Assembly (NCBI RefSeq): GCF_011682045.1
Contig: NZ_VVIW01000003.1
Location: forward strand, 248,001-312,000
Direction of reading: 5' to 3'
Length of the DNA: 64,000 nt
Source of the DNA: Massilia aquatica
GTDB taxonomy: Bacteria; Pseudomonadota; Gammaproteobacteria; Burkholderiales; Burkholderiaceae_D
The translations under genes and the position numbers were made by a program. A model generated the notes under the pieces. That model was not told the DNA's origin. It searched no databases and was given only the letters and a program-made list of their open reading frames with translations. Below are positions 1 to 64,000 of the stretch, in pieces. The first letter of the stretch is position 1. The number at the start of each line of letters is the position of its first letter.

Positions 1-642
1 AAAGTGCTGGCCGACGTGGGCCTGTTGGGCATGCCGAACGCCGGCAAGTCGACCTTCATTACGGCCGTCTCGAACGCCAAGCCGAAGATCGCCGACTACC
101 CGTTCACCACCTTGCACCCGAACCTGGGCGTGGTGCGCGTGTCGCACGAGAAGAGCTTCGTCATCGCCGACATTCCCGGCCTGATCGAAGGCGCCTCCGA
201 AGGCGCGGGCCTCGGCCACCAGTTCTTGCGCCACCTGCAGCGTACCGGCCTGTTGCTGCACATCGTCGACATGGCCCCGTTCGAGACCAATGTCGATCCG
301 GTCAAGGAAGCCAAGGCCCTGATCAAGGAACTGGAAAAGTACGACGAGTCGCTGGTCGACAAGCCGCGCTGGTTCGTCCTGAACAAGCTCGATGTGGTGC
401 CGGCAGAAGACCGCAAGAAGCTGGTCAAGGATTTCGTCAAGCGCATGGCCTGGAAGGGTCCTGTGTTCGAAATTTCGGCCCTGAGCCACGAAGGCTGCCC
501 GGAGCTGGTCAACGCCATCTACCTGCACCTCGAGACCATCAAGAAGAGCGAGCACCGCGCCGAAGAAACGCAGATGACCGAAGAAGCACGCGGCATTGCG
601 TCGATCGATCCGGACGATCCACGCTTCAAGATCCTCGACTAA
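1..642 (+). CDS. obgE: GTPase ObgE/CgtA, C-terminal part (5' end outside window)
   Basis: Obg is an essential GTPase acting in 50S ribosome assembly and stress signalling. The reading frame is open from base 1, so the N-terminal Obg fold (roughly 150 residues) lies upstream of the window. The visible 213 codons hold the whole G domain: P-loop GMPNAGKST at about residues 10-18, switch region [12 protein letters not shown]3 DIPGL, G4 NKLD and G5 SALS, ending in an acidic tail ([11 protein letters not shown]). The valine at base 4 is not the real start. A membrane-protein gene and proB follow on the same strand, consistent with the obgE-proB order common in betaproteobacteria. Confidence 0.96.
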
Positions 643-655
643 GTTGGCAGTATCC

Positions 656-1033
656 ATGCTCAAGCAGAAGCTGCGCGCGCAGCTTCTGAACCTGATCGCC
701 CTTGCCAGTTCGCTGGCCGCACTCGCGGCCTTGCTGGACCCGGACCGGGTGGCGATCGCCATGGGCGTGTTTCTCGTTGGCGTGAACGGCTACAGCCAGT
801 TCTTCGCCATGTATGTCGGCGTCAGGGTGGCTACCGCCGCCCTGGCGCTGCTGGCAGCAAGGCAGGCCGACCAGCCTGTCCTCGGCGATATCACCGCATT
901 GTTCGTCCTGGCGCAGCCGGCCGGCCGCTTTGTCGCGGCTTTCGCCATCGGCCTGCCCCAGGGATTGTTGTTAATCGTTTGCGGGATCGAACTGGCGGCA
1001 GGCCTCCTGCTGCTTGCCTTGCGCCCGCGCTGA
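656..1033 (+). CDS. small hypothetical membrane protein between obgE and proB
   Basis: 125 residues, strongly hydrophobic, with about four predicted membrane segments (near residues 10-28, 32-55, 58-75 and 98-122). There are short charged ends (MLKQKLRAQ at the start, LRPR at the end). I recognise no family. I chose the ATG at 656, 13 bases after the obgE stop; an upstream in-frame start at 596 would lie inside obgE. The gene sits in the obgE-proB interval on the same strand and is probably co-transcribed, its stop being 16 bases before the proB start. Function unknown. Confidence 0.72.
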
Positions 1034-1049
1034 CAAGAACCGCCGACCC

Positions 1050-2168
1050 ATGAACTCCGTCATCCAGACCGCCACCCGCATCATCATCAAAGTCGGCTCC
1101 TCGCTCGTCACCAACGACGGACGCGGGCTCGATCACGCCGCCATCGCGCGCTGGGCCGCGCAAATCGCCGCCCTGCGCGCCCTCGGCAAGGAAGTCGTCA
1201 TGGTCAGCTCCGGCGCCATCGCCGAAGGCATGCTGCGCCTCGGCTTCGAGAAGCGCCCGACCGACATCCACGAACTGCAGGCCTGCGCCGCCGTCGGCCA
1301 GATGGGTCTGGCGCAGATCTATGAAACCAGCTTTCGCGCGCACGGCCTGGGCACGGCCCAGGTGCTGCTGACCCACGCCGACCTGGCCGACCGCGAACGC
1401 TACCTGAACGCGCGTTCCACCCTCACCACCTTGCTGCGCCTGGGCGTGGTCCCGATCATCAACGAGAACGATACCGTCGTCACCGACGAGATCAAGTTCG
1501 GCGACAACGACACCCTCGGCGCGCTGGTGGCCAACCTGATCGAAGCCGACGCCCTGGTCATCCTCACCGACCAGCATGGCCTGTACAGCGCCGACCCGCG
1601 CAAGGACCCGGCAGCGGTGCTGATCGCCCATGGCGAAGCGGGCGACCCGGCCCTCGAAGCGATGGCCGGCGGCGCTGGCAGCAGCATCGGTCGCGGCGGC
1701 ATGCTGACCAAGATCCTGGCCGCCAGGCGCGCCGCCGGTTCGGGCGCGCACACCATCATCGCCTGGGGCCGCGACAGCGACGTGCTCACGCGCCTGGCCG
1801 CCGGCGAAGCGATTGGCACCGAGCTGCGTGCCCCGACCGGGCGCCTGACAGCCCGCAAACAGTGGATGGCCGACCATCTGCACACCGCCGGCAAGGTGGT
1901 GCTCGACGCCGGCGCGGTGCAAAAGCTGACCAGGGAAGGCAAGTCGCTGCTGCCAATCGGCGTGATCGAAGTGCGCGGCGAGTTCGGACGCGGCGCCGTC
2001 ATCACCTGCCTGGCCGAAGACGGCAGCGAGGTCGCGCGCGGGCTGTCCAACTACACCAGCGGCGAGGCGCGCCGCATCCTGCGCAAGCCCTCGTCCGAGA
2101 TCGAAAAGCTGCTGGGCTTTCTCGAAGGCCCTGAACTGATCCACCGCGATAACCTGGTCCTGCTCTGA
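1050..2168 (+). CDS. proB: glutamate 5-kinase
   Basis: Catalyses ATP-dependent phosphorylation of L-glutamate to gamma-glutamyl phosphate, the first committed and proline-inhibited step of proline synthesis, in the cytoplasm. 372 residues, normal length. The amino-acid-kinase domain occupies about residues 1-260: IKVGSSLV near residue 13, [11 protein letters not shown] near 50, NENDTVV near 138 and [12 protein letters not shown] near 171. A PUA domain follows at about 280-360. The ATG at 1050 gives the canonical N-terminus; the longer in-frame extension overlaps the upstream gene. Last gene of the obgE-linked cluster. Confidence 0.97.
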
Positions 2169-2173
2169 TCCGG

Positions 2174-2194
2174 AGCGCAGCCGCGTGCTGCGCT
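2174..2194 (+). terminator. hairpin after proB, possible terminator
   Basis: An 8 bp perfect stem (AGCGCAGC/GCTGCGCT) with a 5-base loop begins 5 bases after the proB stop. It is followed only by TTCTGG, so there is no good T-run and termination is uncertain. Confidence 0.35.
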
Positions 2195-2271
2195 TCTGGA
2201 AACATTGCGCTCTAGCATCGGATCAGTTACGCTTTGGCATCCATCCGCCTGCCTGACTGTGCGCCCATCCC

Positions 2272-3201
2272 ATGAAAGACGTCTTCTCCACATTCCTGAG
2301 CTGGATCAGCACGCTGCTGTTCCTGTTGCTCGGCTTCTTCTACTATTCGACCACTTACAGCGTGCTGGTGTTCTTCGTGACCCTGCTGGCGGTGTTGGTG
2401 TGCGCGCCGCCGTCGCGCCGCTTTTTCACGGCGCGCACCGGCGTGACCCTGTCCGGGGGCGCCATGGCGCTGGCCACCTTCGTCCTGTTCATCGCCCAGG
2501 GCTGGATCGGCATTGCGCAAAATTTCGAGGTCGCGGAAGGGGAGCATGTCCAGCGCGAGCAGGACAAGGTGCAGGCGCTCGAGAGCGCGCGCGCACGCGA
2601 ATGGGCGCGCTTCCTGGAAGCCAAGCCGGGCCTGTTGGCCAAGGCCACCGCCATGCGCGACCAGGGCAAGCTGGCCGAAGCCCTGGCGCTGATCGCGCAA
2701 GCGAACGCGCGCATGAAAGACCGCGATCTTGATGAGCTGCGCACCTCGATTCTCATCATCCAGACCGAAGCGGGCCTGAAAGACGAAGCGGCGCTGCCGC
2801 TGCGCCAGCGTCTGGCCCTGTACACGCGCCTGGCCGCGCTCGACCCGGCGAATGCGCGCTTCGCCGCCAAGGTGGCCGCGCTCGACGCGCAACTCAAGGA
2901 GAGCAGCGCGCGCGAACAGGCCGAGACCGAGCGTTTCAGCCAAGCCCACGGCCGCGAAGCCATGCTGGCGCGCCAGTTCGACAAGCGCAGCGGCGCGCAC
3001 CGGAAGCTGCAGGCGGAGATCAAGCGCACCATGCTGAACCCGGCCAGCTACCAGCATGTGGAAACGACCAATCTCGATACCGGCAGCGGCATGAGCGTGT
3101 GGACCACCTTCCGCGGCAAGAGCGCGGCCGGCGAGATGGTTGAAAACAGCCTTTCGGCCACCGTTGACGACAGCGGCAATGTGCTGACCATCGAGGAGTA
3201 G
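2272..3201 (+). CDS. hypothetical membrane protein with coiled coil and C-terminal beta domain
   Basis: 309 residues. The N-terminus holds three hydrophobic segments (about 10-30, 33-50 and 62-85), then an Ala/Glu/Arg-rich helical, probably coiled-coil region to about residue 240. The C-terminal ~70 residues contain LNPASYQHVET, VWTTFRGKSAAGEMVENS and a DDSGNV turn. This resembles a small beta domain seen at the end of many uncharacterised bacterial membrane proteins. No enzymatic motif is visible. It starts about 100 bases after proB and probably has its own promoter. I cannot assign a function. Confidence 0.75.
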   Translation: MKDVFSTFLSWISTLLFLLLGFFYYSTTYSVLVFFVTLLAVLVCAPPSRRFFTARTGVTLSGGAMALATFVLFIAQGWIGIAQNFEVAEGEHVQREQDKVQALESARAREWARFLEAKPGLLAKATAMRDQGKLAEALALIAQANARMKDRDLDELRTSILIIQTEAGLKDEAALPLRQRLALYTRLAALDPANARFAAKVAALDAQLKESSAREQAETERFSQAHGREAMLARQFDKRSGAHRKLQAEIKRTMLNPASYQHVETTNLDTGSGMSVWTTFRGKSAAGEMVENSLSATVDDSGNVLTIEE

Positions 3202-3305
3202 GACGGGCGTGTGCGGCATGCGCGCGGCCGCGCGGCGCAATGATCCTGCCGAAAAACGCGCCGCGACGGTATGATGGCAATTTCGCCATCGTTCCACCGA
3301 GCCCC

Positions 3306-4382
3306 ATGATCAATTCACTCAAGCGCCTGTTCGCCCGCCCCCAGGCTGTCGTTCCGGCCGCGCCGACCGGCGCGACGACTCTCTACAACATCTACTGCAC
3401 GCGCCACACCATCGCGCAGCCGGCCTTTGCGCACGAACTGCAAGGGCGGCGCGACCTGTCCGACAGCGAGCTGCTGGTGCACCTGCACGGCTTTTGCGGC
3501 TATGTGTTCAGCCGCGGCACGGAAGCGATGACGCGCGATAAATACCACGTCATCCTGCACATGCAGCGGGTCCAGCATCACCTGAGCATGGAAGTGGCCG
3601 AGGATGCGCTGCCCGAGCTGCACGCCTGGGCGCGCGACGCGAACGCGCTGCTGTTCACGCCGGACGGCCACGTGCGCGACCCGGACGGCCATGTGCTGAT
3701 CAACGTCGCCGACGGCCAGGCCGCTGCCGATGCCAGGGTGCCGTATCCGGCCAAGGCGTGGACGCGCAAGAGCGCCACCGAAGCCATGCTGGCCGCGCGC
3801 GGCATTGCGGTGCCCGACAGCCTGCCGCCGCTGGCGTGCGAAGAAGAAGTAACCCTGCGCGAGCGCGACGAAGTGATCGGCCGCGCGCGCGCCCTGCTGC
3901 TGGTGGCCCTGCGCGCCGAATCGGTGGCGGCGGGCGAGCCGATGCCGGTCGCCACCCTGCTCGATAAAATGCCGCTGGCGGACGACAGCCTGTCGCCGGC
4001 CGAACGCACTTTTCTCGCGCTGGAGTCGCCCTCCGAGCACGAGTGCGCGCAGTTCCTGTGGCGTTACGAAAGCCTGTACGTGCTGCAGTGGGCGCTGGGC
4101 ATGGTCGACGAGCTGCCGTATCCGGACGCGCCGTGCGACACCGCCGCCGCGGTGGCGCGCCAGATCGAGATGCGCGGGCCGCAATTGCGCGACGCCAGCC
4201 AGATCGTCGACGCGCTCGACCAGACCTACCGCCTGCACTGGAATATCCGCCAGATCCGCCTGAAAAAGACCGGCGCCGACTTCGGGGCGGATGCCGACGT
4301 GGTGATGGAACGCCACCATGCCCTGAACTGGCTGGTGCGCTTCCAGCACGCCGACTGGGACTTCGTCGACACGCCGACTTAG
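3306..4382 (+). CDS. DUF4272 domain-containing protein
   Basis: 358 residues, soluble, no signal peptide. The second half carries the pattern I associate with DUF4272: [73 protein letters not shown], and the C-terminal [12 protein letters not shown]. The function of the family is unknown to me. The ATG at 3306 fits the protein (MINSLKRLF); the longer frame from 3240 reads through a non-coding leader. Its stop overlaps the stop of the convergent macro-domain gene by 3 bases. Confidence 0.8.
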
Positions 4383-4915
4383 CGCTTGATCAGTTCCGCC
4401 TCATACAGCGCCAGGTCGGCGGCCGAAAAACAGCAAAACACCACCTCGCGGATGCCAGGTGCGGCCAGCAGCGCCTCGCGCACGCTGGTCAGCGCCACGT
4501 TGGCGGCCAGTGCCGGCGGGTAGCCGTAGATGCCGGTGCTGATCGCCGGGAACGCGATCGACGCCAGCCCCCGCGCGGCGGCAATCCCGATGGCGTGCCG
4601 GTAGCAGCTCGCCAGCAGCGCCGCTTCGCCATTGTCTCCGCCGCGCCAGACCGGTCCGACCGTGTGGATGATGCATCTGGCGGCCAGCCGGTATGCGCCG
4701 GTGGCCTTGGCCTCGCCGGTCTTGCAGCCGCCGAGCAGGCGGCATTCGTGCACCAGTTCCGGCCCGGCCGCGCGGTGTATCGCGCCGTCGACCCCGCCGC
4801 CGCCCAGCAGGGACGAGTTGGCGGCGTTGACGATGGCATCGGCCGGCAAGGTGGTGATGTCGGCGCGTACGGCGCGCAGCAGTGCGCCATTCTGATGAAG
4901 CATGTCGTCGGTCAT
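4379..4915 (-). CDS. macro-domain protein, probable O-acetyl-ADP-ribose deacetylase
   Basis: 178 residues, single macro domain. Diagnostic motifs: [26 protein letters not shown] near residues 26-52 (Asn and GGGVDGAIH shape the ADP-ribose site), [22 protein letters not shown], and [15 protein letters not shown] near 130. Members hydrolyse O-acetyl-ADP-ribose or remove ADP-ribose from proteins (YmdB-like). I place the start at ATG 4915 because GGAG sits 6 bases upstream; the frame can be extended to a TTG at 4927 with no better support. The 3' end overlaps the convergent DUF4272 gene. Confidence 0.93.
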
Positions 4916-4949
4916 CCGATTCTCCAAAAAACCGCGCCTGGTCAGGAGA

Positions 4950-5597
4950 CTACTTGACCGCCGGCGCCGGCGTCTTCGCCTTGTACTCGCACAGGTCGGC
5001 GATCATGCAGTTCCAGCACAGGGGTTTGCGCGCGATGCAGGTGTAGCGCCCGTGCAAAATCAGCCAGTGATGCGCATCCTGCATGAACTCCTTGGGCACG
5101 AACTTGAGCAGCTTCTGCTCGACCACCACCACATCCTTGCCGGGCGCGATGCCGGTCCGGTTCGAGACCCGGAAAATATGCGTATCGACCGCCATGGTCG
5201 GCTCGCCGAACGCGGTATTGAGCACCACATTGGCGGTCTTGCGTCCCACCCCCGGCAGCGCTTCGAGCGCCTCGCGCGAGTGCGGCACTTCGCCGCCGTG
5301 CAGGTCGATCAGCATCTGGCAGGTGGCCATGACATTCTTGGCCTTGGTGTGATACAGGCCGATGGTCTGGATGTACGATTTGAGTTCGTCGATCCCCAGC
5401 GCCAGGATGGCCGCCGGCGTGTTCGCCACCGGGTACAGCAGGCGCGTGGCCTTGTTCACGCCCACATCGGTGGACTGGGCCGAGAGCAGCACTGCGATCA
5501 AGAGTTCAAACGGCGTGGTGTATTCGAGTTCCGTGGTCGGGTGCGGATTGGCCGCGCGCAGGCGGCTGAAGATTTCAAAGCGTTTTGCTGGATTCAT
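4950..5597 (-). CDS. nth: endonuclease III (DNA glycosylase/AP lyase)
   Basis: Base-excision repair enzyme removing oxidised pyrimidines and nicking abasic sites. 215 residues. The helix-hairpin-helix [12 protein letters not shown] carries Lys120 and VDTHIFRV carries Asp138, both at the positions of the catalytic residues in the E. coli enzyme. Four cysteines (C187, C194, C197, C203; C-x6-C-x2-C-x5-C) bind the 4Fe-4S cluster. The ATG lies one base after the rsxB stop, so the two genes form an operon, an arrangement common in betaproteobacteria. Confidence 0.98.
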
Positions 5598-5598
5598 C

Positions 5599-6273
5599 TT
5601 ATTGTTCCGGAGGCGGCGCCGCCTTCTGGCGCGCGCGTTCCATGGCGGCGGCGATGATGGCGCGCTTGCGCTCCTTCTCGGCGATTTCTTCGGGCGTGTT
5701 GGTCACCTGCGCCGTCACTTCCTGCATCTTGGCGACCGCTTTGGCGGCCAGGCGCGCATCGTTTTCCTCGCGTTCGCGCTGCAGGCGCGCGGTGCGGAAG
5801 TCGTGCCGCTCGCGCGCGCTGTCGGCCTGTTCCTGCGACCACGCGGCCCAGCCGGTGCGCTCGCCCGTCACCGGCATCATGCTGATGCAGTCGACCGGGC
5901 AGGGCGCCACGCACAGGTCGCAGCCGGTGCACAGGCTCGGCAGGATCGTGTGCATCTGCTTGGCCGCGCCCATGATGGCATCGACCGGGCAGGCCTGGAT
6001 GCACAGGGTGCAGCCGATGCACAGCGCTTCATCGATAAACGCCACCGGGCGCGCACGCTCGATGCCGTTGGCCGGATTGATGGGAATGACCTTGCGGCCA
6101 AGCAGCGCGGCCAGGCGCGCCACGCCCTCGATGCCGCCCGGCGGGCACTGGTTGATGTCGGCAGTGCCCTCGGCGATCGCTTGCGCGTACGGGCGGCAGG
6201 CGGCGTAGCCGCATTTGGTGCACTGGGTCTGCGGCAGCAGGTCTTCGATGTGGTCGGCCAGGGTCTTGGTCAC
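5599..6273 (-). CDS. rsxB: RnfB/RsxB-type ferredoxin protein
   Basis: Iron-sulfur electron-transfer protein of the RnfB family. The N-terminal cluster motif C-x2-C-x4-C-x16-C ([10 protein letters not shown]...QCPPGG) is followed by two 4Fe-4S ferredoxin motifs ([15 protein letters not shown] and [15 protein letters not shown]) and a charged, probably helical tail. The hydrophobic N-terminal anchor of membrane RnfB is absent, and no other rnf/rsx genes are nearby, so it is not part of a visible Rnf complex. I chose the GTG at 6273 ([17 protein letters not shown]). An ATG at 6333 also opens the frame but lies upstream of a TATAAT box at 6318-6313. Operon with nth. Confidence 0.88.
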
Positions 6274-6312
6274 GGCGGCGGGCGGCGGGCGGCAAATGGG
6301 TGGGAAAGCGAC

Positions 6313-6318
6313 ATTATA
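6313..6318 (-). promoter_or_regulatory. -10 box upstream of rsxB-nth
   Basis: Perfect TATAAT on the minus strand, about 40 bases before the GTG start of rsxB and just after the phaZ terminator. No convincing -35 is seen at 16-18 bp. It supports the internal GTG start over the ATG at 6333. Confidence 0.45.
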
Positions 6319-6374
6319 GTCGCCGCCCGCCATCCTCAGCGCCCGCCCCGCAGGGCAGCGCCGCTGGCGGCGAA

Positions 6375-6415
6375 AAAAATGCCGCAGACGGGATCAACCC
6401 GCGTGCGGCATTTTT
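6375..6415 (-). terminator. rho-independent terminator after phaZ
   Basis: 12 bp stem (AAAAATGCCGCA/TGCGGCATTTTT) enclosing a smaller CGGG/CCCG hairpin, with seven T on the minus strand. It starts 17 bases after the phaZ stop. Confidence 0.85.
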
Positions 6416-6431
6416 GGGAAGCGGGCTGAAA

Positions 6432-7667
6432 TCAGCCGTGCTTCTGGATGAATTCGCCGATCTTCGGGCAAATCACTTCGCGCCAGCGACGGCCCGAGAA
6501 GATGCCGTAGTGGCCGCATTTCGGCGCCACGAAATCCTGCTGCATGTCGGCCGGAATGCCGCTGCACAGATCGTGCGCGGCCTGGGTCTGGCCGGCGCCG
6601 GAGATGTCGTCCAACTCGCCTTCGACCGTAAACAGCGCCACTGTGGTGATGTCCTGCGGACGCACCAGGTTGCCGCCGACGGTCCACGTGCCCTTCGGCA
6701 GGCGGTGTTCCTGGAACACGGTCTTGATGGTGTCCAGATAGTACTCGGCCGGCATGTCGAGCACCGCGTTGTACTCGTTGTAGAACTGGCGATGGCCTTC
6801 GGCCGGCTCGTCGTCGCCCGCCACCAGGTGGTTGTAGAACTCGCGGTGGCTCTGCGCGTGGCGGCCCGGGTTCATGGCGATGAAGCCGGCGTGCTGCAGG
6901 AAGCCCGGATACACCTTGCGCCCGAAGCCCGGATAGTTGGCCGGCACCGCGTAGATCACGGTGTTTTCGAACCACGAAAACGGCTTTTCGATGGCCAGGT
7001 CGTTGACCGCGGTGGGCGACTTGCTCGGGTCGATCGGGCCGCCCATCATGGTCATGGTTTTCGGCAGCTGCGGATCCTTGGCGGTAGCCATCAGCGAGAT
7101 CGCGGCCAGCACCGGCACGGTCGGCTGGCACACCGAAATGACATGCAGATCGGGTGCGAGCAGGCGGATGAAATCCTGCACGTAGTAGATATAGTCGTCC
7201 AGGTGGAACGGACCCTCGGTCAGCGGCACCATGCGCGCATCGGTCCAGTCGGTGATATACACGTCATGGCCGGTCAGCAGGCCGCGCACGGTATCGCGCA
7301 GCAGGGTCGAATGGTGGCCCGACAGCGGCGCGACCAGCAGCACTTTCGGCTGGCCCAGTTTTTCAATCGCCTTGTCGTTCAGGTCTTTTTTGAAGTGCAG
7401 CAGGCGGCAGAACGGACGGGTCTGGACGACCTGCTCCATGATGCCGACCGTTTCGCCGTCGATGACGGTCGATGTGATGTCGAAAGCGGGTTTTTCGTAA
7501 TCCTTGCCGAGTCGGTACATCAGCTCGTAGCCAGCGGCGATACGCTGCGCGAACGGCGTGTGCGCGAACGGCGACACCGGATTGGAAAACAGTTTGGATG
7601 AGGCGTCGGCCCACTGCATCAGTGGCGTCAGGAATGAGCGTTGCATCTCGTGCAATTGGTAAAGCAT
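6432..7667 (-). CDS. phaZ: intracellular polyhydroxyalkanoate depolymerase
   Basis: Mobilises stored polyhydroxybutyrate granules in the cytoplasm. 411 residues, the usual size of PhaZ from Ralstonia-type bacteria. It has the family's cysteine nucleophile instead of serine: VCQPT with Cys180. Asp353 (EGELDDISG) and His386 (CGHYGIFSGRRW) complete the triad, very close to the positions known for the Ralstonia enzyme. No signal peptide. ATG 7667 is preceded by AAGGAA at good spacing; the upstream extension of the frame has no support. It has its own terminator and a candidate -10 box upstream. Another PHA-linked gene lies at 11163-11444. Confidence 0.95.
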   Translation of the reverse strand: MLYQLHEMQRSFLTPLMQWADASSKLFSNPVSPFAHTPFAQRIAAGYELMYRLGKDYEKPAFDITSTVIDGETVGIMEQVVQTRPFCRLLHFKKDLNDKAIEKLGQPKVLLVAPLSGHHSTLLRDTVRGLLTGHDVYITDWTDARMVPLTEGPFHLDDYIYYVQDFIRLLAPDLHVISVCQPTVPVLAAISLMATAKDPQLPKTMTMMGGPIDPSKSPTAVNDLAIEKPFSWFENTVIYAVPANYPGFGRKVYPGFLQHAGFIAMNPGRHAQSHREFYNHLVAGDDEPAEGHRQFYNEYNAVLDMPAEYYLDTIKTVFQEHRLPKGTWTVGGNLVRPQDITTVALFTVEGELDDISGAGQTQAAHDLCSGIPADMQQDFVAPKCGHYGIFSGRRWREVICPKIGEFIQKHG

Positions 7668-7725
7668 ACATATTCCTTCGTTGTAATCGTTGCCTTGCAA
7701 TCGTTTGCGTAAGGTGTGCTGATGA

Positions 7726-7731
7726 ATTATA
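7726..7731 (-). promoter_or_regulatory. -10 box upstream of phaZ
   Basis: Perfect TATAAT on the minus strand 59 bases before the phaZ ATG. No consensus -35 at ideal spacing (a TTGCAG lies 19 bp upstream). Nothing else is evident in the 7668-7937 gap except the terminator at 7873-7899. Confidence 0.4.
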
Positions 7732-7872
7732 GGCCATTTGAAAGGCCGGTCTGCAATTTGCAATTCTTGTTGGAAATTACGCCGCTGTCAGTTTCAGGCA
7801 AGCCAGGCGTGTTCGATACACCGTTTTATCACACAATGCTGCGCTGCGTTTATGAGCTACCTAACGCAGCAT

Positions 7873-7899
7873 GAAAAATGCCCCGACTGAGCGGGGCAT
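7873..7899 (-). terminator. rho-independent terminator after ferredoxin reductase
   Basis: 8 bp perfect stem ATGCCCCG/CGGGGCAT with a 6-base loop, followed by TTTT on the minus strand, about 38 bases after the stop of the reductase gene. Confidence 0.8.
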
Positions 7900-7937
7900 G
7901 TGTTGTTGCAGTAAGACTGATCCGGCGTGACCGCTTG

Positions 7938-9035
7938 TCAGTCGAACGTCGGCGTTTCGACACCCAGGATCTTGTGCAGTTTCGGCGACGTGGTCGTGTA
8001 CTGCATGTGGATCTTTTTATCCGGGAAGATGTACGGCGCCGCACCGAAGGCAGCCAGCGCCGCTTCGTGGAAGCCCGACAGAATCAGTTTTTTCTTGCCC
8101 GGATAGGTGTTGATATCGCCCACCGCAAAAATACCCGGCACGTTGGTTTCGAACTTCTCGGTGTTCTGCACCTTGAGCTGGCGGCGCTCGATGTCCAGGC
8201 CCCATTCGGCGATCGGGCCGAGTTTTGGCGACAGGCCGAAGAACACCAGCAGCATGTCGAGCGGTACGCGGCGGGTCACGCCGTCGGCGCCGGTGACTTT
8301 CACTTCGCTCAGCTTGCCGTCTTTTTCATCGAAGCCGGTGACCTGGCCGATAATCAGCTGCATTTCGTACGCTTCGCACAGGGCCTTCATCTTGGCCACC
8401 GAGGCCGGCGCGGCGCGGAAGTCTTCGCGGCGGTGCAGCAGCACCACCGATTCGGCCTTGCCCACGAAATTGAGGGCCCAGTCCAGCGCCGAGTCGCCGC
8501 CGCCGCAGATGATCAGGTTCTTGCCTTCGAACTGGCTCGGATCCTTGACCTTGTAGTGCACCTGAGTGCCGTCGAAGGCGTCGATGCCGTCGACCTTGAT
8601 CGTGCGCGCCTGGAACGAACCGACGCCGGCCGCGATGAAGATGGTCTTGGTGATGAACTGGGTGCCGGTCGAGGTTTCAACGTTGAAACGGCCGTCTTCG
8701 CGGCGCTGCACCACGGTCACTTCCTGGTTCAGGTGGAAGGTCGGCTCGAACGGTTCGATCTGCTTGAGCAGGTTGTCGGTCAGTTCCTGGCCGGTACACA
8801 CCGGTACCGCGGGGATGTCGTAGATCGGCTTGTCGGGATACAGTTCCACGCACTGGCCGCCCACGGCCGGCAGCGAATCGATCACATGGGCCTTAATTTC
8901 CAGCAAGCCGAGCTCGAACACCTGGAACAATCCGACCGGGCCTGCGCCGATGATCACGGCATCGGACTCGATGGCGCCGGCAAAGGAACTATTGGCAGCG
9001 ACGCTGCCTGCTTCGTGGTTGGCGATGATAGTCAT
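7938..9035 (-). CDS. ferredoxin--NADP+ reductase, thioredoxin-reductase-like (YumC type)
   Basis: Flavoenzyme moving electrons between NADPH and ferredoxin. 365 residues with two Rossmann motifs: FAD-binding [17 protein letters not shown] near residue 27 and NADPH-binding [14 protein letters not shown] near 172. The C-terminal flavin motif is [23 protein letters not shown]. The CxxC redox centre of thioredoxin reductase is absent, as expected for this class. The start is supported by AGGAAG upstream. The next gene upstream on the same strand encodes ferredoxin FdxA, its plausible redox partner. Confidence 0.94.
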
Positions 9036-9194
9036 GCGCTTACTTCCTGTTGATTTTGGGGTGGGGTTGCTGCTTGCAGCGCTGCATCGGGCGTTGTCGC
9101 GGATGGCCGACAGTGTGCCACGATGGAGACGATCTTGCTGGCGCGAACCCTGGCGCCGGCCCGCGAGGGCGGTCCGGCGGGGCTGCTGGCTGGC

Positions 9195-9518
9195 TTAACG
9201 GATCAACTGATCGATCTTGTTCTGGACGTCTTTCCACTGTTCCGCGTCGGGCAAGGCCGGCTTGGTCTTGGTGATGGACGGCCAGGCGCGCGCCAGTTCA
9301 ACGTTGATCTTGATGAACTGCTGCTGGTCGGCCGGCACATCTTCTTCCGCAAAGATGGCGTTGACGGGACATTCGGCCACGCACACAGCGCAATCGATGC
9401 ACTCGTCCGGATCGATCGTCAGAAAATTCGGGCCTTCCCGGAAACAATCTACCGGGCATACATCGACGCAATCGGTGTAACGACAGCTGATGCACGATTC
9501 GGTGACAACGTGGGTCAT
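9195..9518 (-). CDS. fdxA: seven-iron ferredoxin FdxA
   Basis: 107 residues. Two cysteine clusters, [19 protein letters not shown] and [17 protein letters not shown], match the 3Fe-4S/4Fe-4S ferredoxin family, with a helical C-terminal tail ([14 protein letters not shown]). The ATG at 9518 gives the conserved [10 protein letters not shown]-terminus; the longer open frame is leader. It lies 159 bases upstream of the ferredoxin reductase gene on the same strand, so the pair may work together. The 276-base gap to the antiporter gene is AT-richer, with no further gene. Confidence 0.96.
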
Positions 9519-9794
9519 AACAGTCCTATCAGTGAAAAGGGTGCTGCGGGCCGGTGGCGAAGGGCTTACGCCGACCATAGCAAAGCACTGTATTTTAAGG
9601 CAATTCGCTTATTCCCACAATTGAGGCTTATACACAATCCACATAAGCAAATGCGCCGTTGCGCCCGCACACATGGGCTGTTTTGCTCAAAAACCAAGAC
9701 TTGTTTTCCTGCCACCCAAGCGAACTGAGCAGAAATGGTCGCCCTGATAACGCCGCACCGGTTTGATGCGGCGCAAACAGCCCGCCAAATCGTG

Positions 9795-11039
9795 CTACAG
9801 CAGGAACATGATCATGGCCATGATGGTCGGCGGCAGCGCGCCCGCCAGCAAGCCGGCCACGCCGATCGATTCATCCTCGAAGCCATCGCGCACCAGCGCC
9901 GCGCCGGCCGGATTGGGAGCGTTGGCGATGATGGTCAGGCCGCCGCCGGCCACCGCGCCGGCCATCAGCATGTACTTGGCCTGGTCGGACAGGCCGGCGA
10001 TCAGCGAGCCGAGGTAGGTGAGGGCGGCGTTGTCGGTGATCGCGGTCAGCGCGGTGGCGCCGAAAAACAGCGCGGTCGGGCCCATGCTCGAGACGATCGG
10101 TTGCAGCCACCACTGCTGCATGCCGCCCAGCACCACCAGCCCGGCCAGGAAGAAGCCGACCAGCAAGCCTTCCTTCAGGATCAGGGGACTCTGGTACTTG
10201 TCGTAGGCATGGGTAAAGCCGATGAAGAACATGAACAGGCCCATGAAAATGACCGGATGGTGCGCAAAGCCGACCACGGCGGCCAGAAAAGCCAGGTGGA
10301 TCGCACTCACCAGCAGCGGCACCCTGACCGTGTCGGGCGACGGCGGCGGTGCATCGACGATGTGCTTGCGCAGCATGACCGTGACCACGGTCGCGTTGAT
10401 CAGCACGGCGATGGCGGCGCGCCAGCCGAAGGTCGAGGCCATGAAGGCGCTGTCCCAATTCCAGGTGGAGGCCACCATCAGCACCGGCGGCGCGGCGAAG
10501 GAGGTGAGTGTGCCGCCGATCGACACATTGACGAACAGCACGCCGAGGGCGGCGTACTTGAGCCACTCGGGCATGTCCTTGCGGAAAATTTGCGGTGCCA
10601 GCATCAGCGCGGCCAGGGTCATGGCGGCCGGTTCGGTAATCAGCGAGCCGAGCAGCGGCACCAGCGCCAAACACAGCCACACGTTGACCAGCGGCGTGCG
10701 CAGCGGCACCAGGCGGGCCAGGGCGGCGATGGCGGCGCGGATCGCTTCGAGCACCGGCCTGGACGCCGCCACCACCATGATCACGAACACGAACAGCGGT
10801 TCGGTGTAGGTGCGCGATTCGGCGTAGGCGATCGCTTCCTTACCGCCGACCAGGAAGGCCATGGCCACGATCAGCACCAGCGCCCACAGGCCGAACACGA
10901 CCTCGACCTCGCCGAAGAAATGGAACAGCCCGGCATGGCGCGGATAGCGGTCGGCCAGGCGTTCGAAACTCTTGGCGGCGAAGGTGTGCGCCAGGGCGAG
11001 TCCGAACAGGATCGCGGCGATGAGTTGCATGTCGCTCAT
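9795..11039 (-). CDS. putative Na+/H+ antiporter (Na_H_antiport_2-like)
   Basis: 414 residues with about 11-12 hydrophobic segments, an inner-membrane transporter. Conserved-looking helix breaks include SIGGTLTSFAAPPVLMVA near 177, TAITDNAALTYLGSL near 340 and GGGLTIIANAPNPAGAALV near 374, the pattern of the ion transporter superfamily. I believe it matches the putative Na+/H+ antiporter family (PF07399), but substrate and direction are inferred from family only. It stands alone, with a TATAAT box upstream. Confidence 0.82.
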   Translation of the reverse strand: MSDMQLIAAILFGLALAHTFAAKSFERLADRYPRHAGLFHFFGEVEVVFGLWALVLIVAMAFLVGGKEAIAYAESRTYTEPLFVFVIMVVAASRPVLEAIRAAIAALARLVPLRTPLVNVWLCLALVPLLGSLITEPAAMTLAALMLAPQIFRKDMPEWLKYAALGVLFVNVSIGGTLTSFAAPPVLMVASTWNWDSAFMASTFGWRAAIAVLINATVVTVMLRKHIVDAPPPSPDTVRVPLLVSAIHLAFLAAVVGFAHHPVIFMGLFMFFIGFTHAYDKYQSPLILKEGLLVGFFLAGLVVLGGMQQWWLQPIVSSMGPTALFFGATALTAITDNAALTYLGSLIAGLSDQAKYMLMAGAVAGGGLTIIANAPNPAGAALVRDGFEDESIGVAGLLAGALPPTIMAMIMFLL

Positions 11040-11068
11040 GTCATTCCGATAAAAAGTAGCCTAGAGGC

Positions 11069-11074
11069 ATTATA
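11069..11074 (-). promoter_or_regulatory. -10 box upstream of antiporter gene
   Basis: TATAAT on the minus strand about 30 bases before the ATG; no recognisable -35. Confidence 0.38.
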
Positions 11075-11162
11075 GGACGGGAAGGGGCGGGCGGCGGAGG
11101 CGAACTAGGCGGGGCGAGCTCAACAAGGTATCATGTGCGCGAAAAACACAACAAGGAAAGTC

Positions 11163-11444
11163 ATGGCTGACATCAGCATCGTTCAGGAGCATAGCCTGAC
11201 ACCGATCAAGGCGCGCGAAGCGGCCCAGAAAGTGGCCGACAAGATTGCCGCCGAATATGGCCTGACCTGTGCGTGGCAGGGCGACGTGCTCCATTTCGAG
11301 CGCAGCGGCGTGCACGGATCGCTGGCGCTGGAAGCGCAGCGGGTGGCGATGCATATCCGCCTGGGGTTCTTGATGAGTGCCTTTGCGCCGAAAATCGAGG
11401 CGAAAGTGAAGGAAAAGATGAAAGCGGTATTCGGCGCAGCCTGA
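11163..11444 (+). CDS. polyhydroxyalkanoic acid system family protein
   Basis: 93 residues, soluble. MADISIVQEHSLTPIKAREAAQKVADKIAAEYG, then LTCAWQGDVLHFERSGVHGSLAL, and the helical tail MSAFAPKIEAKVKEKM match the small family annotated as PHA_gran_rgn (PHA granule-region protein). Its biochemical role is not established. The ATG at 11163 is preceded by AAGGAAAG; the 10-residue extension from 11133 is leader. It converges on the acyl-CoA-binding protein gene; both could serve acyl-CoA/PHA metabolism. Confidence 0.85.
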   Translation: MADISIVQEHSLTPIKAREAAQKVADKIAAEYGLTCAWQGDVLHFERSGVHGSLALEAQRVAMHIRLGFLMSAFAPKIEAKVKEKMKAVFGAA

Positions 11445-11476
11445 AGCGGCCGCGCCGGGGGGGCGGGCAGAGCCTA

Positions 11477-11731
11477 TCAGCCCTTCAATTCTTCGATCAG
11501 GTCGATGTACTGCTGCATGGCGTCGTCCTTCGACGTGCCTTTGAAACCATCCCACGCATCGTACTTGGCGCGCGCGACGAAGTCGGTCATGCCGGGACGG
11601 CTGCCGTCGGTGTCGCCGGCCGATGCCTGCTTGTAGAGCGCGTAAATCTTCAATAAGGTTTGATTATCGGGACGCTCGGGCAGATTTTTGGAATCGGCCA
11701 AGGCCTGGTCGAACTGTTCCTGCAAACTCAT
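11477..11731 (-). CDS. acyl-CoA-binding protein
   Basis: 84 residues, the standard ACBP four-helix length. Signature residues include LKIYALYKQASAGD near 28-41 and KYDAWDGFKGTSKDDAMQQYI near 56-76. These proteins bind long-chain acyl-CoA esters in the cytosol and buffer them for lipid or PHA enzymes. The start is supported by AGGAG 6 bases upstream. Single-gene unit convergent with the PHA-system gene. Confidence 0.95.
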   Translation of the reverse strand: MSLQEQFDQALADSKNLPERPDNQTLLKIYALYKQASAGDTDGSRPGMTDFVARAKYDAWDGFKGTSKDDAMQQYIDLIEELKG

Positions 11732-11839
11732 CGTATCTCCTGGGGTGGCTCAAATGAAGGATGAGAATCTTAGCGCAGCTTGCACGCCAAACCCCGGAAA
11801 AGCGCAAGAGATTAGAGGGGATGCTCAGCTTCGCTACCG

Positions 11840-11917
11840 CGTCGTCCCCGCGAAGGCGGGGATCCATAGCACCGCTGATCAAAGGTGCTATGGATCCCCG
11901 CCTTCGCGGGGACGACG
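11840..11917. repeat. long perfect extragenic palindrome (34 bp arms)
   Basis: Two 34-base arms (11840-11873 and 11884-11917) are perfect reverse complements around a 10-base loop. Each arm contains the core CCCCGCCTTCGCGGGG also found, in shorter form, at 18130-18165 and 51229-51266. It looks like two facing copies of one short repeat. It lies between the divergent start of the ACBP gene and the end of the lipoprotein gene. Confidence 0.9.
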
Positions 11918-11982
11918 GTTTCGACGCTCGTGGGTATGGGAGATGTAGCGGGTGCCCAGAGAACCAAGCTGCGTTGCAGCTA

Positions 11983-12222
11983 CTAATCCTTCCGCTCCGC
12001 CTCGGCCTTGGCCTTCGCCGCCTTTTCTTCATCGCTGTCGCGGAACGGGTACGTGGCCACCTTCACCGCGCCCTTGGTCACCGCGACCCCGGCGCCAACC
12101 GCCGCCGAGCCGACCGCCACGCCGGCGCCGACTACCGCGCCGGTGACCGCAACGACGGCGCAGCCACTCGACATGGCCAGCACCAGCAGCGCCAGCGCGT
12201 AGCGCAGGGCGCCCATCGACAT
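11983..12222 (-). CDS. small lipoprotein, translationally coupled to FKBP gene
   Basis: 79 residues. The N-terminus MSMGALRYALALLVLAMSSGC is a lipoprotein signal with lipobox SSGC. It is followed by a low-complexity Ala/Val/Gly segment (AVVAVTGAVVGAGVAVGSAAVG), then KVATYPFRDSDEEKAAKAKAEAERKD. The hydrophobic middle resembles an Ala/Gly-rich membrane-associated hairpin. The ATG at 12222 lies 2 bases after the FKBP stop, implying coupling. I recognise no family; probably an envelope protein. Confidence 0.75.
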   Translation of the reverse strand: MSMGALRYALALLVLAMSSGCAVVAVTGAVVGAGVAVGSAAVGAGVAVTKGAVKVATYPFRDSDEEKAAKAKAEAERKD

Positions 12223-12224
12223 GC

Positions 12225-12581
12225 TTAAACCTTCAGCAGTTCGACGTCGAAAATGAGCGTGGCGTTCGGCGGAATCGCACCGCCCGCGCCACGCGCGCCG
12301 TAACCGAGGCTGGCCGGGATCGTCAGGCGCCGCGCGCCGCCGACTTTCATGCCCTGCACGCCTTCGTCCCAGCCCTTGATGACCCGGCCGGCGCCTAGCG
12401 GAAACTGGAACGGGTCGTTGCGATCCTTGCTGGAGTCGAACTTGGCGCCGGTCGTGCCGTCGTCGTTGCGCAGCCAGCCGGTGTAATGGACGGTCACGTG
12501 CTGGCCGGCTTGCGCTTCGGCGCCTTCGCCAACGATGGTGTCTTCGTACTGGAGGCCGGATTCGGTAGTAATAATGGACAT
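12225..12581 (-). CDS. FKBP-type peptidyl-prolyl cis-trans isomerase
   Basis: 118 residues, a single FKBP domain without signal peptide, so cytoplasmic. Active-site landmarks: HVTVHYTGWL near residue 28, KFDSS near 47, QFPLGAGRVIKGWDEGVQGM near 58-77, ARRLTIPASLGYGARG near 83, and the terminal TLIFDVELLKV. It accelerates proline isomerisation during folding. AAGGAAAACC precedes the ATG. First gene of a two-gene unit with the lipoprotein. Confidence 0.96.
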   Translation of the reverse strand: MSIITTESGLQYEDTIVGEGAEAQAGQHVTVHYTGWLRNDDGTTGAKFDSSKDRNDPFQFPLGAGRVIKGWDEGVQGMKVGGARRLTIPASLGYGARGAGGAIPPNATLIFDVELLKV

Positions 12582-12715
12582 GGTTTTCCTTAGTGGATCG
12601 GTGTGATTGGCGATTGTAGTGCATGCCGTGCCGAAGCGCTATTGACGCCACCCCCGCACGCGCCCAAAGCGCGCTACACTGCGTGGACTTTTTGACTACC
12701 ATCCGGCCGCTTTCC

Positions 12716-13588
12716 ATGACCAAGACTCCCTGGCGCCCCGTCGCCACCGCCTACCGCCGCGCCCTCGTCTCGCAGGCCAATCCCAAGATGCTGCTGCTGA
12801 CGGTGATTCCCTTCGTGCTGTCGGTGCTGCTGTGGGCGATCCTGCTGGCCTACGGCTTCCAGCCGCTGCTCGACTACGTCCAGGCCCTGTTCCAGGACCA
12901 CGACTGGTTCAAGACCACCAGCGCCACGCTCGGCACGTTCGGCATGAGCGCGGTAAAAACCATGATCGTGCCGCTGATCGCCATGCTGCTCCTGCTGCCT
13001 TTGATGATCGCCACCTCCCTGATCTTCATGGGCGTGGCCGCCATGCCGCCGATTACCCGGCACGTCGCGGCGCGCCATTACAGCACCCTCGAAGCGAAGA
13101 ATGAAGGCAGCTTCATGGCCGGCCTGGCGATCAACATCAGCACCTCGCTGCTGTTCGTGGTGGTCTGGATCGCCACCCTGCCGCTGTACATCGTGCCGCC
13201 GGTGGCGGTGCTGGTGCAGGTGGTCCTGTGGGGCGCGCTGACCACCCGCGTGATGGTCTACGACGCCCTGGAAGACTACGCCAGCGCCGACGAAATGAAG
13301 GAAATCCGGCGCCGCCACCGCGCGCAGCTGACCTTCATCGGCATCGTCTCGGGCTTCATCGGGGCCTTGCCCGGCATTGTCTGGCTCGGCGGCGCGGTCA
13401 TCTCGTTCGTGCTGTTCCCGTTCCTGGCGGCGATCTCGATCTGGCTGTATGTGCTCATCTTCGTATTTACCGCGCTCTGGTTCCAGTACTACTGCATGCA
13501 GGCGCTGGCCGACCTGCGCGCCGCCCGGAAAACCGCCCCGGACGGCGCTGCCACCCCTGTGGACGCGGGCACCCTGCCACCTGCCTGA
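12716..13588 (+). CDS. EI24-domain (CysZ-like) membrane protein
   Basis: 290 residues with about five or six hydrophobic stretches (near 22-45, 77-105, 140-175, 215-240 and 245-270). The layout, an N-terminal helix then the segment RHVAARHYSTLEAKNEGSF and paired C-terminal helices, fits the EI24/CysZ family. CysZ members carry sulfate, but most betaproteobacterial relatives are uncharacterised. The ATG at 12716 is chosen; the longer frame overlaps the divergent FKBP promoter region. Followed 47 bases later by the MoaB-fold gene, possibly co-transcribed. Confidence 0.82.
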   Translation: MTKTPWRPVATAYRRALVSQANPKMLLLTVIPFVLSVLLWAILLAYGFQPLLDYVQALFQDHDWFKTTSATLGTFGMSAVKTMIVPLIAMLLLLPLMIATSLIFMGVAAMPPITRHVAARHYSTLEAKNEGSFMAGLAINISTSLLFVVVWIATLPLYIVPPVAVLVQVVLWGALTTRVMVYDALEDYASADEMKEIRRRHRAQLTFIGIVSGFIGALPGIVWLGGAVISFVLFPFLAAISIWLYVLIFVFTALWFQYYCMQALADLRAARKTAPDGAATPVDAGTLPPA

Positions 13589-13635
13589 CGCGCTTTCGTG
13601 GCACACTGACCATTTTTGCAACAACGGAGAATCAC

Positions 13636-14439
13636 ATGGCAATCGGTTTGATCATCATCGGCGACGAAATCCTGTCGGGCAAGCGGCGCGACCAGCACTT
13701 TCCCAAAGTGCTGGAGCTGCTGGCCGAGCGCGGCCTCAAGCTGGACTGGGCCGAGTACCTGGGCGATGATCCGGCGCGCATCAGCGCTACCCTCAAGCGC
13801 ACCATGGCCAGCGGCGACATCGTGTTTTCCTGCGGCGGCATCGGCGCCACCCCGGACGACCACACGCGCCAGTGCGCCGCCACCGCCCTCGGCGTGCCGC
13901 TGGCGCTGCACCCGCAGGGACGCCTCAACATCGAAGAGCGCATCGCCGACATGGCGCGCGAAGCGGGCACGCAGGCCGACCTGGGTTCGCCGGAAAACCT
14001 GCACCGCCTCAAAATGGCCGAGTTTCCCGAAGGCGCCTCCCTGATCCCCAACGCCTACAACAAGATCGCCGGTTTCACGGTCGGCACCCATCACTTCGTG
14101 CCGGGCTTTCCGGTCATGGCCTGGCCGATGATCGCCTGGGTGCTCGACAACTGCTACAGCGAGCTGTTCAACCGGCAGCCGCACAGCGAGCAGTCGGTGC
14201 TGGTGTACGGTTCGATGGAGTCGACCCTGAATCCGATGATGGAGGAACTGGAAGCGCGCTTCGCCCCGGTCAAGGTATTCAGCCTGCCGAGCGTGGGCGA
14301 CGCGCTCACGCGCGGCCATATCGAACTGGGCGTGAAAGGCGAGCCGGCGCTGACCGCGACCGCCTTCGCCGACATGTGCGCGCAGCTGGGCGCCATGGGC
14401 ATCGAATTCGCGCCGTACGAGGCTGGCGCCGGGACCTAG
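13636..14439 (+). CDS. molybdopterin-binding-fold protein (CinA N-domain-like)
   Basis: 267 residues. The N-terminal half is a MoaB/Mog/CinA-type fold: GLIIIGDEILSGKRRDQHFPKVLELLAERG, then DIVFSCGGIGATPDDHTRQCAA, the nucleotide/pterin-binding loop. The second half (HFVPGFPVMAWPMIAWVLD) matches stand-alone competence/damage-inducible protein A-like proteins. The C-terminal CinA amidase domain is absent. The precise reaction is unknown. CGGAGAATCAC precedes the ATG. Confidence 0.86.
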   Translation: MAIGLIIIGDEILSGKRRDQHFPKVLELLAERGLKLDWAEYLGDDPARISATLKRTMASGDIVFSCGGIGATPDDHTRQCAATALGVPLALHPQGRLNIEERIADMAREAGTQADLGSPENLHRLKMAEFPEGASLIPNAYNKIAGFTVGTHHFVPGFPVMAWPMIAWVLDNCYSELFNRQPHSEQSVLVYGSMESTLNPMMEELEARFAPVKVFSLPSVGDALTRGHIELGVKGEPALTATAFADMCAQLGAMGIEFAPYEAGAGT

Positions 14440-14763
14440 CATGACCGGCATGTGACGCGTTTTGCGGCAGCGCTTTTGCGCGGCGCGCTGAGCCGTTGTT
14501 TTTTTGCGAAAAACAAACGACCAGATCAAGTTTTCTTGAACATGCCTTCGCCACGGTCACCCGATGTGGTGGAATGGTGACCGTGCAGCACTCGTTCCCG
14601 CGTGAGATTCGCGTGAGATACGACCGAGTGCAGTTTTAAATACATCAGCTAAATAGATCAGCAATGCGATTGACCACCCGATTACACGAAGCGACCCGTT
14701 GCACGATGGCGAAGGTTGATGCGGTGATCGCAGGTACGATTGATTTAAACCGGTTGAGCCATC
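14440..14763. other. intergenic region upstream of the penicillin-binding protein
   Basis: 324 bases without a gene. It contains a weak AT hairpin (around 14494-14520) and an AT-richer stretch at 14636-14665. No clear -35/-10 pair was found. Confidence 0.6.
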
Positions 14764-17700
14764 ATGGAAAGTAATCGTCGTTCTCGACGGCCCCGCATCG
14801 TCGCCAGCGCGGTGCGCAAACTGCGCGCCCGCGCGGCAATGATCCAACTCGGCCATGTGCCGCCTGAGCCGGACGACGGCATGGCGGCGCCGCATTCCCA
14901 CCTGTCCCTCGTGTCCGACGGCGCCGCCAGCGCCGCCGCCGCCACGCACACCGATTCCGACACCAACATCAACGCCGACACCTTGCCCAATACCGACACC
15001 ACCAGCAACACCTTGCCCGATTCCGAACACGACACCGAGCCCCAAGGCACCCCTCCGCGCCGCCGCAGCCGCATCAAGCTGGTCCTGTGGCTGCTGATCC
15101 TGGCCTTGCTGGGGGCCGGGGTCTGGTGGCTGCTCGACGAAGTACGCACCTCGGCCATGCAGGCCAAGTACTTCGCCGGCATGGCAAAAAAGATCAGCTA
15201 CAAGGTCGAGAAGGGCCCGAGCACCAACATCCGCTTCCCGCACGACAGCCCGTACGACGAGCGGCTCGGCTACGCCAACATGCCCGAGTACCTGGCCAAG
15301 CTCAAGGCGCGCGACTTCATGATCGATTCGCAGGCGCGCCTGTCGCCCAAGATGGTTGAACTGGCCGACCAGGGCCTGTTTGCCACCTACCGCGAAAAAA
15401 CCAAGGTCGGCCTCGAAATCCTCGACTGCCGCAGCGAGCCGCTGTTCCTGTCGCGCTTTCCCGAGCGCTTCTACGAAAAATTCGACGACGCGCCCTCCTC
15501 GTTGGTGAAAAGCCTGCTGTTCATCGAAAACCGCGAACTGCTCGACCCGACCTACCCGAAACGCAATCCGGCGGTCGAGTGGGACCGTTTCAGCAAGGCT
15601 GTCTTCGACAAGTCGCTGCACGTGTTCAGCGGCGGCGACAAGCGCTCGGCCGGCGGCAGCACCCTGGCCACCCAGATCGAAAAATACCGCCATTCGCCGG
15701 ACGGACGCACCAGCTCGCTCTCGGAAAAAGCGCGCCAGATGGTCTCGGCCACCCTGCGCGCCTACCAGTACGGCGAAGACACCACCAAAGCGCGGCGCCA
15801 GATCGTCATCGACTACCTGAACACGGTGCCGCTGTCGGCCAAACTCGGCTACGGTGAAGTCAACGGTATCGGCGATGGCATGTGGGTCTGGTACGGACGC
15901 GATTTCGCGGCCATGAACAAGATGCTCAAGGACGATCCGCATTCGCCCGAGGCGGCGCTGGTGTACAAACAGGCGCTCTCGCTGATGATCGCCCAGCGCC
16001 GTCCGGCCCACTACCTGGGCGCCGGCGCCAACGACCTTGAAAACCTGACCAACACCCACCTGCGCGTGCTGGCCCAGGCCGGCGTGATAACGACCCAGCT
16101 GCGCGACGCCGCCCTCGCTGTCAAGCTGGCGCCGGCCAAGGGTTCCGGGGTGGCGCCACCGGCGGCCAATGCCTTCGTCTCGCGCAAAGCCTCGAACGCC
16201 GTGCGCACCCACCTGGCCGGTCTGCTGGGCGACCCGCGCCTGTACAACGTGGACCGGCTCGACCTGTCGGTGGTCAGCACGCTCGACTCGGAAGCGCAAA
16301 AAGCCGTCACCGACATGCTGCGCAAACTGCGCAACGCCGACTCGGCGCGCGAGGCCGGCCTGACCGGCAAGGGCATGCTGGGCAACGGCGACCCGGCCAA
16401 CGTGGTGTACAGCTTCACCCTGATGGAACGCGGCGAGAAGGCCAACTACCTGCGCGTGCAGACCGATAACTACGACCAGCCGCTCGACATCAACGAAGGC
16501 GCCAAGCTCGATCTGGGCTCCACCGCCAAGCTGCGCACCCTGGTGACCTACATGGACATCATCGACCAGCTGTACCAGCGCTTCAACGGCATGAGCGCCG
16601 AGGAACTGCGCAAGACCGTGGTCGATCCGAAGGACCGGCTGTCGCAGTGGGCGATCGAATACTTCCTGATGATGCCCTCGGGCGGCGCGCGCGACCTGCC
16701 GGCCATGCTGGAAGCGGCGATCGAACGCCAGTACTCGGGCAGCCCGGCCGAAGGCTTCTTCACCGGCGGCGGCATGCACACCTTCGGCAACTTCAGCAAA
16801 CTCGACAACTCGCGCGTGATGAGCGTGCGCCAGGCCTTGCGCAGCTCGACCAACCTGGTGTTCGTGCGCCTGATGCGCGACGTGGTGCGCTACTACATGT
16901 TCCAGCTGCCCGGTTCCTCGGCCGCGCTGCTGGCCGACGCCGACGATCCGCGCCGCGCCGAATACCTGGCCCGCTTCGCCGACCGCGAAGGACGCGAGTT
17001 CCTTGGCCGCTTCTATAACAAGTACAAGGGCAAGAACGCGGCCGACGCCGAAAAAGTGCTGCTCGCGAGCTTCCGCCCGACCCCGACCCGGCTGGCCAAC
17101 GTGCACCGCACGATCGCCCCCAATGCCACCCTGGCCCAGTTCTCGGCCTTTGTGAAGGACAACCTGGTGTCGGCCAATGAAGTGCCGGAAGACCGCATCG
17201 CCCGCATGTACGACCAGTACGCGCCAGCCAACATGTCGCTGGCCGACCGCGGCTACCTGGCCTCGATCCACCCGCTCGAACTGTGGCTGGTCGGTTACTT
17301 CCGCGCCAACCCGAACGCGACTTACTCGGACATGATCGGGGCCAGCGTCAAGCAGCGCCAGGAAGTGTATGCCTGGCTGTTCAACACCCACCGCAAGCAC
17401 GCGCAGGACCGCCGCATCGCCGGCTTGCTGGAAGTCGAAGCGTTCCTGAAGATCCACGCGCAGTGGAAGAAGATGGGCTATCCGTTCGACTCGCTGGTGC
17501 CGTCGTATGCGACCACCCTGGGCGCGTCGGCCGACCGTCCGGCGGCGCTGGCCGAGATGATGGGCATTATCGTCAACAAGGGCGTGCGCAAACCGGTGCA
17601 GCGCATCGACTCGCTGCATTTCGCCGAAGGCACGCCGTACGAAACCCTGGTCAAGCAGGCCAAGAGCGCGCCGGGCGAGCAGATCCTGTCGCCGGAAGTG

Positions 17701-18078
17701 GCGCGCGCGGTGGCCGATGCGATCCGGGGCGTGGTCTCGGACGGTACCGCCAAGCGGGTCAAGACCGCCTTCAAGATGGCCGACGGCAGCATCATCGCCG
17801 TGGGCGGCAAGACCGGCACCGGCGACCAGCGTTTCGAGGTGTATGGCGGCGGCGGACGGCTGATCGAATCGCGTTACGTGAACCGTTCGGCGACGTTCGT
17901 CTTCAACATCGGCGAGCGCTTCTTTGGCAGCATGACGGCGTATGTGCACGGACCGTCGTCGGCCGATTACGACTTTACCAGTGCCTTGCCGGTGCAGTTG
18001 CTGACAGTGCTGGCGCCGACCCTGATGCCGATGATCGAGCCGCCGACGGACGGTACCGCCAAGCAGTGCGTGCGGTGA
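14764..18078 (+). CDS. large class A penicillin-binding protein (GT51 glycosyltransferase + transpeptidase)
   Basis: 1104 residues, long for the family. A cytoplasmic Asp/Thr/Pro-rich linker (about 50-95) precedes a membrane segment near 100-121. The glycosyltransferase region has FIENRELLD with catalytic Glu255 and GGSTLATQIEKYRHS, resembling GGSTITQQ. The transpeptidase has STAK with Ser586, SSTN near 693 and KTGTGDQRF with Lys1016. All three penicillin-binding motifs are therefore present. It should polymerise and cross-link peptidoglycan in the periplasm. The segment between the SSTN and KTG motifs is about 320 residues, longer than usual. A palindrome followed by a T-run lies after the stop. 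Confidence 0.9.
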   Translation: MESNRRSRRPRIVASAVRKLRARAAMIQLGHVPPEPDDGMAAPHSHLSLVSDGAASAAAATHTDSDTNINADTLPNTDTTSNTLPDSEHDTEPQGTPPRRRSRIKLVLWLLILALLGAGVWWLLDEVRTSAMQAKYFAGMAKKISYKVEKGPSTNIRFPHDSPYDERLGYANMPEYLAKLKARDFMIDSQARLSPKMVELADQGLFATYREKTKVGLEILDCRSEPLFLSRFPERFYEKFDDAPSSLVKSLLFIENRELLDPTYPKRNPAVEWDRFSKAVFDKSLHVFSGGDKRSAGGSTLATQIEKYRHSPDGRTSSLSEKARQMVSATLRAYQYGEDTTKARRQIVIDYLNTVPLSAKLGYGEVNGIGDGMWVWYGRDFAAMNKMLKDDPHSPEAALVYKQALSLMIAQRRPAHYLGAGANDLENLTNTHLRVLAQAGVITTQLRDAALAVKLAPAKGSGVAPPAANAFVSRKASNAVRTHLAGLLGDPRLYNVDRLDLSVVSTLDSEAQKAVTDMLRKLRNADSAREAGLTGKGMLGNGDPANVVYSFTLMERGEKANYLRVQTDNYDQPLDINEGAKLDLGSTAKLRTLVTYMDIIDQLYQRFNGMSAEELRKTVVDPKDRLSQWAIEYFLMMPSGGARDLPAMLEAAIERQYSGSPAEGFFTGGGMHTFGNFSKLDNSRVMSVRQALRSSTNLVFVRLMRDVVRYYMFQLPGSSAALLADADDPRRAEYLARFADREGREFLGRFYNKYKGKNAADAEKVLLASFRPTPTRLANVHRTIAPNATLAQFSAFVKDNLVSANEVPEDRIARMYDQYAPANMSLADRGYLASIHPLELWLVGYFRANPNATYSDMIGASVKQRQEVYAWLFNTHRKHAQDRRIAGLLEVEAFLKIHAQWKKMGYPFDSLVPSYATTLGASADRPAALAEMMGIIVNKGVRKPVQRIDSLHFAEGTPYETLVKQAKSAPGEQILSPEVARAVADAIRGVVSDGTAKRVKTAFKMADGSIIAVGGKTGTGDQRFEVYGGGGRLIESRYVNRSATFVFNIGERFFGSMTAYVHGPSSADYDFTSALPVQLLTVLAPTLMPMIEPPTDGTAKQCVR

Positions 18079-18129
18079 CGAAGTAGTACGCGGTTAAGCC
18101 GTGGGGATTGTTTAGTCCCGCTAAACCAT

Positions 18130-18173
18130 GAGCCGTCTTTCCCGCCTTCGCGGGAAAGACGGCTCTTAGCTTT
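18130..18173 (+). repeat. extragenic palindrome, possible terminator
   Basis: 15 bp perfect stem GAGCCGTCTTTCCCG around the loop CCTTCG (18130-18165), followed by TTAGCTTTTT. It shares its core with the repeats near 11.9 and 51.2 kb and could terminate the penicillin-binding protein transcript. Confidence 0.85.
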
Positions 18174-18233
18174 TTGGCATGAAGAAAGGCCCGTACTTGC
18201 ATAGTTCGTAAAATGTTGGCATCGTACCGAACC

Positions 18234-19592
18234 ATGAAACCTTTGCAACGTGCGATGTCCAAAATCCGGAAGTTTACCCAGTTCTCGTTTCGCGACCTGG
18301 TTGCCACCGCCGGTCCCACCGTCCTCACCATCGTCGCCCTGTGCGCGGTCGCCTACCTGCTGGTCGACCCGTCGCCGCCGCGCAGCGTCACCCTCGGCAC
18401 CGGCCAGGAAAACAGCGCCTACGAAGAATTCGGAAAAAAATACGCGGCCAAACTCGGCAAGCATGGCATCAAGGTCACCTTGCAGCGCTCGCTCGGCTCG
18501 CAGGACAACCTGCAGCACCTCAATGAAGGCAAGGTCGATATCGCTTTTGTCCAGAGCGGGTCGACCGGGCAGGCCGAAGCCCAGCGCAAGGGGCTCGTTT
18601 CCATCGGCAGCCTGTTTACCGAACCGGTCTGGCTGTTCCTGCGCGAAGACGCGCAAGTGACCCGGCTGACCCAGCTCAAGGGCCTGAAAATCAACCTCGG
18701 ACCGGAAGGCAGCGGCGTGCCGAAGCTGTTTCGCCAGGTGCTGGCGCTGAACGGCGTCGAGCCGGGCGACCTGACCATCAGCGCGCTGGAAAACACGCCG
18801 GGCACGGTGGAACTGCTGGAAGGGCGCATCGATGGCCTGGTCTTCAGTTCGGGACCGGACGCGCCGCTGGTGCAGATGCTGCTGCAAACGCCGGGCTTCA
18901 AGCTGTTCGACTTTTCGCAGGCCGAGGCCTATTCGCGGCGCTTGCCGTTCGTCTCGCACGTGGTGCTGCCGCGCGGGATTGTCGACGTCGGGCGCGACTT
19001 GCCGGCCCAGGATTATCACCTGATCGCGCCGACCGCGACACTGGTGGCGCGCGAGGACCTGCATCCGGCGCTGATCGACCTGTTCGTGCAGGCGGCCAGC
19101 GAAATCCATGGCGGCACCGGCTGGTTCCAGCAGCAGGGACAATTTCCTTCGGCGCGCTACACCGAAATTCCGGTCGCGCGCGAGGCGGCCAAGTTCTACA
19201 AGGATGGCGCGCCGCTCTTGCAGCGCTATATGAGCTTCTGGCTGGCCAATTTCTTCGACCGGATGTGGGTCGTGGTGGTGGCGCTGGCCGCCCTGATACT
19301 GCCGCTGTCGAAAGTGGTGCCGCCCTTGTACGTGTGGCGCATCCGCTCGCGCGTTTACCGCTGGTACGGGCAGCTGCGCACCGTGGAGCAGGAACTGGAG
19401 GCGGCGCAAGGCCCGCAGCGCGCGCAGATTTGCGCAGGCCTGTTAAAGCGCCTCGATGAAATCGAAGAGATGGTGAACCAGATTTCGATTCCGCTGGCCT
19501 TTGCCGATGGACTCTATGGGCTGCGCAGCCATATCAATTTTGTGCGGCAGCGGGTGAAGAACGCCGATGGCGCGATCGCAGCGGCCAAATAG
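18234..19592 (+). CDS. membrane-anchored TAXI-family solute-binding protein
   Basis: 452 residues from the ATG at 18234; starts at 18213 and 18255 are equally possible because no clear ribosome site is seen. A hydrophobic segment (about 28-45) is followed by a binding domain typical of TAXI proteins: SVTLGTGQENSAYEEFGKKYA, EGKVDIAFVQSGSTGQ, GLKINLGPEGSGVPKLF, and LLEGRIDGLVFSSG. Near residue 345 comes a second membrane helix (FFDRMWVVVVALAALILPLSKVVPPLY), then a cytoplasmic helical tail. No TRAP permease genes are near. The sensor kinase gene starts 10 bases later, so a sensory partnership is plausible. Confidence 0.85.
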   Translation: MKPLQRAMSKIRKFTQFSFRDLVATAGPTVLTIVALCAVAYLLVDPSPPRSVTLGTGQENSAYEEFGKKYAAKLGKHGIKVTLQRSLGSQDNLQHLNEGKVDIAFVQSGSTGQAEAQRKGLVSIGSLFTEPVWLFLREDAQVTRLTQLKGLKINLGPEGSGVPKLFRQVLALNGVEPGDLTISALENTPGTVELLEGRIDGLVFSSGPDAPLVQMLLQTPGFKLFDFSQAEAYSRRLPFVSHVVLPRGIVDVGRDLPAQDYHLIAPTATLVAREDLHPALIDLFVQAASEIHGGTGWFQQQGQFPSARYTEIPVAREAAKFYKDGAPLLQRYMSFWLANFFDRMWVVVVALAALILPLSKVVPPLYVWRIRSRVYRWYGQLRTVEQELEAAQGPQRAQICAGLLKRLDEIEEMVNQISIPLAFADGLYGLRSHINFVRQRVKNADGAIAAAK

Positions 19593-19602
19593 CGGCCCGT
19601 CG

Positions 19603-22545
19603 ATGATCCTGCGGGCACTGCGAGCCGCCTGCCTGCTGATCGTGGCCGCCGCGTACCAATGCGCTTGCGCAGCGGCGCCCCGGCCTCTGCTCACCGACTA
19701 CACGCACACCGCCTGGACCGAGCGCGATGGCGCGCCGACAGGCGTGACGAAATTTGCGCAGGGTCCCGACGGCTGGCTGTGGATCGCAACGCCTACCGGC
19801 TTGTACCGTTTTGACGGCGTGCGCTTCGAGCGCACCGACACCGTCCACGGCCACCGGCTCGAGTCCAGCAATATCATGGCGCTGACCACCGCACCGGACG
19901 GCGCGCTCTGGATCGGCTACCGCGTCGGCGGCGTGTCTGTGTTCAGGAAGGACGGCGCGCACACCTATGCGGAAGGCGGCGGCTTGCAGCCGGTCGGCGT
20001 GCTGCACATCGAAGCGGCGCCCGATGGGACGATCTGGGCGGCGATGCGCGACGGCGTGGCGGTGCTGGCGCCCGGCGCGTCCCGCTTCCGCTATCTTGGT
20101 CCTGAGTCCGGCCTGCCAGCGCTGGGCGTATTCCAGATTCTGTTCGCCCGCGACGGCACCACCTGGGTCGGCACCAACACCGGCGCCTGGTTTCGCAAGC
20201 GCGGCGAGACCCGCTTTTCCCGTGCATGGCCGCACGTTACGCTGGTCTGGCTGTGCGAGGCGCCGGACGGCACGATCTGGGGCAACGACTTCAAGCAGGG
20301 CTACTACCGCGTTCATACCACGGAACCTGCCGCCGGCGCGCTGGCCGCACCCGAAATCGAAGGCTATGGGATGTTCTTCGACCGCCAGGGAGCCATGTGG
20401 ATGATGCATCCCGACGGCCTGGAACGCCGCCTGGGCCCGAACCTGCCGGATCAGCGCCTGTCGAAGGAGCACGGCATCAGCGGCCCGTTCCCGAGCACGC
20501 GCTTTGAAGACCGGGAAGGCAATCTCTGGATCGGCACCCAGCGCGGGATGGACCGGCTGCGCCCGAATCGCCTGCGCACGGTCGCCGTCACCCCGCAACT
20601 GGAGTTTCCCGCGCTGGTGAGCGGGCCATTGGGCCAGATGTGGGTGGGCGACTATGCGGGCGACCTGTGGCGCTTCGACCGCGAAGGGCGCATCAGCCGC
20701 GAAGTGGCGGGCAAGCTGACGGCCAGCTATACGGCGCCGGACTGCGTGCTGTGGCTGGGCGGGATGGAGGGCGTGCAGCGGCGCGGGCGCGATGGCGCGC
20801 TGACCGCGTTCCGCTTTCCAGACGAACTGACCGGGCTGCGCGTGCACGCCATGCAGCAGGACCGGCATGGCGCGCTGTGGGTCGCATTCTCGGCCGGCAA
20901 GGGCGTGTACAAACTGGCCGGGGGCGAGTGGAGCAAGGCGGGCGGCGTTCCCGATCTGCTGGCGACATCGATGGCGGTCGATGCCGGCGGCAATGTCTGG
21001 ATGGGGCATCTGCGCAGCCAGGTCAGCATCGCCGGCGATGGCGCCGTACGCCGGCTTGGGGTTGACCAGGGCCTGAAACTGGGCACCATCCTGACGCTGC
21101 ACGCCGACGGCAAGGCGATGTGGGTGGGCGGCGAGAACGGCGTAGCACTGCATCGCGACGGCCGCTTCAGCGCCTTGCAGGGCGAGCGCAACGAACAGTT
21201 CCGGGGCGTGTCCGGGATTGTGCGCGAGCCTGGCGGCGACCTGTGGCTGCATGGCGCCGATGGCCTGTATCGCATCGCCCGCGCCGATCTGAATGGATGG
21301 TTGAACGATGCGCGCATGGCGCTGGCATTCGAGCGCTTCGACGCGCAGGACGGCATGCAGGGCCACGCGCCGCAATTGCGGCCGGTGCCGTCGCTCAAGC
21401 GCGCCAGCGATGGCGTGCTGTGGTACGCCACGGCCGTGTCGGTCGGCAGCATCGATCCGGCCAACATCTTGCGTAACCGGCTGGCGCCGCCGGTGCAGAT
21501 TACTGCGGTTCATGCCGATGGCGTGCGTTATCCGTTAGCCGATGGCCATGTGACCGCGCTGGCGCAGGGAACGCGCAATCTGCAGATCGACTTCACCGCA
21601 TTGAGTTTGTCGATTCCCGAGCGCGTGCGCCTGCGCTACCGGCTGGTCGGGTTCGACCGCGCGTGGCAAGAGGCGATAGGGCGGCGCCAGGCGTATTACA
21701 CCAATCTGGCGCCGGGCACATATCGCTTCGAGGTGATTGGGGCGAACGAGGACACTATGTGGAACACTGCGGGCGCCACGCTGGAACTGGCGATTGCGCC
21801 GACCTTCGTGCAAAGCGGCTGGTTCACATTGCTGGCGGTGGCGATCGGCTTGTCGCTGTTGTATGCGGCGTATGCCCTGCGCATTCGCTATCTGACGCAG
21901 CGCATGCAGGAGCGCTTGCAGGAACGCCTGGCGGAGCGTACCCGCGTCGCGCGCACCCTGCACGACACCTTGCTGCAAAGCGTGCAGGCGCTGCTGATGA
22001 CGTTCGATGCCCACAGCCGCAAGGTGGAAGAGGGCACGCCGGAGCGCACGTGCCTGGACCAGACGCTCAATCTGGCGGAGCAGTTGCTGGCGGAGGGGCG
22101 CGACCAGATCATGGGCTTGCGCACGCCGTCGTCGGACGAGGTGCTGGAACTGACCCTGGGGCAGTTCGGCCAGTCGCTGGCCGAGTACTGGCCGCATGCG
22201 TTCGACATGCAGGTCGAGGGCAGTCCGGTCACGCTGCGTCCGGACGTGCATGCGGAAGTCTACGCGATCGCGCGCGAGGCGCTGTTCAACGCGTCACGCT
22301 ATGCCGACGCCACCCGGATCGAACTCGGACTGGCCTACAGCGCCAGTAAGTTCGTCATGCGCATCCGCGATAACGGGCGTGGACTCGATGCCATTGTCGC
22401 CGCGGCGGGCCAGCGTGCGGGCCATTGGGGTCTGGTCGGCATGCGCGAGCGCGCGGGCAGCATCGGCGCGGTGCTGGACATTGACAGCAAGGCGGGGGCG
22501 GGGACGGACATCACGGTGACGGTGCCGGGCAAGATGGCTTACTGA
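19603..22545 (+). CDS. two-component sensor kinase with periplasmic beta-propeller (Reg_prop/Y_Y_Y/HisKA_3)
   Basis: 980 residues from ATG 19603, which gives a clean signal peptide (MILRALRAACLLIVAAAYQCACAAA). Repeated DG.LW-type propeller blades (PDGWLWIATPTGLYRFDG, PDGALWIGYRVGG, REGNLWIGTQRGMDRL) fill about 40-620. A Y_Y_Y domain (RLRYRLVGFDRAW...TNLAPGTYRFEV) follows, then a membrane helix near 741-762. The HisKA_3 motif ARTLHDTLLQ has phospho-acceptor His787. The HATPase domain shows RDNGRGLD and GHWGLVGMRERAGSIGA. Such kinases pair with NarL/FixJ-type regulators, but none is encoded nearby. Overlapping starts from 19567 would run into the TAXI gene. Confidence 0.93.
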   Translation: MILRALRAACLLIVAAAYQCACAAAPRPLLTDYTHTAWTERDGAPTGVTKFAQGPDGWLWIATPTGLYRFDGVRFERTDTVHGHRLESSNIMALTTAPDGALWIGYRVGGVSVFRKDGAHTYAEGGGLQPVGVLHIEAAPDGTIWAAMRDGVAVLAPGASRFRYLGPESGLPALGVFQILFARDGTTWVGTNTGAWFRKRGETRFSRAWPHVTLVWLCEAPDGTIWGNDFKQGYYRVHTTEPAAGALAAPEIEGYGMFFDRQGAMWMMHPDGLERRLGPNLPDQRLSKEHGISGPFPSTRFEDREGNLWIGTQRGMDRLRPNRLRTVAVTPQLEFPALVSGPLGQMWVGDYAGDLWRFDREGRISREVAGKLTASYTAPDCVLWLGGMEGVQRRGRDGALTAFRFPDELTGLRVHAMQQDRHGALWVAFSAGKGVYKLAGGEWSKAGGVPDLLATSMAVDAGGNVWMGHLRSQVSIAGDGAVRRLGVDQGLKLGTILTLHADGKAMWVGGENGVALHRDGRFSALQGERNEQFRGVSGIVREPGGDLWLHGADGLYRIARADLNGWLNDARMALAFERFDAQDGMQGHAPQLRPVPSLKRASDGVLWYATAVSVGSIDPANILRNRLAPPVQITAVHADGVRYPLADGHVTALAQGTRNLQIDFTALSLSIPERVRLRYRLVGFDRAWQEAIGRRQAYYTNLAPGTYRFEVIGANEDTMWNTAGATLELAIAPTFVQSGWFTLLAVAIGLSLLYAAYALRIRYLTQRMQERLQERLAERTRVARTLHDTLLQSVQALLMTFDAHSRKVEEGTPERTCLDQTLNLAEQLLAEGRDQIMGLRTPSSDEVLELTLGQFGQSLAEYWPHAFDMQVEGSPVTLRPDVHAEVYAIAREALFNASRYADATRIELGLAYSASKFVMRIRDNGRGLDAIVAAAGQRAGHWGLVGMRERAGSIGAVLDIDSKAGAGTDITVTVPGKMAY

Positions 22546-22600
22546 CGCTTTGGGACGTTAAGGTTAACTTGCGGTGCTCCCGCCGCTGTGTGAACGTGTA

Positions 22601-23059
22601 TCAGGCCCCCATCCACGGCAAGCCTGCCTTGCACCACCCGCCCACCGTCTTGCGGTGGCCGTTCGCATCCTTGTCGCCTTCAAACCCTTCCAGGATATCG
22701 AACGCGTGGACATAGCCGTTTTCGGTCGCGACCCTGGCCGCGTGACGCGAGCGCACGCCCGAGCGGCACAAGAACAGCAGCACTTCATCCTTCTGCGCCA
22801 CCGCTTGCAGCTGCTGCACAAAATCAGGATTGGGCACGCCCTCCGGCCACACGCTCCACTGCACCGCGCAGTGCTGCTGCGCGGGAATGGCGACTTTGCC
22901 GACCCAGGCGCGCTCGGCATCGGTGCGCACATCGACCAGGCGCACGCGCGCTTCGCTTTGCAGCAGCTCCCAGGCTTCCTGCGGCGTCACCGCCCCGGCA
23001 TACGGTTGGCCCGGCGCGCGGGTGCGGGCGGCGGCAAGCAGGGTTTCGGCGTTACTCAT
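22601..23059 (-). CDS. rhodanese-like domain protein
   Basis: 152 residues, one rhodanese domain. [31 protein letters not shown] opens the fold and the active-site loop [14 protein letters not shown] carries Cys98. The tail [26 protein letters not shown] is typical of this proteobacterial subgroup. Sulfur-transfer activity is likely but the acceptor is unknown. The start is supported by AGGAATACGCC before the ATG. Divergent from glnA. Confidence 0.92.
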
Positions 23060-23150
23060 GGCGTATTCCTCGTGATGGTGGGGACTGGTTTGCGATTATT
23101 ATAGGAGCGGCGCACCATGGCGCGGCATTTTTCCCTTTTCGGTGCATGCC

Positions 23151-23194
23151 GCCTCAAACTGGTGCAATCGGCCGCGTTTGCACCAGTTTAGTGC
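23151..23194 (+). promoter_or_regulatory. NtrC-type enhancer sites upstream of glnA
   Basis: GCACCAGTTTAGTGC (23180-23194) matches the NtrC consensus GCAC-Y-N5-R-GTGC exactly. GCCTCAAACTGGTGC (23151-23165) matches at all but two positions. The centres are 29 bp apart, about three helical turns, and lie about 140 and 170 bp before the predicted sigma-54 start. A 12 bp perfect inverted repeat spans both (23156-23167 with 23178-23189). A weaker third match is at 23112-23126. Confidence 0.72.
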
Positions 23195-23301
23195 GAGCGC
23201 AGCCGGGCGGCGCGGCCACGGCGCCAACAGGGACTCAGGAGTTTAGTGATATTTGGCAGCATATTCAACGCCGCCGGGGCCTTTGGCCTACGTGGTCTGG
23301 C

Positions 23302-23317
23302 TGGCACGCTTTCTGCT
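23302..23317 (+). promoter_or_regulatory. sigma-54 promoter of glnA
   Basis: TGGCACGCTTTCTGCT matches the sigma-54 consensus TGGCACG-N4-TTGCW, with invariant GG and GC at the correct spacing and one mismatch in the -12 element. Predicted start is near 23328, about 52 bases before the glnA ATG. Confidence 0.8.
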
Positions 23318-23379
23318 ATGATCCCTGTGAGTTTTGCCGCCCGGGCGGCAACCCCCCATTTATATTAGGAGAGATACGC

Positions 23380-24795
23380 ATGGCAATGACGGCCGCAGAA
23401 GTCTTGGAAATGGTTAAAGAGAAGAAGGTTCGCTTTGTGGACTTTCGTTTCGCCGATACGCGCGGCAAAGAGCAGCACGTAACGGTTCCGGTATCGCACT
23501 TCGATCTCGACAAATTTGAATCGGGCCACGCCTTCGACGGCTCCTCGATCGCCGGCTGGAAGGGCATCGAAGCGTCCGACATGATTCTCATGCCAGACCC
23601 GAACACCGCCAATATCGATCCGTTCATGGAAGAAATCACGCTGTTCATGCAGTGCGACGTGATCGAACCGGCCGACGGCAAGGGCTACGACCGCGATCCG
23701 CGTTCGATCGCCAAGCGCGCCGAAGCCTACCTCAAGTCGACCGGCATCGGCGACACCGCCTACTTCGGCCCCGAGCCGGAATTCTTCATCTTCGACAGCG
23801 TGCGCTGGAAGATCGACATGTCGGGCTGCTTCGTCAAGATCGATTCGGATGAATCGTCGTGGGCGACCGACGCCAAGACCGAAGGCGGCAACAGCGGCCA
23901 CCGTCCAACCGTCAAGGGCGGCTACTTCCCGGTCCCGCCAGTCGATTCGTTCCAGGACATGCGCTCCGAAATGTGCCTGATCCTCGAAGAACTGGGCATC
24001 CCGGTCGAAGTGCACCACCACGAAGTGGCCGGCGCCGGCCAGAATGAAATCGGCACCCGCTTCTCGACCCTGGTCGAGCGCGCCGACTGGACCCAGAACC
24101 TGAAATACGTGGTCTGGAACGTGGCCCACAGCTATGGCAAGACCGCCACCTTCATGCCGAAACCGATCGTTGGCGACAACGGCTCGGGCATGCACGTGCA
24201 CCAGTCGATCTGGAAAGACGGCAAGAACCTGTTCGCCGGCGACGGCTATGCGGGCCTGTCGGAAGATGCGCTGTTCTACATCGGCGGCATCATCAAGCAC
24301 GCCAAGGCACTGAACGCGATCACCAACCCGGGCACCAACTCGTACAAGCGCCTGGTGCCTGGCTACGAAGCGCCGGTCAAGCTGGCTTACTCGGCCAAGA
24401 ACCGTTCGGCCTCGATCCGCATTCCGCACGTGGCCAATCCAAAAGGCCGCCGCATCGAAACCCGCTTCCCGGATCCGCTGGCGAACGTGTACCTGTGCTT
24501 CGCCGCGCTGCTGATGGCGGGCCTGGACGGTATCGCCAACAAGATCCACCCGGGCGAGGCAGCGTCGAAAGACCTGTACCATCTGCCGCCGGAAGAAGAC
24601 GCGCTGATCCCGACCGTTTGCGCTTCGCTGGAAGAAGCCCTGGACAACCTGAACAAGGACCGCGAGTTCCTGACCCGTGGCGGTGTGTTCAGCGACAGCA
24701 TGATCGATGCCTACATCGAACTGAAGATGCAGGACGTGCAGCGCATGCGCATGACCACGCACCCGGCTGAATTCGATATGTACTATTCGCTGTAA
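23380..24795 (+). CDS. glnA: glutamine synthetase type I
   Basis: Makes glutamine from glutamate, ammonia and ATP; dodecameric cytoplasmic enzyme central to nitrogen assimilation. 471 residues, normal length. It shows [22 protein letters not shown] near 48-70, the metal/ATP signature around [27 protein letters not shown] near 212, [10 protein letters not shown] near 345, and [10 protein letters not shown] with the adenylylation tyrosine near residue 400. That tyrosine is the target of GlnE, whose gene is at 55963-58713. The ATG at 23380 follows a strong AGGAGAG; the longer frame is leader. Upstream are a sigma-54 promoter and NtrC sites; downstream are ntrB and ntrC. Confidence 0.98.
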
Positions 24796-24804
24796 TTGTT
24801 TTTT

Positions 24805-24868
24805 GTTGGCAAGCATTGCCAACTTGCAGCACCTGTGGCCGTAGAGACATCAAAACGTATCTCTACGG
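24805..24868 (+). other. two hairpins in the glnA 3' untranslated region
   Basis: GTTGGCA/TGCCAAC (24805-24823, 5-base loop) and CCGTAGAGA/TCTCTACGG (24839-24868, 12-base loop) precede the terminator. Both stems are perfect. They could protect the 3' end or belong to a small RNA; nothing in the sequence decides which. Confidence 0.6.
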
Positions 24869-24871
24869 TAT

Positions 24872-24909
24872 AAAAACGCGAGGAAGGCCAAGGCTTTCCT
24901 CGCGTTTTT
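24872..24909 (+). terminator. rho-independent terminator of glnA
   Basis: 18 bp stem with one mismatch (AAAAACGCGAGGAAGGCC against GGCTTTCCTCGCGTTTTT) and a 2-base loop, T-run at 24905-24909. It separates glnA from the downstream DUF4124-ntrBC genes. Confidence 0.88.
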
Positions 24910-24971
24910 CATTGGATGTTGTATATTCGGTTGAATCTAATTACTCCACGGAATTCCGTGAAACAACGCTG

Positions 24972-25511
24972 ATGCTTATGATAACGAGGATGTCCCGGAT
25001 TCGCCCGCTCCGCCCGCTGCGCTCGCCAATGTTGCCGTCACTGGCACTGGCACTGGCGCTGGCGCTGCTCGCCGGCCTGGGCGTGCAGCCGCTGGCCCGG
25101 GCCGACATCTATTTGTGCGTCGACGCCAATGGCAAGAAGGAGTTGACCGACAACCCCAAGAGCGGCTGCAAGCAGCTCGATGTGCCCAACAATATCCCGG
25201 CGCCGTCCGCGCGCAAGAATACCGGTCCGGCCAAGCCGGTGACGACGCCGACCGATTTTCCGAAGGTGGGCGGGAGCGAGCAGCGCGCGCGCGACGCCGA
25301 CCGGCGCGAAATCCTCAACGAGGAGCTGCGCGCCGAAGAGAAGAAGCTGGCGGAGCTGCGGCGCGAATACAACAAGGGCGAGCCTGAACGCCAGGGCAAC
25401 GAAAAGAACTACGCCAAGTACGAAGAGCGGGTCAAGCAAATGGCCGACAACATCGCGCGCGCCGAGAAAAACATCGAAGCGCTGCGGCGCGAAATCTCGA
25501 ACATCAAATGA
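24972..25511 (+). CDS. DUF4124 domain-containing exported protein
   Basis: 179 residues from ATG 24972; ATGs at 24978 and 24990 are alternatives. The N-terminus has a signal peptide (PSLALALALALLAGLGVQPLARA) followed by DIYLCVDANGKKELTDNPKSGCKQLD, the DUF4124 pattern. The rest is a Pro/Lys linker and a charged coiled coil (EELRAEEKKLAELRREYNKG...RAEKNIEALRREI). Proteins of this type commonly lie between glnA and ntrB in betaproteobacteria, but their role is unknown. Its stop directly adjoins the repeat at 25512-25633. Confidence 0.82.
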   Translation: MLMITRMSRIRPLRPLRSPMLPSLALALALALLAGLGVQPLARADIYLCVDANGKKELTDNPKSGCKQLDVPNNIPAPSARKNTGPAKPVTTPTDFPKVGGSEQRARDADRREILNEELRAEEKKLAELRREYNKGEPERQGNEKNYAKYEERVKQMADNIARAEKNIEALRREISNIK

Positions 25512-25633
25512 TGGGAGCCTCGCCAAACCTACTGCGCGACGCAATTTTCGTCCTGCGATGCTCACCGTACCTTCGTACGTCTCCGCTTCTCGGACGAAAC
25601 TTGCGCCGCTCGCTACGGTTTTGCGAGCTCCCA
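25512..25633. repeat. ~120 bp imperfect long inverted repeat, copy A
   Basis: The whole gap from the DUF4124 stop to the ntrB start is one near-palindromic unit. Its ends TGGGAGC and GCTCCCA are inverted repeats, and inner segments pair toward a GTAC-CTTC-GTAC tip near 25567-25578. A second copy at 53734-53854 is mostly identical base by base. The final A of the element is the A of the ntrB ATG. Confidence 0.85.
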
Positions 25634-26709
25634 TGACTGTAGCCGCACCCCGGCGCGACGGCCTGGCCGGCCTCGACCTGCTGGCGTCGGCCGTGCTGCT
25701 GGTCGACGCCGGCGGCGCCATCACCTTTGCCAACGCCGCCTGCGAGAACCTGCTCGAAAGCTCGCTGCGCGCCCTGCAACGCCAGCAGCTGCACACGCTG
25801 TTCCTCAACGCCGAGGAGCTGACCAATCTGTGCGAGCAGGCGCTGGCCCATAAATATGCCGACCTGCGCCAGGACCTGACCCTGGAGCGCAGCGGGCGCG
25901 AGCCGCTGCATGTGCACAGCATCGTCAGCGAGGCTGGCGAGTGGGGCATCGTGATCGAGCTGCGCGAGAACGTCCAGCAACTGAAGCTGGACCGCGAGGA
26001 GCGCATCCTCGACCAGAGCCAGGTCAACAAGGAACTGGTGCGCAACCTGGCGCACGAGATCAAGAATCCGCTGGGCGGCATCCGCGGCGCGGCGCAGCTG
26101 CTCGAACTCGAACTGCCGGCGCTGCACCTGACCCAGCTGCGCGAGTACACCCAGGTGATCATCAAGGAAGCGGACCGCCTGCAAACCCTGGTCGACCGCC
26201 TGCTGGCGCCGCACCGGCGCCCGCATATCGTCGGCGACGTCAATATCCACGAAGTGCTCGAGCGCGTGCGCAGCCTGATGCTGGCCGAGTTCCCGGCTGG
26301 CCTGACCATCCGGCGCGACTACGACGCCTCGATCCCCGAATTCAGGGGCGACAAGGAACAGCTGATCCAGACCGTGCTCAATATCGCCCACAATGCGGCG
26401 CAGGCGCTCTCGGAGCAAATCGTGGCGGGCGACGCCCAGCTCATTTTCAAGACCCGCGTGGCGCGCCAGGTGACCCTGGCCAAGGTCCGCTACGGGCTGG
26501 CATTAGACTTGCATATCATCGACAATGGACCGGGCATCCCGCCGCAGATCCGCGACCGCATTTTCTATCCCCTGGTATCGGGACGGGAGGGCGGCAGCGG
26601 CCTGGGGCTGACACTGGCGCAGACCTTCGTGCAGCAGCACATGGGTGTGATCGAGTGCGAAAGCCGGCCTGGATTTACGGATTTCAGGATCCTGTTGCCG
26701 CTGCCATAA
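25633..26709 (+). CDS. glnL: nitrogen sensor kinase NtrB
   Basis: Cytoplasmic histidine kinase/phosphatase that sets NtrC phosphorylation in response to PII and nitrogen status. 358 residues: PAS domain about 15-115 (LDLLASAVLLVDAGGAITFANAACENLL). HisKA motif VRNLAHEIKNPLGGIRGAAQLL with His141. ATPase boxes are VLNIAHNAAQAL, DNGPGIPPQIRDRIFYPLVSGREGG and GSGLGLTLAQ. No membrane segment, as expected. The ATG at 25633 starts exactly at the end of a repeat element, with no ordinary ribosome site (GAGCTCCC only). The alternative start at 25558 lies inside the repeat. ntrC follows after 68 bases. Confidence 0.95.
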   Translation: MTVAAPRRDGLAGLDLLASAVLLVDAGGAITFANAACENLLESSLRALQRQQLHTLFLNAEELTNLCEQALAHKYADLRQDLTLERSGREPLHVHSIVSEAGEWGIVIELRENVQQLKLDREERILDQSQVNKELVRNLAHEIKNPLGGIRGAAQLLELELPALHLTQLREYTQVIIKEADRLQTLVDRLLAPHRRPHIVGDVNIHEVLERVRSLMLAEFPAGLTIRRDYDASIPEFRGDKEQLIQTVLNIAHNAAQALSEQIVAGDAQLIFKTRVARQVTLAKVRYGLALDLHIIDNGPGIPPQIRDRIFYPLVSGREGGSGLGLTLAQTFVQQHMGVIECESRPGFTDFRILLPLP

Positions 26710-26777
26710 GCCGCGCACCAGCCTTGTTGTCCGGGTCCCATCAATTGAAGATCCATATTGCGGGGAAGCGCGAACAC

Positions 26778-28259
26778 ATGAAACCAATCTGGATAGTCGA
26801 CGACGACGCCTCCATCCGCTGGGTGCTTGAAAAAGCCCTGGCACGCGAGAACCTCGCGACCAAAAGCTTTTCGAACGCGCGCGATGCGATGGCGGCGCTC
26901 GAATTCGATACGCCGCAAGTGCTGGTGTCCGACATCCGCATGCCGGGCGAGTCGGGGCTGGACCTGCTGCAGACGGTCAAGGCCAGCTATCCCGGCCTGC
27001 CGGTCATTATCATCACCGCGTTCTCCGACCTCGATTCGGCCGTCGCCGCCTTCCAGGGCGGGGCGTTCGAATACCTGGCCAAGCCGTTCGACATCGACAA
27101 GGCGGTCGAACTGATTCGCCGCGCGCTGGAGGAAAGCCTGCGCGAGACCAGCGTCGAATCGGGACCGACCGACACCCCCGAAATCCTGGGCCAGGCCCCG
27201 GCCATGCAGGAAGTGTTCCGCGCCATCGGGCGCTTGTCGCAGTCGAACGTGACGGTGCTGATTACCGGCGAATCGGGCACCGGCAAAGAACTGGTGGCGC
27301 GCGCGCTGCACAAGCACAGTCCGCGCGCGCAGCAGCCTTTCATCGCCCTGAACACCGCGGCGATTCCGAAGGACTTGCTCGAATCGGAATTGTTCGGCCA
27401 CGAACGCGGCGCCTTTACGGGGGCGCAGACCACGCGCCGCGGGCGCTTCGAGCAGGCCGAAAACGGCACCTTGTTTTTGGATGAAATCGGCGACATGCCG
27501 TTCGACCTGCAAACGCGTTTGCTGCGGGTGCTCTCGGACGGCCACTTCTACCGGGTCGGCGGGCACCAGCCGATGAAGGCCAATGTGCGCGTCATCACCG
27601 CCACCCACCAGAACCTGGAACAGCGCGTGCGCGACGGCCTGTTTCGCGAAGACTTGTACCACCGCCTGAACGTGATCCGCCTGCGCCTGCCCAGTTTGCG
27701 GGAGCGGCGCGAAGATATCCCCCTTTTGGTGCGCCACTTCCTGGTGCAGAGCGCGCGCCAGCTCGGGGTCGAGGCCAAGCGCATGAGCGACCCGGCGCTG
27801 CATTTCCTCACAGGGCTCGACTTGCCGGGCAATGTGCGCCAGCTGGAAAACCTGTGCAACTGGATCACCGTGATGGCGCCCGGGCAGACGGTCGATGTCA
27901 AGGACATGCCGCTCGAACTGACGCAGGAAGGCGCGGCCGACACGGCGCTGCCGCCGGCCCCGGGCGAGAGCGCGGCGCCGCAGGGCGCCATGGCTGACGG
28001 CGGCGCCGGCATGGCGGCGCTGAACGCGGCCGGCGGCTGGATCGGTTTGCTGGAGCTGCAGGCGGCCGGCATGCTGGCGGCGGGGCAGTCGGAAGTGATG
28101 GACGTGCTGGGACGGCAGTTCGAGTCGGCCCTGATCAAGACGGCGCTCAAGCACACGCACGGGCGCAAGAACGATGCGGCGGTGCGCCTCGGGATCGGGC
28201 GCAATACCATCACGCGCAAGATCGCCGAACTGGGGATCGACGGCGCCAAGGACGAATAG
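26778..28259 (+). CDS. glnG: nitrogen regulator NtrC (sigma-54 activator)
   Basis: 493 residues in three domains. The receiver has acidic residues DDD (8-10), phosphorylated Asp52 and Lys102. The AAA+ domain has Walker A GESGTGKE (164-171), the sigma-54 contact loop GAFTGA (211-216), FLDEIGDMP Walker B, and NLPGNVRQLEN-like GLDLPGNVRQLEN. A C-terminal Fis-type helix-turn-helix (ALKHTHGRKNDAAVRLGIGRNTITRKI) binds enhancers. The linker before the DNA-binding domain is Ala/Gly/Met-rich. It should activate the sigma-54 promoter found upstream of glnA in this same window. The ATG at 26778 begins at the conserved MKPIWIVDDD. Confidence 0.97.
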   Translation: MKPIWIVDDDASIRWVLEKALARENLATKSFSNARDAMAALEFDTPQVLVSDIRMPGESGLDLLQTVKASYPGLPVIIITAFSDLDSAVAAFQGGAFEYLAKPFDIDKAVELIRRALEESLRETSVESGPTDTPEILGQAPAMQEVFRAIGRLSQSNVTVLITGESGTGKELVARALHKHSPRAQQPFIALNTAAIPKDLLESELFGHERGAFTGAQTTRRGRFEQAENGTLFLDEIGDMPFDLQTRLLRVLSDGHFYRVGGHQPMKANVRVITATHQNLEQRVRDGLFREDLYHRLNVIRLRLPSLRERREDIPLLVRHFLVQSARQLGVEAKRMSDPALHFLTGLDLPGNVRQLENLCNWITVMAPGQTVDVKDMPLELTQEGAADTALPPAPGESAAPQGAMADGGAGMAALNAAGGWIGLLELQAAGMLAAGQSEVMDVLGRQFESALIKTALKHTHGRKNDAAVRLGIGRNTITRKIAELGIDGAKDE

Positions 28260-28340
28260 GGCGGTGACGGGCGGCGGGCGCGTGCCCCGTCCCCGTACGG
28301 CATGGTGTAAGCTTCTGTCCAATTTATTGTTGGAACCATC

Positions 28341-29306
28341 ATGCTGATCAACTGCGTCGCCTACCAGGAAGGCAAAAAGCTGTCCGACATTTCCGTCGAA
28401 GCCATCAGCGACTACATCCAAAAACCCGACTGCTTCGTGTGGGTGGCCCTGAAGGACGCCCAGCCGGACGAACTGGCCATCATGCAGCACGAATTCGGCC
28501 TGCACGAACTGGCGGTGGAAGACGCGCTGCGCGGCCACCAGCGTCCCAAGATCGAGGAGTACGGCGATTCGCTGTTCGTGGTGGTGCAGACCGTGGAAAC
28601 CGATGGCGATGAACTGAGCGTGGGCCAGGTGGCCATGTTCGTCGGCGAGAACTACGTGCTCTCGGTGCGCAATAACGTGATGCGCGGTTTTCTCGGCGTG
28701 CGCGCGCGCGCCGAACGCGAGCCGCACCTGCTGGCGAAGGGGTCGTCGTTCGTGCTGTACGCGCTGATGGATGCGGTGGTGGACCGTTATTTTCCGGTGG
28801 TCGACGTGCTCGAATCGGAACTCGAAACCATCGAAGACCGGATTTTCATTCGCGGCTCGCAGCGCGACAATATCGAGCGCCTGTATGAACTCAAGCGCAA
28901 GGTGCTGGTGCTGCGCCACGCGGTCACGCCGCTGCTCGACGCCATCGGCAAGCTGCATGGCGGGCGCGTGCCTTCGTTTTGCCGCGACACCCAGGAATAC
29001 TTCCGCGACGTGCACGACCACCTGCAGCGCATCAACGCCTCGCTCGACACCATTCGCGACACCATCGGCACGGCGATCCAGGTCAATCTGTCGATGGTGG
29101 CCATCGACGATGGCGAAGTCAATAAGCGGCTGGCCGCATGGGCCGCGATCTTCGCGGTGTTTACCGCGTTTGCCGGTGTGTGGGGGATGAACTTCGAATT
29201 CATGCCGGAGCTGAAATGGCATTTCGGCTACCTGGCCGCATTGTGCATCATGATCAGCGTGTGCTTCTACCTGTATTATCGGTTCAGGAAGTCGGGCTGG
29301 CTGTAG
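28341..29306 (+). CDS. corA: CorA family magnesium/cobalt transporter
   Basis: 321 residues, normal length. A large N-terminal cytoplasmic domain with long stalk helices (LYELKRKVLVLRHAVTPLLDAIG; VHDHLQRINASLDTIRDTIG) leads to two C-terminal membrane helices. The signature GMN loop occurs in FAGVWGMNFEFMPEL near residue 285. Forms a pentameric inner-membrane channel for Mg2+. Single gene, about 80 bases after ntrC. Confidence 0.95.
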   Translation: MLINCVAYQEGKKLSDISVEAISDYIQKPDCFVWVALKDAQPDELAIMQHEFGLHELAVEDALRGHQRPKIEEYGDSLFVVVQTVETDGDELSVGQVAMFVGENYVLSVRNNVMRGFLGVRARAEREPHLLAKGSSFVLYALMDAVVDRYFPVVDVLESELETIEDRIFIRGSQRDNIERLYELKRKVLVLRHAVTPLLDAIGKLHGGRVPSFCRDTQEYFRDVHDHLQRINASLDTIRDTIGTAIQVNLSMVAIDDGEVNKRLAAWAAIFAVFTAFAGVWGMNFEFMPELKWHFGYLAALCIMISVCFYLYYRFRKSGWL

Positions 29307-29654
29307 CCGCAGCGCCGACGATGCCGGCCTCTTAAAAGACGCGCATGAACTCGATAGAGATTACCTCACCGCCGCCGCGCCGCGCCATGGTGGCGGTGGC
29401 CGAAGCCGGCCGCGGCGGATGCACCGCCCGTGATACGCGGTGCCAATGCCGCCACTTGGTAATGCGTAGCGCTGCATGCCACTACTTTCCCACGCCAGCA
29501 CTTATCAAGCTCCGGCATTGACGCGTTCCCATTTGTTTTCCTGATTTATGCATTTTGCATATATTACTTTGCCCAGAAACTTAAATTGCCGCAAGCCAAA
29601 TTTATATCAATGACGATAGCAAGTGGCAGCGACAATCAAAATGATAGAAAATAA
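29307..29654. other. AT-rich intergenic region before the peptide genes
   Basis: The first ~190 bases keep the GC-rich composition; the sequence from about 29520 is AT-rich. A 58-codon open frame (29345-29521) has no ribosome site and no recognisable features. No other gene, repeat or insertion-sequence end seen. Confidence 0.6.
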
Positions 29655-29683
29655 ATGACGCACCATTAATTTTGCTCTAGAAT
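29655..29683 (+). promoter_or_regulatory. putative promoter of the double-glycine peptide genes
   Basis: ATGACG (-35, four of six) and TAGAAT (-10, five of six) are separated by 17 bp. Transcription would begin near 29690, giving a leader of about 185 bases before the first peptide gene. Confidence 0.5.
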
Positions 29684-29694
29684 AAGATCATAGA

Positions 29695-29873
29695 CAGGCA
29701 AGATTGATGATCTATAAAGCCACTTGCACTTGCAAGCGTGCTGGTGGCATATCTGTCAAAGCGTCCTGTTTGTGGCTCGATGGGAAAATACCCGCCGGCC
29801 ATGATAAGGCGCCGATGATGGGCAGGTTTTTGCGATGCTGTTTGACTTTTTAAATGCTGATTAAGGAATACCG
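29695..29873 (+). promoter_or_regulatory. structured leader of peptide gene 1
   Basis: 179 bases. GATCTATAAAGCCAC is followed by a GCAC/GTGC inner stem closed by GCCAC/GTGGC, then GTCAAAGCGTCCTG, a GGG-AAAATA-CCC hairpin and AGGCGCCGATGATGG, all shared with the second leader. AAGGA lies 7 bases before the ATG. An internal 9-codon frame (29835-29864, MLFDFLNAD) ends just before the ribosome site. No known riboswitch class recognised. Confidence 0.5.
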
Positions 29874-30059
29874 ATGCGCGCATTGAATATGACTGAACTG
29901 GACTATGTTTCGGGTGGCGATGGAGATGGTAACGCCAACGACAACGCTGGCAACAATGGCACAGTGGGCCCTAATCCAGGCTCCGGCCCCGTGAACCCAC
30001 CGTTTATCCCGACCGAACCATGGGTCGATAGCGATGGCAACATTAACTTTCCTCCTTGA
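29874..30059 (+). CDS. double-glycine leader peptide 1 (putative exported peptide precursor)
   Basis: 61 residues. The leader MRALNMTELDYVSGG ends in Gly-Gly with conserved-type hydrophobic spacing (L4, M6, L9, V12), as in substrates of C39-peptidase exporters. Cleavage after GG would release a 46-residue peptide starting DGDGNANDNAG and ending in PPFIPTEPWV then a DGN-containing tail and PP. It has six acidic residues, no Lys/Arg and no Cys, so it is unlike cationic bacteriocins and cannot form disulfides or lanthionines. AAGGA precedes the ATG. The exporter genes are at 30746-34297 on the other strand. Toxin, signal or other role is undetermined. Confidence 0.8.
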   Translation: MRALNMTELDYVSGGDGDGNANDNAGNNGTVGPNPGSGPVNPPFIPTEPWVDSDGNINFPP

Positions 30060-30084
30060 TACTTCAAAGTAATTTGCTGATTCG

Positions 30085-30124
30085 ACGGGATATTTCTTGA
30101 GATATCATTCAAGAAAAATCCCGT
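30085..30124 (+). other. hairpin after peptide gene 1
   Basis: ACGGGATATTTCTTGA pairs with TCAAGAAAAATCCCGT with one mismatch. No T-run follows, so it may be a processing or stability element rather than a terminator. The same arms recur after peptide gene 2. Confidence 0.65.
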
Positions 30125-30131
30125 TCACAGG

Positions 30132-30321
30132 CAGGCAAGATTGACTGATCTATAAAGCCACCGGCACTGCGCACCTTGCCGGTGTGCTTGTGGCATAGCG
30201 GTCAAAGCGTCCTGATTGTGGATTGATGGGTAAATACCCTTTGGCCACGATCAGGCGCCGATGATGGACAGATTGTTTACGGATGCTGTTCGAATTTTTA
30301 AATGCTGATAAAGGATTGCCG
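30132..30321 (+). promoter_or_regulatory. structured leader of peptide gene 2
   Basis: 190 bases homologous to the first leader. The outer GCCAC/GTGGC stem is kept while the inner stem is different in sequence but still pairs (CCGGCA/TGCCGG). The GGG-TAAATA-CCC hairpin and AGGCGCCGATGATGG are conserved. AAGGA precedes the ATG. Here the MLFEFLNAD frame (from 30283) lacks the stop codon and reads in frame into the peptide. Confidence 0.5.
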
Positions 30322-30525
30322 ATGCGCGCATTGAATGTGACTGAACTGGACTATGTTTCAGGTGGTGAGGGGGATAATAACGCCAACGACAACGCTGGCG
30401 GAAATGACGCACCTCCCCGTAATGGGAGCTCCGGCCCTGTCACCCCCTCCAGCCCCGTCTATCCTCCGTTTATCCCGACCCAGCCATGGGTAGGTGAGGA
30501 TGGCAACACCAACCATCCGCCTTGA
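30322..30525 (+). CDS. double-glycine leader peptide 2 (putative exported peptide precursor)
   Basis: 67 residues, paralogue of the preceding gene. The leader MRALNVTELDYVSGG differs by one residue. The 52-residue core begins EGDNNANDNAGG, has a longer Pro/Ser-rich middle, and keeps PPFIPTQPWV near the end followed by GEDGN and HPP. Six acidic residues against one Arg and one His; no Cys. I start at 30322 to match gene 1 and its ribosome site, but an ATG at 30283 in frame would add 13 residues (MLFEFLNADKGLP). No immunity-type gene lies beside it. Confidence 0.8.
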   Translation: MRALNVTELDYVSGGEGDNNANDNAGGNDAPPRNGSSGPVTPSSPVYPPFIPTQPWVGEDGNTNHPP

Positions 30526-30549
30526 TAATACAAAGTTGTTCCTGATTCG

Positions 30550-30615
30550 ACGGGTATTTCTTGAGATAACACGCGTCGGCGCCTCGTCGACGATGATCAG
30601 TCAAGAATAATCCCG
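30550..30615 (+). other. hairpin after peptide gene 2
   Basis: Arms ACGGGTATTTCTTGA and TCAAGAATAATCCCGT match those after gene 1, but the loop is about 28 bases longer and itself contains a GGCGCC-centred palindrome (around 30573-30592). Confidence 0.6.
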
Positions 30616-30635
30616 TTGAATTGCATCCTGCCTGC

Positions 30636-30666
30636 GAATCAGCGCTACGCTGATTCATTATTTTTT
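30636..30666 (+). terminator. rho-independent terminator of the peptide gene unit
   Basis: Perfect 9 bp stem GAATCAGCG/CGCTGATTC with a CTA loop, followed by ATTATTTTTT. Placed between the second peptide gene and the convergent exporter gene. Confidence 0.88.
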
Positions 30667-30745
30667 CTTGGTCCGCTGTAAAAATCCGCAACAGCCTTCC
30701 ATTCCCCTGCTTCTTGCTGCGAGCGCACCGATCGCCGCCATTGCC

Positions 30746-32872
30746 TTATACCGGCGCTAATACCTTATCGATGTGAATGTCCCTGTCCATCTCGGGGCTG
30801 CGCAGTTCGACAAGTTGACCGCCGCGTAATTCCACCACCCTTTGCGCCGATGCAATCGTTTCCGGGCGGTGCGCGACCATGATGCAGGTGAGGTGAAGTT
30901 CGCTGATGGCGTGGTTGACTCTTTTTTCGTTGTTGATATCGAGGTGGCTGGTCGCTTCGTCCAGCGCCAGGACGCGTGGCGCCTTGTACAAGGCGCGCGC
31001 CAGCAGGATGCGCTGTTTTTGTCCGCCGGACAGGCTGCTTCCCATGTCCCCGACCAAGGTTTGATATCCCATTGGCATGGCGGCGATCTCATCGTGTACC
31101 GCCGCCATCCGCGCGCACTGTTCAACGCGCTGCGCATCCCTGGTGTCGGCGAAAAAACTGATATTGTCGAGAATCGACCCGGCCAGCAACACATCGTCCT
31201 GCATCACCGTTCCCACCAATTGCCGGAACGTCCGCAAGCCGAGCTGGCGTACCGGAATGCCGTCGATGCATACCTCGCCTTCGGTCGGTTCCAGCAAGCC
31301 GATCAGGATCTTGCACAGGGTGGTCTTGCCGCAACCGCTGGCGCCCACCAGGGCGATACTCTGGCCGGCCGGAATCGACAGGTTGACCTTGTCGAGCACC
31401 CAGGGCTCGCCTTCGGCATAGCGGAACCTGACATTTTTCAAGGTCAGGGACGGCTTGATGCGACTGATGTCGGTCTCGGTGACGGACTCGGGCTCGGTGT
31501 CTTCCAACACGATGTCGGCCAGCCGTTCGGCATGCATGCCGAGCATTTTGACGTTGATCGACAGATCGATCAGACTCATGATCCGGCTTGAGAACGTCGC
31601 CGCGTAACTGGTGAAGGCCAGCAGCATCCCGATCGACAGCGCGTTATCCATGACCAACCCGGCCCCGACATAAAACAGCGCCAGGCTCTGTACCCCGGCA
31701 ATGGCGGTATTGGAAATCTTGAAGGCGATGCCGATTTTTTGCGTCTTGATGTCCCGGTTGATGACGTCCTGTTTCATGTTCTGCCATCTGGCACAGCGCT
31801 CCGCTTCGCGGCCAAACAGCTTGAGCGGGACAATGGCGCGGATCGTTTCCAGGAAATTGGTGTTTTCCTTGGCGGACAGCACCAGGCGCTCGCGCGATGC
31901 TTCCCGCAGCGGGTGGTAGAAGGCCCAGCGCAGCAGTGCATACAGCACGACGCCGATCACCACGATCACGCACAGCTTCGGGCTATACAGCAGCATCATG
32001 CCGAACGCCATCAGCGCCATGACGCCATCGAGCACGCTTTCGACGCACAGGCTCGTGAGCGTGCCCTGAATCGCGCCGATACTGCCGAAGCGGGACACGA
32101 TGTCGCCCACATGGCGTTTTTCAAAATAGCTCACGGGCAGACGGGTCATGTGGGCGAACACCCGGGTCGCCCATTGGAAGCCGATGTCGATACTCCAGCG
32201 CATCAGGAACCAGCTGCGTGCCAGTCCGATGGCCGTCTGGGTAATCAGCAGCAAGGCGAAACCGCACACCAGCACCTTGAGTAATTCACGATCCCCGCTG
32301 ACGATGACTTCGTCGACCACGAACTGATTGAACAGCGGCATGACGATGGCGAACACCTCGAGCGCAAGCGCGAGCATGATGACTTGCACCATGGCCCGTC
32401 GCAGTCCGATGATTTTGCCTGCCAGCTCGCGCACGGAGATGCGCCGCGCGATGTCTTCTTTTTTGAACGCCGGGGTCGGGCACAATTCCAGCGCCACGCC
32501 GGTAAAATGCTGCGACACCTCGTCCAGGCCCATGCGGCGCTCGCCTGCGGCTGGATCGAGAATCACCACGGTGACGGCCCCGCCCAGGCTCCTGGTGATC
32601 TTTTTCAGTACCACGAAGTGGTTGAGATCCCAGTGCAGGATGCACGGTGTTTTCAGCTCGTCCAGCTCGGAAAGATCAAGCCGCAGCGGGCGCGCCGCCA
32701 GGTGCATGGCAGCGCCGTGACGGATCAGCTGATTGAGGGTGGCCCCTTTCAGGCTGATCGCGAATTTGCGCCGCAGATCGCTCAAATCGGCGTGATAGCC
32801 GAAATGGTTCGCGACCATCGCCAGGCAAGTCAGGCCGCATTCGCTTGATTCAGTTTGTAAGATGGACTTCAT
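30746..32872 (-). CDS. C39-peptidase-containing ABC exporter (CvaB-like)
   Basis: 708 residues. It removes double-glycine leaders and exports the mature peptide across the inner membrane. The N-terminal C39 peptidase has Gln6 and Cys12 (QTESSECGLTC), His85 (LHWDLNHFVVLKK) and Asp106 (ILDPAAGE), a complete catalytic set. A six-helix ABC membrane domain spans about 160-430 and includes the coupling segment RLPVSYFEKRHVGDIVSRFGS. The ATPase domain has Walker A GASGCGKTT, Q-loop, signature LSGGQ, Walker B VLALDEAT and switch His (MVAHRPET). It lies 75 bases downstream of the HlyD-type gene in one operon and faces two GG-leader peptide genes, its likely substrates. No outer-membrane TolC gene is in the window. 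Confidence 0.95.
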   Translation of the reverse strand: MKSILQTESSECGLTCLAMVANHFGYHADLSDLRRKFAISLKGATLNQLIRHGAAMHLAARPLRLDLSELDELKTPCILHWDLNHFVVLKKITRSLGGAVTVVILDPAAGERRMGLDEVSQHFTGVALELCPTPAFKKEDIARRISVRELAGKIIGLRRAMVQVIMLALALEVFAIVMPLFNQFVVDEVIVSGDRELLKVLVCGFALLLITQTAIGLARSWFLMRWSIDIGFQWATRVFAHMTRLPVSYFEKRHVGDIVSRFGSIGAIQGTLTSLCVESVLDGVMALMAFGMMLLYSPKLCVIVVIGVVLYALLRWAFYHPLREASRERLVLSAKENTNFLETIRAIVPLKLFGREAERCARWQNMKQDVINRDIKTQKIGIAFKISNTAIAGVQSLALFYVGAGLVMDNALSIGMLLAFTSYAATFSSRIMSLIDLSINVKMLGMHAERLADIVLEDTEPESVTETDISRIKPSLTLKNVRFRYAEGEPWVLDKVNLSIPAGQSIALVGASGCGKTTLCKILIGLLEPTEGEVCIDGIPVRQLGLRTFRQLVGTVMQDDVLLAGSILDNISFFADTRDAQRVEQCARMAAVHDEIAAMPMGYQTLVGDMGSSLSGGQKQRILLARALYKAPRVLALDEATSHLDINNEKRVNHAISELHLTCIMVAHRPETIASAQRVVELRGGQLVELRSPEMDRDIHIDKVLAPV

Positions 32873-32947
32873 GGATTGGCCAGGGAGGGCGAAAAAATAA
32901 GCGAGGCGGGCGCGCTGCGCCGTGCATGCGGAGGGAAGGTCATCGAC

Positions 32948-34297
32948 TTACCTGGCGGGGAGCGACGCCAGCACCGGTTCAAGTATCCACTCCCATATCT
33001 TGCGGCGGTCCTGCTGGACATCGGCATCGAGCGTCATGCCGGGTTTGAGCGCTTGCTCGCTGCCGTAGGTCTTGATGGTTTGTCTGGCCAGCCTGACCTT
33101 GATCCGGTACATGCCTTCGTTCGGATTGACGCCATGAATATTCTGCTGGGCGTTACTGAGAATGGTGCTGGCGACGTTTGACGGCAATTCATTCGGCGCG
33201 AACGGGGTTTTGCTGACATCGATGATCGTTCCTTGCTGAAGCCCGAATTTTTGATAGGGATAGGCTTGATATCGAATCAGCACTTCCTGGCCGGGCGCGA
33301 CGAATCCGGCGGTACGGCTGTGGGCATACAGATGCACTTGCAGTTCACTGCCGGCAGCGCTGGCGGCGTCGTCGGGAATGAGCGTGGCCAGCACCTGTCC
33401 CGCGTTGACCAGCTGGCCTGCCTGATAGGTGACCGTGGTAATCACGCCATCGTGCGGCGCCACGATCTGGCTGGCCTTGCGATTCTGGTTCTCGGCCAGT
33501 TCCTGGTCCAGCGAGGCGACTGCGCGGTCGAGTTGCGCCATCATGGATTGATGATTGGCTGTCACATCGTTTTTTTCCGACTCCAGACTCATCCTGGCAG
33601 AAGTGAGTTGGACCCGGGTCCTGGTCAGGGTGCTGATGCGGGAAGTCAGATCGAGCACGTCTTCCAGTTTCTGCTGCGACTGGGTAGGCGACACAAAGCC
33701 GCTGCTTTGCAGCGTTTCAAATTTTTCCAGGCTCTTTTGCGCCAGCGCCAGGCGTTTTTGCGCCAGCACCAGTTCTTGATCAATCTGTTCCGCTTCCATG
33801 TTCCAGTTAATCAGACGGGCCTCGACGCTGCGGCGTTTGTCATTATCCTGGGCGATGCGGGTCATGCGCTCCGTTTCCAGCGTTTGCTTGCGGATCGCTA
33901 ACTGCTGGCCGATCAGCGCCGTGATTTCGCCCTTGCTGCCCTGGCGCTCCATCGATAAATCGAACAAGACCTGGCCTTCCCTGACGCGCTGGCCTTCGCG
34001 CACATGGCTGCGCACCAGCACGCCGGCATTGAGGGCGCTGATGGTCAGGCTGCCGCCGGCCGGCGTGGTAATGCCTGAGATGCGCGCCTTTTTGGTGAAA
34101 CTGCCCCAGGTAATAAAGGCGAGCAGGAGCGCGGCAATCGCCACTGCGCAACAGGCGATCAGCGCACTGGAAACCGGCTGCGCCAACCGGATTGCTCCGA
34201 TCCATTGCGCATTTTTGGAGGCGAATACTTCCTGGCGAAACAGGGCTTGCTGCGGCGGGACGGGGGAGGGCTGGGCTGCGGTATCGGAATCTTGCAT
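32948..34297 (-). CDS. HlyD-family periplasmic adaptor (CvaA-like)
   Basis: 449 residues. A short cytoplasmic N-terminus, one membrane helix (about 43-65, VSSALIACCAVAIAALLLAFITW), a lipoyl half-motif (GGSLTISALNAGVLVRSHVREGQRVREGQVLF), then long coiled coils (about 125-265). A second lipoyl half follows (SQIVAPHDGVITTVTYQAGQLVNAGQVLATLIP), and a beta-barrel C-terminus. It should bridge the ABC exporter to an outer-membrane TolC-type channel. First gene of the export operon, with a strong promoter about 170 bases upstream. Confidence 0.93.
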   Translation of the reverse strand: MQDSDTAAQPSPVPPQQALFRQEVFASKNAQWIGAIRLAQPVSSALIACCAVAIAALLLAFITWGSFTKKARISGITTPAGGSLTISALNAGVLVRSHVREGQRVREGQVLFDLSMERQGSKGEITALIGQQLAIRKQTLETERMTRIAQDNDKRRSVEARLINWNMEAEQIDQELVLAQKRLALAQKSLEKFETLQSSGFVSPTQSQQKLEDVLDLTSRISTLTRTRVQLTSARMSLESEKNDVTANHQSMMAQLDRAVASLDQELAENQNRKASQIVAPHDGVITTVTYQAGQLVNAGQVLATLIPDDAASAAGSELQVHLYAHSRTAGFVAPGQEVLIRYQAYPYQKFGLQQGTIIDVSKTPFAPNELPSNVASTILSNAQQNIHGVNPNEGMYRIKVRLARQTIKTYGSEQALKPGMTLDADVQQDRRKIWEWILEPVLASLPAR

Positions 34298-34611
34298 GGG
34301 GCAGGTCGTTGCGCAGCATTCGCCAGTGCACGCGCAAGAAAAGGCGCGTGCAGATCTGGAAGAAACGATTGGGAGATATCGGCAAGTCCGCCTATGCGGA
34401 ATGGGTAAAACCCGGATCGCATTTCAATTCAAATGAAATGGTTTTTAAGTCCACATTTCTTTTTCTAAATTATAAACGATTTGCCAGGAAGGTCAAAAAT
34501 CCCGTTGCGGTTTTTTATATGAATGCATATTGAAACCAGATGGCGCTGCCGCCATTGCTGCGGCAAAGGCTGGCGCTGCGCCGGCGCCGCCGGAAGCGGC
34601 GCCGGCGTGGC
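34298..34611. other. intergenic region upstream of the export operon
   Basis: 314 bases, AT-rich from about 34425 to 34535. Holds the export-operon promoter described separately; no other gene seen. Confidence 0.6.
34469..34496 (-). promoter_or_regulatory. promoter of the HlyD/C39 exporter operon
   Basis: On the minus strand TTGACC (-35, five of six; 34496-34491) and a perfect TATAAT (-10; 34474-34469) are 16 bp apart. The start would be near 34462, leaving a 165-base leader. Confidence 0.7.
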
Positions 34612-36246
34612 TCATGCCGCCATCGACAAGGCGACCGCCTCGGCCACTTTGATGCCGTCCACCGCCGCCGACAAGATGCCGCCCGCGTAGCCGGCCCCTT
34701 CGCCGGCCGGGAACAGGCCGCGCGTGTTCAGGCTCTGCAGGTTGTCGTCGCGCCGTTTGATGCGGATCGGCGACGAGGTGCGCGTTTCCACGCCGGTCAG
34801 TACGGCGTCTTCCTGGTAGTAGCCGCGAATCTGCTTGTCGAACGCCGGAAAGGCTTCGCGCATGGCGACGATGGCGTAGTCGGGCAGGGCGGTGGCCAGG
34901 TCGGTCAGGTGCACCGCCGGCTTGAACGACGGCACCACCGAACCGAAGGCGGTCGAGGCGCGGCCCTTGACGAAGTCGCCCATCAGCTGGCCCGGCGCGT
35001 CGTAGGTGCCGCCGCCGAGCGCGAACGCGCCTTCTTCCAGGCGGCGCTGCAGGGCAATGCCGGCCAGCGGGTGGCCCGGGTTGTCGATATAGTCGGCCGG
35101 GGTAATCCCGACCACGATGGCGCTGTTGGCATTTCTTTCGTTGCGCGAGTACTGGCTCATGCCGTTGGTAACCACGCGGCCCGGCTCCGAGGCGGCCGCC
35201 ACCACCGTACCGCCCGGGCACATGCAGAAGCTGTACACCGAGCGGCCGTTAGCGGCGTGGTGCACCAGTTTATAGTCGGCCGCGCCGAGGATCTTGTTGC
35301 CGGCGTTCGGACCGAAACGGCAGGCGTCGATCAGCGACTGCGGGTGCTCGACCCGGAAACCGACCGAAAACGGCTTCGCTTCAATATACACACCGCGCTC
35401 GTACAGCATCTCGAACGTGTCGCGCGCGCTGTGGCCGATGGCCAGCACCACGTGGCGGGTCGGAATATGCTCGCCGCTGGCCAGGATCACGGCGCGGATC
35501 TGGCGCGCGTCTCCCTCGCCCTCGACCTCGATATCGGCGACCTTGCTCTCGAAGCGGTACTCGCCGCCCAGGGCGATGATGTTTTCGCGCATCTGTTCGA
35601 CCATCTTGACCAGGCGGAAGGTGCCGATGTGCGGTTTGCTCACATACATGATTTCGTCCGGCGCGCCAGCCTTGACGAATTCGGTCAGCACCTTGCGTCC
35701 GTAATGCTTGGGGTCCTTGATCTGGCTGTACAGCTTGCCGTCGGAAAAGGTCCCGGCCCCGCCTTCGCCATACTGCACGTTCGATTCCGGATTCAGTTCG
35801 CGCTTGCGCCAGAAACCGAAGGTGTCGACGGTGCGCTCGCGCACCACCTTGCCGCGTTCGAGAATCAGCGGGCGCAGGCCCATCTGGGCCAGGATCAGCG
35901 CCGCGAACAGGCCGCACGGCCCGGTGCCGATCACCACCGGGCGCTCGCTCTGGTCGTGGCCCTGCAACTGCTCGCCGCCGGCCACGAAGGTGTAGCTGGT
36001 GTCGGGCGCCGGCAGGATGTGGGCGTCGTGCTTGAGGCGGGCCAGCAGCGCGGCCTGGTCGCGCACCTCGGCGTCGACCGCATAGATCAGGACGATGGCC
36101 GTGCGTTTGCGCGCGTCGTAGCTGCGTTTGAATACACTAAAACCCAGCAAGTCGGCGTCGGCAATGCCGAGGCGCGCCAGAATGGCCTGGCGCAGGTCGG
36201 CGTCGGCATGGTCGAGCGGGAGTTTGAGTTCGTTAATTCGCAGCAT
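34612..36246 (-). CDS. FAD-dependent oxidoreductase (uncharacterised NAD(P)/FAD family)
   Basis: 544 residues. The FAD motif VVIGTGPCGLFAALILAQMGLRPLILERG begins near residue 103. It is preceded by a conserved ~95-residue N-terminal domain starting MLRINELKLPLDH, typical of a widespread family of uncharacterised flavoproteins. Other conserved segments are VQYGEGGAGTFSDGKLYSQIKD, GHSARDTFEMLYERGV, YSFCMCPGGTVVAAASEPG and GLFPAGEGAGYAGGILSAAVDGI. The ATG at 36246 gives the conserved start; the extension to 36357 is not supported. Substrate unknown. Confidence 0.88.
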   Translation of the reverse strand: MLRINELKLPLDHADADLRQAILARLGIADADLLGFSVFKRSYDARKRTAIVLIYAVDAEVRDQAALLARLKHDAHILPAPDTSYTFVAGGEQLQGHDQSERPVVIGTGPCGLFAALILAQMGLRPLILERGKVVRERTVDTFGFWRKRELNPESNVQYGEGGAGTFSDGKLYSQIKDPKHYGRKVLTEFVKAGAPDEIMYVSKPHIGTFRLVKMVEQMRENIIALGGEYRFESKVADIEVEGEGDARQIRAVILASGEHIPTRHVVLAIGHSARDTFEMLYERGVYIEAKPFSVGFRVEHPQSLIDACRFGPNAGNKILGAADYKLVHHAANGRSVYSFCMCPGGTVVAAASEPGRVVTNGMSQYSRNERNANSAIVVGITPADYIDNPGHPLAGIALQRRLEEGAFALGGGTYDAPGQLMGDFVKGRASTAFGSVVPSFKPAVHLTDLATALPDYAIVAMREAFPAFDKQIRGYYQEDAVLTGVETRTSSPIRIKRRDDNLQSLNTRGLFPAGEGAGYAGGILSAAVDGIKVAEAVALSMAA

Positions 36247-36713
36247 AGGAGTCGTTCGTGGTTCAGGGTGAGGGAAAGCAGGGCAGGGCGCTATTTTACC
36301 GGCTGCATCGCCGCATGGGCGAATCGCGCTACACAGCGTGGGTATTTTCGATGTCAAGTTGTTGCTGCGCGTCCATTATTGTCTTTGCGAGAAATTTTGT
36401 TGCAAAACAGACTCATTCATTGTTCTTATTTTCCCGCAATGCACAATATTTCGTTTGGTGCATATACGCATACGAAGAATTTTCGCTGTAGTCGCAAGCA
36501 AAGTTGCATTTAGGTTCTTTTTGGCCGCCATTTTTTTGTCACTGACCCGATAATGCCCCTTGCAGAAAAATGACGCGACGCCCCCTGCCGCGCGCGGCCT
36601 GCCTGGTGATTTTCTACTGGGCAATGTGCCAGCGCGGTTTTGCGATCCGAAAGGCTGTCGTGCAAGCAAGCTGCTGCAGTGTCATTATCCTCATCCTAAA
36701 CGGAGTTCTAAAA
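36247..36713. other. AT-rich leader region of TonB-dependent receptor 1
   Basis: 467 bases without a convincing gene; bases 36340-36540 are markedly AT-rich compared with the window and probably hold the receptor promoter and operators. An in-frame extension of the receptor from 36570 encodes unrelated, Cys-rich residues and is rejected. Confidence 0.6.
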
Positions 36714-39494
36714 ATGATGTTTCAAGAGAAGATTGGCGTACGTTCCGTTCGCCTCGCCCTCGGCCTGTTAGCTGGTATCGTCGCCGGCCAAGCCCTGGCC
36801 CAGGATGCACCTATCCAGCGTGTTGAAATCACCGGTTCGAGCATCAAGCGGATTGTGAAAGAAGGCGCGTTGCCAGTCCAGGTCGTATCCAAGGAAGTCA
36901 TCGCTCGTTCGGGCGCGACTACGGTAGCCGACTTGCTCCAGAAACTGCCGGCAATGCAGGGTTTCACGATTGAAGCCGTGGCTGCGGGCAGTAACTCGGG
37001 TGGCCGCACGCTGGCCTCGATCCACGATCTGGGCGGCAGCTACACCCTGGTCCTGCTGAACGGCCGCCGCATGGCGCCTCTGCAAGACAGCGGCAGCGCG
37101 GTCAATCTGAACTCGATCCCGATGGCTGCGGTTGAGCGCGTCGAAGTGCTGACCGACGGTGCTTCGGCACTGTACGGCGCCGACGCCATCGCCGGCGTCA
37201 TCAACTTCATCCTGAAGAAAAACTTCCAGGGCCTGACCCTGGACGCGGGTGTGTCGGTACCGACCAACCCGGGCGGCAAGAGCGCCAACGCCAGCATCAC
37301 CTGGGGTTTCGGCGATCTGGAAACGAATCGCTACAACATCCTGATGACCTACCGCCACGACGAACAGAAGATGGTCAAGGCCACTGAACGCGAGTTCAGC
37401 AAGACCTCGTACATCCCGTTCGGCCACGAAGGCAAGAGCTACATCTATGACCGCACCTCGACCTCGGGCACCGCGGCCAACGTGAGCGTGGCGTTCAACA
37501 ATACCGGTAAAGCCGATAAAGACAAGCTGCCGGCCTACGGCTTCAACCCGTACCGCGCCGTCAACGGCCAGTGCGCCCCCGGCTTCTTCCCGTACCTGTC
37601 GAGCACCCCGGCCGCCAACTACTGCGCCGTGGACAGTGCGTCGACCATCGAAACCGTGCCTGAATCGAAACGCGACTCCCTGTACACCTCGGGCCGCTTC
37701 AAGTTCTCGGACAACCTGACCGCCTTCGCCGATCTGTCGCTGGGCCGCTTCGACCTGACCGCGCGTATCGCCGCCAATCCGGTCAGCGTCGCCGTTGCAC
37801 CGAACTCGGCAGTCTACAACCAGTACGTCAAGCCTTACCTGAGCGCCGACCAGCAGAAATACGTCCAGACCGCCACCGCAACTTACCGCGCCAGCGAATT
37901 CGGCACCCGTGACAGCCAGACCATCACCGACGTGATCCACTTCGTCACCGGCTTCGATGCCAGCGTGGCTGGTTGGGACGTGAATACCGGCCTGACCTAC
38001 TCGAAGTACAAGCTCGACGAGCGCTACACCGGCGGCTACCTGTTGAACAAGGAATTCCGCAGCCTGATCGGCAGCTCGACCTTCAACCCGTTCCTGCCAA
38101 CCGGTTCGCCGGGTTCGCCAACGGCTGCGCAGATCGGCAGCTCGATCTTCCACGGTTCGATCCGTGAAGCGTACTCCGACATGCGCGCCATCGACACGCG
38201 CGCTTCGCGCGAACTGTTCACGCTGCCAGGCGGCGCCTCCAGCATCGGTATCGGCGCCGACTACCGCGAACTGAACCAGGTACAGACCGCCTCGACCGCT
38301 GCCAAGAATGGCACCATCTATGGCTTCAGCGCCTCGAACGAATTCGACTACACGCGTGATTCGACCGGTGCGTTCGCCGAGCTGGCACTGCCACTCGTCA
38401 AGAACCTGGAAGTGACCACGGCGGTCCGTTACGACCGTTACTCGGGCGTGAAAGACGCGAACACGGGCACGACCAAGGGTAAAACCCAGGACGCCAGCAC
38501 CTACAAGGTCAGCGCACGCTTCACCCCGACCACCGCGGTGCTGCTGCGCGGCTCGTACGGTACGGGCTTCCGCGTAGCCGACCAGGCCGAGATCGCCGGC
38601 ACCCTGGTGCCAGGTGGCGTCACCGCCACCGCGTACGACTGCCCGGCCGCACTGATCGCTTCCAACGAAGCGCTGTGCAAAGCTGGTCGCCTGCAGTATT
38701 TCCTGAGCCGCGGCGGCAACGAGCAGCTCAAGCCTGAGAAATCGAAGCAGTACACCATCGGTTTCCGCGTCGAGCCATCGTCGAGCCTGACCTTCGGCGC
38801 CGACCTGTGGGATGTGCGCATGACCAACCAGGTGTCCTCGGTCAGCGAGACCCAGGCCTTCGCCGACGCCGGCAAGTTCCGCGAACTGTTCACCGACTTC
38901 GCCGATCCTGCAACCGGTATCAAGAGCTGGGCGTTCATCGACGCGCCGATCAACATCGGCCGTACCCACAACCGTGGTATCGACTGGGACCTGACCGTCG
39001 GCGAGAAGTATTCGTTCGGCAAGATGACCCTGAACGTCAACGGCACCCACATGCTCAAGGCCAGCTACACCAAGGCCGGTACCGACAACGAGTGGACCGA
39101 CAGCATGGATAGCTACGGCACCAACGCTGCCGTGACCTTCCGTAACATCGCCAAGGCCGTGTTCGCTCTGGAAACGGGCAGCATGACCAACGCGCTGACG
39201 ATCAACTACCGCAATGGTTACAAAGATCAGGAAACGATCCCGTACGACGTGGCGACCTCCAAGCCAGCGCTGTCCGCGATCCGCCTGGACGTGCCGTCGT
39301 ACAGCACGGTCGACTACCAGGGCAAGTTTGCGATCAGCAAGCAATGGGAAGTTCGCGGCGGTATCAAGAACCTGATGGACAAAGAGCCACCACTGACCCT
39401 GCGCACGTCGTCGGGCCACCAGATTGGTTACGATGCCCGTTACGCGGACACGCTGGGCCGTACCGTCTACCTGAACACCAGCTACAAGTTCTAA
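36714..39494 (+). CDS. TonB-dependent outer-membrane receptor 1
   Basis: 926 residues. Signal peptide about 1-29 (VRSVRLALGLLAGIVAGQALAQ). The TonB box/plug region is IQRVEITGSSIKRIVKEGALPVQVVSKEVIARSGATTVADLLQKLP, then LLNGRRMAPLQDSGSAVNLNSIPMAAVERVEVLTDGASALYGADAIAGVINFILKK. A 22-strand barrel follows, ending RTVYLNTSYKF with a terminal aromatic. It imports an unknown ligand using TonB energy. GGAG lies 8 bases before ATG 36714. No linked FecI/FecR or transporter reveals the substrate; the plug type (GSSIKR, VEVLTDGASALYG) is the one common in carbohydrate or oligomer receptors. Confidence 0.93.
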   Translation: MMFQEKIGVRSVRLALGLLAGIVAGQALAQDAPIQRVEITGSSIKRIVKEGALPVQVVSKEVIARSGATTVADLLQKLPAMQGFTIEAVAAGSNSGGRTLASIHDLGGSYTLVLLNGRRMAPLQDSGSAVNLNSIPMAAVERVEVLTDGASALYGADAIAGVINFILKKNFQGLTLDAGVSVPTNPGGKSANASITWGFGDLETNRYNILMTYRHDEQKMVKATEREFSKTSYIPFGHEGKSYIYDRTSTSGTAANVSVAFNNTGKADKDKLPAYGFNPYRAVNGQCAPGFFPYLSSTPAANYCAVDSASTIETVPESKRDSLYTSGRFKFSDNLTAFADLSLGRFDLTARIAANPVSVAVAPNSAVYNQYVKPYLSADQQKYVQTATATYRASEFGTRDSQTITDVIHFVTGFDASVAGWDVNTGLTYSKYKLDERYTGGYLLNKEFRSLIGSSTFNPFLPTGSPGSPTAAQIGSSIFHGSIREAYSDMRAIDTRASRELFTLPGGASSIGIGADYRELNQVQTASTAAKNGTIYGFSASNEFDYTRDSTGAFAELALPLVKNLEVTTAVRYDRYSGVKDANTGTTKGKTQDASTYKVSARFTPTTAVLLRGSYGTGFRVADQAEIAGTLVPGGVTATAYDCPAALIASNEALCKAGRLQYFLSRGGNEQLKPEKSKQYTIGFRVEPSSSLTFGADLWDVRMTNQVSSVSETQAFADAGKFRELFTDFADPATGIKSWAFIDAPINIGRTHNRGIDWDLTVGEKYSFGKMTLNVNGTHMLKASYTKAGTDNEWTDSMDSYGTNAAVTFRNIAKAVFALETGSMTNALTINYRNGYKDQETIPYDVATSKPALSAIRLDVPSYSTVDYQGKFAISKQWEVRGGIKNLMDKEPPLTLRTSSGHQIGYDARYADTLGRTVYLNTSYKF

Positions 39495-39520
39495 GCTGAG
39501 TCCAGGTTAGTCGTGACAAA

Positions 39521-39552
39521 AAGCGCGTTGCTTCGGCAACGCGCTTTTTTTT
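39521..39552. terminator. bidirectional terminator between receptor 1 and rsmE
   Basis: 11 bp perfect stem AAGCGCGTTGC/GCAACGCGCTT with a TTCG tetraloop, eight T on the plus strand and five A before the stem, so it can serve both convergent genes. Confidence 0.92.
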
Positions 39553-39667
39553 CGTCCGCTGCGGTGTCCACTGCGGTGTCAGGTCTGGCATTTGGACACG
39601 GGCTGGACAGGCACGGCATCGGCCTTCCTGTCGCTTGCGCGAACGCGCAGCGTGCGGCCGATGGCGC

Positions 39668-40393
39668 TTACATCCCGCCCCACAGGGCGTTGAGCGCGGC
39701 CACGGCGGCAATCCCGGCCGTTTCGGTGCGCAGGATGCGCGGCCCCATCGACAGCGCCAGCGCGCCGCGCGCCATCGCCGCGTCTTCTTCCTGCACCGTA
39801 AAACCGCCTTCCGGCCCGATCATCAACGACAGCGCCTGCGGCGGCTGGTGCCGGGCCCAGTCGGCCAGCGACTGCCCGCCGCGCGGACTGAGCAAGATGC
39901 GCTTGTGCATACCCTGCTGCGCGCACCACTGGTGCAGGTCGTCGACCGGGGCCAGCCGCGCCAGGCGGTTGCGCCCGCTCTGTTCGGAGGCGGCCACGAT
40001 CACGCCCTGCCAGTGCGCCAGGCGCTTTTCGGCGCGCTCGCCCGACAGCCGCACCACACAGCGCTGCGCGGCCAGCGGGGCGATCGCCGCCACCCCCATC
40101 TCGACCGCCTTTTCGATGATCCAGTCCATCTTGGACGCTTCGGGCAGGGCCTGGGCCAGGGTGATTTCGTAGGGCAGCTCGACGTCGCGCGCCACCTGCG
40201 CCTTGATGGTGACGCTGGCGCGGCGCTTTTCCACGCTGGCCAGGTGGGCGATGTATTCGCCGCCGTCGCCGTTGAACAGGCACAGTTCGGCGCCGATTTG
40301 CATGCGCAGCACGTGCAGATGATGAGCGACCGCCTCGGGCAGGTCGAGCGTGAGGCCAACCGCCAGCGGCACGGAACAATAGAAACGGGGCAT
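39668..40393 (-). CDS. rsmE: 16S rRNA (uracil-1498-N3)-methyltransferase
   Basis: 241 residues. An N-terminal PUA-like domain (HHLHVLRMQIGAELCLFNGDGGEYIAHL) is followed by a SPOUT methyltransferase domain. Conserved parts: EKAVEMGVAAIAPLAAQRCVVRL, AASEQSGRNRLA, LMIGPEGGFTVQEE near 195, and LGPRILRTETA-like SMGPRILRTETAGIAAVAALN forming the SAM-binding knot. It methylates U1498 of 16S rRNA. The ATG at 40393 gives MPRFYC; the longer frame is leader. Divergent from tkt. Confidence 0.96.
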   Translation of the reverse strand: MPRFYCSVPLAVGLTLDLPEAVAHHLHVLRMQIGAELCLFNGDGGEYIAHLASVEKRRASVTIKAQVARDVELPYEITLAQALPEASKMDWIIEKAVEMGVAAIAPLAAQRCVVRLSGERAEKRLAHWQGVIVAASEQSGRNRLARLAPVDDLHQWCAQQGMHKRILLSPRGGQSLADWARHQPPQALSLMIGPEGGFTVQEEDAAMARGALALSMGPRILRTETAGIAAVAALNALWGGM

Positions 40394-40476
40394 GGAATCC
40401 TGGGAATGAGTTGAGGGTGTAGTCGAGGCCGGCAGGCGCGGCAAAGCGCTTCATTTTAATTCGCCACCCCATGGTC

Positions 40477-40485
40477 TGGTAAAAT
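40477..40485 (+). promoter_or_regulatory. extended -10 promoter of tkt
   Basis: TGG-TAAAAT, an extended -10 element 66 bases before the tkt ATG. The -35 region is poor, as is usual for extended -10 promoters. Confidence 0.5.
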
Positions 40486-40551
40486 ACTTGACCCGGTACG
40501 CCAAGCAGCGCCACCCGCATTTCCAATCCTACGACCTCACAGATTCGACCC

Positions 40552-42549
40552 ATGAAAACGACGCTCCCTACCACTTTGATGGCCAACGCGATCCGCGCGC
40601 TGGCAATGGACGCAGTGCAACAGGCTAATTCCGGCCACCCAGGCATGCCAATGGGCATGGCGGAAATTGCGGTGGCGCTGTGGGCCGGCCACTACAAGCA
40701 CAATCCGTCCAATCCGAAGTGGCTCAACCGCGACCGCTTCCTGCTGTCGAACGGCCACGGCTCGATGCTGCATTACGCGCTGCTGCACCTGTCGGGCTAC
40801 GACCTGAGCATGGCTGACCTGAAAAACTTCCGCCAGATGCATTCGAAGACCCCGGGCCACCCGGAAGTCGACATCACTCCGGGCGTGGAAACGACCACCG
40901 GCCCGCTCGGCCAGGGCATCGCCAACGCGGTCGGCATGGCGCTCTCGGAATACCTGCTGGCGGCGGAATTCAACAAGCCGGGCTTCGACGTGGTCGACCA
41001 CTACACCTATGCGTTTTTGGGCGACGGTTGCCTGATGGAAGGCATTTCGCACGAAGTGTGTTCGCTGGCCGGCACCCTGGGCCTGAACCGCCTGATCGCC
41101 CTGTACGACGACAACGGCATCTCGATCGACGGCAAGGTGGAAGGCTGGTTCACCGACGACACCCCGAAACGCTTTGAATCCTACGGCTGGAACGTGATCG
41201 CCGCCGTCGACGGCCACAGCGTGGCAGCGGTCGACGCGGCTATTTGCCAAGCGAAGCTCTCGTCCAAGCCGACCCTGATCTGCTGCAAGACCATCATCGG
41301 CAAGGGTTCGCCCAACCTGCAAGGCGGCGACAAGGTGCACGGCGCCGCGCTGGGCGACAAGGAAGTGGCGGCCGTGCGCGAGCACCTGCTGTGGACTTCG
41401 GTCCCGTTCGAGATCCCGGCCGAGGTCTACACCGCCTGGGACGCCAAACAGCACGGCGCCGCGCTGGAAGCCGAATGGAACACCAAATTCGCCGCCTACC
41501 GCGCGCAATATCCCGAGCTGGCCGCCGAATTCGAGCGCCGCATGAAGGGTGAACTGCCGGCTGATTTCAACGCCACCCTGGACGCGGCGATCGCCGCCTG
41601 CGTCGAGAAAAAAGAAAACATCGCCACCCGCAAGGCCAGCCAGAACGCGATCCAGGCGCTGGCCCCGACCCTGCCGGAATTTTTGGGCGGCTCGGCCGAC
41701 CTGACCGGTTCCAATCTCACCAACTGGAAAGAGTGCATCGCACTGCGTTCCGGCAAGCCAGGCAACCACATCAACTACGGCGTGCGCGAATTCGGCATGA
41801 GCGCCATCATGAACGGCATCGCCCTGCACGGCGGCTACATTCCGTTCGGCGCCACCTTCCTCACCTTCTCCGACTACAGCCGCAACGCGCTGCGCATGGC
41901 CGCGCTGATGAAGCAGCGCTCGATCTTCGTGTTCACCCACGATTCGATCGGCCTGGGCGAAGACGGCCCGACCCACCAGTCGGTCGAGCACGTTTCGTCG
42001 CTGCGCCTGATCCCGAACCTGGACAACTGGCGTCCGTGCGACACGGTTGAATCGGCCGCTGCCTGGGGCGCCGCCGTCCAGCGCAAGGATGGCCCGTCGA
42101 CCCTGATCTTCTCGCGCCAGAACCTGCCGTTCCAGGAACGCACCGCGGCCCAGATCGCCGACATCGCGCGCGGCGGCTACGTGCTGCAAGACGTGGCTGA
42201 TGCCAAGGCCATCCTGATCGCCACCGGTTCCGAAATCGAACTGGCGACCAAGGCAGCTGCCGCGCTGGCCGCCGAAGGCATTCCGGTGCGCGTGGTATCG
42301 ATGCCGTCGACCGACGTGTACGACCGCCAGGACGCCGCCTACAAGGCCAGCGTGCTCACCCGTGGCGTGCCGCGCGTGGCGATCGAAGCGGGTGTAACCG
42401 ATTTTTGGTATAAATACGTTGGCCTCGAAGGCGCCGTGGTCGGCATCGACACCTTCGGCGAATCGGCTCCCGCGCCGGTGCTGTTCAAGCACTTCGGTTT
42501 CACGGTCGAGAACGTGGTTGCCAAGGTCAAGTCGGTACTGACGAACTAA
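40552..42549 (+). CDS. tkt: transketolase
   Basis: 665 residues. Thiamine-diphosphate enzyme of the pentose phosphate pathway, moving two-carbon ketol units between sugar phosphates. Landmarks: [16 protein letters not shown] near 24, [20 protein letters not shown] near 63, the ThDP motif [20 protein letters not shown] near 154, DDNGISIDG near 185, and [19 protein letters not shown] near 464 in the pyrimidine domain. gap follows after 76 bases, so the two are probably one operon for carbon metabolism. Confidence 0.98.
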
Positions 42550-42625
42550 GCGAAGTGTAAGCGAATGCAGGCGGCGCTTCGGCGCCGCCGCGTGCCACCC
42601 ATTTTTATCACTCAGGAGCAAAGTA

Positions 42626-43636
42626 ATGACGATCAAAGTTGCAATCAACGGTTATGGCCGTATCGGCCGCAATGTCCTGCGCGCTTTCTACGAAGGCGGC
42701 AAGAAACACGACATCCAGATCGTGGCGATCAACGACCTGGGCGATGCCAAGTCGAACGCGCACCTGACCCGCTACGACACGGCGCACGGCAAGTTCCCCG
42801 GCACCGTGACGGTCGAAGGCGACAACATGATCGTCAATGGCGACGCGATCCGCGTGTTCGCGCAGCGCAATCCTGCTGAAATTCCATGGGGTGAGCTGGG
42901 TGTGGACGTGGTGCTGGAATGCACCGGCTTTTTCACCACCAAAGAAAAAGCCTCGGCCCACCTGAAGGGCGGCGCCAAGAAAGTCATCATTTCGGCGCCG
43001 GGCGGTAAAGACGTGGACGCGACCATCGTGTTCGGCGTCAACGACAATGTGCTCAAGTCGACCGACACGGTCATTTCGAACGCTTCGTGCACCACCAACT
43101 GCCTGGCCCCGCTGGTCAAGCCGCTCAACGACGCCATCGGCCTGGAAACCGGCCTGATGACCACCGTGCACGCCTACACCAACGACCAGGTGCTGACCGA
43201 CGTGATGCATGAAGACCTGCGCCGCGCCCGTTCGGCCACGATGAGCATGATCCCGACCAAGACCGGCGCCGCCGCCGCGGTTGGCCTGGTGCTGCCTGAA
43301 CTGAACGGCAAGCTGGACGGTTTCGCGATCCGCGTGCCGACCATCAACGTCTCGCTGGTCGACCTGACCTTCATCGCCAAGCGCGACACCACCGTCGACG
43401 AAGTCAATGCCCTGATGAAAGCGGCATCCGAAGGCGCCCTGAAAGACGTGCTGACGTACCAGACCGAGCCGCTGGTATCGATCGACTTCAACCACAATCC
43501 GGCCTCGTCGAATTTCGATTCGACCCTGACCAAGGTGTCGGGCCGCCTGGTCAAGGTATCGTCGTGGTACGACAACGAGTGGGGTTTCTCGAACCGCATG
43601 CTGGACACCACGGTGGCACTGATGAACGCCAAGTAA
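42626..43636 (+). CDS. gap: glyceraldehyde-3-phosphate dehydrogenase
   Basis: 336 residues. NAD-binding [17 protein letters not shown] near the N-terminus; active-site [13 protein letters not shown] with Cys155; [11 protein letters not shown] with His near 182; [26 protein letters not shown]; and [15 protein letters not shown] at the end. Oxidises glyceraldehyde 3-phosphate in glycolysis and reverses in gluconeogenesis. AGGAGCAAAGTA precedes the ATG. Followed by a strong terminator; pgk is not adjacent. Confidence 0.98.
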
Positions 43637-43652
43637 TCATTGGCCGGATCGA

Positions 43653-43680
43653 CAAAAACGCCCTGCGGGGCGTTTTTTTT
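43653..43680 (+). terminator. rho-independent terminator of tkt-gap
   Basis: Stem AAAAACGCCC/GGGCGTTTTT with a 4-base loop and eight T, starting 17 bases after the gap stop. Confidence 0.93.
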
Positions 43681-43840
43681 CGCGCCGGACTTGGCGTGGC
43701 AGGGCAGGCGGGTGCGTCGGAAACATCAAGTGTATTAAAAGGCAATCCCGCAAGTCCCTCTACGGTAGCGGCGCCAGCCATTTCGCTGCAACACGACTGT
43801 GCATCCGATACTGCTGGTCCGAACCAGCACAAAGAGCACC

Positions 43841-44389
43841 ATGGGACCGATCGCTTACTCGCTCTGCCAGAAGCCAGTCATTGGACTGGTCATGTATATC
43901 ACCTTCGCCTGTTCCTTTCCGCCGCTGATAGCCGACCAGCCGCTGGCGCTGACCGAGGCCGGCGCCAGCGCATCGGCCGCGTTTTCGGTCGCGGTGGACA
44001 AAAGCTACTCGCTCGACCTGACGTTTGCATTTCCGAATGCATGGGCGATGCGCAAGGATGAGATCGTCGGTTCGCGCTACGACCAGCACTGCGGGCCGGG
44101 TGTGCATTATGGCGACATTCCAGTAGCGCAGTTGGCGGGGCTGGGCCGCCCGATCCCGTTTCGCGTGGTGGTCCAGCGCAAGTCGGACAAGGCCGTCGTG
44201 ATCGAGCGCACCTTCACCTCGCTGTGCCAGGTTTCCAGCGGCATCGAGCGCGCGCGCAAAACGCGCCGGATCGGCCGGCTCGACCTGGTCCGGGGCGACT
44301 ACCTCCTGGTCATCACCAACCTCGAGCGCCAGGACGGGCTCGACCGTGTCGCCACCACGTTTTCCCTGGTTTCCGGCCACGGAAAATAG
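43841..44389 (+). CDS. hypothetical exported protein (possibly DUF5625-like)
   Basis: 182 residues from the ATG at 43841; an ATG at 43799 adds 14 residues. The N-terminus has a weak signal sequence (VIGLVMYITFACSFPPLIA). The body (AAFSVAVDKSYSLDLTFAFP, RPIPFRVVVQRKSDKAVVIERTFTSLC, RIGRLDLVRGDYLLVITNLE) suggests a beta-sandwich. It reminds me of DUF5625, but I cannot confirm this. Function unknown. Stands alone after the gap terminator and converges on the cache-domain gene. Confidence 0.65.
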   Translation: MGPIAYSLCQKPVIGLVMYITFACSFPPLIADQPLALTEAGASASAAFSVAVDKSYSLDLTFAFPNAWAMRKDEIVGSRYDQHCGPGVHYGDIPVAQLAGLGRPIPFRVVVQRKSDKAVVIERTFTSLCQVSSGIERARKTRRIGRLDLVRGDYLLVITNLERQDGLDRVATTFSLVSGHGK

Positions 44390-44463
44390 CCTGCCCCCAA
44401 CACCGGGGTCAGGGGCTTGCCGCGAAAGGCTTTAGGACGAGGCCTGGCAGTTGCGGCGGATGC

Positions 44464-44925
44464 TTATTTGTAGACGCCGGACCCAACCATCATGTCGTCC
44501 ACCCGCTCGATGTAGCCGGACTTGTTTTCGACCGCCTTGGTCACGGGATTGGGCCACTTGAAGTCGACCCAGCCTTTGCCGGCAGGCGACTTGGCCAGTT
44601 CGGCCATGTCCTTGATCATCAGCTTGCCGTTGCTGTCGGCCAGCGCCATCAGGTTCTTGCCCACAATCTTGGGATTGTTGCCGTGGACTAGGCAAACACC
44701 GTTCAGGTCATATACATACACATACAGATCGCGGTCGTGATACTCCTTGTTGGCGGTGTCGCTGATCGCCGCGAAGGCCTTGGCCTTGTCGGCCTTGATC
44801 AGCGCGACGGCTTTCTTGACCATCGCGACCGCTTCGTCGGCACTGCCTTTGTCGGCCGACCACGCCGCTCCCGGCAGGGCCAGCAGGGCTACGCTGAGTA
44901 AGCTTGCGGAAAACATTGTTCTCAT
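44464..44925 (-). CDS. exported single-cache-domain protein
   Basis: 153 residues. Signal peptide (SASLLSVALLALPGAAWSA) then one small cache domain: DEAVAMVKKAVALIKADKAKAFAAI, RDLYVYVYDLNGVCLVHGNNPKIVGKNLMALADSNGK, GWVDFKWPNPVTKAVENKSGYIERVDDMMVGSGVY. Such domains normally sense small molecules in chemoreceptors and kinases; here the protein ends after the sensor, so it is a free periplasmic binder. GGAG 7 bases upstream supports ATG 44925 over the TTG/ATG further up. Ligand unknown. Confidence 0.88.
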   Translation of the reverse strand: MRTMFSASLLSVALLALPGAAWSADKGSADEAVAMVKKAVALIKADKAKAFAAISDTANKEYHDRDLYVYVYDLNGVCLVHGNNPKIVGKNLMALADSNGKLMIKDMAELAKSPAGKGWVDFKWPNPVTKAVENKSGYIERVDDMMVGSGVYK

Positions 44926-45280
44926 CAATACACTCCGATCCAGGTCCATGGCGCGTTGTTGCGTGGAACCATTATGCCGATGTTCGCCAGCTTGTCAGGC
45001 ACTTTGCGGCAAATTCTGGGTGCGGCCGGCGAATTCAATGCACAAAAACGACAGTGTACCGAACTGAACTACATACAGCCGAAGTTGCAAAACGACGGTT
45101 TTTGCATAGGTATGTTCGTCTAAAAACAACAGTAAATACTGCAAAATTGACGCATATGCATAAGTTGTTTTCTTCGCCACCATGTTCATGCGAAATTTGT
45201 CATCACCCGTACACATAAATGGGTTTCAAAAAACAAAGAGCGGATTTTATTCACGGAAGAATTTCTTACCTGGAGTTATC
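44926..45280. other. AT-rich promoter region of TonB-dependent receptor 2
   Basis: 355 bases with no gene. AT-rich from about 45020; contains the palindromes CAGTAAATACTG (around 45130) and GCATATGC (around 45153), possible operators. CCATGTTCATGCGAAATT at 45180-45197 is nearly repeated before receptor 3 (48231-48248). Confidence 0.55.
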
Positions 45281-48070
45281 TTGAAAAAGCCTTTCGTACT
45301 GAAACAAAGTGTTATCGCCGTCGCGCTGACCATCGGCGTTTCCCACGTCGCACTGGCACAGCAGCAAGCGGCACAGCCGATTCAAAAAGTGGTCGTTACC
45401 GGTTCCAACATCAAGCGCGCGGTGGACGAGGAGACTTCCTCGCCGGTGCAAGTCATTGGCCGTATGGAAATCGCCGCCATCGGCGCCAGCACCGTCAAAG
45501 ATGTGCTCGATACCCTGACGTCGAAAGCGACCGACCTGACCGATCTGGGCGGCGGCAATTCCTTCGCCTCGGGCGCCACCGGCATTTCGCTGCGCAACCT
45601 GGGCAAGGGCTCGACCCTCACCCTGCTCAACGGCCGCCGCGTGGCCAACTATGGCCTCGCCGACGGCGGCCAGGAAACCTTCGTCAACATCGACGCCATG
45701 CCGTCGGAAATCATCGACCGCATCGAGATCCTGCTCGATGGCGCCTCGGCCGTGTACGGGTCCGATGCGGTGGCCGGCGTGGTCAATATCATTACCCGCA
45801 AGGATTTCAGTGGCGTGATGGTCGCCGGCAGCATGCGCCAGTCGCTGCTGAAAAGCGCGATCAACAAGGACAAGACGGCCTCGCTGACGGCCGGTTCCGG
45901 CGACCTCGAAAAGGATGGCTACAATGTCTTCGGCCACTTCGAGGCGTATCACCGCCTGCCGTACGACGACCGCACCATCATGCCGGCAATCCCCGGCTAT
46001 TACAAGGAATACGTCAATCCGAACTTCGGGGTGAAGTCGACCTATGCCTATCCGGGTAACTTCGTCGACCGTTATCCGGCCAATTATTCCGACCCTGCGC
46101 TGGCCGGGAAAAGCTTCAATACGCCTGTGGCCGGTTGCACCGATGTCGAAGATGGCACCTGCCGCTTCGATCAGTGGGCGCGCTATGGGGCGCATGCCGA
46201 AGCGAAGCGCTACAACTTCTTCGGCAGCGGCCGCCTGAAGCTGGGCGGTAACCGCACCGCGTTTTCCGAAGTGACGCTGGGCCAGACCACCACCACCTAC
46301 TATAGTCCACCGCCGACAATGAGTTATACGGGCTCGCCGTCGACCTGGTTCAACAGCAAGGAAGGCAAGCTCAATTCCTTCCTGGAACCGAAGCTGCCGG
46401 TTGGCCACCCGAACAATCCTTATTCGTTCCCGGTCGCGCTGCGTTACCGCTACGCCGATGACGTGACGATGTTCAAGAGCGAGGCCCAGGCCAAGCAGTA
46501 CCGCGTCATGGTTGGCCTGGAAGGCAGCGATTATGGCTGGGACTGGAACACGGCGGTCGGCGCCATGGGTTCCAAGGTGGAAAACAATATGCGAGGCAGC
46601 AAGCACGCAGCGAGTTACCTCGCGGCGATCACTAGCGGCGAGTACAAGTTTGGCGGCGTCAACAGCCCTGAGCTGCTCAATAAAATGTTCCCGAACCTGC
46701 TGTTCGGCGGCGAATCGAAGCAAGCCTTCATCGACTTCAAGGCTACCCGCGAACTGATGCAGCTGGGCGGCGGTCCGCTGGCGCTGGCTATCGGCGGCGA
46801 CTTCCGTACCGATTCCTTCGACGCTTACGTCAGCGATAATATCGCCAACGCCGAGATCGTCGGCTACGGTTCAATCAATGTTACCGGCTCGCGCCACATC
46901 AGTGCCGCCTTTGCGGAGTTGAACGCGCCAATCACCAAGGCACTCGAAGTCAATGCCGCGATGCGGGTCGATAAGGTGGGCGACACCGATATTTCGGTGG
47001 TGCCAAAACTCGGCATGCGCTTCCAGGTGAGCAAGAGCGTGCTGCTGCGCGGCACCGTTGCAAACGGCTTCCGTGCACCGAACGTGGCCGAAACCGGGAA
47101 GGTCGACTTGTCCGCCTTCCAGAACAGTCAGGTCGATCCGAAGCGTTGCGCAACTGCCACCCAGCTGTACAACATCTTAAAAGAGGGTAATACAATCGAC
47201 AAGGCCGACGCCCTGACTGCGCGCGATCGCGGCTGCAGCGTCAGCTTCGCCGCCCAGATCAAGGGCAATCCGGAGCTGGAACCGGAAAAGTCGCGCAGCT
47301 ATAACGTCGGTATCGTGCTGCAACCGCTCGACAGCCTGAGCATGACCGTGGACTACTATCGTATCGAGCGGCGCAACGAAATCGGCACCAAGACCGTCAG
47401 CCAGATCCTGGCGGACGAAGACCGCCTGCCGGGCAGCGTGCAGCGCCGCGCCGTGACCGAGGAAGATAAGCGCTTCTCGACGCGCGCCCAGGAATTGTCG
47501 GGCAAAAACATCCAGTATCCGATCGGTCCGGTCGGTTCGATTTCGAACCGCTATGAAAACATGAACCGCTCCAAAGTGTCGGGCATCGACGTGGAAATCA
47601 ACCACCGCTGGAACCTCGGTTCCGCAGGGCGCCTGGTCAGCAACCTGAAAGGCAATTACCAGCTCGATTACCGCAAGTGGGATACGGTCACCGACACGTT
47701 CACGGAAGACCTCTCGGCCAACTACGAGAAATACCAGTATCAGGTACGCGCCTCGAGCGCCTGGATCAACGGACCGTTCAAGGTGGGCGCCGCGGTCACC
47801 TTCCGCCCAGAAACGACGCTGGTTGACGATCAGTACGACGTCAACTACAACGCATCGGGCTGCGAAGACCAGGGTATTCCAACCGAGCTGTGCCGCGTGA
47901 AAAAGGATGTCGTCACGGATCTGAACATGAGCTACACGGGGATCAAGAACACCACCATCGCCCTGAACCTGTACAACATCTTCGATCGCGAGGCGCCGCC
48001 GAACGTACGTGCTTCCAACCCGGCTGTGCGCGGACGCAGCGCACGCGTGTCCTTGCAGTACACCTTCTGA
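45281..48070 (+). CDS. TonB-dependent outer-membrane receptor 2 (tandem paralogue)
   Basis: 929 residues if started at TTG 45281, preceded by CTGGAG and giving a clean signal peptide (LKQSVIAVALTIGVSHVALAQ); an upstream ATG frame from 45182 encodes implausible leader. Plug: IQKVVVTGSNIKRAVDEETSSPVQVIGRMEIAAIGASTVKDVLDTL, LLNGRRVANYGLADGGQETFVNIDAMPSEIIDRIEILLDGASAVYGSDAVAGVVNIITRK. The barrel ends RSARVSLQYTF. The next gene encodes a close paralogue with the same TTG start and signal type, so the pair arose by tandem duplication. Ligand unknown. Confidence 0.93.
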   Translation: MKKPFVLKQSVIAVALTIGVSHVALAQQQAAQPIQKVVVTGSNIKRAVDEETSSPVQVIGRMEIAAIGASTVKDVLDTLTSKATDLTDLGGGNSFASGATGISLRNLGKGSTLTLLNGRRVANYGLADGGQETFVNIDAMPSEIIDRIEILLDGASAVYGSDAVAGVVNIITRKDFSGVMVAGSMRQSLLKSAINKDKTASLTAGSGDLEKDGYNVFGHFEAYHRLPYDDRTIMPAIPGYYKEYVNPNFGVKSTYAYPGNFVDRYPANYSDPALAGKSFNTPVAGCTDVEDGTCRFDQWARYGAHAEAKRYNFFGSGRLKLGGNRTAFSEVTLGQTTTTYYSPPPTMSYTGSPSTWFNSKEGKLNSFLEPKLPVGHPNNPYSFPVALRYRYADDVTMFKSEAQAKQYRVMVGLEGSDYGWDWNTAVGAMGSKVENNMRGSKHAASYLAAITSGEYKFGGVNSPELLNKMFPNLLFGGESKQAFIDFKATRELMQLGGGPLALAIGGDFRTDSFDAYVSDNIANAEIVGYGSINVTGSRHISAAFAELNAPITKALEVNAAMRVDKVGDTDISVVPKLGMRFQVSKSVLLRGTVANGFRAPNVAETGKVDLSAFQNSQVDPKRCATATQLYNILKEGNTIDKADALTARDRGCSVSFAAQIKGNPELEPEKSRSYNVGIVLQPLDSLSMTVDYYRIERRNEIGTKTVSQILADEDRLPGSVQRRAVTEEDKRFSTRAQELSGKNIQYPIGPVGSISNRYENMNRSKVSGIDVEINHRWNLGSAGRLVSNLKGNYQLDYRKWDTVTDTFTEDLSANYEKYQYQVRASSAWINGPFKVGAAVTFRPETTLVDDQYDVNYNASGCEDQGIPTELCRVKKDVVTDLNMSYTGIKNTTIALNLYNIFDREAPPNVRASNPAVRGRSARVSLQYTF

Positions 48071-48117
48071 TCGATGTACTGACGCTGTTGCGCGCCGCTG
48101 CCCGGCGGCGCTACCCG

Positions 48118-48144
48118 ACCCGGCCCTGGCGCCGGGTTTTTTTT
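48118..48144 (+). terminator. rho-independent terminator of receptor 2
   Basis: ACCCGGC/GCCGGGT stem with a 6-base loop followed by eight T, 47 bases after the stop. Confidence 0.9.
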
Positions 48145-48184
48145 CGCCTGTACCGTGCGTTTCTTTCGTGACGAAAACAACGAA

Positions 48185-48214
48185 AATTCACATAGATGCA
48201 CATTTTTGTGAATT
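48185..48214 (+). promoter_or_regulatory. inverted repeat upstream of receptor 3
   Basis: AATTCACA and TGTGAATT are perfect 8 bp inverted arms around 14 bases, in the AT-rich gap between the receptor 2 terminator and the receptor 3 start. Possible operator; regulator unknown. Confidence 0.35.
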
Positions 48215-48345
48215 CCTCTTGGCCCCCGATCCATGTTTGTGCGAAATTCATGGCCCTCGCTTTTGTGCCCGCCTGTGGGCGTGCGCTGCGGGGGGAACGG
48301 AAAACACGATTTACACATACTTATAAAGCAATCCTGGAGCTGATT

Positions 48346-51141
48346 TTGAACAAGAAACTCGCAGTAAAACGTAGCGTCATCGCCGTCGCCCTGACCCTGG
48401 GCAGCGCCCAGGTCGCGCTGGCGCAGGAACAAGCCGCCCAACCGATCCAGAAGGTCATCGTCACCGGCTCGAACATCAAGCGCGCGGTCGACACCGAAAC
48501 CTCGTCCACCGTGCAGGTGCTGGGCCGGGCCGAAATCGCCGCCATTGGCGCCAGCACCGTCAAGGACGTGCTCGACACGCTGACCTCGAGCGGCACCACC
48601 ACCTTGTCCGACAAGAACGGCGGCAGTTCCTTCGCCGGCGGCGCCTCGGGCATTTCGCTGCGCAACCTGGGCAAGAATTCCACCCTGACCCTGCTCAACG
48701 GCCGCCGGGTCGCCAACTACGGCCTGGCCGACGGTGGCCAGGAAACGTTTGTGAACATCGACGCCATGCCGTCCGAAGTGATCGAACGCATCGAAGTGCT
48801 GCTCGACGGCGCTTCGGCCGTGTACGGTTCGGACGCGGTCGCCGGCGTGATCAACATCATCACCAAGCGCGATTTCCAGGGCGCGCTGGCCAAGGCCGGC
48901 GCGCGCCAGTCGCTGCTTAACAGCAAACTGGACAAGGACAAGACCGCCTCGCTGACGGTCGGCAAGGGCGACTTCGAAGCCGACGGCTACAACGTGTTCG
49001 GCCACTTCGAGGCCTACCACCGCGAGCCGTACTCGACGCGCGAAGCCATCAACGCGGTGCCGGGCTGGTGGAACAAATACGTCAACCCGAGCTACGGCGT
49101 GCAATCGACCTATTCGTATCCGGGCAACCTGGTCGACCGCTATCCTGCCGCTTACCCGGCCAATCCGGCATTGGCGGGCAAGACCTTCAGCACCCCGCTG
49201 GCCGGCTGCGCCAACGTGATCGACGGCACCTGCCGCTACGACCAGTGGAGCCGCGTGGGCCGCAGCCCGGAAGCGAAGCGCTACAACTTCTTCGGCACCG
49301 GCCGCATGAAGCTGGGCGGCAACCGCGTCGCGTTTTCCGAAGTGACCCTGGGCCAGACCAACACCATTTACTACAATGCACCGGCCATCATGCAGTTCAC
49401 CGGCACCCCGGTCAACTGGTATAACAGCAAGGATGGCAAGCTCAATTCCTACACCGAGCCGAAGCTGCCAGTTGGCCATCCGAACAATCCCTACAGCTTC
49501 CCGGTGGCGCTGCGCTACCGTTACGCCGACGATGTCAATCTCTTCAAGAAAGATGCGCAAGCGAAGCAGTACCGCGCGCTGGTCGGGCTCGAAGGCAGCG
49601 ATTACGGCTGGGACTGGGCCACGGCGATCGGCGTCATGGGCTCGAAGGTCGACAATGAATCGCGCAGCCGCAAGCATGCCGTCAACTACACTGCCGCGAT
49701 CATGAGCGGCGAATACAAGTTCGGCGGCGTCAACAGCCCCGAGCTGCTGCAGCGCATGTTCCCGGCCTCGACGGTCGGCGGCGAGTCGAAGCAGATCTTC
49801 ATGGACGTCAAGGCCACGCGCGAGCTGATGCAGCTCGACGGCGGTCCGCTGTCGCTGGCCATCGGCGGCGACTTGCGCCGCGATTCGTTCAGCGCCTACG
49901 TGAGCGAGAATATCTCGAGCGGCCAGATCGAGGGACTGGGCGCGATCAATGTGGACGGCGCGCGCAATGTCAGCGCCGCGTTCGCCGAACTGAATGCGCC
50001 ATTGACCAAACAGCTCGAACTCAATGCCGCGATGCGTCTCGACAAGGTGGGCGACACCGACCTGTCGCTGGTGCCGAAAGTGGGCATGCGCTACGAAGTG
50101 AACAAGCGCTTCATGGTGCGCGGCACGATCGCCAATGGTTTCCGCGCGCCTAACGTGGCGGAGACCGGCAAGGTCGACCTGGCCGCTTTCCGCAATAGCA
50201 ACGTCGATCCGAAGCGTTGCGCCACCGCCAACCAGCTGTACGCCGCGCTCAAGACCGGCACTACCCTGGACCAGGCCGACGCCTTGCGCGCGCGCGATGT
50301 CGGCTGCAGCGTCAGCTTTGCCTCGCTGACCAAAGGCAATGCCGAGCTGGAGCCGGAAAAATCGCGCAGCTACAACCTTGGCCTGGTGATCGAGCCGCTG
50401 GCCAATATGAGCCTGACGTTCGACTACTACCATATCGAACGCCGCAATGAAATCAACACCCGCAGCACGCGCCAGATCCTGGCTGACGAAGACCGTCGTC
50501 CGGGCAGCGTGCAGCGCCTGGCGGTGACGGCCGACGACATGCGCCTGGCGGCGCGCGCCAAGGAGTTGACCGGTGTCGATGTCGCGTTCCCGATCGGCCC
50601 GATTGCGGCGGTGTCGAACCGTTACGAGAACATGAACCGCACCCGCGTTTCCGGTATCGACATGGAAATGAACCACCGCTGGAACATGGGTTCGGCAGGC
50701 AGGCTGGTGAGCAACCTGAAAGCCAACTACCAGCTCGACTACCGCAGCTGGGATACGGTGACCAATACCTTCACCGAAAACCTGGCCGGCAACTACGAGC
50801 AATACCGCTACCGCGTGCGCGCCTCGACGGCGTGGACGCGCGGCGTGTGGAGCGTGGGCGGCGCGGTGACGTACGTGCCGGGCACCCGTTTGTACAATGA
50901 CAAGTACGACACCAACTACACGGCCGAAGGTTGCGCCGGCCAGGGCATCGACGCGGAATATTGCCAGATCAAGCGCGATGTGGTGACCGACATGCACGTG
51001 ACGTACACCGGGTTCAAGAACACCACCCTGTCGATGAATCTGTACAACGTGTTCGACCGCGCACCGACGCCTGACGTGCGCGCCGAATACGAGCCATCGC
51101 GCGGCCGTTCGGTGCGTGCCGCGTTGCAGTATCAGTTCTGA
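48346..51141 (+). CDS. TonB-dependent outer-membrane receptor 3 (tandem paralogue)
   Basis: 931 residues from TTG 48346, which follows CTGGAG at proper spacing and opens MNKKLAVKRSVIAVALTLG...VALAQ, a normal signal peptide. The plug is nearly identical to receptor 2 (IQKVIVTGSNIKRAVDTETSSTVQVLGRAEIAAIGASTVKDVLDTL; LLNGRRVANYGLADGGQETFVNIDAMPSE). Long stretches of barrel also match (VGHPNNPYSFPVALRYRYADDV, EGSDYGWDW, ENMNRTRVSGIDMEMNHRWNMGSAGRLVSNLK). It ends AALQYQF. Differences cluster in putative loops, suggesting divergence in ligand choice. Has its own terminator. Confidence 0.93.
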   Translation: MNKKLAVKRSVIAVALTLGSAQVALAQEQAAQPIQKVIVTGSNIKRAVDTETSSTVQVLGRAEIAAIGASTVKDVLDTLTSSGTTTLSDKNGGSSFAGGASGISLRNLGKNSTLTLLNGRRVANYGLADGGQETFVNIDAMPSEVIERIEVLLDGASAVYGSDAVAGVINIITKRDFQGALAKAGARQSLLNSKLDKDKTASLTVGKGDFEADGYNVFGHFEAYHREPYSTREAINAVPGWWNKYVNPSYGVQSTYSYPGNLVDRYPAAYPANPALAGKTFSTPLAGCANVIDGTCRYDQWSRVGRSPEAKRYNFFGTGRMKLGGNRVAFSEVTLGQTNTIYYNAPAIMQFTGTPVNWYNSKDGKLNSYTEPKLPVGHPNNPYSFPVALRYRYADDVNLFKKDAQAKQYRALVGLEGSDYGWDWATAIGVMGSKVDNESRSRKHAVNYTAAIMSGEYKFGGVNSPELLQRMFPASTVGGESKQIFMDVKATRELMQLDGGPLSLAIGGDLRRDSFSAYVSENISSGQIEGLGAINVDGARNVSAAFAELNAPLTKQLELNAAMRLDKVGDTDLSLVPKVGMRYEVNKRFMVRGTIANGFRAPNVAETGKVDLAAFRNSNVDPKRCATANQLYAALKTGTTLDQADALRARDVGCSVSFASLTKGNAELEPEKSRSYNLGLVIEPLANMSLTFDYYHIERRNEINTRSTRQILADEDRRPGSVQRLAVTADDMRLAARAKELTGVDVAFPIGPIAAVSNRYENMNRTRVSGIDMEMNHRWNMGSAGRLVSNLKANYQLDYRSWDTVTNTFTENLAGNYEQYRYRVRASTAWTRGVWSVGGAVTYVPGTRLYNDKYDTNYTAEGCAGQGIDAEYCQIKRDVVTDMHVTYTGFKNTTLSMNLYNVFDRAPTPDVRAEYEPSRGRSVRAALQYQF

Positions 51142-51150
51142 TAACGGCAT

Positions 51151-51174
51151 AATGGCGCCGCAGGGCGCCATTTT
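51151..51174 (+). terminator. rho-independent terminator of receptor 3
   Basis: 9 bp perfect stem AATGGCGCC/GGCGCCATT with a 4-base loop and TTTT overlap, 9 bases after the stop. Confidence 0.82.
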
Positions 51175-51228
51175 GTAGATCGCAACAGCCAGAACTGTCG
51201 ACGATTTTTTTCGAAAATCGCTAACCTC

Positions 51229-51266
51229 AAAACCGTCATTCCCGCCTTCGCGGGAAAGACGGTTTT
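51229..51266. repeat. extragenic palindrome, third copy
   Basis: 16-base arms AAAACCGTCATTCCCG and CGGGAAAGACGGTTTT pair with one mismatch around the loop CCTTCG. Same core as 18130-18165 and the arms at 11840-11917. Confidence 0.88.
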
Positions 51267-51408
51267 TAGTTTGTCGGCAAAAGCACGCCAAACGCTAATT
51301 CATATAAGCAAACTTGTTTATCTTCGTGTCGCAGGCTTTCCGCCTTCGATATACTTTTCGGACGAGATAGACGAGCACGCATTACCAATCAAACAAGAAG
51401 GAACACCG

Positions 51409-53730
51409 ATGGCAAAGCAGTTGATCGCCCACGGCGCACTGGCGATCTTCTCGCTCGGCGTCATCGCTCCAACCCAGGCCCAGCAGGCGCCTGCCACCGA
51501 TGGCGCCGCCCGCGCCGCCGCGCGCCAGGGGGCCGGCGCCAGCACCTCCGAACAGATCGACAAGGTCGAAATCACCGCCACCCGCGCCGTCAACGCCGTC
51601 GACGTGCAGCAGGTCCCGGCCGCCATCACCGTGCTGCAACCCGAAGGCCTGGCCAAATTTAGCCTGGGAAAACTGTCCGATATCGCCAGCCTGGTGCCGG
51701 CCATGAGCGTGCAGGAGCAGGGCGCCGGCGTGAACAACATCACCATGCGCGGCCTGGTCGTGCGCGGCATCGTGCCGTCCGAAATCCAGGATTCCTCGCT
51801 GGTGGCCGTGTATGTCGACGAGATGCCGGTCACCCTCAAGTCCGGCAACCCCGACCTGAAAGTGCTCGACCTGGAACGCATCGAAGTGCTGCAAGGCCCT
51901 CAGGGGACCCTGTTCGGGGCCGGCGCCATGGCCGGCGCGGTGCGCCAGATCACCCAGAAGCCCGATACGACCGACCTGTTCGGCTCGGTCGAAGCGGTCG
52001 GCTCGCGCACCTCCGGCTTTGGCGGCAACAACGGCAACCTGCGCGGCATGGTCAACATTCCGCTCAAGGCCGAGGTGGCCGGCCTGCGCCTGACCGGCTA
52101 TACCGGCAAGGAGTCGGGCTACATCCGCAACGACTTCAGCGGCGCCACCACCAACGCCGTCTCGACCAACCAGGGCCGCGCCGCGCTGCGCCTCCGCGCC
52201 TCGTCCGACCTGGTAATCGACGCCAGCGCCACCGCCTCCAACATCAAGGGCGGCATCAACGATGCATATTCGAAGCTGGCGCCATTCACCACCTTCGCGC
52301 TGCTGCCGCAGCAGAGCAACGATTCGTTGCAACTGTATAACCTGTCCGTGAACTATGACCTGGGCGGCGCGCAGCTGGTGTCGTCGAGCTCGTATTTGCA
52401 CCGCGATACGGCGTATGCGCAGTCAGCCCAGTATCCGGCCACGGCCTTCATTTTCAGCGGCAAGAATCCGCTGATGGCGTCGGCCTACACGATCGGCAAT
52501 GCGGTGACCGACTTTGCCCAGGAACTGCGCCTCAATTCGAAAGCGGCGGGCCCGTTCAAGTGGACCGCCGGCGCGTTTTTCGAAACCGGCGAACGCAAGC
52601 TGCGCCAGGAGCAGCCGACCGCCGGCTTCGACGCCCGTTTCGGCGAGACGCGCAACTTCCCCGGCTATAACTCGCAAACCAACGACGGCGCCACCACGCC
52701 CAACAATTACTTTTCGGGCCGGCAAGACACCAAGTCGCACCAGGTCGCGCTGTTTGCCGAAGGCACGTACACCGTGTTCGACAAGCTCGACCTGACCGCC
52801 GGCCTGCGCCTGTTCAAGGGCACCCAGGATTTCGACCTGCATTTCAGCGGCCTGTTCGGCAACCTGGTCGGCGCGACGCCAGCGCTGCCCACCGGCAGCC
52901 CCGAGGTGAGCAGCAGCAGCGCCACCGCGCAGGGCGCCAATCCGCGCTTCGCGGCGGCTTACCATGTGGATCAGGATCACCTGCTGTACGCCAACGCGGG
53001 CAAGGGCTTCCGCTACGGCGGCAACAACCAGCCGGTGCCGTTCAATTTTTGCGGCGTGAACGCGCCGTCGACCTTTGCGCCGGACAGCCTGTGGAGCTAC
53101 GAAATCGGCTCCAAGAACACCCTGTTCGAGCGCCGCATGACGCTGAACGTGAATGCCTACCTGACCAACTGGAACGACGTGCAGGTGTTCAACAGGTTGC
53201 CATGCACCTATTACTTCACCCAGAATGCCGGCAAGATCCGCAGCGAAGGCGTGGAAGTGGAAGGCGCGTTCAAGCTGACGCGGCGCGCCAGCATCGGTTT
53301 CAACGCGGCCTACAACCATGCCTACGCGCGCGACGCGGTGGTGACCGGCATCGCGGCGCAGAATATTCCGGCCGGCTCGCGCACGCCGTACGCACCGCGC
53401 ATCGCCGCCAGCGCCACGGTCAGCTACCGGATTCCGGTGGCCGGCACGGATGAAGTCGGCGTGGCGGCCAGCTATGCCTACAAGGGCAGCGCCTACACCA
53501 ACTTTGCCGCCGCGCAGGGCAGCTATTCGGAGATTCCATCGTCGAATACGCTCAACGCTACCTTGAGCTACACCACGCGCGGCTATGAAGTCGGCCTGTT
53601 CGGCACCAATCTGACCAACGGCAACAAGGTCAGCGATGTGACCACCAACAGCATCGCCATCCAGCCGGGGGATACCTTGTTCATGGCGCGTCCGCGCACA
53701 GTGGGAGTCCGTCTCAAAGCGCGTTTTTAA
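51409..53730 (+). CDS. TonB-dependent outer-membrane receptor 4
   Basis: 773 residues, shorter and of a different type from receptors 1-3. Signal peptide MAKQLIAHGALAIFSLGVIAPTQAQ. Plug: DKVEITATRAVNAVDVQQVPAAITVLQPEGLAKFSLGKLSDIASLVPAMSV, then VYVDEMPVTLKSGNPDLKVLDLERIEVLQGPQGTLFGAGAMAGAVRQITQKP. The barrel ends ARPRTVGVRLKARF. The VLQGPQGTLFGAGA signature is that of siderophore-type/general receptors. GAAGGAACACCG precedes ATG 51409. A repeat element separates it from the desaturase and PhnD-like genes on the same strand; ligand unknown. Confidence 0.92.
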   Translation: MAKQLIAHGALAIFSLGVIAPTQAQQAPATDGAARAAARQGAGASTSEQIDKVEITATRAVNAVDVQQVPAAITVLQPEGLAKFSLGKLSDIASLVPAMSVQEQGAGVNNITMRGLVVRGIVPSEIQDSSLVAVYVDEMPVTLKSGNPDLKVLDLERIEVLQGPQGTLFGAGAMAGAVRQITQKPDTTDLFGSVEAVGSRTSGFGGNNGNLRGMVNIPLKAEVAGLRLTGYTGKESGYIRNDFSGATTNAVSTNQGRAALRLRASSDLVIDASATASNIKGGINDAYSKLAPFTTFALLPQQSNDSLQLYNLSVNYDLGGAQLVSSSSYLHRDTAYAQSAQYPATAFIFSGKNPLMASAYTIGNAVTDFAQELRLNSKAAGPFKWTAGAFFETGERKLRQEQPTAGFDARFGETRNFPGYNSQTNDGATTPNNYFSGRQDTKSHQVALFAEGTYTVFDKLDLTAGLRLFKGTQDFDLHFSGLFGNLVGATPALPTGSPEVSSSSATAQGANPRFAAAYHVDQDHLLYANAGKGFRYGGNNQPVPFNFCGVNAPSTFAPDSLWSYEIGSKNTLFERRMTLNVNAYLTNWNDVQVFNRLPCTYYFTQNAGKIRSEGVEVEGAFKLTRRASIGFNAAYNHAYARDAVVTGIAAQNIPAGSRTPYAPRIAASATVSYRIPVAGTDEVGVAASYAYKGSAYTNFAAAQGSYSEIPSSNTLNATLSYTTRGYEVGLFGTNLTNGNKVSDVTTNSIAIQPGDTLFMARPRTVGVRLKARF

Positions 53731-53733
53731 GCA

Positions 53734-53854
53734 GGTGACCTCGAAAAACCTACTGCGCGGCGTCATTTTCCCCCTGCGATGCTCACCGTACATTCGTACG
53801 GCTGCGCTTCTCGGACGAAACTGACGCCGCTCGCTACGGTTTTGCGAGGTCCCC
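53734..53854. repeat. ~120 bp imperfect long inverted repeat, copy B
   Basis: Begins 3 bases after the receptor 4 stop. It matches copy A (25512-25633) over its full length, including CCTACTGCGCG, CTGCGATGCTCACCGTAC, CTTCTCGGACGAAACT and CCGCTCGCTACGGTTTTGCG. The ends GACCTCG and CGAGGTC are inverted. The differences from copy A in the end stems (CTCGC, GACC) are partly compensated on the other arm, which suggests selection for the fold. Confidence 0.85.
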
Positions 53855-53890
53855 ACAGTGTTGCAGTGCACTTACCAGGAGAACTTGCTT

Positions 53891-54865
53891 ATGACAACAG
53901 CAGTGGCAAAGGAAGTGTGCACAAACTACATGGACGCCGCGCAACAGCAGCAAATGCGCGGCGAACGCGGGCGCTGGCTATGGCTGGCGGAGTGGCCCAC
54001 CTGGCTGTTGATCGTTGTCATCCATGGCGGATGGCTGGCCACCATGGCGTACTGGCGCGAGCTCGGCACGCCCGCCGCCACGCTGCTGATGATCTGGTGG
54101 TGCGCGTGGTACATGTCGCTCCAGCATGAATTGATCCACGGCCATCCGACCCGCTGGCCGACGCTCAACCGCCTGTTCGGCACGGTGCCGCTGGCGGTCT
54201 GGTATCCGTATCAGCTGTATCGCGACAGTCATCTGCGCCATCATGTCGATTTCCACCTGACCATGCCGGCGCTCGATACCGAGAGCCATTATGTGTCGCC
54301 CGCCACCTGGGCCGGCATGGGCAAGCCGCTGCGACAGCTGCTGTGGTTTAACAAGACCTTCTGGGGCCGCCTGCTGGTCGGTCCGGCGATTGCGATCACG
54401 TCGGCCTGGATTGAGGCTGTGCGCCAGCCCTTGCGCGGGGACTGGACGCAGGCGCACATGTGGCTGCGCCATGTGGTGATGCTGGCGGTGCTGCTGTGGA
54501 CGGTGGAGGTCACGTTCGGTGTGTCGGCAGTATATTACGTGCTGGCGATTTCATACCCGGCGCAGTCGCTGGTGATGATCCGGTCTTATTACGAACATCG
54601 CCCGGCCGAGCACCACAAGCAGCGCATCGTGCTCAACGAGGCGGGTTTCGTGTTCCGCCTGCTGTATCTGAACAATAACTTCCATCTGGTGCACCACGAC
54701 TTTCCATCGCTGCCGTGGTATCTGCTGCCGCGTGTCTATCATGCGCGGCGCGACGCCTATATCGCCCGCAGCGGTGGCTTTTACGTGCGCGGCTACGGCG
54801 AGCTGATGCGCCGCTTCGGCCTGACGCCGGTCGACGCACCCGTGCATCCGCACATGCCGGAGTAA
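53891..54865 (+). CDS. fatty acid desaturase family protein
   Basis: 324 residues, membrane di-iron enzyme. Three histidine boxes: HELIHGH (79-85), HLRHH (114-118) and HLVHH (265-269), with hydrophobic helices near 36-56, 62-78, 163-175 and 193-225. It should oxidise an acyl chain or other lipid; the family also includes carotenoid-modifying enzymes, so the substrate is open. AGGAGAACTTGCTT precedes ATG 53891; the extension to 53858 is unsupported. Only 3 bases separate it from the PhnD-like gene, so these two are surely one transcript. Confidence 0.9.
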   Translation: MTTAVAKEVCTNYMDAAQQQQMRGERGRWLWLAEWPTWLLIVVIHGGWLATMAYWRELGTPAATLLMIWWCAWYMSLQHELIHGHPTRWPTLNRLFGTVPLAVWYPYQLYRDSHLRHHVDFHLTMPALDTESHYVSPATWAGMGKPLRQLLWFNKTFWGRLLVGPAIAITSAWIEAVRQPLRGDWTQAHMWLRHVVMLAVLLWTVEVTFGVSAVYYVLAISYPAQSLVMIRSYYEHRPAEHHKQRIVLNEAGFVFRLLYLNNNFHLVHHDFPSLPWYLLPRVYHARRDAYIARSGGFYVRGYGELMRRFGLTPVDAPVHPHMPE

Positions 54866-54868
54866 GCG

Positions 54869-55672
54869 ATGACGTGGAAAGTGGCTTTCCCGATGTATAA
54901 CGTCTCGGCCCGGATCGGAGCAGGGTACGAAGCCCTGTTCGAGGCGCTGGCCGAGGTGCTGCGCGCCGGCGGCATGCTTGAGGCCGTCGAGCTCGTACGC
55001 GATCCGGTCCTGCCGGATTTCTGGAAGCGGCCCGACATGCTGCTCAGCCAGACCTGCGGCTATCCTTACCTGACCCAGTTGCGCGACCACGTCCGGCTGC
55101 TGGCCACCCCGGCCTACGACTTTGAAGGCTGCGAGGGGGCGGACTACGCCAGCGCGATCGTGGTGCGCGAAGGCGGCGGCATCGTCACCCTGGCCGACGC
55201 GCGCGGGCGGACGGCGGCCGTCAACGACGCCGCTTCCAACAGCGGCATGAACGCGCTGCGCCATGCGGTGGCGCCGCTGGCGCGCGAAGGGCGTTTCTTC
55301 AGCGGGGTGATCTGGTCGGGCAGCCACCGCGCCAGCTTGGAACTGGTGCGCAATGGCGCAGTCGACCTGGCTGCCATCGATTGCGTCACCCTCGGCTATC
55401 TGCGCCGGGAACAGCCGGCGAGCCTGGACGGGATCGCGCTGCTTCAATACTCGGCGCCGTCGCCCGGCTTGCCGCTCGTGGCTGGCGCCGCCGTGCCGGA
55501 GGCGTTGCGGCAGCAGTTGCGCGAGGCCTTGCTGGCGCCGCCGGCAGCGCTCGCCGCCATCATGCCGGCGCTGTCGATCCGGGCTTTCGCGCTATATACA
55601 ATACAAGAGTATGCCCGCATCGGCGTGCTGGAATCCGAGGCACGGGCACATGGCTATCCGCAGTTGGCATAG
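54869..55672 (+). CDS. PhnD/SsuA-like substrate-binding protein without signal peptide
   Basis: 267 residues. Periplasmic-binding-protein type fold of the phosphate/phosphonate group: VAFPMYNVSARIGAGYEALFEAL, LLSQTCGYPYLTQLRDHVRLLATPAYD, ARGRTAAVNDAASNSGMNALRHAV, SGSHRASLELVRNGAVDLAAIDCVTLGYL. Unlike transported relatives it starts directly with the fold (MTWKVAFPMYN), so it appears cytoplasmic. No ABC permease or ATPase is near. Tightly coupled to the upstream desaturase. Ligand unknown. Confidence 0.85.
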   Translation: MTWKVAFPMYNVSARIGAGYEALFEALAEVLRAGGMLEAVELVRDPVLPDFWKRPDMLLSQTCGYPYLTQLRDHVRLLATPAYDFEGCEGADYASAIVVREGGGIVTLADARGRTAAVNDAASNSGMNALRHAVAPLAREGRFFSGVIWSGSHRASLELVRNGAVDLAAIDCVTLGYLRREQPASLDGIALLQYSAPSPGLPLVAGAAVPEALRQQLREALLAPPAALAAIMPALSIRAFALYTIQEYARIGVLESEARAHGYPQLA

Positions 55673-55701
55673 CCCCGGACAACGTTTAAGGAAGAGAAGA
55701 C

Positions 55702-55917
55702 ATGTTACTGAACGTCGTGAAGCAGGTACTGAGAAAAAACTGGATGCTCCCGTTCGCCGTAGCGCTGCCTTTTGCGCTAGCATCCTATTTTCGTACCGGC
55801 GCGGTGGACTGGCCTTATACCCTTTTCTTGCTTGCAGCGCCTTTCGCTGGCTTGTTGCTAATAAAAGTTCCAATCGAATATCACGCTGCCAGGAAAAGGC
55901 TGAGCGCCGCACGCTGA
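55702..55917 (+). CDS. small hypothetical membrane protein
   Basis: 71 residues with two hydrophobic segments (about 14-30 and 38-55) and a basic C-terminus (KVPIEYHAARKRLSAAR). GGAAGAGAAGAC precedes the ATG. It begins 29 bases after the PhnD-like gene on the same strand, so may belong to that unit. No family recognised. Converges on glnE. Confidence 0.68.
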   Translation: MLLNVVKQVLRKNWMLPFAVALPFALASYFRTGAVDWPYTLFLLAAPFAGLLLIKVPIEYHAARKRLSAAR

Positions 55918-55962
55918 GCAACCTTTCCGATCCCGGTAACAGGCGGCCTGCGTGCCGCTTGA

Positions 55963-58713
55963 CTAGGCGAACACCGCCTCCCACAACTGCCTGACCGGCG
56001 CGCTGTGCTTTGCCACCAGCGCCGCATCGACGCGCGCATTGTCCTTGCCCTGCAGGCGCATCTGGTGCTGCAGCTTGCGCATGGCGCGGTAAGCGTCGCC
56101 CACTGCCAGCGCCAGATCCGCATCGATCAGCCCCAGATCGGCGAACATGCGCAGCAGGCCGATGTTGCCCAGATTAATGGTCAGCTGCGGATACTGCGCG
56201 CAATGGCGCAGCACCAGGTACTGCGACATGAATTCGACATCGATCATGCCGCCCACGTCCTGCTTGAGGTCGAACAGGCCGGGGCGCGCCGGATGGGCGT
56301 CGATCATCTTCTTGCGCATCTTCAGCACTTCCTGCTTGAGCTCGTCCGCGCGCGCCGAACGGTCGGTGCGCAGCACCCGTTCGCGCACGGCTTCGAAGCG
56401 CTCGCCGATGGCGGCGTCGCCGGCGCAGAAACGCGCGCGCGTGAGCGCCTGGTGTTCCCAGATCCAGGCCGAATTTTCCTGGTAGCGCTCGAAGGCGGCC
56501 ACGCTCGAGACCAGCATGCCGCTGGCGCCGTCCGGGCGCAGCGCGGTATCGATGTCGAACAGAATGCCGGCCGAGGTGTGCGCCGTCATCCAGGTAATGA
56601 AGCGCTGGGCCAGCTTGGCGTAGTTGCCGGGCGCATCCTGGTCGTCGTCGTCGAACAGGAAAATCACGTCCAGGTCCGACACGTAGCCGAGTTCCTTGCC
56701 GCCCAGCTTGCCGTAGGCGATGACGGCGAAGCGCGGCACCTCGCGGTGGCGCGAGGCGATCGCCTGCCAGGCGGCGTCGATGGTGGCGGCGACGATGGTG
56801 TCGGCCAGCGCCGACAGGTAATCGGCCAGCTTTTCCACGGTCAGCTCGCCCGCCAGGTCTTGCGCCAGCAGGCGGAACAATTGCGCGTGGTGGGCTTCGC
56901 GCAGGATGTCCATCTGGCGCTCGGTGTCGCCGGCGGCCGCGCCCAGTTGCTCCTTGAGTTCGGCGGCCAGCGCGGCGCAGTCGGGCACGGCGCTGCGCAC
57001 GCGTTCGTCGAGCAGTTCGTCGAGCACGATCGGGTGCTGGGTCAGGAAGGTGGCGGCCCAGCCGCTGGCGTACATCATGCGGATCACGCGCTCCAGGGTG
57101 TGCGGATATTCGGTCAGCAGGGACAGGTAGGCCGAGCGGCGCGCGATGGCTTCGAAAAACGCCAGCAGGCGGGTGAGGGTGGAACTGGCGCTGCCGGAGC
57201 CGGCCTCTTGCGCGGTCTTGGCGATCAGCGGCAGCGCGGCGTTGACCAGCGCCAGCAGGCGGGTGCGGCTCGCTTCGGGCAGGGCTTGCACCTTGCTCGA
57301 TTGCCAGGTGCTCATCAGGCGGCCGGCGGCGCCGCCGGCGTCGTCGAAGCTGAGCGCGCGCAGGTGCGCTTCGATCGCTTCGCGGTTGTCGAGGTCGGCC
57401 CCGCCCCAGTTGCTGGCGCCCGGGTCGACCGTGTCGCCGCTCTGTTCGGACTTGTCGCTGAAGATGGCGTCGAACTGGGCGGCGACAAACTGGCGGGTGG
57501 CGTCGAGCTGGGCCAGCAGGGTGGCCACGTCGGGCAGGCGCATCATTTGCGCGATGACGGCGCGGTCGGCGTCGCTGGCGGGCAGGGTGTGGGTCTGGGC
57601 GTCGTCCAGGTATTGCAGGCGGTGCTCCAGGTTGCGCAGGAAACTGTAGGAAGCGAGCAATTGCTCGACCGTGTCGGCCGGCAGCAGTTCCTTGTCGGCC
57701 AGCACGCGCAGGGTGGCGCGGGTGGAGCGGTCGCGCAGGGCGGCGTCGCGCCCGCCGCGGATCAGCTGGAACACTTGCGCCAGAAATTCAATTTCGCGGA
57801 TCCCGCCGCGTCCCAGCTTGACGTTGTTGCTGCGGTCCGGGTGCAGGCGCTCCTGGCGGTCGACCTCGGCGCGGATCTGGGCATGCATGGTGCGGATGGC
57901 GTCGATCACGCCGAAATCGAGGTAGCGCCGGTAGACAAAAGGATGGACGATGGCTTCCAGCGCGGCAATATCTTCCGCCGTGCCGGTAACGGCGCGCGCC
58001 TTGACCCAGGCGTAGCGTTCCCATTCGCGGCCCTGCACGATCAGGTATTCCTCGACCATGTTCAGGCTGGCCACCAGCGGGCCGGAATTGCCATTCGGGC
58101 GCAGCGCCATGTCCACGCGGAAGGTAAAGCCATCTTCGGTGATCTCGGACAGGGCGGCGATCAGCTTCTTGCCCAGGCGCGTAAAAAACTCGTGGTTCGA
58201 CAGCGGGCGCTGGCCAGCCCCGGCGGCGGTGTCGCCATCTTCCGGGTAGACGAAGATCAGGTCGATGTCGGACGAGACATTCAGCTCGCCACCGCCTTGC
58301 TTGCCCATCGCCAACACAATCATTTCCTGCGGCAAGCCCGATTCATAGCCCATCGGCATGCCGTGGCTGGCTACCTGCTCGGCCATGAGGGCGGTGAGGT
58401 GGGTGCGGATGGCAAAGTCGGCGAACGCGGTCATGGTCGCCACCACTTCGGCCAGGTCGGCCTGGCCGTCCAGGTCGCGTTCGATCAATCCGGAGACCAG
58501 CAGGTTGCGCAGGCGGCGCATGGCGCGCACGGTGGGAAGCGGCGGGGCGCCCGGCTTGGCGTCGTCCAGCGCCAGGCGCGCCAGCGTTTGCGCCAGATCA
58601 ATCCGGTCGAGCGCGCCGGCGCTGATGCTGGCAACAGCGCCGGCGCGGTTGGGGTCGGCCGCCAGCCAGCGTTGATAAAAGCGCGAGAGCGGTGTCAGGG
58701 AGGCTGGAGTCAT
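55963..58713 (-). CDS. glnE: glutamine synthetase adenylyltransferase/adenylyl-removing enzyme
   Basis: 916 residues, near normal length. It inactivates glutamine synthetase by adenylylating a tyrosine and reactivates it by phosphorolysis, under PII control. Two nucleotidyltransferase domains are evident: removing domain AMGKQGGGELNVSSDIDLIFVY near 132 with HEFFTRLGKKLIAAL and ALRPNGNSGPL; and transferase domain AYGKLGGKELGYVSDLDVIFLFDDDD near 665 with DTALRPDGASGMLVSS. Between them lies the regulatory helix bundle (LGRGGIREIEFLAQ, NLEHRLQYLDDAQTH). Its target GlnA is encoded at 23380-24795. Divergent from yhdP. Confidence 0.97.
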   Translation of the reverse strand: MTPASLTPLSRFYQRWLAADPNRAGAVASISAGALDRIDLAQTLARLALDDAKPGAPPLPTVRAMRRLRNLLVSGLIERDLDGQADLAEVVATMTAFADFAIRTHLTALMAEQVASHGMPMGYESGLPQEMIVLAMGKQGGGELNVSSDIDLIFVYPEDGDTAAGAGQRPLSNHEFFTRLGKKLIAALSEITEDGFTFRVDMALRPNGNSGPLVASLNMVEEYLIVQGREWERYAWVKARAVTGTAEDIAALEAIVHPFVYRRYLDFGVIDAIRTMHAQIRAEVDRQERLHPDRSNNVKLGRGGIREIEFLAQVFQLIRGGRDAALRDRSTRATLRVLADKELLPADTVEQLLASYSFLRNLEHRLQYLDDAQTHTLPASDADRAVIAQMMRLPDVATLLAQLDATRQFVAAQFDAIFSDKSEQSGDTVDPGASNWGGADLDNREAIEAHLRALSFDDAGGAAGRLMSTWQSSKVQALPEASRTRLLALVNAALPLIAKTAQEAGSGSASSTLTRLLAFFEAIARRSAYLSLLTEYPHTLERVIRMMYASGWAATFLTQHPIVLDELLDERVRSAVPDCAALAAELKEQLGAAAGDTERQMDILREAHHAQLFRLLAQDLAGELTVEKLADYLSALADTIVAATIDAAWQAIASRHREVPRFAVIAYGKLGGKELGYVSDLDVIFLFDDDDQDAPGNYAKLAQRFITWMTAHTSAGILFDIDTALRPDGASGMLVSSVAAFERYQENSAWIWEHQALTRARFCAGDAAIGERFEAVRERVLRTDRSARADELKQEVLKMRKKMIDAHPARPGLFDLKQDVGGMIDVEFMSQYLVLRHCAQYPQLTINLGNIGLLRMFADLGLIDADLALAVGDAYRAMRKLQHQMRLQGKDNARVDAALVAKHSAPVRQLWEAVFA

Positions 58714-58894
58714 TGGTTGGCGTCAGGAAAGGGTAAGTGAAAGTCGGGTTCGGCGGCGCTTGTATAAGGTAAAATTAACATGGGCCGCGCTACGGTGAGG
58801 ATCAGGACGATGGTAAGGGAGCCGGCGCGATTCGCGCAAGCGCTACCTTATTGCACTACATTTGGATACGGCGGGACCCTTTATCAGCTTATTG

Positions 58895-61800
58895 ATGCAT
58901 ACACCGGAAGCACAGGCGGCCGCCGAGCACCTGCCCATTGCAGAGCGCTGGCGGCGGCTGCGTTCCGCCTATCGGGCCTGCAACCGCGCCACCCATCATG
59001 TGCTGGGCTTCACGATCAAGCTGGCGCTGCTGGTGTATTTTCTGTTCACCATTGTGTTCCTGGTGCTGCGCTACGCCATCCTGCCGAATATCGACTATTA
59101 CAAGGGCAATATCGAGCGTATTGCCAGCCGCGCGCTGGGCAGCGATGTCACTATTACCCGCATTTATGCTTCCTGGCGCGGCTTGCGCCCGAACCTGTTC
59201 CTGGGCGATGTGATCCTGCGCGATCCGGCCGGCCGCCAGGTGCTCAGCCTGCCGAGCGTGTCGGCCACCCTGTCGTGGTGGAGCGTGCCGACCCTGGAAC
59301 CGCGATTTTACTCTCTGGAAATTATTCGGCCCGACCTCGACATCCGGCGCGACGCCAGCGGCCAGCTGTTTGTGGCCGGCATGCCGATCAAGCAGGGCGA
59401 CAGCGGCGACAGTGGTGGCGCCGACTGGGCCTTCAAGCAGCGCCAGATCCTGATCCGCGAAGGGCGCGTGCAGTGGACCGACCAGCTGCGCGGCGCCCCG
59501 GTGCTGGCGCTGGAGAACGTCGATGTGGTGCTCAAGAACCGCTGGCAGCACCACCGCTTCGGCCTGCGCGCCACCCCGCCGGCCAGCCTGGCCGGGCCGC
59601 TCGACGTGCGCGCCGACTTTGCCCATCCGCGCTTTACGGCGCGCATGGCCGACATGCGCCAGTGGAAAGGCGAGCTGTACGCCGACCTGCCCGATACCGA
59701 CCTGGCGGCCTGGACCCCGTATCTCGATTACCCGGTCAAGCTGAGCCAGGGCCAGGGATCGGTGCGCGCCTGGCTCAGCCTGGACCGGGCCAAGCTGGCC
59801 GGCTTCACCGCCGACGTGGCGCTGGCCGGCGTCTCCGCGCAGCTGGCGCGCGACTTGCCGGCTTTGGCGCTGGCGCGCGTGCGCGGCCGCCTGTCCGCGC
59901 GCGAAACCTTTGCCGCCGGCACTAATCGCGGCACCCCGGCCTGGGGCGCGCACGGCCACGAAGTCACGCTCACCGATTTTTCCCTGCTCACCGCCGACGG
60001 CCTGAGCCTGGCGCCGACCACCTTGTCCGAGTCCTACACCCCGGCGCGCGGCCAGACCCCGCAGCAGGTGACAGTGAGTGCGCGCCAACTCGACCTGGAA
60101 ACCCTGTCGCGCCTGGCCGCACAGTTGCCCTTGAGCGAGGTGCAGCGCCAGTTGCTGGTCGACAGCGGCTTGCGCGGCAAGGTGAGCGACCTGTCGGCCA
60201 AATGGCAGGGCAAGTTCCCGGACATCGCCAGCTACCACGTGCGCGCCAGGCTCGACGGCTTGAGCATGCGCGCCCAGCCGGCCCGGCTGGCCGTGGCCAA
60301 GACCGCCTCAACCCCGGCACGGGCGGCGTTTCCGCCGATTCCGGGCATCGAGAACCTCTCCGGCACGATCGACGCGAGCGAAAAGGGCGGCGCGCTCACC
60401 CTCGCTTCGCAGCAACTGGTGTTGCAACTGCCGGCCTGGTTCGCCGACCCGGCCATGCCCTTCGACCAGTTCGACGCGCGCGCCCGCTGGACCTTTGCGC
60501 CCCAGAACAAATTGCTGGTGGAACTGGAAAGCCTGAATTTCGCGCAAGGCACGCTGACCGGCTCGCTGTCGGGCACGCACCAGATGACCCTCGGCTCGCA
60601 GCCGGGCAAAGCGGCCGACATGGTCGACCTCAGCGGCACCGTGAGCGGCTTCGCGCTCAACAGCATCGGCCGCTATCTGCCCCTGAAAACCCCGGAACAC
60701 TTGCACCACTGGCTGACCGGCGCGCTGGAAGACGGCATGGCGCAGGACGCCACCTTCCGCCTGCGCGGCGACATGGCGCATTTCCCGTTCCGCAGCAACA
60801 CGCCGGGCGAGCGCAAGGGCGAGTTCCGCATCGGCGGACGCCTGGAAAACGCCAGACTGAACTACGCGCCGGGCCACTTCGCGCCCGACGGGGTGGCGCC
60901 GGTGTGGCCGCAGGCCGAGCAGATCAACGGCAGCTTCCTGTTCGAGCGCACGCGCATGGAAATCAAGGGCGACACGGCGCGCACGCGCGGGGTGGCGCTG
61001 AGCGCGGTCAAAGCCGTGATCGCCGACCTGGCCGATCCCGACAAGGTGCTCGAGATCGACGGCAACGCCGCCGCACCGATGCAGGACTTCCTCGGCTACG
61101 TCGAGGCGAGCCCGGTGCTGAACTGGATCGGCCGCTTTACCGAACACACGCGCGCGACCGGCAACGCCAGGCTGGGCTTGAAACTGCAATTGCCGCTGGC
61201 GCACCTGATCGAATCGAAAGTGCAGGGCAGCTTGCAGCTGATGAACAACGACGTGGTGCTGTTCGAGCCCTTGCCGCCGCTGCAATCGGCCATCGGCAAG
61301 CTCGAATTCAACGAAAAAGGCCTCAACCTGAACGGCGTCGGCGCCAGCTTCCTGGGCGGGCCGCTGGCACTCACCGGCGGCACGCAACGCGACAATGCGA
61401 TCGTGATCAAGCTGGCCGGCAGCGCCAGCGCCGACGGCATCCGCAAGACCTATCCAGCGGCGGCCTTGCAGCATGTGCTGGGGCTGGTGTCGGGCGCGGC
61501 CCGCTACACCGGCTCGGTGGTGGTGCGCGATCACCAGGCCCAGGTGACGGTCGATTCGACCCTGGCCGGCATGGGCGTGGAGCTGCCGGCGCCGCTCAAC
61601 AAGGCGGCCGCCGACAGCCTGCCGCTGCATTTCACCCTGACCGGCTTGCCGGTAAGCGAGGCCGGCGTGGCGCGCGACGAAATCCGGCTGGCGCTGGGCG
61701 CCCACATCGGCGCGCGCTACCAGCGCATCAAGCTGGGCAAGGGGCCGTGGAAGGTCGAGAGCGGCGGCATCGGCGTGAACGTGCCGGCGCCGATCCCCGA

Positions 61801-63127
61801 CAGCGGGCTGATGATCAATGCCGAGATGAAGACCATCAACGTCGACCAGTGGATCGCGATCGGTTCGTCGGTGGCGCACGCGGCGCCCGAGCCGGCGGCC
61901 GCAGCGGCGGCGGCGGCCGCCCCGGCGGCCGGCGCACCGGCGCTTGGTGCGGCCGAGGGCGGCATGGACCTGGCCCAGTACGTGGTGGCCGATGTGCTGG
62001 CCGCGCGCGCGAACGAACTGATCATCAGCGAACGCAAGCTCGACAACGTGGTGGTGGGCGCCTCGCATGTCAAGGGGACCTGGCAGGCCAACGTCGATGC
62101 GCGCCAGGTGGCCGGCCACGTCACCTGGGTCGAGGGTCCGAGCGGGCAGGGCCTGGGCAAAGTGACGGCGCGCCTGGCCTCGCTGATCATTCCGGAATCG
62201 GCCGCCGCCGGCGTGAAAGACTTGCTCGAAGGCGGCAAGAGCGCGGCCGCGACCATTCCCGCGCTCGACATCGTGGCCGAGCATTTCGAACTGTTCAACA
62301 AGAAACTCGGACGCCTGGAACTGGTCGCCAGCAACGCCCAGCTTGCCAGCGGGCGCGAGTGGCAGATCAACAGCTTGCTGCTGGCCAATCCCGACGGCGT
62401 GCTGCGCAGCACCGGCAAGTGGGTGACCGGGGAAGGGCAGAGCAACACCAGCCTGAACTTCGTGCTCGACATCGAGGATGCCGGCAAGCTGCTAGACCGT
62501 TTCGGCTTCCCCGAAACGCTGCGGCGCGGCAAGGGCAAGATGTCGGGCGAGATCGCCTGGAATGGCTTGCCGTATTCGCTAGACATTCCTAGCTTGTCCG
62601 GCAAGATCGACATGAGCGTGGCGGCCGGCCAGTTCCTCAAGCAAGACCCGGGCGCGGCCAAGCTGCTCGGCGTGCTGAGCCTGCAAATGCTGCCGCGCCT
62701 GCTCAAACTCGACTTCCACGATGTATTTTCGGAAGGGCTGGCCTTCGACGGCATCAGCGCCAACGCCAGCATCACGCGCGGCGTGGCGCGCACCGACAAC
62801 CTGAAAATGCATGGCGTGGCCGCCACCGTGCTCATGGCCGGCACGGCCGACATTGCAAACGAGTCGACCAACCTGCATGTGGTGGTGATCCCCGAATTTA
62901 ACCTGGGCACCGGCCCGCTGGTGTACGCGCTGGCGGTCAATCCGGTGGTCGGGCTGGGCAGTTTCCTCGCGCAACTGTTCCTGCGGGCACCCGTGATGAA
63001 GGCGCTGACCTATGAAATGCAGGTCACCGGGCCGTGGAAGGCGCCGGTGATCACCAAGCTCGGCGCGCCGAAGGGCCCGCCGCCGCTGGTGCTGCCGGCG
63101 AGCAACGTGAAGCCCGACAGTAACTGA
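58895..63127 (+). CDS. yhdP: YhdP family AsmA-like envelope protein
   Basis: 1410 residues from ATG 58895; a TTG at 58862 is an alternative. One N-terminal membrane helix (about 38-58, FTIKLALLVYFLFTIVFLVL) then a very long periplasmic beta-rich body typical of YhdP/TIGR02099 proteins, with AsmA-like C-terminal region (LDIPSLSGKIDMSVAAGQFLKQDPGAAKLLGVLSLQMLPRLLKLDFHDVFSEG...FDGISANASI). YhdP relatives help carry phospholipids to the outer membrane. An Ala-rich spacer (about 1001-1020) interrupts the body. Divergent from glnE, upstream of a nitrilase gene 40 bases later; this order is common in betaproteobacteria. Confidence 0.92.
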   Translation: MHTPEAQAAAEHLPIAERWRRLRSAYRACNRATHHVLGFTIKLALLVYFLFTIVFLVLRYAILPNIDYYKGNIERIASRALGSDVTITRIYASWRGLRPNLFLGDVILRDPAGRQVLSLPSVSATLSWWSVPTLEPRFYSLEIIRPDLDIRRDASGQLFVAGMPIKQGDSGDSGGADWAFKQRQILIREGRVQWTDQLRGAPVLALENVDVVLKNRWQHHRFGLRATPPASLAGPLDVRADFAHPRFTARMADMRQWKGELYADLPDTDLAAWTPYLDYPVKLSQGQGSVRAWLSLDRAKLAGFTADVALAGVSAQLARDLPALALARVRGRLSARETFAAGTNRGTPAWGAHGHEVTLTDFSLLTADGLSLAPTTLSESYTPARGQTPQQVTVSARQLDLETLSRLAAQLPLSEVQRQLLVDSGLRGKVSDLSAKWQGKFPDIASYHVRARLDGLSMRAQPARLAVAKTASTPARAAFPPIPGIENLSGTIDASEKGGALTLASQQLVLQLPAWFADPAMPFDQFDARARWTFAPQNKLLVELESLNFAQGTLTGSLSGTHQMTLGSQPGKAADMVDLSGTVSGFALNSIGRYLPLKTPEHLHHWLTGALEDGMAQDATFRLRGDMAHFPFRSNTPGERKGEFRIGGRLENARLNYAPGHFAPDGVAPVWPQAEQINGSFLFERTRMEIKGDTARTRGVALSAVKAVIADLADPDKVLEIDGNAAAPMQDFLGYVEASPVLNWIGRFTEHTRATGNARLGLKLQLPLAHLIESKVQGSLQLMNNDVVLFEPLPPLQSAIGKLEFNEKGLNLNGVGASFLGGPLALTGGTQRDNAIVIKLAGSASADGIRKTYPAAALQHVLGLVSGAARYTGSVVVRDHQAQVTVDSTLAGMGVELPAPLNKAAADSLPLHFTLTGLPVSEAGVARDEIRLALGAHIGARYQRIKLGKGPWKVESGGIGVNVPAPIPDSGLMINAEMKTINVDQWIAIGSSVAHAAPEPAAAAAAAAAPAAGAPALGAAEGGMDLAQYVVADVLAARANELIISERKLDNVVVGASHVKGTWQANVDARQVAGHVTWVEGPSGQGLGKVTARLASLIIPESAAAGVKDLLEGGKSAAATIPALDIVAEHFELFNKKLGRLELVASNAQLASGREWQINSLLLANPDGVLRSTGKWVTGEGQSNTSLNFVLDIEDAGKLLDRFGFPETLRRGKGKMSGEIAWNGLPYSLDIPSLSGKIDMSVAAGQFLKQDPGAAKLLGVLSLQMLPRLLKLDFHDVFSEGLAFDGISANASITRGVARTDNLKMHGVAATVLMAGTADIANESTNLHVVVIPEFNLGTGPLVYALAVNPVVGLGSFLAQLFLRAPVMKALTYEMQVTGPWKAPVITKLGAPKGPPPLVLPASNVKPDSN

Positions 63128-63167
63128 ACAGACCGACTGAACAGAAGCACCGACCGGAGACCGAGAC

Positions 63168-63965
63168 ATGACCCACGTGGCCGCAGTACAAATGATCAGC
63201 ACCCCCATCGTTGCCGAGAACATCGCCACGGCGCGCCGGCTGGTGGGCGAGGCGGCCGCGCGCGGCGCCACCCTGGTCACCTTGCCGGAATACTGGCCGA
63301 TCATGGGCATGAGCGACACCGACAAGGTGGCCCACGCCGAAGCGCCCGGACACGGTCCCATCCAGGACTGCATGGCGCAACTGGCGCGCCAGCACGGCAT
63401 CTGGCTGATCGGCGGCACCTTGCCGCTGGTGTCCACGGACGCCGGGAGGGTCATGAACACCACCCTGGTGTACGACCCGCAAGGCGCGCCGGTGCAGCGC
63501 TACGACAAGATCCACCTGTTCGGTTTTACCAAGGGACTTGAAACCTACGACGAGGCGCGCACCATCGTGCCGGGCGAGGCTGTGGTGGCGTTCGAGGCGC
63601 CGTTCGGGCGGGTTGGCTTGTCGGTCTGCTACGACCTGCGCTTTCCCGAGCTGTACCGGGCCATGGGCGAGTGCGCGCTGATCGTGGTCACGGCCGCCTT
63701 CACCCACACCACCGGTCTGGCGCACTGGGAAGTGCTGCTGCGCGCGCGCGCCATCGAAAACCAGTGCTACGTGCTGGCCTCGGCCCAGGGCGGTACCCAC
63801 GTCAATGGGCGCCGCACCTTCGGCCACAGCATGCTGATCGACCCCTGGGGCGAGGTCAAGGCGCTGCTGGAAGAGGGCGAAGGGGTCGTCAGCGGCGAGC
63901 TCGACGCGGCTTTCCTGGCGGGGGTGCGCGAAAGCTTGCCGGCACTTAAGCACCGAAAGCTGTGA
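63168..63965 (+). CDS. carbon-nitrogen hydrolase (Nit-type amidase)
   Basis: 265 residues, single nitrilase-fold domain. Catalytic triad: Glu41 (TLPEYWP), Lys114 ([10 protein letters not shown]) and Cys154 ([14 protein letters not shown]). The DLRFPELYR motif and [31 protein letters not shown] place it with Nit1/deaminated-glutathione amidase-like enzymes, which repair off-target transamination products. The exact substrate is inferred. Starts 40 bases after yhdP and is probably co-transcribed. Confidence 0.93.
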
Positions 63966-64000
63966 GCCACCCTGCGCGCTACCGTAACAGGCCGACTATG

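Follow-up and report, generated by a model that had tools for sequence, protein, structure and literature searches.

A probable double-glycine export cassette with a duplicated, acidic and non-hydrophobic peptide cargo

What does a microcin-type export locus deliver when its two peptides are acidic and hydrophilic and no immunity gene is seen beside them? The question is raised by a cassette of ~5.3 kb located between corA and a gene for a FAD-dependent oxidoreductase in the window (the whole stretch of DNA analysed, 64 kb of a source genome of 7.47 Mb). Two precursor genes, hereafter P1 and P2, lie on the forward strand, convergent with an exporter–adaptor operon on the reverse strand; no further gene was recognised inside the cassette, either among the non-overlapping ORFs listed or by Pfam. 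The reading that we favour, and consider probable, is that the locus is a class II microcin-type (double-glycine) export cassette with a swapped, duplicated, non-hydrophobic cargo; it is not a proven microcin. The features of the locus are as follows.

29345–29521, forward: 58-aa ORF, probably what is left, after truncation, of a gene with a 149-aa counterpart in the congener G138
near 29383: left edge of the cassette; the gap in locus L186 aligns with the window up to about this position (91% over 143 nt)
29655–29683, forward: weak promoter-like site (9 of 12 matches), lying ahead of both peptide units
29688–29873, forward: upstream region (5′UTR) of unit 1, possibly structured on its folding z-score; start position approximate
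29874–30059, forward: precursor P1, 61 aa, a double-glycine leader and a 46-aa acidic peptide
30084–30125, forward: hairpin after P1, without a clear U-tract (z −5.41; 0 of 200 shuffles as stable)
30125–30321, forward: upstream region (5′UTR) of unit 2, paralogous to that of unit 1 (direct repeats D1–D8, 77–94% identical)
30322–30525, forward: precursor P2, 67 aa (74% identity with P1), a double-glycine leader and a 52-aa acidic peptide
30544–30622, forward: hairpin after P2, with a stem like that of the post-P1 hairpin plus a loop insertion (z −4.44)
30636–30656, forward: intrinsic-terminator-like stem of 9 pairs, then a T-rich tail, ATTATTTTTT
30746–32872, reverse: C39 peptidase-containing ABC exporter, 708 aa (Pfam, catalytic residues, 6mpz alignment)
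32948–34297, reverse: HlyD-type periplasmic adaptor, 449 aa (HlyD_3; TIGR01843 under its cut-off)
34469–34496, reverse: promoter-like site of the adaptor–exporter operon, TTGACC-16-TATAAT (11 of 12 matches)

The precursors, their exporter and the duplicated unit

P1 and P2 begin with the leaders MRALNMTELDYVSGG and MRALNVTELDYVSGG, respectively, which are alike at 14 of 15 residues; both end in GG and carry V at −4, L at −7 and L at −12, and a passage of PMC11494933 gives the leader rule as hydrophobic residues at −4, −7 and −12 with a GG end. An AAGGA motif precedes each ATG; the 67 residues of P2 are counted from the in-frame ATG with a ribosome site, the mechanical ORF opening earlier, at 30283. 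A strict leader scan of the 64-kb window (requiring E/D, spacing, a hydrophobic residue at −12, an ATG and a ribosome site) gave exactly two matches, P1 and P2; the chance level is 0.01 on average per 64 kb, and none of 100 dinucleotide-preserving shuffles of the window gave two.

The mature parts, of 46 and 52 residues and about 4,603 and 5,311 Da, each have a pI of 4.05 and no Cys, with GRAVY values of −0.94 (P1) and −1.21 (P2), Asn and Pro together making up 39% and 37%, and Gly 17% and 13%. Their C-termini (DGNINFPP and DGNTNHPP) lack the Gly/Ser-rich end seen in class IIb microcin siderophore attachment. An AlphaFold model of P1, from an alignment of two rows, is mostly of low confidence and without helices; only the C-terminal ~20 residues are confident (blocks of pLDDT 81, 91 and 76 over residues 41–61), and here two-residue strands are predicted to flank a DSDGN turn in a hairpin-like manner. 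A fold search with this model against solved structures gave no match at E ≤ 0.001. Among 44 distinct double-glycine peptides (P1 and P2 included) that passed the strict filter in the window and loci L037–L138, nearly all around related C39 exporters, the pair ranks first and second in Asn and Pro content, ahead of a peptide with 24%, and takes the first and fourth places for hydrophilicity; some of these loci represent the same place, and less strict scans, covering a subset of the loci, reveal peptides that the filter drops. Hydrophilic double-glycine cargo is not unique to the pair, being found at L091 and L044 too.

The exporter retains the C39 residues Gln6, Cys12, His85 and Asp106, with a Walker A motif at 510 and LSGGQ at 614, and matches Pfam Peptidase_C39 (1.6e-32), ABC_membrane (1.6e-39) and ABC_tran (7.5e-32); its C39 domain aligns with 6mpz, a double-glycine protease domain of solved structure (2e-15), and less strongly with ComA and other bacteriocin exporters. 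The adaptor matches HlyD_3 (9.2e-15). From these intact parts we infer that P1 and P2 are exported, and the acidic, hydrophilic nature of the cargo should be no obstacle, since the microcin V system is described in PMC10231218 as exporting small proteins largely independently of their chemistry. Two further C39 exporters (C22 and C44) are encoded in the same genome; in the 18–19 kb around them, no double-glycine peptide with an ATG and ribosome site passed the scan. The 18 loci around related exporters (~66–82% identity; some of these exporters partial or with an internal stop) comprise seven with at least one double-glycine peptide passing the strict filter and 11 with none, and by eye the cores vary from locus to locus. 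A 30-aa hydrophobic frame with a TTG start (30668–30760) overlaps the exporter gene at its end and is truncated where the scan stops.

The sequence-only reading had described two short genes with near-identical leaders, facing an operon for a HlyD adaptor and a C39 ABC exporter with intact catalytic triad and Gln6, and mature peptides that are acidic, Asn/Gly/Pro-rich, Cys-free, non-hydrophobic and unlike colicin V or class II bacteriocins; the data above bear this out, and support a cognate peptide/exporter set. Its remark that no immunity gene is visible holds for the ORFs of 40–220 aa in 29300–30760, among which the sole one above the hydropathy threshold for an immunity-like membrane protein is antisense to P2. 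The same reading spoke of a peptide pair, which is correct in that there are two double-glycine precursors; they are, however, not independent, but paralogues within a duplicated unit.

This unit, comprising upstream region, ORF and post-stop hairpin, is duplicated as a whole with a spacing of ~437–492 nt, and the upstream regions are about as alike between units as the ORFs; on sequence comparison, the P1/P2 pair is the product of a whole-unit duplication. Comparison of P1 with P2 (NG86) gives a dN of 0.20, a dS of 0.49 and a dN/dS of ~0.41, suggesting mild constraint only. The coding status of both ORFs is supported by dN being lower than dS and by the sole gap in their alignment, of six codons, keeping the frame; the share of differences at third positions (18 of 40) is a weak sign taken alone.

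Over the upstream region and first codons, folding z-scores relative to shuffles are −2.30 for unit 1 (29688–29890) and −2.40 for the unit 2 copy. In the alignment of the two upstream sequences, both partners differ in three of the 62 predicted pairs, two of which are neighbours within one hairpin; these paired changes are only a hint of conserved RNA structure. An Rfam scan of 28000–36000 gave two matches, both below gathering scores and both outside the duplicated upstream region. Used as a DNA query against 195 family genomes (own included), the upstream region matches over most of its length only in the two window copies; matches of 23–42 nt in 12 other genomes (E 7e-4 to 0.01), seven of which fall on one hairpin stretch, were judged to be chance. 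Promoter-like and terminator-like sites in the region are in no excess over shuffles (4 found against 3.1 expected, and 7 against 5.7, respectively).

The insertion site and a sister cassette

A search with the corA protein covered 17 genomes of the genus, counting the window's own, and gave a match in 14; the site was examined in six of the 12 other corA-positive genomes, plus G148. In each of the six, corA adjoins a gene for a FAD-dependent protein (Pfam FAD-depend_C) at ~75–1,065 nt, as against 5.3 kb in the window, and the 9.5–10.5 kb covered at each site held no exporter or adaptor match. A TonB-dependent receptor gene follows in all six, 78–86% identical to that of the window in five and 39% in G094; this gene, corA and one for a sigma-54-type response regulator (Pfam) flank the cassette and are present also at cassette-free sites. 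The start of the 149-aa ORF of G138 (MNWIEITSPPPRR) matches that of the window's 58-aa ORF at 29345 (MNSIEITSPPPRR), the two diverging afterwards, and the cassette therefore probably replaced or cut this gene. The GC content is 0.51 in the precursor region versus 0.633 in the window, and GC3 is 0.55–0.57 in the precursors versus ~0.84 in corA and the oxidoreductase gene. Short direct repeats shared by both cassette edges reach 9 nt at most and were taken as chance.

G148, of the same genus, has a cassette at the same site (locus L037), with identities to the window of 82% for the exporter, 76% for the adaptor, 94% for corA and 96% for the oxidoreductase. The scan gave one precursor there (L037:6481–6822), in which the leader MRALNMSELDYVSGG precedes a 98-aa microcin-like core with a hydrophobic stretch; its model has two helices (56–74 and 82–107), low overall confidence (54.5) and a tail without a hairpin. 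About 300 nt further on, a 60-aa ORF (TTG start, L037:7127–7309), with two hydrophobic stretches by eye and no family match above cut-off, is a candidate small membrane or immunity protein. DNA alignment of the window with G148 extends over 3,480 nt of the exporter operon at 72% identity, and around the precursors it is confined to the leader, with 47 nt aligned in P1 and 45 nt in P2; by these alignments, the leader is kept between the two cassettes and the core is different. A near-identical leader, MRALNMSELHYVSGG, also stands before a different microcin-like core in L093, a Burkholderiales MAG.

The last 14 residues of P1 and P2 resemble those of the G148 peptide, with a summed score of 42 that exceeds all 20,173 other C-termini of ORFs in the fetched loci (the next being 41) and is reached by 9 in 100,000 shuffles; by the better single score (23), four other C-termini reach the same value. 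Homology of this ~14-residue tail is likely, but not firm, because the likeness was spotted before it was tested and because the G148 model lacks the turn modelled in P1; the missing hairpin argues against a common fold of both tails.

Relatives of the mature peptides were found in none of the 392 family and 399 order genomes searched. A profile of the precursors matched, in the family genomes, only G148 besides the window, and there the leader only; in the order genomes it gave 20 matches in 17 genomes besides the window's (E ≤ 0.05). Eighteen of the 20 were read in frame: those at L162 and L166 are double-glycine leaders before other cores, and the remaining 16, by eye, contain no such precursor. 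With P2 as query, the only match in 195 family genomes besides the window was in G044 (E 0.006), has two internal stops and was taken as composition. Neither precursor matched Pfam or NCBIfam at E ≤ 1; P1 gave no match in a protein search of a plasmid collection and a single weak one in PHROGs (E 0.013, function not annotated), and the one match of P2 among PDB sequences, entry MITSUBA-1 (E 0.079), was disregarded. In the open-access literature we found nothing joining double-glycine with Massilia, and none of the matches listed for double-glycine or type I secretion was with Oxalobacteraceae. Lack of conservation of the precursors in relatives had been named beforehand as counting against the sequence-only reading: the mature sequences do occur in no other genome searched, but the site, the exporter and the leader are common to the window and G148.

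Possible roles of the cargo

In the favoured reading, P1 and P2 would be made as precursors of 61 and 67 residues, and the exporter's C39 domain would cut them after Gly15, as in its family; the ABC exporter, its HlyD partner and a TolC-type channel with a gene elsewhere would, by analogy with their families, release the 46- and 52-residue products in one step as acidic, mostly disordered peptides. The cassette is found at one site, flanked by corA and the oxidoreductase gene, and some species have it there whereas others do not; the exporter, the leader and, probably, the short tail are kept, and the core differs between the two species having the cassette. The cargo would probably have an extracellular role in short-range interactions with related bacteria, by receptor binding rather than membrane insertion; we lean towards dealings with close relatives because the site behaves like a bacteriocin locus. 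Within the export-cassette reading, competition is the foremost candidate role, though at rather less than an even chance, while signalling and, equally, a surface, matrix or no present role are each weaker possibilities. Against the reading as a whole stand the missing immunity ORF in the window, the non-hydrophobic mature peptides, their lack of relatives and the slim margin of the tail comparison.

A classical microcin is disfavoured, since neither a hydrophobic core nor an immunity gene was seen. We nonetheless allow a modest chance that P1 and P2 are true class IIa antibacterial microcins with an immunity determinant elsewhere or unneeded, in keeping with the leader type, the exporter and the microcin-like cargo at the G148 locus. 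Passages of PMC10233263 state that most microcins are neutral or anionic and mention double-glycine peptide bacteriocins of Bacteroides that lack an immunity protein, so the absence of such a gene is not decisive, and the Gly contents of the pair fall inside the range of 12–26% given in a part of PMC11494933. Weighing against this assignment are the maximum 15-residue hydropathy (−0.09 for P1 and 0.19 for P2, versus 2.63 for the G148 peptide), the mostly low-confidence, helix-free model of P1, the lack of an adjacent immunity ORF and the mature lengths of 46–52 aa, short of the 60–90 stated in a section of PMC10233263. The same source, in an excerpt, puts hydrophobic residues at 61.2% on average in known microcins, compared with 39% in mature P1 and 31% in mature P2 for A, V, L, I, M, F, W, C and G together, although the residue sets may differ.

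Small, soluble, duplicated peptides without a toxin-like core would also suit secreted pheromone-like signals with a receptor elsewhere, and some double-glycine peptides beside related exporters are likewise hydrophilic and short (L091) or even very short (L098). We think this unlikely: no further gene was recognised in the cassette, the flanking regulator, corA and receptor genes persist where the cassette is absent (the G094 receptor, however, being only 39% identical), and the mature-peptide conservation expected of a receptor-bound signal was not found in the genomes searched. Because the mature parts lack relatives, selection on their function is not visible beyond one paralogue pair. Less probable still is that the peptides coat the surface or enter the matrix, perhaps anchored by the C-terminal hairpin and holding metal through an N-terminal block rich in Asp and Asn; the acidic, Asn/Gly/Pro-rich composition and the predicted hairpin-like turn of residues 41–61 are compatible with such a role, but metal binding is a guess from composition, and the structural and family searches returned no match at their thresholds. 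Least probable, in our view, is that a cargo swap left the two precursor genes behind in decay or without a function: the mild constraint and the upstream regions, about as alike as the ORFs, could be read in this manner, but both ORFs are intact, as are their ribosome sites and leaders, the alignment gap is in frame, and the exporter and adaptor genes are open with their motifs present.

More speculatively, the export-cassette reading could be extended. The corA/oxidoreductase site may be a cargo-swapping locus, at which one exporter and leader serve unrelated cores in sister species; here a toxin core would have given way to a duplicated, acidic, non-membrane-active pair with an extracellular mode new for microcins, and a separate copy of a structured and possibly regulatory 5′UTR would stand ahead of each peptide gene. 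We regard this extension as tentative.

Comparison with known systems

RaxX of Xanthomonas is, according to passages of PMC6637879, made as a double-glycine precursor of 60 residues, which RaxB and RaxA export, and lateral transfer has been proposed for its 5-kb RaxX/RaxST/RaxA/RaxB cluster. The RaxX system includes RaxST, whereas no sulfotransferase was recognised between the precursors and the oxidoreductase gene; mature P1 has no Tyr and mature P2 one, and a RaxX-type sulfated mimic was therefore rejected. The NHLP/NHLM exporters (TIGR03796, TIGR03794) have the C39-ABC architecture in common with the window's exporter, but the latter scores 494 bits with TIGR03796, its best NCBIfam model (cut-off 853.3), and the adaptor 84.8 with TIGR03794 (cut-off 156.2); with precursors lacking any NCBIfam match at E ≤ 1, the locus does not fit an NHLP bacteriocin system on these scores. 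A two-peptide bacteriocin is thought unlikely, P1 and P2 being close paralogues and hydrophilic.

Microcin V (colicin V; CvaC/CvaA/CvaB/Cvi), of class IIa, has in common with the locus a double-glycine leader, a C39-ABC exporter, a HlyD-type adaptor and one-step export, the last predicted here from the genes. The colicin V leader is similar in length and pattern to those of P1 and P2. Here, in contrast to microcin V, the cargo is hydrophilic, 46–52 aa long and paired, no immunity gene was seen, and the cargo and exporter genes are convergent; an adjacent small membrane immunity protein (in 29300–30760) and a hydrophobic core of 60–90 aa, which mark class IIa, were not seen at this locus.

Searches for class II microcins are, as parts of PMC11494933 and PMC13174018 describe them, guided by Gly-rich, microcin-like cargo and nearby immunity candidates, and a cassette of this kind could thus be missed or misread. 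The orthologous loci of the window and G148, with leader kept and core swapped, would allow a direct test, in nature, of the indifference of the exporter to its cargo, and of whether microcin-type exporters also serve non-toxic peptides.

The closest general class is that of the Gram-negative double-glycine systems, with which the locus shares the common definition, a double-glycine precursor encoded close to a C39 exporter and its adaptor; the leader rule (15–18 residues ending in GG or GA, with the hydrophobic positions named above), the C39 catalytic residues and a HlyD-type adaptor beside the exporter are all present. Dirix et al. (2004) reportedly described such Gram-negative peptides together with their cognate transporters. 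The mature parts of P1 and P2 differ from these peptides in being without a clear match in the libraries searched. The machine is thus a known one, Gram-negative double-glycine export; what is new is a duplicated hydrophilic cargo standing where the orthologous site of G148 has a toxin-like peptide.

Acidic and tandem precursors near related exporters

At one of the fetched loci (L050), an exporter with 68% identity to that of the window lies near two acidic double-glycine peptides, which have a GEEGGLP stretch in common:
L050, 4221-4430, acidic double-glycine peptide
L050, 8946-9122, acidic double-glycine peptide

A second locus (L040) carries two GA-type precursors in tandem, and is a further case in which the leader is kept and the tail changed; the leaders are identical and the front halves similar, whilst the ends differ, one of them running through poly-Pro into poly-Gly:
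L040, 6414-6740, GA-type precursor
L040, 6962-7279, GA-type precursor

Recurring MGD tails

A double-glycine peptide type with the common tail ~S.YG..DA.GYN.MGD recurs close to C39 exporters in Comamonadaceae/Burkholderiales; MGD also stands near the end of two otherwise dissimilar peptides (L096 and L134).
L112, 4435-4644, common tail
L123, 7719-7931, common tail
L130, 7716-7928, common tail
L135, 3371-3580, common tail
L096, 6017-6202, MGD ending, otherwise different
L134, 4803-5048, MGD ending, otherwise different

The window and its own genome

The window ORF at 29345-29521 appears to be the truncated beginning of a gene whose product is 149 aa long at the cassette-free site of a congener (G138). 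Two more C39-ABC exporters are encoded elsewhere in the same genome, on contigs C44 (L055) and C22 (L056); a scan for double-glycine peptides with an ATG start and ribosome site, across 18-19 kb around each, revealed no clear precursor nearby.

Very short precursors

In the Janthinobacterium MAG WB4_6_113 (L098), six double-glycine precursors of 28-29 aa each flank one C39 exporter:
L098, 6065-6481, very short precursors
L098, 10158-10773, very short precursors

Their mature parts, of 13-14 residues, are mainly of the (L/M)PESSVGG... type, and the precursors resemble a small family of peptide signals whose ends vary.
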